From positions 1 through 21,380 of IMG/VR virus record IMGVR_UViG_3300031963_001056: a DNA stretch of 21,380 nucleotides; one strand, 5' to 3'. Made by a program: the position numbers and the translations under genes. The notes beneath the pieces were generated by a model, which was given only the letters and a program-made list of their open reading frames with translations, ran no database searches and was not told the origin of the DNA. Positions within the stretch are counted from its first letter, which is position 1. Each line of letters begins with the position of its first letter. Origin of the DNA: a virus. Of this stretch, positions 1-21,380 are shown in pieces.

Positions 1-215
1 ATTTCGTGCAGCTGCTCAAGTACCAGATGGCCTGGCACATTGCCGAGGCGATCACCGAGCAGGCCGACAAGTCGCTGCGCTGGCAGCGGGTGGCGCTGGG
101 TGACCCGGCTGAGAACATGCGCGGCGGGTACTTCCGGCAGGCCACGCAGATGGATGCGCAGGGCAACCCGAGCCGGGTGATTGAAGACTACACACTAGTG
201 GCCGTGAGGTACTGA
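1..215 (+). CDS. Partial: C-terminus of probable tail-tubular-A-like connector protein
   Basis: The reading frame is open from the left edge to a TGA at 213-215, so only the last 70 residues are visible and the start lies outside the window. The fragment is helical at first (LLKYQMAWHIAEAITEQADKS) and ends in a polar tail (IEDYTLVAVRY). A helical C-terminus with paired acidic/basic residues lying just before a tail-tube/stabilisation gene matches the position and look of the T7 gp11 (tail tubular A) group, which joins portal to tail. The following gene starts with GTG one base after this stop, so the two are probably co-translated. The assignment rests mainly on gene order; the sequence alone would not prove it. 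Confidence 0.5.
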   Translation, partial: FVQLLKYQMAWHIAEAITEQADKSLRWQRVALGDPAENMRGGYFRQATQMDAQGNPSRVIEDYTLVAVRY

Positions 216-216
216 C

Positions 217-2499
217 GTGCCGCGATTTGTCGAACTGCAGAGCAACTTCTCGACGGGTGAGCTCGATCCGCTGCTGCGTGCACGGGTTGATCTGCAGGCC
301 TACAACAACGCGCTGGCCAAGGCTACCAATGTGCTGATCCAGCCCCAGGGTGGGTTGAAGCGCCGGCCAGGCACCAAGTACATCCTCGAGCTCCCCAACA
401 GCGGGGCGAGCAGCGCCGGCAACGGCGTGCGCCTGGTGCCGTTCCAGTTCTCGGTCGATGACTCCTACATGCTGGTGTTCACGCACAACCGCATGTACAT
501 CATCAAGAACGGCGTGGTGCAGACCAACATCAACGGCAGCGGCAATAACTACCTGACGACCAGCATTGGCAGCAGCATTGTCGACGACATGTGTTGGACA
601 CAGTCGGCTGACACGCTGATCGTTGTCCACCCGGATCTGCAGCCGGTGCGGATCACGCGCACCAGCGACACGGCCTGGACGGCCACGACGATTACGTTCG
701 ACTCGATCCCGAAGTACGCCTTCAACATCGACTTCCATACGAACAACGGTTCGACGCTCACGCCAAGCGCGGTGAGCGGCAACATCACGCTGACGGCCTC
801 GACGACTCACCACGACAGTGGCGCAGCGCAGGCCGGATCGACGACCACGATCACGCTGAAGTCGACCGCGAGCGCCACCGACGATGTCTACAACGGCATG
901 TACGTCACGATCACCAGCGGCACGGGTTCGGGCCAGATCAGGCTGATCGAGGACTATGTCGGCAGCACCAAAGTCGCGACGGTTGCCGAAGCCTGGACGA
1001 CGGCGCCTGATGCCACCAGCAACTACGAGATCACGACCTGGACGACGCAGTCGGTCAACCAGTACGTCAACGCCAGCCCGCAGGGCCGCGCCAGGATCCT
1101 GCGTTACGTCTCGAGCACGGTGGTCGAGGCGGTGACCGAGTACCCATTCTTCAACGCCAGCGCGATCGATGCTGGCCGCTGGGAGCTCGAGCACGGGTAT
1201 GTGGATGTCTGGAGCTCAGACAAGGGATGGCCGCGCACGGTTACGTTCCACGAGGGGCGCCTGTACTTTGGCGGCAGCAAGTCTCGGCCGAGCACCATCT
1301 GGGGTTCGAAGATCGGCCTCTTCTATGACTTCGTCCCGACCGAGAACCTGGACGATGACGCGCTCGAGGCCACGCTCGACACCAACGACCTGAACGTCAT
1401 CACCGACATCATCAGCGGCCGCGACTTCCAGGTGTTCACGACCGGCGGCGAGTTCTATGTCCCGCAGCAGGGAAGCGATCCAATCACGCCGCTGACGTTC
1501 ACGTTCAAGAACGTGAGCAAGAACGGCATCAAGCCTGGCACGCGGGTGCAGGCGCTCGAGTCGGGATCGGTCTACATCCAGCGCCAGGGCAAGTCGCTCA
1601 ACGAGTTCGTTTTCAACGACACGCAGCTGACGTACATCACCCAGAGGATCTCGCTGCTGTCTGGCCACCTTTTGAAGGGGCCGCAGCGGATCGCCATGCG
1701 CAGGGCGACCAGCACCGAGGAAGGTGACCTGCTGCTGATCACCAACACCGACGACGGCAGCATGGCAGCGTTCAGCGTCATGCGCAGCCAGCAGATCACT
1801 GCGCCATCCGAGTACATCACCACTGGCGACTTCATCGATGTCGGCATCGACGTGACCGACATCTACACGGTGACCAGGCGCATCGCGGCTGCAGACCTGC
1901 TGCTTGAGAGCGGCAGTCACCTGCTGACCGAGGACGGTGAGCCGATGCTGCTCGAGCATGGTGGGCCGAAGTATTTCGTCGAGCTCTTCGACGACAACCT
2001 GTACACCGACTGCGCGGTCACCGGCGGCGCTGCATCTGGCGCGTCTGGTCTGCCGATGATCAATGAGATCGTCAACGTGATCTGCGACGGGGTGCCGCAG
2101 GGCGACGAGGAAGTGAGCGCCGCTGGCACCGTGACGTTCGACCGGGCATCGGTCTACACCTACGAGGTCGGCCTGCCCTTCACGGTCTACTGCAAGACGA
2201 TGCCGGCAGAGATCCAACTGCAGACCGGGTCGCGCATCAGCTTCAAGAAGCGGATCGTCGAGATCAACGCGATCGTGTCAGAGACTCAGGAGCTTGTGAT
2301 CAATGACCAGCCGGTCGCGTTCCGGCTGATGGACAACCCGCTGCTGGATGAGCCGGTTCCAACCTTTACCGGCATCAAGCGCGTGAACGGCGTGCTGGGC
2401 TACGACCGCGAACAGGCCATCGAGATCGAGCAGACCCTGCCGCTCAAGATGACGCTGCTCGGTCTTGACTACCGCATCGCGGTCTACTCAGGAACCTGA
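217..2499 (+). CDS. Tail-tube / stabilisation protein (T7 gp12-like position), 760 aa
   Basis: A large structural protein of short-tailed phages that forms the tail nozzle or stabilises the packaged head. The N-terminus has the usual pattern of this group: NFSTGELDPLL (residues 10-20), a RVDLQAYNNALA stretch, then PQGGLKRRPGTKY (43-55). Around residues 342-372 there is a HEGRLYFGGSKSRPSTIWGS segment, another hallmark (RL.F.G....P..I..S). A Thr/Ser-rich beta region covers about 185-275, which in this family is an inserted, variable domain. The start is GTG, one base after the upstream stop, with a TGAGGT purine stretch 7 bases before it; the conserved N-terminus begins almost immediately, supporting this start. 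760 aa is within the usual size for the family. No frameshift was seen. Confidence 0.85.
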   Translation: MPRFVELQSNFSTGELDPLLRARVDLQAYNNALAKATNVLIQPQGGLKRRPGTKYILELPNSGASSAGNGVRLVPFQFSVDDSYMLVFTHNRMYIIKNGVVQTNINGSGNNYLTTSIGSSIVDDMCWTQSADTLIVVHPDLQPVRITRTSDTAWTATTITFDSIPKYAFNIDFHTNNGSTLTPSAVSGNITLTASTTHHDSGAAQAGSTTTITLKSTASATDDVYNGMYVTITSGTGSGQIRLIEDYVGSTKVATVAEAWTTAPDATSNYEITTWTTQSVNQYVNASPQGRARILRYVSSTVVEAVTEYPFFNASAIDAGRWELEHGYVDVWSSDKGWPRTVTFHEGRLYFGGSKSRPSTIWGSKIGLFYDFVPTENLDDDALEATLDTNDLNVITDIISGRDFQVFTTGGEFYVPQQGSDPITPLTFTFKNVSKNGIKPGTRVQALESGSVYIQRQGKSLNEFVFNDTQLTYITQRISLLSGHLLKGPQRIAMRRATSTEEGDLLLITNTDDGSMAAFSVMRSQQITAPSEYITTGDFIDVGIDVTDIYTVTRRIAAADLLLESGSHLLTEDGEPMLLEHGGPKYFVELFDDNLYTDCAVTGGAASGASGLPMINEIVNVICDGVPQGDEEVSAAGTVTFDRASVYTYEVGLPFTVYCKTMPAEIQLQTGSRISFKKRIVEINAIVSETQELVINDQPVAFRLMDNPLLDEPVPTFTGIKRVNGVLGYDREQAIEIEQTLPLKMTLLGLDYRIAVYSGT

Positions 2500-2500
2500 C

Positions 2501-3157
2501 ATGGCAGCCGAAGCAGGAGGATACGATCCAGGCGCCGGCGTGGCACCAGCTGCAGCCGGAGGCTTCAACGTGAGCGCGGGACAGATGAACGCCGCAGCCG
2601 GGCTCATCGGTGCCTATGGTGCGGCGCAGGCCCAGATGGCGCAGGCCATCAACCAGCAGACCGCCTACCTGGTGCAGGCCCGCGACACGCTCGCGGTGGC
2701 CGAGGTTCGCGCCGAGATGGCCGAGACCTATGCCCAGGTGCAGGCTGGTCGGGCGCTCAAGCGGGCCGAGATGGAGGCCCAGAACTACCAGATCGCTGGC
2801 AACACCTTGCTCAAGAACATGCGCCGTGCCAATGCTGCAGCTCGAGCTCGAGCAGCTGCTGCAGGCGTGGCGTTCGGCGAAGGCAGCGCAGCGGGCGTCC
2901 AGATCGAGAACGTGGCGGCGACCATGCGCGATGTCGGCATTGCCGATCTGAATGCGCTGACCGCTCGCGTGCTCGGGTTCGAGGATGCGACGGCCATGCT
3001 GCAGTCGACCGAATACCAGAACTATCTGAACATGTTCCAGGCCAAGCGTGCTGCCGGCGGTCTTGAGTCTGCAGCAGCGATCACGCGCCGCACCGGTGGA
3101 TTGATGGCCGGGGCTACGCTGCTCGAGGGCGGCACCAGGTTTGCAAGGACAGTCTGA
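2501..3157 (+). CDS. Internal virion / ejection protein, gp14-like, 218 aa
   Basis: An Ala-, Gln- and Gly-rich, mostly helical protein placed between the tail-tube protein and two larger helical virion proteins, as T7 gp14 sits before gp15 and gp16. After a short Gly/Ala-rich leader it has a small hydrophobic stretch (AAGLIGAYGAAQAQMAQAI), long helices, and a MRRANAAARARAAAAGVAFG segment followed by GSAAGVQIENVA, a pattern common to podoviral internal core proteins (A....R..A.A.G...GS). Such proteins are carried in the capsid and ejected to form a channel through the outer membrane. The start ATG at 2501 is one base after the upstream stop and has AGGA just before it. The stop overlaps the next start as TGATG. 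Function is inferred from order and composition. Confidence 0.7.
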   Translation: MAAEAGGYDPGAGVAPAAAGGFNVSAGQMNAAAGLIGAYGAAQAQMAQAINQQTAYLVQARDTLAVAEVRAEMAETYAQVQAGRALKRAEMEAQNYQIAGNTLLKNMRRANAAARARAAAAGVAFGEGSAAGVQIENVAATMRDVGIADLNALTARVLGFEDATAMLQSTEYQNYLNMFQAKRAAGGLESAAAITRRTGGLMAGATLLEGGTRFARTV

Positions 3158-4908
3158 TGGCAACGCTCCCGGTTATCGAAGGCGGTCAGATCATGCTGCG
3201 CGGGGCGCAGGGCGGCGTGCCGATGGCGCAGGTCAGCCCAGGCCAGGTCGAACCAATAGCGGCCAGGGCTGCAGCGCAACAGGCTGGCACGCTTGCCCAG
3301 ATGCTTGACCGGATGAGCGCAAGCGCATTCCAAGAGGCTGGGCGCCTGGCGCCGATCGAGGCGATGCAGTTCGCTGCAGACAACCCGATCACGCCGGAAC
3401 AGATCGAGATGGCCAAGAATGGCCTGCCGATGGATGCTGGCTTGCAGGGCAGCATCTTTGGCCAGGCTCTGCGCAAGGCCCGCAGTTTCGAGCTCGCGTC
3501 TCACTTCGAGATGGAGGGCAAGAACGAACTGGTGAAGATGCTGGCCGATGTCAAAGCCGGAAAGGTCACCGGCGAAGAGATCAGCCAGAGAATTGCCACG
3601 ATCAGCAACGGGTACGCCAAGGCGCTCGCCTCTGCCGACCCGGAGGCCGCGCTCAAGTTCCGCGCCACGATGGCCACGCACGGCAATGCTGTGGTCAATG
3701 CTGCCTACGAGGAGCAGCTGAAGCGCGAACAGTCTATTCGGCGCATCAAGATCGATCAGTACATGGACAACTCGCAGCGCCTCATGTTCGCCGAGGCGAT
3801 GCAAGATCCTGACACATTCCTGCAGCGGGCCGAGGTGCATCGCAAGAACGTGACCGATGCAGCCATGTTGCTCGGCGATGTTGCCGTTCAGCGCGAGTAC
3901 AGCACCAAGATCCAGAACGCGATCATGGCCGCGCAGGTCAACGCGATCACCACCAAGCTGATGGAGGACGATCGCTACTTCCAAGACACGACGCGAACGA
4001 TCAACGCGCTGCGGTCTGGCGCGATGCTGTTCGATGACAAGTTCACGCCGATGATGAACGCGATCAAGACGCTGGATCCGGCGGCGACCAACGAGATCAT
4101 CAAGAACTTCCGCGCCGAAGTGTCTGCCAGGATCGCCAAGCGCGACGATGATGAAAAGCTCGATAAAAGAAGACGCGAAATAGAATTCAATGCTCTAGCA
4201 ATAGAGTACTTTGACCCTGCTACAAGCCCAGCGAGAAAGCGTGAGCTATCTCGACCAATGGCCGAGCTTCGCGTGATGGGTATAGAACAACTTGAAAAAG
4301 TTATAGATCCGCAACAACGACCTGGAAGCAAATACGATCAGGCCACCATTGAGACCGCGATTGATAATGGAATTATTGTCGATTTTGATGTCTTGATGAG
4401 GGAATCAAACAGAGCCGGTTTGAACGGTCAGCAGTTCCTTGATCTCAATCGGCGGCTGATCAATCGAACTGAAAAAGACCAGGTCGAAGCCCAGAGATTC
4501 ATTCGTCAGTCTGCTGGTGTTCCTGATGTGCAGAGTGTGTTTGCCAGCAAGGATGACCAGTTCAAGATCGACAAGAAGGAAGCGATTGACAACATATACA
4601 ACACGCTGGTCAACGATTGGCGCTTAAAGAATCCATCTTTGAAACAGGCGCCTTACCGGGATCTGTCACGCCAGGCGGTGGAGCAGTACAACCAGACCGA
4701 GCGTGTTGATAAAAACAAGGAACGCGCACGCACTGCAATCGCATCGACGGTGGCCGATCTGATCAAAGAGAAGAAGCTGCCGGCCGGTGTCACGATTGAC
4801 GAGAACACCAACCTTGACGACCTGGCGACGCGGTACGGAAAACTACGGCCAGATGACATTGATTATCTGCAGCGGCATCAGCGCATCTTGCGTGGAGTAT
4901 CGCGATGA
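3157..4908 (+). CDS. Internal virion protein, gp15-like position, 583 aa
   Basis: A long, almost entirely helical, charged protein with no recognisable enzyme motif. It lies between the gp14-like and gp16-like genes and is the likely second member of the ejection apparatus (T7 gp15 forms a periplasmic tube). The N-terminal 60 residues are Ala/Gln/Met-rich; the rest alternates acidic and basic helices, with a KRDDDEKLDKRRREIEF stretch near residue 330. The start ATG shares its A with the upstream TGA (TGATG), and the stop overlaps the next start as ATGA, so the run is translationally coupled. Base composition drops sharply in the middle (bases 4141-4380 contain 109 G/C of 240, versus 40 of 60 at 3421-3480) without breaking the frame, suggesting an exchanged segment. 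Confidence 0.65.
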   Translation: MATLPVIEGGQIMLRGAQGGVPMAQVSPGQVEPIAARAAAQQAGTLAQMLDRMSASAFQEAGRLAPIEAMQFAADNPITPEQIEMAKNGLPMDAGLQGSIFGQALRKARSFELASHFEMEGKNELVKMLADVKAGKVTGEEISQRIATISNGYAKALASADPEAALKFRATMATHGNAVVNAAYEEQLKREQSIRRIKIDQYMDNSQRLMFAEAMQDPDTFLQRAEVHRKNVTDAAMLLGDVAVQREYSTKIQNAIMAAQVNAITTKLMEDDRYFQDTTRTINALRSGAMLFDDKFTPMMNAIKTLDPAATNEIIKNFRAEVSARIAKRDDDEKLDKRRREIEFNALAIEYFDPATSPARKRELSRPMAELRVMGIEQLEKVIDPQQRPGSKYDQATIETAIDNGIIVDFDVLMRESNRAGLNGQQFLDLNRRLINRTEKDQVEAQRFIRQSAGVPDVQSVFASKDDQFKIDKKEAIDNIYNTLVNDWRLKNPSLKQAPYRDLSRQAVEQYNQTERVDKNKERARTAIASTVADLIKEKKLPAGVTIDENTNLDDLATRYGKLRPDDIDYLQRHQRILRGVSR

Positions 4909-5483
4909 CCCCCTACTCTCCGCTCGAGCAGCGCATCGTCGACAACTACCTGCAGGGTAGCTACCCGGAGATCCCGCCCGAGGCAGCTGCGCCGGATCTG
5001 CAAGAAGCGGCGCTCGGCGCCACGGTCGGCACGCTGCCGCCGGATGCCAAGAACATTCCACTGTCGACATTCGGCAAGATGGCAGCAGACGTTCCTGCAG
5101 GCCTGGCGAAGGGTGCCGTTCAGGGCACGATCGGGATGCCTGGCGATCTGATCAGCTTGGGGCGCGGCATCGCTGCAGCGATCAGCCCGCAGCAAGGCGA
5201 AGACCGGCTTGATGCGTTCCTGCGCGGCACCCAGGGCAAGACGATCCTGCCGACCACTGAAGATGTCAGGAAGTTCCTAGACGAGACGCTGGGCATCCCG
5301 CTGGTGCCAGCCGGCGAGACCGATGAGATCCGGCGCGAGGGCGCAAAGGTGTCAGAGACGGTTGGCGAAATATTTGGAGCCGGCAAGACTGCGATTGATG
5401 TCGCAAAAGCAACCGGAAAATCGGCGGCTAAAATCGGTCGGCAAATTCGGGGCGGTCGCGCTCCGCAGCCTGGAGCGCAGTGA
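4905..5483 (+). CDS. Virion-associated protein with PGDL / LPTTED signature, 192 aa
   Basis: Starts at the ATGA overlap with the previous gene and ends in a TGATG overlap with the next. The N-terminus (SPLEQRIVDNYLQG) is followed by an acidic/Pro-rich linker, a GLAKGAVQGTIGMPGDLISLGRG segment (about residues 66-88), then KTILPTTEDVRKFLDETLGIP (about 111-131) and a Gly/Ala-rich, basic C-terminus. The combination of a GxxxGxxGxPGDLxxL loop with LPTTEDVR is a pattern I associate with small helical modules near internal virion proteins of podoviruses, where it can also occur fused to larger ejection proteins. It may be a split-off domain of the following 1006-aa protein. No catalytic residues are evident and the role is unknown. 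Confidence 0.6.
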   Translation: MTPYSPLEQRIVDNYLQGSYPEIPPEAAAPDLQEAALGATVGTLPPDAKNIPLSTFGKMAADVPAGLAKGAVQGTIGMPGDLISLGRGIAAAISPQQGEDRLDAFLRGTQGKTILPTTEDVRKFLDETLGIPLVPAGETDEIRREGAKVSETVGEIFGAGKTAIDVAKATGKSAAKIGRQIRGGRAPQPGAQ

Positions 5484-8400
5484 TGGCCATCTCCAATCAG
5501 CCGGTCGAAGAGCGACTCAGCAAGATCCTGCCGGAGCGGGTGGCGAGCTCCGAGCCTGACGAACCGATCACCGCGTTCGAGCCGGCCGAGACCGGCGACG
5601 ACAATGTCGTCCAGGTCGCTGGGCTTCGCGACATCATCGTTGGCGGCGCCAAACTGGTTGGCGAAGGGCGGGCCGCAAAGAAGGCCATCCAGGCGCCTGT
5701 CGAGCCCAACCCTACCGCTATCCCTCCCGGCACCACGGCAGCGCCTCCTGCGCCCGGTACGGCCCTGCCACAGGTATCTGCGCCGCAGCCGAAGGTCGGT
5801 GACCTGCCGCAGCAGCTGCAGAAGATCGAAGCAACGATTGAAACGGCGCCCGCTGCCGGCGCTCCTCCCGAGACGCTGATCAACCTGAACCGAATCGATG
5901 GGCCTGCAGACTTCAAGCAGACGGTCGAATCGCTCGCGCAGTCGAGCGGGCTGCAGGTTGAGCGCCTGACCTGGGAGCAGACGCTCGCCGAGGCCAAGCG
6001 CAAGGGCTTCGACGGCAATCTGCTGGGCGACCTGCAGATCATGAAGGAGCAGTACGGCAAGCTGCCAGTCGACATGGTGCGGCTGCGGCTTGCCAGCTAC
6101 CAGAATGCCAAGGGCTTCTACGACCTGGCGCGGCGCTCCTACCTGAACCCTGACGACGCTGACCTGCAGGCGCAGCTGCTCTATCGCTTGAGCCTGCAGA
6201 ACCAGATCAACGAGGCCTATGTGCTGTCGCGCACGCGGGCCGCGCAGGCCACTGCGGTCGGTCGCCTGCAGGTGACCGAGGAGCGTGCTGCCGACATCCT
6301 GGCTGACGCATCGGCCGCGAAGATCCCGGCGCCAGGCGATGCCGAGATGAAGCAGATGCTGGCCGATCCGAAGGTCGCGCCCGAGCTCAAGATCCTGGTC
6401 GAGAAGTTTGTCCAGCTGCAGGACGAAGGTGCCCGCGAGGGTCTGCTGAACAAGGCCAGCAAGGTGGGCCTGATTGCGGATCTGTGGGATCGCACCTGGA
6501 AGAATGGCCTGCTGTCAGGCATTGGTACGCATGTCGTCAACCTGACCAGCAACACCACGTTCCTGGCGAGCTCGGTGGCCACCAGGGCGCTGGCCGGTTT
6601 GGGCGGCTCTGCCAAGCGTGCGGTCGGCATGAGCGCGGAGGTCGAGCTCGGCGAGTCTGCGGCGATGGTGGCCGGCATGGTTCACGCGATCCGCGAGGGC
6701 TTCAGCCTGGCCGGCACGGCGCTCCGCACTGGCACGACCCGCGAGATGCGGGCCGGATCCGAGCTCATCAGCGACGCCGGCAAGAAGCTCGAGGGCCAGT
6801 ACCATATCTTCGATGCGAAGGACTACGGCATCGAGACAGAGGCGCTGGTCAAGGGCATCAATGCTTACGCCAACTTCGTCACGCTGCTGGGCGGTCGCCC
6901 GATCATGGCGATGGACGAGGTCTTCAAGACGATGGGCTACCGGGCCGAGCTCTATGCCCAGGCCTATCGTGCCGAGCAGCAGGCCAAGCGGGCGGCAATC
7001 GAAGGCGGCGCCACGCGAGAGCAGGCCGAGCAGCTGGGTCTCAAGCGCATGGGCGAGATCCTCTCAGACCCCCCTGCAGAGCTCGATGCCCTGGCGCAAG
7101 ACTTCAGCCACATGATCACGTTCAGCCGCAAGCTGACCGGCAGCGCAGCCCGCATTCAAGAGCTCGCGCAGGACAATTTGCTGGGCCGGATCGTGATGCC
7201 GTTCGTGAAGACGCCGATCTGGGTGGTGAGCGAGGGGATGCAGCACAGTGCCTTCGCCCCGATGTCCAAGCAGTTTCGCCAGGACTTCGCTGCAGGCGGG
7301 GCGCAGCGCGAGCTCGCGGTAGCCAAGTGGGGCATGGGCACGGCGATCATGATGGGCGCTGGCAGCTACGTCGCCGATGGCCGGATCACCGGCGGCGGGC
7401 CTGGCGACAACAACCTGCGCAAGGTCTACCTGGACAGCGGCTGGCGTCCCTACTCATTCGTCTTCCAAGAGGGCGAGTGGGATCCAGATTTTGTCAAATA
7501 TCTGCGCGGGATGCGGATCGATCCGTCTGTCGGAAAGGATGGCCGGTTGTACGTCCCCTTCCGTGGCATCGATCCGATTGGCGCACCGATGGCCATGATT
7601 GCTGATGCGGTCGAGTATGCCCGCTACGAAGATGATCAGGACAAGGTCGGCGAGATTCTTCTCGGCGCGGCCTGGGGTCTCTATGGCTACGTCGGCCAGA
7701 TGCCGTTCGTGCAGGGCATCAGTTCGATTGCCGGCGCATTCAGCGCCACGATCCCGAATCCGAAGCAGGCCTTCAAGAATGCGCTCGACGGACTGGCTGG
7801 AACTGCAGCTCAGTACACGGTTGAGGGTTCGCCGGTCGGGATCTTCTCGAGCGCCAGGGCAATGATCGAGCGCGGCTATGACCCGACGAAGCGCATGACC
7901 GCAGAGTCACCCAACGTGCCGACCGTTATCAAGGGATTCTACGAGGGGCTGAACCGCAGCATCGCCAGGACGCCGGTGCTCAGTGAGTCGCTGCCGCCGC
8001 AGTACGACTACCTTGGCGAGGTGATGAACGATGTCGATCCGGCCAATCCCTGGCTTGCGTCGATGACCGGCGTGCGTTACAGCACCACCAAGCAACGGCC
8101 GGCTGACAAGATCGTTATCAGCCTTGGGATGCCGATCAAGAAGCCGGACATGAACCTCGAGCTCGGCGGCGTGAACATCAAGCTGGAGGTCGAGGAATAC
8201 TCCTACATGATGAAGCAGCTGGGCCGGCTTACAACTGAAGCGCCAGTCATCAATCAGAAGACCGGCAAGACAGAGATGAAAAGCATCAACTTGCAACAAG
8301 CAATTGTTGAGCGTTACAACACGCCAGGGTTTACCGGTGACGAAAAAAACGTGCAGCAAAACAACATCCGCGACGTGTACAGCAGCTTCGTCAAGGCAGC

Positions 8401-8503
8401 GCAGCAGGATCTGGTGATGAACAGCAAGTTCGGGCCGGCGATCGAGCGGCGCGTCGAGGCAGCGCAGCGCCGCCAGGCCAGGCTCGGCAATTACGTCAAG
8501 TAA
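5483..8503 (+). CDS. Large internal virion / DNA-ejection protein (gp16-like position), 1006 aa
   Basis: The largest gene, in the position of T7 gp16, the protein that spans the inner membrane during DNA ejection. An N-terminal acidic region is followed by a Pro/Ala-rich linker (about residues 70-120) and then a long helical body. Around 337-355 is WKNGLLSGIGTHVVNLTSN, a segment I recognise from large virion proteins of podoviruses; it is followed by DEVFKTMGYRAEL (about 477) and a hydrophobic GMGTAIMMGAGSYVADG stretch (about 616). I found no lytic-transglycosylase motif, unlike T7 gp16, so a peptidoglycan-cutting role is not supported. The ATG at 5483 is preferred to the GTG at 5480 because GGAG lies 7 bases before it. 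The gene is intact throughout. Confidence 0.7.
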   Translation: MAISNQPVEERLSKILPERVASSEPDEPITAFEPAETGDDNVVQVAGLRDIIVGGAKLVGEGRAAKKAIQAPVEPNPTAIPPGTTAAPPAPGTALPQVSAPQPKVGDLPQQLQKIEATIETAPAAGAPPETLINLNRIDGPADFKQTVESLAQSSGLQVERLTWEQTLAEAKRKGFDGNLLGDLQIMKEQYGKLPVDMVRLRLASYQNAKGFYDLARRSYLNPDDADLQAQLLYRLSLQNQINEAYVLSRTRAAQATAVGRLQVTEERAADILADASAAKIPAPGDAEMKQMLADPKVAPELKILVEKFVQLQDEGAREGLLNKASKVGLIADLWDRTWKNGLLSGIGTHVVNLTSNTTFLASSVATRALAGLGGSAKRAVGMSAEVELGESAAMVAGMVHAIREGFSLAGTALRTGTTREMRAGSELISDAGKKLEGQYHIFDAKDYGIETEALVKGINAYANFVTLLGGRPIMAMDEVFKTMGYRAELYAQAYRAEQQAKRAAIEGGATREQAEQLGLKRMGEILSDPPAELDALAQDFSHMITFSRKLTGSAARIQELAQDNLLGRIVMPFVKTPIWVVSEGMQHSAFAPMSKQFRQDFAAGGAQRELAVAKWGMGTAIMMGAGSYVADGRITGGGPGDNNLRKVYLDSGWRPYSFVFQEGEWDPDFVKYLRGMRIDPSVGKDGRLYVPFRGIDPIGAPMAMIADAVEYARYEDDQDKVGEILLGAAWGLYGYVGQMPFVQGISSIAGAFSATIPNPKQAFKNALDGLAGTAAQYTVEGSPVGIFSSARAMIERGYDPTKRMTAESPNVPTVIKGFYEGLNRSIARTPVLSESLPPQYDYLGEVMNDVDPANPWLASMTGVRYSTTKQRPADKIVISLGMPIKKPDMNLELGGVNIKLEVEEYSYMMKQLGRLTTEAPVINQKTGKTEMKSINLQQAIVERYNTPGFTGDEKNVQQNNIRDVYSSFVKAAQQDLVMNSKFGPAIERRVEAAQRRQARLGNYVK

Positions 8504-8523
8504 CCAATAGCGAGGATTGAGCG

Positions 8524-9435
8524 ATGGGCGTCCCAATCAACAACGTCACCAGGCGCGTGGTCTACGCGGCAAGCGGCACCGGCCCGTACAACTTCACGTT
8601 CGAGATATTGGCCGCGACCGACATTGCGGTCTATCGCGACGACACGCTACTGACACTGACCACGAATTACACAGTCACGATCAACTCCAATGGCACCGGG
8701 TTTGTGACGTTGACGGCCACGCCAACAGGCGCCACTCAGATCGCGATCGTCGGCAACCGGACGATCAGCCGCACCACCGACTTCGTGACCGGCGGTGATT
8801 TTTTCGCCAATACCTTAAACGACGAGCTCGACCAGCAGACGATCTTCGCGCAGCAGAATGCCGAAGGACTGGGCCGTGCGCTGCAGGCACCGCAGACAGA
8901 CCCGACCAGCATCAACATGACGCTGCCTGGTCGCACGACCAGGGCGAACAAGTACCTATCCTTCGACGCTAACGGCAATCCGACAGCATCAGCCGGCGCC
9001 CCGAATACGCTCTACTACGGCAGTTACACGTCAGACCCGACCACCAGGCCGGATGGCACGGCGATGGTCAACGGCGACCTGTACTTCAACAGCACGTCGC
9101 AAGTAGTCAAGTACCGGACGAGCACTGGCTGGCAGATCCTCAAGACTGGCGCTTTGATCGTGCAGACATCGCTGGCCACCGCAGGCCAGACGCTCCTATC
9201 AGTCAACTACCTAGTCGGCCAGGTTCAGGTGTACGTCAACGGCGCGCTGCTGTACCCCAACGATTACACCGCAACAAACGGCGTCAGCATCACATTCACA
9301 TCCGCGCTCTCGCTGAATGACGAGATCACGGTGGTGAGCTCTGACTCGATCACATACTCGACGCCGGCAATTGTTAGCACCAGCGAACCATCTGGGGCTG
9401 CGACTGCGTCAGGAACGCTCTGGCTGAAGGTCTGA
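8524..9435 (+). CDS. Tail fibre protein with T7 gp17-type N-terminal domain, 303 aa
   Basis: Residues 1 to about 115 match the T7 tail-fibre N-terminal domain, which attaches the fibre to the tail: FTFEILAATDIAVYRDDTLL, then TNYTVTINSNGTGFVTL, then VGNRTISRTTDF and the helical NTLNDELDQQTIFAQQNAEG. The C-terminal half carries a GSYTSDPTTRPDGTAMVNGD segment and a TAGQTLLSVNYLVGQVQVYVNGALLYPNDY beta module typical of modular phage fibres; the longest pieces are given here only in part. RBS GAGGA lies about 8 bases before the ATG. At 303 aa it is much shorter than T7 gp17 (about 550 aa), so it is likely an adapter that needs a partner to bind receptors; the next gene is the obvious candidate. 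Confidence 0.88.
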   Translation: MGVPINNVTRRVVYAASGTGPYNFTFEILAATDIAVYRDDTLLTLTTNYTVTINSNGTGFVTLTATPTGATQIAIVGNRTISRTTDFVTGGDFFANTLNDELDQQTIFAQQNAEGLGRALQAPQTDPTSINMTLPGRTTRANKYLSFDANGNPTASAGAPNTLYYGSYTSDPTTRPDGTAMVNGDLYFNSTSQVVKYRTSTGWQILKTGALIVQTSLATAGQTLLSVNYLVGQVQVYVNGALLYPNDYTATNGVSITFTSALSLNDEITVVSSDSITYSTPAIVSTSEPSGAATASGTLWLKV

Positions 9436-9436
9436 C

Positions 9437-9847
9437 ATGCCGTACCCATACGACAACCTGTGGGTCAGCAATGGCAGCAGTTACGTCAAACCAAACATCG
9501 CCTATGCGTGGAACGGAACCAGCTGGCGGCGCGTGCAAAAACTGTACGTCAGCAACGGCCAGACATACGAACTGGTTGCGCAGTATCCAAGCTATTCAAA
9601 GATCGCGCAGGGCATCACCGATGCGGTTGCAAACATCGAGCCGCACAAGACAATCTTCAACGAATTGATCAGTGGCCGGCGCCTGGGTGACATCGACAAC
9701 AGTGGATCAGTCACCGCGCTGGATGCGCTGCGTGCGACTCAGTTCAACTCATATGCGCTCGCAGCCGGTGCTGCCAAGACATACATCGAAGACGTGATGA
9801 CGCCAACGATGATGAGGAACCAGGCAAAATACGCAGACTATTTTTGA
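9437..9847 (+). CDS. Small fibre-associated protein with EF-hand/dockerin-like loop, 136 aa
   Basis: Starts one base after the tail-fibre stop. The N-terminal half contains two copies of a short beta motif, LWVSNGSSY (residues 8-16) and LYVSNGQTY (36-44), with YAWNGTSWRRV between them, resembling the NG-S-W repeats at fibre tips. The C-terminal half is helical and contains DIDNSGSVTALD at 85-96, which has acidic or oxygen-bearing residues at loop positions 1, 3, 5, 7, 9 and 12 and Gly at 6, exactly the pattern of an EF-hand or dockerin calcium loop. The helix LDALRATQF follows it as in dockerin repeats. A receptor-binding tip or calcium-stabilised connector is plausible from location, but no homolog is recognised. 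Confidence 0.6.
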   Translation: MPYPYDNLWVSNGSSYVKPNIAYAWNGTSWRRVQKLYVSNGQTYELVAQYPSYSKIAQGITDAVANIEPHKTIFNELISGRRLGDIDNSGSVTALDALRATQFNSYALAAGAAKTYIEDVMTPTMMRNQAKYADYF

Positions 9848-9878
9848 CGAAACAGCGCCCTGCGTGATGAGGTGATTG

Positions 9879-10043
9879 ATGGCGACGGCAAATGAAGTGG
9901 AGGCTCGGTTAATGACGCACGAAGAGGTTTGCGCGGTCAGGTATGACGGCATCAACGCCAGGCTCAAGCGCATCGAGCACATTCTGATCGGCGCTGCCGG
10001 CGCGATCATCCTGCTGCTGCTTAGTCTGGTGCTGAAGATCTGA
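9879..10043 (+). CDS. XhlA-like membrane peptide, 54 aa
   Basis: A short gene with AGGTGA about 4 bases before its ATG, between the fibre genes and the lysis genes. The encoded peptide has a charged amphipathic stretch (YDGINARLKRIEHIL, residues 22-36) followed by one transmembrane segment (about 35-53, GAAGAIILLLLSLVLK) and ends directly after it. This is the architecture of the XhlA (haemolysin XhlA) family: soluble helix with a R(L/I)KRIE motif, then a C-terminal membrane anchor. XhlA works with a holin and endolysin in Bacillus PBSX lysis. An internal ATG at 9912 would give a 43-aa form starting at MTHEEV, so a dual start is possible. It is two bases ahead of the next gene's ATG. Confidence 0.7.
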   Translation: MATANEVEARLMTHEEVCAVRYDGINARLKRIEHILIGAAGAIILLLLSLVLKI

Positions 10044-10044
10044 C

Positions 10045-10542
10045 ATGGTTGAGGTTGCGGTCGCCCTAGCCGCCGCCCAGGCCGCTGTCGCTGGCATCAA
10101 GCAGGCGATCCAAGTCGGCCGCGATGCCAAGGAATGCCTTGGCGAGTTCATGCAACTCTTCGATGCCCAGGATCAGATCCAGAAGGCCAGCACCGAAGAG
10201 CGGGCGAAGCTGCCGCCGGAGAAGCAGAAGAGCGCCATGAGCGAGGCGCTAGAGACTGTCATCGCGGCCAAGAAGGTTCGCGAGATGACCGAGGAGCTCA
10301 AGCAGTTTCTGGTCTGGTCAGGTCAGTCTGATGTCTGGGATGAGATCCAGCGCGAGCACAACGCAGTGGTGCAGCGTCGCAAGTCTGCTGAGATCGCAGC
10401 CAAGCGTAAGGCCGAGGAAGACGCAGCGCGGAAGCTGAAGCAGCGCAAGGAGCGGATGCTCATCGTCACCGTGGTCGGTACCGGCGGGATCATCCTGTAT
10501 CACCTGGTCAACTACATCATCGATGCGTGGCCAGGGCAATGA
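10045..10542 (+). CDS. Coiled-coil protein with C-terminal membrane anchor, 165 aa
   Basis: Residues 1-25 are Ala/Val-rich and may form a helix; residues 65-140 are strongly charged and predicted coiled coil, with a Lys/Arg/Glu-rich run (RRKSAEIAAKRKAEEDAARK). One transmembrane segment follows at about 138-158 (LIVTVVGTGGIILYHLVNYI). The protein is therefore tail-anchored. It sits inside the lysis cassette between an XhlA-like peptide and a holin. It is not a normal i-spanin, which has its anchor at the N-terminus, and no lipobox or embedded o-spanin gene was found. Similar proteins occur in the lysis region of other podoviruses, without known function. The stop overlaps the following micropeptide start as ATGA. 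Confidence 0.65.
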   Translation: MVEVAVALAAAQAAVAGIKQAIQVGRDAKECLGEFMQLFDAQDQIQKASTEERAKLPPEKQKSAMSEALETVIAAKKVREMTEELKQFLVWSGQSDVWDEIQREHNAVVQRRKSAEIAAKRKAEEDAARKLKQRKERMLIVTVVGTGGIILYHLVNYIIDAWPGQ

Positions 10543-10610
10543 AATGGCTAGCGTTTCTGATGATCTTCATCGTGTTGCTGATGGCAACGCTTGCGGAGGT
10601 GAGCCAATGA
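10539..10610 (+). CDS. 23-aa hydrophobic micropeptide
   Basis: An ATG at 10539 overlaps the upstream stop (ATGA) and opens a 23-codon frame, MKWLAFLMIFIVLLMATLAE then VSQ, whose TGA at 10608-10610 overlaps the ATG of the next gene (ATGA). The peptide is a basic N-terminus plus a single hydrophobic helix, like a minimal holin-type or toxin-like membrane peptide, or a leader that only serves translational coupling. There is no Cys, so it is not a lipoprotein. The Shine-Dalgarno is weak (CCAGGGCA), consistent with translation by re-initiation. It was inferred from reading frame and overlaps only; conservation in relatives would be decisive. Confidence 0.45.
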   Translation: MKWLAFLMIFIVLLMATLAEVSQ

Positions 10611-10897
10611 AGATGTCGACAGAAGAGATCGAGGTGCGCGTCTGGGCCATCATCGTGCTGGCGCTGACCGGCATCCTGGTGACCAGTGTGGTCGGCATCA
10701 TCCTGGGCGTGATGTTCGTCGAGCACGACATGGAGAAGATCAGCCCGATCGACCAGGCCTTCCTGGCAATTCTCAAGGACGTGATGCTTTTGTGTATCGG
10801 CGCGGTCGGCGGGATCGTCGGGCGCAAGGGTGCCTACGCCGCGGCTAACATGATAGGCAAGGAGAAGGACGATGCTGCCGCTCGGCCCACTGCTTGA
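10607..10897 (+). CDS. Two-TM holin-like membrane protein, 96 aa
   Basis: Start chosen at ATG 10607 because GGAGGTGAG lies directly upstream and the previous micropeptide stop overlaps it (ATGA); the frame extends further upstream to 10523 but that part overlaps two other genes and lacks an RBS. Two hydrophobic segments are visible, about residues 12-37 (VWAIIVLALTGILVTSVVGI) and 56-76 (AFLAILKDVMLLCIGAVGGI), joined by an acidic loop and followed by a charged tail. Size, topology and location fit a holin or antiholin. Its end overlaps the start of the GTA-type holin by 26 bases. Either may be the actual timer of lysis; the sequence does not decide it. Confidence 0.7.
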   Translation: MKMSTEEIEVRVWAIIVLALTGILVTSVVGIILGVMFVEHDMEKISPIDQAFLAILKDVMLLCIGAVGGIVGRKGAYAAANMIGKEKDDAAARPTA

Positions 10898-11282
10898 GGT
10901 AGGCGGCAAGATCCTCGACAGGGTCTTGCCTGACCCGGAGGCCAAGGCGAGAGCCCAGGCCGAGCTCGCGAAGCTCCACCAGGACGGCGAGCTCGCGAAG
11001 ATGGCCAACGAGACGAAGCTCTTCGAGCTCGAGCAGAACAATCTGACCGAGCGGCTCAAGGCCGACATGGGCAGCGACAGCTGGCTATCGAAGAACATCA
11101 GGCCGATGACGCTGATCGCGATCCTGGCGGGCTACTTCACCTTCGCCATGATGAGCGCGTTCGGCAAGAACACCAACGAGAACTACGTCGAGCTCCTGGG
11201 TCAGTGGGGCATGTTGATCATGTCCTTCTACTTTGGCGGCCGCACGCTCGAGAAGATCATCGATATGAAGGCGAAGAAATGA
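10872..11282 (+). CDS. GTA-type 3TM holin, 136 aa
   Basis: Matches the family of holins first described for gene-transfer-agent release (Pfam GTA_holin_3TM). The helical N-terminus ends in the family hallmark DSWLSKNIRPMTLI (residues 69-82). It is followed by hydrophobic helices (about 76-96 and 108-121) and a second hallmark, FYFGGRTLEKI (119-129). The N-terminal third, with ALPDPEAKARA-like charged helices, is cytoplasmic. The protein lets the endolysin reach the cell wall by opening the inner membrane. RBS GGAGAAGG lies about 5 bases before the ATG, inside the end of the upstream gene. The stop overlaps the endolysin start as ATGA, so holin and endolysin are coupled. Confidence 0.85.
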   Translation: MLPLGPLLEVGGKILDRVLPDPEAKARAQAELAKLHQDGELAKMANETKLFELEQNNLTERLKADMGSDSWLSKNIRPMTLIAILAGYFTFAMMSAFGKNTNENYVELLGQWGMLIMSFYFGGRTLEKIIDMKAKK

Positions 11283-11812
11283 AAGAGAACTTCGAGTCTG
11301 CGCTGGCGGCAGTGCTGCACCACGAGGGCGGCTACGTTGACCACCCGAAAGACCCAGGGGGCCGAACTAACAGGGGCGTGACGCAGCGCGTATGGGAAGA
11401 GTGGGTCAAGCGCCCGGTCGACGAGGCCGAGATGCGCAGCCTGACACCTGAGATGGTGGCGCCGCTCTACAAGCAGCGGTACTGGGATCGGGTGCGGGGT
11501 GACGACCTGCCGGCTGGTGTCGACTACGCGGTCTTCGACTGCGGGATCAACAGCGGCCCAGGCCGTGCGGTCAAGTTCCTGCAGCAGGTGGTCGGCGCCG
11601 ATGATGATGGGGTGATCGGGCCTGGCACGCTGCGGGCTGTCGCGGCCATGCCTGCTGATGAGATCGTGTCCAAATACCAAGCGAAGCGTTTGGAGTTTCT
11701 GCAGGCGCTGCCGACCTGGGAGACGTTCGGCAAGGGATGGGGCCGGCGGGTGACCGAGGTGGCCAGCGCCGCCGGCAAGATGACCGAAGGGTCAGGCAGC
11801 AGCCTGGCCTGA
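11279..11812 (+). CDS. Endolysin, GH108 family (ZliS-like N-acetylmuramidase), 177 aa
   Basis: A peptidoglycan-degrading lysis enzyme. The N-terminal glycosyl-hydrolase 108 domain shows HHEGGYVDHPKDPGGRTNRGVT, with the catalytic Glu at residue 16 in the EGGY motif and the family's DPGG.TN.G.T signature. The middle has YWDRVRGDDLPAGVDYAVFD and NSGPGRAVKFLQ. The C-terminal part (from about residue 104, GADDDGVIGPGTLRAV) is the predicted peptidoglycan-binding domain usually paired with GH108. No signal peptide or SAR anchor is visible, so release depends on the holin upstream. Start is the ATG in the ATGA overlap with the holin. The C-terminal 21 bases overlap the convergent recT-like gene. Confidence 0.92.
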   Translation: MKENFESALAAVLHHEGGYVDHPKDPGGRTNRGVTQRVWEEWVKRPVDEAEMRSLTPEMVAPLYKQRYWDRVRGDDLPAGVDYAVFDCGINSGPGRAVKFLQQVVGADDDGVIGPGTLRAVAAMPADEIVSKYQAKRLEFLQALPTWETFGKGWGRRVTEVASAAGKMTEGSGSSLA

Positions 11813-12895
11813 TTCTGCAGCCCGCTCCTCGGGCGTCAGGGTCGCGCCCAGCGCGGCCAGGCGCTGGTTGTACTTGGCCATGTGAATCGGCTTCAGGGCC
11901 AGCGGCAGGCGCCCCAGCTGACCTTCGTTGGCCTCGCGGAGCTCGCGGAGTTTGGTCATCCTGGTGCGAGCAGCAGCGCGGCCAGCCCTGGCGGTCTTGT
12001 CTGCCAGCGCCTCATAGGCTTCGTACCATCCTTCGATCGTAGGATACGACGCCAGCGGCTCTTCCCTGCCCGGCACCATCAGCGCGAAACCTGGGTGGCG
12101 AGGCGGGTTGCCTGACTCGGCGATGATGGCCTCGCGCTCGAGCTCCTCCTCGGTGATTGTCTCGACCTCGACGATCTCGATGCCGGCCTCCTGCGCCTGG
12201 TTGACCAGCTGCTCCACCGTGTCGGCCATCTGCTCGGCGATGACGATCGGGTCACTGGTCTGCACCACGGGCTCGACCTCAACGGGCGGTGGCGGCGCCG
12301 GCGGGGCGATGGCATCGAGCGGGTTGGCCGGCTTCGTGGGCGTGATGTCGCGCATCTTGCGGGGCTCATCGGCCGGGTAGTCCTGGGCCTCCTCGGCGGT
12401 GATCAAGCCCTTCAGCACGTCAGGGAAGGCGTCACGCAGGGCAAACCCACGGGCACGCATCTGTAACATTCTTTTGGGATACGACTGCCAGGGGCCGGCC
12501 TTGCCCCACAGCCCCGCTCTCTTGGCATCCTCGACACTGAACCTGGCAATCACCGGCATCCGGCCCTTGCGCCTGGCGATGCAGACGGCGCTGGGGTTCG
12601 GGGTGCCTTCGTTCTCGATGTGCTCATCGATGCCCTCGCAGAGCGGCGAGGCCTGCACCAGGGCGAGCGCAGCGTCACCGTACACGCTGGGCTTGCCGTT
12701 TATGACTGCGATGTTCTGGAGCGCCTGCATCGGGGCCAAGCCAATCTCATAGCCCCACTGCACGCAAACCAGGATGTCTGCGGGTTTTCCCTGGTACGCC
12801 TTGGGCACCATCGAGCTCGATGCCAGGTGCTCGCTAAACTGCATGGCTTCGGTCAGGGTTGCGGGTGCGAACCCGCGATGGGTAGTCAGTGTCAT
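11792..12895 (-). CDS. recT: RecT-family single-strand annealing protein, 367 aa
   Basis: Binds ssDNA left by an exonuclease and anneals it to a homologous strand. Family features in order: VQWGYEIGLAPMQALQNI (45-62), NGKPSVYGDAALALV (66-80), a W-Q-YPKRML segment (136-144), MRARGFALRDAFPDVLKG (146-163) and a TAEEAQDYP end (166-173). Beyond about 190 is a Pro-rich linker, an acidic stretch and an extra domain rich in Arg/Leu helices, making the protein longer than typical RecT (about 270-300 aa). The start ATG at 12895 is preferred over an upstream ATG-type start because it forms an ATGA overlap with the exonuclease stop and has GAAGGA upstream. It is the last gene of the leftward operon. Confidence 0.88.
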   Translation of the reverse strand: MTLTTHRGFAPATLTEAMQFSEHLASSSMVPKAYQGKPADILVCVQWGYEIGLAPMQALQNIAVINGKPSVYGDAALALVQASPLCEGIDEHIENEGTPNPSAVCIARRKGRMPVIARFSVEDAKRAGLWGKAGPWQSYPKRMLQMRARGFALRDAFPDVLKGLITAEEAQDYPADEPRKMRDITPTKPANPLDAIAPPAPPPPVEVEPVVQTSDPIVIAEQMADTVEQLVNQAQEAGIEIVEVETITEEELEREAIIAESGNPPRHPGFALMVPGREEPLASYPTIEGWYEAYEALADKTARAGRAAARTRMTKLRELREANEGQLGRLPLALKPIHMAKYNQRLAALGATLTPEERAAESGQAAA

Positions 12896-13845
12896 TTCAT
12901 TTCCTTCACTGATAAAGTGGATTGTCGAACGCTGTACGCAGCCTTTGCGGGGACGATTTTTTGCGGCGTCGCAGCGTAGTTGCGCATCGGCCACTTGATC
13001 TCGAGGTTGCCGGCGGTGCCACGGTTGGCAGTGCGCAGCATCGTCTTCAATTTTTTCTCGGCCTCTTCCTGGTCAGCGGATGCCTTGGTGATCGTCTTCT
13101 TGGCCTCGAGAATTTCTCGCGCTAGGCGCTCGCCCTCGCTGCCCAAATCGATCGATGCTTCATCGGCCTGCGGGAACATGCGATCGGCATCCTTGCTGTT
13201 GATCGGCTGATACCAGTCGATGATCTGCTTCTTCTTCCAGACATCCAGCCGGCGCTGGAAGTCGGTGGCCAGGCCATAGATCCGGTCGACGAGCGGCTGG
13301 TGCGGAGCGAAAAGGAATAGCCGGAGCTCGGTGCCCTGATAGAGCACGGCGATGCAGCCCCAGCGGGCCTGGATGATGTCCATCTGGGCCTGCAGCTGGA
13401 TCGGGCCACGGTACAGGGCTGGCGTGTCTTCCGGGCTGACGCTGGTCAGCTTGGCCTCGAGCACGCCTGTGCCTACAAGTTCGATCTGATCCTGGCCGAT
13501 GACGTAGATCCCGGCGTCCGGGTCAGTGGTGATGATCTGCCCGCCACCGTCAGCGGTGCCGTCCAGGCTGCAGCAGAGCGGCACGTCGGGGTGATAGCGG
13601 GCAGCAGGGTGATCGGTGACCAGGTCGATCAGGCGCAGCCGGCGTGCGGCCTCGCGCAGGATAATGGGCTCGAGCTCATTGCCCCAGGCCATCGCTTCGT
13701 TGCCATCCGATCGGACGTTCTCGCCCTGCATGGCGCCGATGCTGTACTGGAGCTCATCGTTCGGCGAACGGTACTTCGACAGCCCCATGAGCGCCGGCAA
13801 TCTGCTGGCGCTGAGCATGTCATCGGGGGTTACTTTGCTGACCAT
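12892..13845 (-). CDS. YqaJ-type viral exonuclease (RecE/lambda-exo role), 317 aa
   Basis: A 5'-3' double-strand exonuclease that makes the ssDNA tails used by the RecT protein encoded next. PD-(D/E)XK motifs are visible: SASRLPALMG near the N-terminus (12-21), WGNELEP (54-60), CSLDGTAD with the catalytic Asp at about 95, GVLEAKLTS with Glu130 and Lys132, and PIQLQAQMDI (148-157) for the QxQ helix. The C-terminal 100 residues contain a coiled coil with AKKTITKASADQEEAEKKL. The ATG at 13845 is chosen because AGGAGA lies 6 bases before it and the conserved region starts soon after; the frame is open upstream but without support. Its stop overlaps the recT start (ATGA), so the pair is made together. 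Confidence 0.88.
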   Translation of the reverse strand: MVSKVTPDDMLSASRLPALMGLSKYRSPNDELQYSIGAMQGENVRSDGNEAMAWGNELEPIILREAARRLRLIDLVTDHPAARYHPDVPLCCSLDGTADGGGQIITTDPDAGIYVIGQDQIELVGTGVLEAKLTSVSPEDTPALYRGPIQLQAQMDIIQARWGCIAVLYQGTELRLFLFAPHQPLVDRIYGLATDFQRRLDVWKKKQIIDWYQPINSKDADRMFPQADEASIDLGSEGERLAREILEAKKTITKASADQEEAEKKLKTMLRTANRGTAGNLEIKWPMRNYAATPQKIVPAKAAYSVRQSTLSVKEMK

Positions 13846-14137
13846 CGTGCGTCTCCTGTAAAGCATAGACCCGCACGACTCGAGCGTGCGCGGCCGGGTG
13901 ATGCGCCTCGGTGTATCCGATGGCGCGAAACTGGCGGGTGCGGAAGACCGCGCCCAGCAGGCTAGGGTGAATGCCAGGCGGCAGGGTGACGGCCTCGCGT
14001 ACTTCATTGATACTGACGAAACCGTGCTGGCGGGCGAACACGATGGCCGCTGCCCGGCACCGCTCGAGCAGGTCAGCGTGCTGCACCTCGAACAGGCCCA
14101 TCTGCTGCTCTTTGATTGTCCGACCGTCGAGGCTCAT
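13820..14137 (-). CDS. Small unknown phage protein with GAVFR motif, 105 aa
   Basis: The start ATG at 14137 overlaps the stop of the upstream 65-aa gene (ATGA), and the C-terminus overlaps the exonuclease start by 26 bases, so it is part of the tightly coupled recombination operon. The sequence has a helical N-terminus (EQQMGLFEVQHADLLERCRA), a predicted winged-helix-like core (FVSINEVREAV, LPPGIHPSLLGAVFRT) and a TEAHHPAAHARVVRVYAL end. I have an impression of this pattern in phage proteins near recombination genes, but no named family is certain. A DNA-binding accessory role is possible; nothing catalytic is visible. Confidence 0.65.
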   Translation of the reverse strand: MSLDGRTIKEQQMGLFEVQHADLLERCRAAAIVFARQHGFVSINEVREAVTLPPGIHPSLLGAVFRTRQFRAIGYTEAHHPAAHARVVRVYALQETHDGQQSNPR

Positions 14138-14331
14138 AGCATGAGCCCCAGCAGCATGAGTCCAACTATGCACAACACCGCGATGAACCCGTCAGACAGA
14201 CGACGCTTGCCGCCAGGCTTGCGCAGCAGGTAGTGCTGGATCTCAAGCTCCTCCCAGGTTGGTTTGTGCCGGAGCTCCGGCCGGTAGCCGGTGCCAATCG
14301 GCACCTTAGACAGTGGTTTTGACTCACGCAT
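14134..14331 (-). CDS. Small tail-anchored membrane protein, 65 aa
   Basis: Begins at ATG 14331, eight bases inside the end of the serine recombinase gene, with GGAGG about 6 bases upstream. The N-terminal 45 residues are polar and basic, with WEELEIQHYLLRKPGGKRRL, and the last 18 residues form one transmembrane helix (GFIAVLCIVGLMLLGLML) that ends the protein. It is therefore C-tail-anchored with its body in the cytoplasm. The stop overlaps the next start as ATGA. No family is recognised; a membrane protein in a recombination operon could affect host functions such as exclusion or membrane-linked replication, but this is guesswork. Confidence 0.6.
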   Translation of the reverse strand: MRESKPLSKVPIGTGYRPELRHKPTWEELEIQHYLLRKPGGKRRLSDGFIAVLCIVGLMLLGLML

Positions 14332-14971
14332 TGCAGGCCTCCAGAAGGTTGCGAACTTGCGACGGCGCCCAATTGCTGCCGCCGCGGGGGGTTGCGATAC
14401 CGCGTGCTTGCAGGGCTGCAGCGATCTCGCGAAGGGTGGTGCAGCCGGCACGCTTGATGTCGGCCACGATCGGCGCCAGGCGCGTAGCGTAGGCACTGGC
14501 ACGGGCCTGGATGGCAGCGATACCGGCGGCGCTGCCGCGCTCGGGGGTCGGGCACCCGAGCTTCACGCCACGGGCCTTCGCGGCCTGCAGGGCGGCTTTT
14601 GTGCGGCGGCTGATCTCCTCGCGCTCATGCTGGGCGACCACTGCGCGGATGCCGAACTCAAGGGTGCCGGCGTGCGGCATGTCGGCAGCGACGATCTGCA
14701 CGCCAGAGTCGCGGAGCGTCAGAAGGAACGCAGCCTGGCGGGACAGGCGATCGATCTTGGCGATCAGCAGGGCGGCGCCGGTACGCTTGCACATAGCGAT
14801 GGCTGCGGCCAGTTGGGGCCGGTCATCGTTCTTGCCGGACTCGATCTCGGTGAACGAGTGGGTGATGTCTGCAGCGTACTGCTTGACCGCAGCCTGCTGG
14901 GCCTCGAGGCCGAGGCCGGACTGGCCCTGGCGTTCGGTGGAGACGCGGAAATAGGCGACGAACTTGGTCAT
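14324..14971 (-). CDS. Small serine recombinase (resolvase/invertase family), 215 aa
   Basis: Cuts and rejoins DNA through a serine. The catalytic N-terminal domain has YFRVSTERQG with Arg9 and nucleophile Ser11, DDRPQLAAAI with Arg51, and AKIDRLSR (71-78) with the conserved Asp74, Arg75 and Arg78. The long E-helix region HEREEISRRTKAALQAAKARG (115-135) follows. The C-terminal 40 residues (TTLREIAAALQARGIATPR then WAPSQVRNLL) form a HTH typical of this class. The length fits the small resolvase/invertase class and not the large serine integrases. No crossover site pair could be identified. ATG at 14971 has AAGAGGG 7 bases upstream. It may resolve concatemers, invert a segment, or act as an integrase; sequence alone does not say. 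Confidence 0.85.
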   Translation of the reverse strand: MTKFVAYFRVSTERQGQSGLGLEAQQAAVKQYAADITHSFTEIESGKNDDRPQLAAAIAMCKRTGAALLIAKIDRLSRQAAFLLTLRDSGVQIVAADMPHAGTLEFGIRAVVAQHEREEISRRTKAALQAAKARGVKLGCPTPERGSAAGIAAIQARASAYATRLAPIVADIKRAGCTTLREIAAALQARGIATPRGGSNWAPSQVRNLLEACNA

Positions 14972-14992
14972 GGTGTTGCCCTCTTTCTGGGG

Positions 14993-15115
14993 TCAGCGGA
15001 TGACGAACGGGGCCAGCAGGAGCACGGGCACGAGCGCCCAAGGTGACCCGGTGGCGAAGGCGGCGCCGAGGCCGGCGCCGAGTGCGATGAACGCGAGGAT
15101 GGCCAGGATGCGCAT
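14993..15115 (-). CDS. 40-aa two-helix membrane peptide
   Basis: A 40-codon frame beginning two bases after the stop of the upstream 128-aa gene. The peptide is very hydrophobic, MRILAILAFIALGAGLGAAF then ATGSPWALVPVLLLAPFVIR, with a Gly/Ala-rich first helix, a GSPW turn and a second helix. It ends before the serine recombinase gene. It resembles neither a holin of known type nor a signal peptide of a longer gene. Its coupling to the operon and clean hydrophobic pattern support it being real, but short hydrophobic frames can arise in GC-rich DNA. Confidence 0.5.
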   Translation of the reverse strand: MRILAILAFIALGAGLGAAFATGSPWALVPVLLLAPFVIR

Positions 15116-15117
15116 GA

Positions 15118-15504
15118 TCAGGCCTTTGACGCTTTGAGCACTGCGGTGTCGACCCAGTCGGCAATCTGAACTGGCACGCGACCGTTTTTTTGCTGACGGA
15201 ACTGATACAGGTTCGCCAGATGGCAGAAGGTATTGCCGTCGCGCTGTGCGCCGGTGCCAATAACTTCCCAGGCGTGACCCATGTGAACGATTTTCTTGCC
15301 GATGAAGCTCTCGGCAATCGCTTTGTCGAGGATCTCTTGCAGGCTTTCAATCGTATGGCTGCGGTCGAGCCATACGCTTCTCTGGCTGACTCCGTTTGCA
15401 CGGGTATGCACGACGATGACATTGCTGCTATTCCGACCTGGGATCACACTGAACCCTGGGATCGTCTTGATGGCATCGATGAGTTGCTGCTCTTGCTTGG
15501 TCAT
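15118..15504 (-). CDS. Unknown protein, first gene of leftward operon, 128 aa
   Basis: First gene behind the leftward promoter, with GAGGAG 7 bases before its ATG and a leader of about 50 bases. The N-terminal half (LIDAIKTIPGFSVIPGRNSS, then VIVVHTRANGVSQRSVWLDR) looks like an alpha-beta-beta fold with a SHTIESLQEILDKAI helix. The C-terminal half is mixed alpha/beta with GKKIVHMGHAWEVIGTGAQR and WVDTAVLKASK. I recognise no family. A gene in first position of an early phage operon is often a host-takeover or regulatory protein, which is only a general expectation here. Confidence 0.6.
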   Translation of the reverse strand: MTKQEQQLIDAIKTIPGFSVIPGRNSSNVIVVHTRANGVSQRSVWLDRSHTIESLQEILDKAIAESFIGKKIVHMGHAWEVIGTGAQRDGNTFCHLANLYQFRQQKNGRVPVQIADWVDTAVLKASKA

Positions 15505-15530
15505 GTTCAGACTCCTCTTTCCGGGTGGTC

Positions 15531-15548
15531 TGCGATATCACTGCGATA
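15531..15548. repeat. Direct repeat TGCGATA x2, 11-bp period
   Basis: TGCGATA occurs at 15531-15537 and again at 15542-15548, exactly one helical turn apart. The repeats lie between the leftward promoter and the first gene of the leftward operon. A protein binding both copies would sit on one face of the helix just downstream of the start of transcription, so an operator role is plausible. Confidence 0.5.
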
Positions 15549-15560
15549 CCGCTGAGACAG

Positions 15561-15590
15561 ATACTCGCATGGTTTTTTTCGACTTGTCAA
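15561..15590 (-). promoter_or_regulatory. Leftward sigma70-type promoter
   Basis: Reading the minus strand, a perfect TTGACA -35 box lies at 15590-15585, followed by an 18-base spacer and GAGTAT at 15566-15561 as the -10 box (three of six consensus bases). Transcription would begin near 15554 and run into the recombination operon. A GATAC half-site at 15560-15564 overlaps the -10 box. The strong -35 in an AT-richer intergenic region with divergent genes supports it; the weak -10 limits certainty. Confidence 0.5.
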
Positions 15591-15630
15591 ATAGCCAAAC
15601 GCCAGTGGCAAGTAAGGCAAACCCTAATCC

Positions 15631-15647
15631 GTTGCATTTGAGGCAAC
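15631..15647. repeat. Inverted repeat GTTGC-N7-GCAAC
   Basis: Perfect 5-bp arms at 15631-15635 and 15643-15647, separated by ATTTGAG. It lies in the divergent control region upstream of the RHH gene, close to TTG-type -35-like bases. It may be an operator or simply a chance palindrome. Confidence 0.35.
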
Positions 15648-15655
15648 ACTCGGGG

Positions 15656-15683
15656 TGTATCATCGCGGCATCACATTGATACA
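15656..15683. promoter_or_regulatory. Candidate operator TGTATCA-N14-TGATACA
   Basis: A perfect 7-bp inverted repeat: TGTATCA at 15656-15662 and TGATACA at 15677-15683, with arm centres 21 bases (two helical turns) apart. It lies just before the RBS of the ribbon-helix-helix gene at 15694 and its inner part shares the GATAC core found at 15545-15549 and 15560-15564. RHH repressors bind paired short half-sites on one DNA face and commonly control their own genes, so this is a good candidate autoregulatory operator. Confidence 0.55.
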
Positions 15684-15693
15684 AGGAAGGCCG

Positions 15694-15885
15694 ATGGAGA
15701 TCGAGCCCTACAAGCCCTTCATGGTCAGGCTGAAGCCCAGCACCAGGGAGATGCTGGACAAGGCCGCCGAGGATCAGCGCCGCAGTCGGGCCAGCATCAT
15801 CGATGAGCTCATACGCACGCATCTGTCGAGCCGCTACAGCGACGTGCATCAGCGCATTGAGCGGTTGCTGGCTGGCCGGCAATGA
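15694..15885 (+). CDS. Ribbon-helix-helix (Arc/CopG-type) regulator, 63 aa
   Basis: A small DNA-binding protein. The N-terminus holds the beta strand (KPFMVRLKPSTREML, about 6-20) that inserts in the major groove, then helix A (REMLDKAAEDQRR) and, after SRASI, helix B (IIDELIRTHL), the classic Arc/CopG pattern. The C-terminal 20 residues form an extra helix (VHQRIERLLAG) that may aid dimerisation. The ATG at 15694 is chosen because AAGGAAGG ends 3 bases before it; an upstream GTG-type start at 15655 would place the start inside the putative operator. It is the first rightward early gene, divergent from the recombination operon, a normal place for a control protein. The stop overlaps the next ATG (ATGA). 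Confidence 0.85.
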   Translation: MEIEPYKPFMVRLKPSTREMLDKAAEDQRRSRASIIDELIRTHLSSRYSDVHQRIERLLAGRQ

Positions 15886-16184
15886 TCAGGCGAGTGCGCA
15901 ACCTGCAGCCGGGCCAGGTCTTCATCCTGAAGCGTACTGGCGAGCGATACGTCTTCATCCGGCGGTGCCACGAGACGCCTGGCGGCACCCGGTATGTCGT
16001 TCGGAAAATTCGTTATGCGCGAGAGAGCACCCTGCACCATAGCTGCCACGTCGAATGGAAGGGTGACTACGACGCTCACGTCCTGACGCAGTGGTTGGGG
16101 CTCGGATCCGATCCGCGAGCGGTGCGCGAGGTTGAGCTGGTGCTGCTCAGTCAGTGGGCCGAGCGCGAAGGAATCTTTGCGTGA
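15882..16184 (+). CDS. Unknown early phage protein, 100 aa
   Basis: Starts in an ATGA overlap with the regulator stop. The N-terminal half is rich in strands (LQPGQVFILKRTGERYVFIR, then GGTRYVVRKI and ESTLHHSCHVEW), which suggests a small beta-barrel, while the C-terminal 40 residues are helical with a REVELVLLSQWAEREGIF end. No family is recognised and no catalytic motif is visible. The stop overlaps the GTG start of the RusA gene (GTGA), so the two are coupled. Confidence 0.65.
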   Translation: MIRRVRNLQPGQVFILKRTGERYVFIRRCHETPGGTRYVVRKIRYARESTLHHSCHVEWKGDYDAHVLTQWLGLGSDPRAVREVELVLLSQWAEREGIFA

Positions 16185-16606
16185 GCCTGGCGGTCTACTT
16201 CACGGTCGATGGCCCGGCAGTCGGCAAGGGACGGCCGAGGGTCAGTACGATCGCAGGCAGGCCGCGCATGTACACGCCAGCCAAGACGGTGGCCTGGGAA
16301 AAGCTGGTGGCCGAGGCCGCGCACAACGCGATGGGCAATGTGCTGCCCTCGCCTCACCCGTGGTCGGTGCGGATCGTGATCTTCGCGCCGATCCCTGCCA
16401 GCTGGCCTAAACGCCGCCAGGAGGCCGCAAAGCGTGGCGATGAGGTTCCGGGTAAGCCGGATCTCGACAACGTCGCCAAGGCCGTTCTGGACGCCTGCAA
16501 CGGGGTGCTCTACGAGGACGACAAGCAGGTCTGCAGGTTGAGGGTTGAGAAGGCCTACAGCACAGACGTGAGAACGGAGGTTTACGCGCATGAGGTGCTT
16601 AGGTGA
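16181..16606 (+). CDS. rusA: RusA-family Holliday-junction resolvase, 141 aa
   Basis: Cuts four-way junctions made during phage recombination. The N-terminus has VDGPAVGKGRPRVS (9-22), a known RusA feature, and the catalytic region is GKPDLDNVAKAVLDACNGVL (91-110), followed by YEDDKQV (111-117). Asp94, Asp96, Lys100 and Asp113/114 match the metal-binding and active-site pattern of E. coli RusA (DxDN...K...D). GTG at 16181 overlaps the upstream stop (GTGA) and has GAAGGAA about 7 bases upstream; the frame extends 9 codons further left but within the previous gene. It complements the exonuclease/RecT pair in the opposite operon. Confidence 0.9.
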   Translation: MSLAVYFTVDGPAVGKGRPRVSTIAGRPRMYTPAKTVAWEKLVAEAAHNAMGNVLPSPHPWSVRIVIFAPIPASWPKRRQEAAKRGDEVPGKPDLDNVAKAVLDACNGVLYEDDKQVCRLRVEKAYSTDVRTEVYAHEVLR

Positions 16607-16848
16607 GTGATGGGACGAGATTCTGCAGTCATTGCCAGATGCGAAACGGGCTCCTCAACGGTGGCGCCTGGAGGATCAGAAACGGAGGCCTGCACCGGCG
16701 CTGGATCTGTGGATCTTGCGTGTCACGGATGCGGGAGCGTGCACAGCAACGCCAGGGTGATCAACCTGCCGGATGGCCGCTCGGTTGGGAGTCAGAGCGA
16801 AGCGTACCGAGCCTGGTGCGAGGCAAGGTGGGCGATGACGCTTCCTGA
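16603..16848 (+). CDS. Zinc-ribbon protein, 81 aa
   Basis: A GTG at 16603 overlaps the RusA stop (GTGA). The first 45 residues show FCSHC and CGSC pairs about 27 residues apart, with LHRRWICGSC and RMRERAQQR after them, the pattern of small phage zinc-ribbon proteins that often carry K/R-rich tails. After about residue 50 the reading frame continues to 16848, but this part looks like the shadow of the overlapping gene and may be only an extension lost or gained by mutation. The function is unknown; a DNA- or RNA-binding adapter is typical of such proteins. Confidence 0.55.
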   Translation: MSDGTRFCSHCQMRNGLLNGGAWRIRNGGLHRRWICGSCVSRMRERAQQRQGDQPAGWPLGWESERSVPSLVRGKVGDDAS

Positions 16849-16975
16849 CAAGGTCGGCCCCCGGTCAACGAAGATGACCAAGGCCAGATACCTGCTCGAG
16901 GTGCAGAAGCACAGGGGCGAGGTTGCGGCGTACCAGCTGCGGGCACTGATGGTGAAGATGTGGAAGTCGAAGTAG
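16739..16975 (+). CDS. DUF7696-like small protein, 78 aa
   Basis: In the +1 frame relative to the zinc-ribbon gene, a coherent protein begins around 16739 (GTG) with ARVINLPDGRSVGSQSEAYR, CEARWAM, LPD, then ARYLLEVQKHRGEVAAYQLR and a MVKMWKSK end. The LPDGR.V.S.SE.(W/Y)R..CEA...M.LP....R..YL..V...RG..A...L...(M) pattern matches DUF7696 proteins as I recall them, which are of this size. GTG 16757 is an alternative start; the frame is open back to 16607 but that part reads as the shadow of the zinc ribbon. It overlaps the zinc-ribbon frame by about 110 bases. Function unknown. Confidence 0.6.
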   Translation: MHSNARVINLPDGRSVGSQSEAYRAWCEARWAMTLPDKVGPRSTKMTKARYLLEVQKHRGEVAAYQLRALMVKMWKSK

Positions 16976-16980
16976 ATCTG

Positions 16981-17874
16981 ATGCCGGTTGAGGTTGCGGT
17001 GCCGGTCAAGCCGCGGCCGAAGCAGAAGGACGCGGAGGTCAAGCGGCACCCGTGGGTGGTGATTCCGCGGCAGGCGGTGTTCGACCGGAAGATCACTGAC
17101 GGGTCATTCCGCGTGCTGGTCGGGCTCTCATCGTTCTGCAATGCCGCGGGGCTGACGTGGGTTGGGCAGAAGCGCCTGGCGCAGGAGCTCCAGGTCAGCC
17201 GCCAGGTGATCACCACGCATCTGAGGAACTTGCGGGATCTGGGTTACGTCGAGGTCGCGTACCGCGGCTTCAGGGGAAGTCACAACAACACGTTGCGTGT
17301 CGTATTCGATCGGCGCATCACGGCCGACGAAGCCATCGCGGTAGCCAGCACGATTGAAGACTGCCGGCCACCGATCATCAAGGAGAAGGAAGCCAACATG
17401 TCACCGGAAGAACAGAAGGCGAAGATCGAGAAGCTGCTGCGGGGAGTCATCAAACCCGTCGCGGGACAGGCCAGTAAGACACCGTACAAGATGCCTGAAG
17501 GGGGCGAGACAATCGCCGTCAAACGCATTCGGGCGGGGATGAAGAGGAAGCCCATTGAGCAAGTTATACGAGCAAATGAGGAAACGGGCCATTCAGCAAG
17601 CCAGGACTGCGCTAAAGAGTCTAAAGACATAAGAGCAGTCTGTAGGGATAGGTTTAATGAAACGATTGATGATGACAGTGTTAAAGGGCTTGAGATGCTG
17701 ACGACAGCGGCCGAGCTCGACGCGCTGATCGACGAGGTTCAGGCGCGGTACAGGGCCGAGGGGCTCGAGCCTCCGCGGATGGCGAAGACGCTGGATGCGG
17801 TGCTCGACCTGATCGATAGACGCCTTCAGGACGCGCTACAACGGCCCACAGGCGACGATCGGGGCGCAGGATGA
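16981..17874 (+). CDS. HTH_36-type replication-initiator-like protein, 297 aa
   Basis: The N-terminal 110 residues contain a winged-HTH of the type seen in phage replication proteins: IPRQAVFDRKITDGSFRVLV, then GLTWVGQKRLAQELQVSRQV and ITTHLRNLRDLGYVEV, with a recognition helix at about 71-85. The rest is a charged, low-complexity linker and helical C-terminus (LDALIDEVQARYRAEGLEPP, then AKTLDAVLDLIDRRLQDAL). Similar layout occurs in lambda O-type and other origin-binding proteins. Codon use changes in the middle, where bases 17581-17700 fall to about 45% GC (54 of 120) and hold short repeats. A GTG at 16960 is an alternative start. The stop lies in an ATGA with the following weak frame. Confidence 0.7.
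   Translation: MPVEVAVPVKPRPKQKDAEVKRHPWVVIPRQAVFDRKITDGSFRVLVGLSSFCNAAGLTWVGQKRLAQELQVSRQVITTHLRNLRDLGYVEVAYRGFRGSHNNTLRVVFDRRITADEAIAVASTIEDCRPPIIKEKEANMSPEEQKAKIEKLLRGVIKPVAGQASKTPYKMPEGGETIAVKRIRAGMKRKPIEQVIRANEETGHSASQDCAKESKDIRAVCRDRFNETIDDDSVKGLEMLTTAAELDALIDEVQARYRAEGLEPPRMAKTLDAVLDLIDRRLQDALQRPTGDDRGAG
17554..17627 (+). repeat. AT-rich repeats within initiator-like gene (possible origin)
   Basis: Within the low-GC part of the initiator-like gene, ATTGAGCAAG (17554-17563) and ATTCAGCAAG (17591-17600) form a near-direct repeat 37 bases apart, and CTAAAGA occurs at 17612-17618 and 17621-17627. GC content drops to 24 of 60 at 17641-17700, against 42 of 60 at 17701-17760. Lambdoid phages place their origin inside the initiator gene with repeated binding sites next to an AT-rich block, so this may be an origin; the repeats are few and imperfect. 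Confidence 0.35.
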
Positions 17875-17924
17875 CCGGACATAGCCGCCAGCACCGATCG
17901 GAGCGTATAGGCCCGCTATTCGTG

Positions 17925-17963
17925 TTTGTACAGAACGCAGACGAACGATTGGGATTTGTACAG
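17925..17963. repeat. Direct repeat TTTGTACAG x2, 30-bp period
   Basis: The 9-bp unit at 17925-17933 recurs at 17955-17963, about three helical turns apart, and contains the palindrome TGTACA. It stands in the gene-poor region, so it is a candidate binding site for an unknown regulator. Confidence 0.45.
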
Positions 17964-18061
17964 GCAGGGGGTAGGCGACGTGTCCCCAGCGGGCGGGAGC
18001 TCGAGCCTGGTGCGGATCGGGAGCGCCGGCAGGGGTGGTGCCTCGGTCGGCGACGCGGGAC

Positions 18062-18103
18062 GGGCACCCTTGCCCCCTCCCCCTCCACCCGTATCGGTGG
18101 GGG
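18062..18103. repeat. Two tandem hairpins
   Basis: First hairpin: GGGCA (18062-18066), loop CCCT, TGCCC (18071-18075). Second: CCACC (18085-18089), loop CGTATC, GGTGG (18096-18100), extended by a T:G pair and two C:G pairs to 18082-18103. No run of Ts follows on either strand, so a rho-independent terminator is not supported; a protein- or RNA-level structure in the leader of the following operon is an alternative. Confidence 0.45.
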
Positions 18104-18194
18104 CCTCTCCAAAATTTTCCCAGCAATTTCTTTGACGGGTGTTGTCCGGTAGGACGGCACGCGGTGATGTTTTTACAACAGAGGAGTGATGAAG

Positions 18195-18440
18195 ATGGCG
18201 TATGAGTTGCGGGTTGGTCAGGGTCAGTTGTTTCGGGCGCGGAGTAAGAAGACGGACAGGAGCCCGGACATGACTGGGAAGTTGATGTTGCCGAATGGGG
18301 TGTTGGTGTATGTGAGCGGGTGGAGGAAGCAGACGCAGGCTGGGGAGGAGTGGATCAGTCTGCAGCTGGGGAACCCGGTGGATCAGCAGCAGGCGCATCA
18401 GAGTGCGGTGAAGGATACGGACGAGCAGATTCCGTTTTAA
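18195..18440 (+). CDS. Mini single-strand-binding-like protein with acidic IPF tip, 81 aa
   Basis: Small protein with a core (GQLFRARSKKTDRSPDMTGK, then LMLPNGVLVYVSGWRKQTQA and GEEWISLQLGN) reading ..LF......(D/S)..PD.TG...L..G....(V)SGW.K....G..(W)(I)SL.L, a pattern of small OB-like phage proteins and DUF736 relatives. It ends in a short acidic tail, KDTDEQIPF, matching the DDDIPF tip of bacterial SSB that recruits host repair and replication proteins. Start ATG 18195 has GAGGAG 8 bases upstream; ATG 18189 is an alternative. Coding-strand G greatly exceeds C here. It heads the terminase-side operon. Function inferred from the tip and the fold-like pattern. Confidence 0.6.
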   Translation: MAYELRVGQGQLFRARSKKTDRSPDMTGKLMLPNGVLVYVSGWRKQTQAGEEWISLQLGNPVDQQQAHQSAVKDTDEQIPF

Positions 18441-18451
18441 GGAGAGAAGTG

Positions 18452-18652
18452 ATGAAAAAAGAGCCGTTAGTGAATGAGATGAGTATGCGCGACTACTTTG
18501 CCGCCAAGGCAATGCAGGGATTGTTGTCTGCGAACTGGTGCGATCAATGGCGTGCGTCTGGATTGGAGACAATGGAAAAGCAGGGTGACGCAATGCTGGT
18601 TGCTGATGCGTATGCAATAGCAGATGCCATGCTGAAGCATCGATCAAAGTAA
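18452..18652 (+). CDS. Small conserved-looking phage protein, 66 aa
   Basis: ATG at 18452 has GGAGAG about 5 bases upstream, only 11 bases after the previous stop. The sequence MSMRDYFAAKAMQGLLSAN and the C-terminal ADAYAIADAMLKHRSK form a pattern seen in many small prophage and phage proteins (MRDYFA.KAMQ..L... (30) ..AY..ADAML..R). It is helical and soluble, with no known function. Confidence 0.65.
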   Translation: MKKEPLVNEMSMRDYFAAKAMQGLLSANWCDQWRASGLETMEKQGDAMLVADAYAIADAMLKHRSK

Positions 18653-18671
18653 TGGTTGAAGGAGGTAGGTC

Positions 18672-19091
18672 ATGGCTGGGCAGAAGAAGATCAGTGAGAA
18701 GGTGCCTAGCCTGAATGGCTGGGGTGGGGTGAGGAGTGTGCAGCGGAGGTTAGAGCGGTCGGCGACGATTGTGCAGAACCGTGAGGCGGTGGCGTATCAG
18801 TTGTTGGCGATGGCGAACATGAAGATCACGGACATTATGGATTGGGATGATGAGGGCAATGTCCGGGTGAAGGCGGCGAGTCGGATACCGCAGCACGCGC
18901 TGTACGCGATCAAGAACGTGAAGGTGACGAAGAACAAGGATGGAGGGCAGACGTTGGAGCTGGAGCTCTTCGACAAGGTTCAGGTGCTGCGTCTGTTGGC
19001 GAAGGCCAGTGGGTTGTTGGATGCGCCGGAGGATAACGAGAAGCCGAGTGTGATTGACGTGAATGTGGTGGCGCCCAGGGGGGAGACGTGA
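18672..19091 (+). CDS. Probable small terminase subunit, 139 aa
   Basis: Likely recognises phage DNA for packaging. The C-terminal half has MKITDIMDWDDEGNVRVKAA (50-69), SRIPQHALYAIKNVKV (70-85), and a LELELFDKVQVLRLLAKASG (95-114) segment, which match the C-terminal pattern of Terminase_2-type small subunits (D-W/D-x-G-x-V-x-K...LP...AI.......LEL.DK..AL.LL.K..G). The N-terminal 50 residues are basic and helical but show no clear HTH. A strong AAGGAGGT is 6 bases upstream of the ATG. It sits five small genes before the large terminase, as often seen. Its stop overlaps the following GTG (GTGA). Composition is G-rich on the coding strand. Confidence 0.65.
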   Translation: MAGQKKISEKVPSLNGWGGVRSVQRRLERSATIVQNREAVAYQLLAMANMKITDIMDWDDEGNVRVKAASRIPQHALYAIKNVKVTKNKDGGQTLELELFDKVQVLRLLAKASGLLDAPEDNEKPSVIDVNVVAPRGET

Positions 19092-19279
19092 GTGTATGTG
19101 CTGAGTGTGGAAGCTGGAACAGCAAGGTGAAGGAATCGAGAAGGGACACGAGATACGGATGGAAGTGGAGGCTGAGGGATTGTATGGACTGTGGGCATCG
19201 GTGGAGTACATACGAATGCCCGGCAGAGGGGATGACGGTCGACGGGGAAGGAGACCCCGAGGGGAGGCTGGAGCGATGA
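19088..19279 (+). CDS. NrdR-like zinc-ribbon protein, 63 aa
   Basis: A GTG at 19088 overlaps the small-terminase stop (GTGA). The protein has CAECGSWNSKVKESRRDTR (4-22), then WRLRDCMDCGHRWSTYEC (27-44), the layout of the NrdR N-terminal zinc ribbon (CPxCG...VxxSR...R.RxCxxCxxR(F/W)(S/T)TYE), lacking the ATP-cone. Small phage proteins with this ribbon and an acidic tail are common. It could bind DNA or be a regulator, though no target is known. The stop overlaps the next ATG (ATGA). Confidence 0.7.
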   Translation: MSVCAECGSWNSKVKESRRDTRYGWKWRLRDCMDCGHRWSTYECPAEGMTVDGEGDPEGRLER

Positions 19280-19449
19280 AGACCCGGCACTGCGCGGAAT
19301 GCAGACACCTGGACGTGAAGATCAATCAGAAGTCAGTGTGCGCCAGGGGGCACAAGCCGAAGTTCTTTATGGCGAAGACCATGTGGCAGGCCATCAACTG
19401 TGACTACGGATACAAGCGCAAGTGCGCTGATTACGAGGCGAAGAGATGA
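19276..19449 (+). CDS. Cys-rich small protein, 57 aa
   Basis: ATG at 19276 forms an ATGA overlap with the previous gene, and TGA at its end forms another with the next. The sequence has RHCAECRHLDV, SVCARGHKPKFFMAKT and CDYGYKRKCADYE, with five cysteines and a His that could make a zinc site. Similar short proteins with a C-x-x-C-x-H, C-x-x-G-H and RxCxDYE pattern are found in many phages. Function unknown. Confidence 0.65.
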   Translation: MKTRHCAECRHLDVKINQKSVCARGHKPKFFMAKTMWQAINCDYGYKRKCADYEAKR

Positions 19450-19643
19450 TCAGACCGACGATGTTGGAAGTAGAGAATGGCGACGGGATTGCGCCAGACA
19501 TCTCCATTTATCCAGAGTCGCTGATGGATGGGGATCTGTTCTTTAAGATCGACCAGGACGGTGAGAGCATCGTGGTGACGATGGACTGTCTGCGTGAACT
19601 GGTGATGGCAGCTGAACAACTGATGGCAGGAAGGAAACCATGA
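19446..19643 (+). CDS. Unknown small acidic protein, 65 aa
   Basis: Begins in an ATGA overlap with the previous stop. An acidic, strand-rich N-terminus (ISIYPESLMDGDLFFKIDQDGE) is followed by a helix (TMDCLRELVMAAEQLMAGR). No family recognised. Its stop overlaps the next gene (ATGA). Because it lies in a chain of overlapping genes it is likely real. Confidence 0.6.
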   Translation: MIRPTMLEVENGDGIAPDISIYPESLMDGDLFFKIDQDGESIVVTMDCLRELVMAAEQLMAGRKP

Positions 19644-19807
19644 TTGACTACTCTGAAGGATGTACCGAGTTGAAGCGCCTGGCTGATGCGATATGGCACG
19701 CCATGCTGGATCACCGCTACGCAGAGGCCCGTGAGCTCTGCAACGAGGTAGTGGTGATGGCGAGACTCACCAAGGCCCAGATCGCCGTGCAGACGAGGCC
19801 AGAGTGA
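19640..19807 (+). CDS. Unknown small helical protein, 55 aa
   Basis: ATG at 19640 overlaps the upstream stop (ATGA) with GGAAGGAAA just before, and its TGA overlaps the GTG of the large terminase (GTGA). The protein is mostly helical (CTELKRLADAIWHAMLDHRY, then AEARELCNEVVVMARLTKAQ). It is too short for reliable family assignment. The clean overlaps on both sides support it being a gene. Confidence 0.6.
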   Translation: MIDYSEGCTELKRLADAIWHAMLDHRYAEARELCNEVVVMARLTKAQIAVQTRPE

Positions 19808-21348
19808 GAACCAAGCAGGCCTCTGACAAGAGCGTGCCGGTCACGGGGCTGAAGCTCGACTTCAGCGAATCGCCCACCATCTTTGACTTCATCAGCAGCA
19901 AGTCATTCGTGCAGGGCATGATGGGGCCAGTGGGCTCTGGGAAGTCTTACGCCTGCGCTGCCAGGATCTTCATCCAGGCCGTCAAACAGAAGCCCTCCCC
20001 CATCGACAACATCCGCTACACGCGCTGGGCCGTGGTCAGAAACAGCTACCCGATGCTGAAGACCACCACCATCAAGACCTGGCTGGATCTGTTCCCAGAG
20101 TCGACCTTTGGCAATCTGCTCTGGACGCCACCGATCACACATCACATCAGACTGCCCGCCCGCGGTGACGCTGCAGGCATCGACTGTGAGGTCATCTTCC
20201 TGGCGCTCGATCAGCCGAAGGATGTCAGGAAGCTGCTCTCGCTCGAGCTCACAGGCGCATGGGTCAACGAGGCCCGAGAGCTCCCCAAAGCGGTCATAGA
20301 CGGCCTCACGCACCGGGTTGGTAGGTATCCCACGAAGCGTGATGGTGGCGCGTCCTGGCACGGGATCTGGATGGATACGAACCCGATGGATGACGACCAC
20401 TGGTGGCACAACATGGCCGAGAAGGAAAAGCCACAGGGGTGGAAGTTTTGGAAGCAGCCAGGCGGTGTCGTCGAGGTTCCTGCTGATGACCTGCCGGAGA
20501 ACCCCGAGGCGAACGACCACGTCTTTGCTGCAGGCAAGTGGTGGAAGCTCAACCCGAAGGCAGAGAACATCAACAACCTGCCTGCCGGGTACTACGCGCA
20601 GATGCTGCCAGGCAAGAACCTGGACTGGATCCGCTGCTATGCCGCTGGTCAGTACACCTACGTCCAAGAAGGCAGGCCCGTCTGGCCAGAGTACGACGAT
20701 GCCAGCATGTCTGGCGACACCGAGGTCGAGCCTGGCGTACCGATCCAGATCGGCCTGGACTTTGGTCTGACCCCTGCAGCCACCATCGGGCAGCGGTTAC
20801 CCAACGGCCGCTGGCTGATCCACCATGAGATCGTCACCTTCGACATGGGCCTCGAGCGGTTCGGGCTGCAGCTACTGGCAGAGCTCAACCAGCGGTATCC
20901 AAACCACCAGGTCATGCTGTGGGGGGATCCTGCCGGCATGGCCAGGGATGCCATCTACGAGGTCACCAGCTTCGACTTCCTGAAGACACTCGGCCTACGA
21001 GCACAACCCACTGCCAGCAACGACTTCAAGGTACGCAGGGAAGCCGCTGCAGCGCCCATGCAGCGCCTGGTGAACGGTAAGCCAGGGTTGATCGTCAATC
21101 GCTCCTGCAAGCTCCTACGCAAAGCCCTGGGAGGTGGGTATCACTTCAAACGGGTGAGCATCGGCGCTGGCCAGGAACGCTTCAGGGATACGCCTAATAA
21201 GAATGAGCACTCGCACATTGGCGACTCATTCGGCTACCTGATGCTGGGCGGTGGCGAGTACAACCGGATGGTGCGAAAGAGCAACATGGCAGGCGCTCCA
21301 CTGATACAAGCCACTACAGCATCCAGTGACTTTGACGTGTTTGCTTGA
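19804..21348 (+). CDS. terL: Terminase large subunit, 514 aa
   Basis: ATP-driven motor and nuclease that packs DNA into the head. The ATPase part has Walker A GPVGSGKS (41-48), a Walker B-like GAWVNEAREL (151-160) with catalytic Glu156, and a motif III-type WMDTNPMDDDHW (189-200). The nuclease domain has IGLDFGLTPA with Asp319, WGDPAGMA with Asp375 and HIGDSFGYLML with Asp474, the usual three acids. 514 aa is typical. GTG at 19804 forms GTGA with the previous stop; the first ATG-type Met inside (MM at 39-40) would cut off the Walker A upstream strand, so the GTG is preferred. No portal gene follows within the window; only 32 bases remain. Confidence 0.95.
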   Translation: MRTKQASDKSVPVTGLKLDFSESPTIFDFISSKSFVQGMMGPVGSGKSYACAARIFIQAVKQKPSPIDNIRYTRWAVVRNSYPMLKTTTIKTWLDLFPESTFGNLLWTPPITHHIRLPARGDAAGIDCEVIFLALDQPKDVRKLLSLELTGAWVNEARELPKAVIDGLTHRVGRYPTKRDGGASWHGIWMDTNPMDDDHWWHNMAEKEKPQGWKFWKQPGGVVEVPADDLPENPEANDHVFAAGKWWKLNPKAENINNLPAGYYAQMLPGKNLDWIRCYAAGQYTYVQEGRPVWPEYDDASMSGDTEVEPGVPIQIGLDFGLTPAATIGQRLPNGRWLIHHEIVTFDMGLERFGLQLLAELNQRYPNHQVMLWGDPAGMARDAIYEVTSFDFLKTLGLRAQPTASNDFKVRREAAAAPMQRLVNGKPGLIVNRSCKLLRKALGGGYHFKRVSIGAGQERFRDTPNKNEHSHIGDSFGYLMLGGGEYNRMVRKSNMAGAPLIQATTASSDFDVFA

Positions 21349-21380
21349 CAGCATCCGGCCCGTTTGGCTACTGTACGCCC

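Follow-up and report, generated by a model that had tools for sequence, protein, structure and literature searches.

The window, i.e., the whole stretch of DNA analyzed here, is a 21,380-bp IMG/VR virus fragment of an uncultured, freshwater-type phage belonging to a widespread uncultured podovirus group; genome-wide statements made below cover this fragment and its relatives. It harbors two back-to-back operons separated by a divergent intergenic control region of 189 bp. The rightward operon encodes, in this order, a 63-aa RHH protein, a 100-aa protein, RusA, a replication initiator, the small terminase, and the large terminase. The annotated genes on both sides of the control region are as follows:

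15694..15885, plus strand: RHH gene encoding the 63-aa Arc-like protein (PHROG 3431 match), first gene of the rightward operon
15118..15504, minus strand: first leftward gene, 128 aa, no assigned function, variable among relatives
14324-14971, leftward operon: small serine recombinase, after the 128-aa gene
12892-14007, leftward operon: YqaJ nuclease
11792-12994, leftward operon: RecT-like protein

Nearly all relatives encode, in their divergent operon, a small serine recombinase whose C-terminal domain is largely or entirely missing; the one in the window is carried by an apparently non-integrating phage.

The 63-aa protein matches PHROG 3431, annotated as "Arc-like repressor" (E=6.7e-6). The Pfam search of this protein itself returned no match, and its family members gave weak Pfam matches to RHH_1 (12 of 17, best 7.3e-5) and Arc (10 of 17, best 0.0015), so by sequence the protein falls into the Arc/RHH family, though the matches are weak. 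The AlphaFold prediction, made for a single chain only, showed one long helix and no RHH fold (pLDDT 79, pTM 0.40). When aligned on the RS turn, R12, the equivalent of R13 of Arc, is invariant, and the residues at positions 8 and 10 are not those of Arc (P/M), whose base-contacting strand residues are 9, 11, and 13. Relatives of the RHH protein are present in viral contigs, but none was confirmed among the genome contigs of the 84,980 genomes searched. Relatives of TerL were encountered in genome contigs only on short MAG contigs, and neither RHH nor TerL pointed to a convincing host; a blastn search of a phage database with the divergent region yielded no match.

The control region itself comprises the following elements, where PL and PR stand for the leftward and rightward promoters and OL and OR for the putative left and right operators:

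15561..15590, minus strand: PL, with TTGACA (15590-15585), an 18-bp spacer, TGC, and GAGTAT (15566-15561); predicted start at about 15554
15532..15552: OL, a 21-bp dyad GCGATATC-ACTGC-GATACCGC, putative left operator, centered at +13 of the predicted leftward start
15509..15531, minus strand: HP2, a leader RNA hairpin enclosing the leftward-operon Shine-Dalgarno sequence AGGAG, supported by covariation
15612..15627: mid element GTAAGG-CAAA-CCCTAA, a degenerate copy of a conserved CTAGGG-N4/5-CCCTAA dyad
15658..15663, plus strand: PR -10 element TATCAT, conserved as TATSAT
15665..15685: OR, a 21-bp putative operator GCGGCATC-ACATT-GATACAAG, adjoining the RHH Shine-Dalgarno sequence
15657..15661, minus strand: extra half-site GTATC (GATAC on the minus strand), overlapping the rightward -10 TATCAT
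15656..15683: perfect dyad TGTATCA-N14-TGATACA, the outer arms of a three-half-site array at OR

PL is conserved in the relatives and scored 9.3 in our own promoter scoring; a stricter tool-based scan found no promoter. OL spans approximately +3 to +23 of the leftward promoter. For PR, no good or clear -35 match was seen. The core of OR, GCATC-N5-GATAC (15668-15682), belongs to an element which begins just downstream of the -10 and is centered at about -19 from the RHH start codon. The extra half-site lies one helical turn upstream of the left half-site of OR, and in the A1 phages a second, overlapping matrix match (see below) is found 11 bp upstream. Hence the RHH gene is preceded by an arrangement of the Arc type, with OR and the extra half-site on the PR -10 lying over the gene's own promoter.

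In the PFLTR clade (L035, L036, L057, L066, L070), the RHH start codon follows the -10 (TATACT or TACACT) at a distance of 7-8 nt and lacks a visible Shine-Dalgarno sequence; for these two reasons, the repressor mRNA of this clade is probably leaderless.

Conservation was assessed on 156 loci with an RHH match, reduced to 54 representatives with distinct upstream regions; two of these were dropped from the counts for an unusable upstream region (n=52). The representatives are not independent of one another, and the start sites are predicted. When inverted repeats were counted by spacer length, with 8-bp arms and one mismatch allowed, spacer-5 dyads emerged as the main outlier geometry of the divergent region (28/52 vs. 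3.5 in shuffles); with perfect 7-bp arms, the counts were 14 and 0.5, respectively. Judging from this comparison, the conserved unit is a 21-bp dyad, RTWKC-N5-GMWAY, which recurs in phages with the same RHH family. As a loose pattern searched over whole records, RTWKC-N5-GMWAY was rejected for insufficient specificity. The left-end spacer-5 dyad occurs in at least 11 sequence forms in which changes in one arm are compensated in the other; the arm pairs include GCGATATC/GATAYCGC, GCGCTATC/GATAGCGC, GGTATTGC/GCAACACC, CGTACTGC/GCAGTACG, GGTGTATC/GATACACC, GGTATAGC/GCTACACC, ACGATATC/GATATCGT, and ACGATGTC/GACATCGT, plus others. While the arms vary in this compensated manner, OL keeps its center at +13 (±1) relative to the predicted PL start; this position holds in over 20 phages across lineages.

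A symmetrised matrix was built solely from the left sites, leaving out the tested phage's own group. In the window, it ranked OL first (18.7) and OR, which was not in the training set, second (13.4), the next match scoring 11.1. The best match fell inside the short divergent region, which makes up a few percent of most loci, in 36/52 loci. On the PR side, the best match was centered 17-23 bp before the RHH start codon in 19 of 29 lineages vs. 3.3 expected (Fisher p ~4e-23 over the 29 lineages), and the enrichment persisted in the 16 clades never used for training (p 1.3e-13). Some of the PR sites, e.g., ATATC-GGAGC-GATAT, are situated upstream of a -10 which is itself 7-8 nt before the ATG; since they lie upstream of the predicted transcript, such sites are not expected in the RNA and would act as DNA. 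The OR matches were weak in the KVFTLRL and PLVVRL clades (p 0.05-0.87), and in the L013-L017 group the OL half-sites are TTGC and the OR half-sites mainly GATAC or GACAT. In a distant isolate, the Methylophilales phage MEP301, the promoter of the RHH operon carries GTATC-TATGA-GATAT, which the matrix ranked only fourth in that genome.

Two further occurrences were recorded. In a distant marine relative (L157, ~6050-6255), the RHH gene is barely detectable (E=0.0033) and has ATATC-ATGTA-GATAT upstream. L036, L046, and L047 share another conserved site resembling the operator, ATATCGCTCAGATAT, which scores 12.8; in these three loci it lies ~5.4 kb downstream of the RHH gene and possibly controls a later operon.

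Since the matrix of left sites finds the right-hand promoter sites and ranks OL and OR at the top of the window, we conclude that the 21-bp motif represents a putative DNA operator present in a left and a right copy. The gene family, the conserved positions, the geometry, the motif common to both promoters, and the leader RNA structure are supported directly. The most plausible explanation, in which we have fairly high confidence, is that an Arc-like RHH repressor encoded by the phage itself operates the divergent promoters as a switch, repressing its own synthesis as well as the recombination operon; the identity of the binder, its repressive effect, and the timing are inferred. Counting against this explanation are the weak family matches, the single-helix AlphaFold model, the weak OR matches of the KVFTLRL and PLVVRL clades, the unlike OL and OR half-sites of the L013-L017 group, the fourth rank of the MEP301 site, and PR having no clear -35. 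As in Arc, each 21-bp operator would accommodate a pair of RHH dimers, each on its own half-site. Binding to OR, which lies over the PR start with the third half-site on the -10, would turn off the RHH gene (autoregulation) and also shut off the operon of RusA, replication, and terminase genes behind it, whereas binding to OL would silence the serine recombinase, YqaJ nuclease, and RecT genes of the recombination operon. With PL strong and PR weak, expression would start as an early burst, to be damped later by RHH.

At the same time, OL is transcribed, and in the leftward RNA it can form a hairpin (HP1) of 8 bp with a 5-nt loop, beginning at +2/+3 and adjoined by HP2. Covariation was computed on 23 distinct leaders. 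In HP1 and HP2 together, 98.8% of the cells are paired and nine pairs show double changes; with the partner slid, the paired fraction falls to 25-44%. For HP1 alone, 98.9% of the cells are paired and 7/8 pairs have changes on both sides; at the one asymmetric position, the leftward RNA has G.U in every case and never the reverse (12 cells, 3 lineages), and all wobble cells of HP1 are G.U in this RNA. In HP2, 98.6% of the cells are paired and two pairs are double-changed (AGAC/GUCU, GAAC/GUUC, CAAC/GUUG). Compensatory pairing on the transcribed strand is thus seen for both hairpins; an Rfam search with them returned no relevant match. In the PFL-type clades (L025, L028, L035, L036, L066, L119), a different covarying leader hairpin, GNNC-AGAURAN-GNNC with the conserved loop AGAURA, is located directly before the leftward Shine-Dalgarno sequence.

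These findings are what recommends the reading of OL solely as an RNA element, i.e., a 5'-terminal hairpin for mRNA protection or, with HP2, for translation control, the RHH protein acting at OR only. It is in line with the retention of perfect HP1 pairing in L021, though the operator score is lost there (-2.0), with the leader hairpins unrelated to HP1/HP2 in L072 and the PFLTR-type clades, and with the known ability of 5' hairpins to stabilise mRNA by hindering RppH (PMC3997798). Nevertheless, we deem it unlikely: the OL sequences find non-transcribed PR sites in the untrained clades, which makes the motif a DNA vocabulary shared by the two promoters, and the dyad extends into the spacer as RC-N-GY, an extension superfluous for an RNA loop. 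The motif common to PR therefore disfavors a purely RNA role of OL, though the RNA structure is real.

Still, the left copy probably has an additional role at the RNA level. Tentatively, and with less assurance than for the promoter switch, OL can be regarded as a dual-purpose element combining an Arc-type DNA operator with a 5'-terminal RNA hairpin which, together with HP2, would set the stability or translation of the early mRNA. If so, selection on OL would affect both the DNA half-sites and the RNA pairing, including the G.U pairs tolerated only by the leftward RNA, and the locus would be a candidate case of one sequence selected as a DNA operator and as an RNA hairpin.

Other factors may operate in the region as well. 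The CTAGGG-N4/5-CCCTAA dyad, represented in the window by the mid element, reached at least 10/12 matches in 25/52 representatives and in none of the shuffles. It is positioned 60-85 bp upstream of the RHH start (L005, L016, L036, L065, and others), and its distances to the PL -10 (38.5, 49-49.5, or 57-61 bp) correspond to steps of one helical turn; a claim of phasing to OR was rejected, the spacing being too variable. By its sequence and placement, the dyad looks like an activator site. In the KVFTLRL clade (L032, L033, L034, L037, L038), this dyad is replaced by a box resembling FNR/ANR sites, which reads TTGATCTTGGTCAA or TTGACCTAGATCAA; it lies ~67 bp ahead of the RHH start, at ~-61 of the rightward promoter, and suggests a host oxygen-responsive control in this clade. 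Both elements lend some credence to the notion that OL and OR bind another regulator, a host or other phage protein, next to which the RHH gene merely happens to reside. We consider this very improbable, since the Arc-type geometry is found beside an Arc-like gene in many lineages, the RHH gene being the invariable companion and the small first leftward genes changing from phage to phage, and since MEP301, a phage of marine OM43 hosts, has kept the RHH gene together with a site at the promoter of its operon.

The sequence-only reading of the window, which started from clustered GATAC words, had placed these correctly; they lie at 15545 (+), 15560 (+), 15657 (-), and 15678 (+), with GATAT at 15534, and the perfect dyad it pointed out consists of TGTATCA (15656-15662) and TGATACA (15677-15683). 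The excess it reported is real in that four copies occur on both strands of 189 bp vs. 0.27 in shuffles (0/3000 reach four), but the word was chosen post hoc. Some 5-mer attains at least four copies in 24% of the shuffled copies of the intergenic region, 13% of all shuffled copies contain one or more perfect 7-bp dyads with a spacer of 0-20, and GATAC is ~1.8-fold over-represented over the whole window (32 vs. 17.7 expected). For these reasons, the GATAC/dyad pattern taken alone is weak evidence, and the strength comes from the comparative data. The idea that GATAC clusters by chance in a short, AT-richer stretch between genes, with which these shuffle frequencies would agree, is refuted for OL and OR by conservation over dozens of loci far beyond the shuffles, has a negligible probability as a general explanation, and stands only for GATAC 15560. 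That copy overlaps the leftward -10, as had been noticed, but was rejected as an operator half-site: it is part of the minus-strand GAGTAT and is not conserved, relatives having GAATAC or attata.

The 11-bp TGCGATA repeat does exist (15531 and 15542), but it is a by-product of the OL dyad rather than a separate signal, because GATATC equals its own reverse complement. The 28-bp TGTATCA/TGATACA dyad, earlier taken for the operator unit, did not hold up in this capacity: spacer-14 dyads with perfect arms occur in 3/52 representatives vs. 0.65 expected and are not conserved. Of the three half-sites in the OR array, the outer two make up this dyad. The NikR operator has the geometry GTATGA-N16-TCATAC; a NikR-like arrangement was dropped, since the N14/N16 dyad is not conserved and the protein is without an extra domain. 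Overall, the proposal of an RHH-operated switch on both operons is partly upheld, with good comparative support in that a site of Arc geometry is found at both promoters in many lineages, but with a different operator unit, without one of the GATAC copies, and with a left site that behaves as an RNA hairpin as well.

A lysogeny switch is not supported, the genome searches with RHH and TerL having shown no integrated member of the phage group; a role in timing or feedback is more likely. The analysis gives this podovirus group, for whose nearest isolate no repressor was published, a candidate regulator, two putative operators, and a circuit that can be tested. The loci also provide a natural experiment on the DNA specificity of RHH proteins, with dozens of operator variants and the RHH sequences that go with them.

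The nearest isolate is MEP301 (MW452941), its TerL being 74.8% identical. It displays the same gene order, with the RHH relative gp52 upstream of RusA; the difference is that gp52 is annotated as "hypothetical" and preceded by an extra gene. The published description of MEP301 mentions no repressor (PMC8024684). RelB and other RHH antitoxins are autorepressors whose dimers bind neighboring repeats on the same face of the DNA, silencing the promoter they are expressed from (PMC2812701). The phage system resembles them in the presumed binding of RHH dimers to repeats and repression of the own promoter but has no recognisable toxin partner beside the gene, and its operator is Arc-like, not four contiguous hexads.

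The closest parallel in layout is Oarc of P22 (NC_002371, annotated in the immI region), an operator of 21 bp with symmetric positions 5-8 and 14-17 and a 5-bp center; the two half-sites, the 21-bp length, and the 5-bp center are shared by OL and OR of the window and by those of its relatives. Both P22 Arc and the phage studied here feature a small RHH repressor, divergent promoters under joint control, and negative autoregulation (all three putative in the present case). In P22, arc-ant and mnt are controlled, Oarc lies inside the promoter, and there is a separate Mnt operator; the half-site is TAGA in P22 and RTWKC here. Unlike in P22, one RHH family apparently serves two operators in these phages, one of them situated in a transcribed leader.
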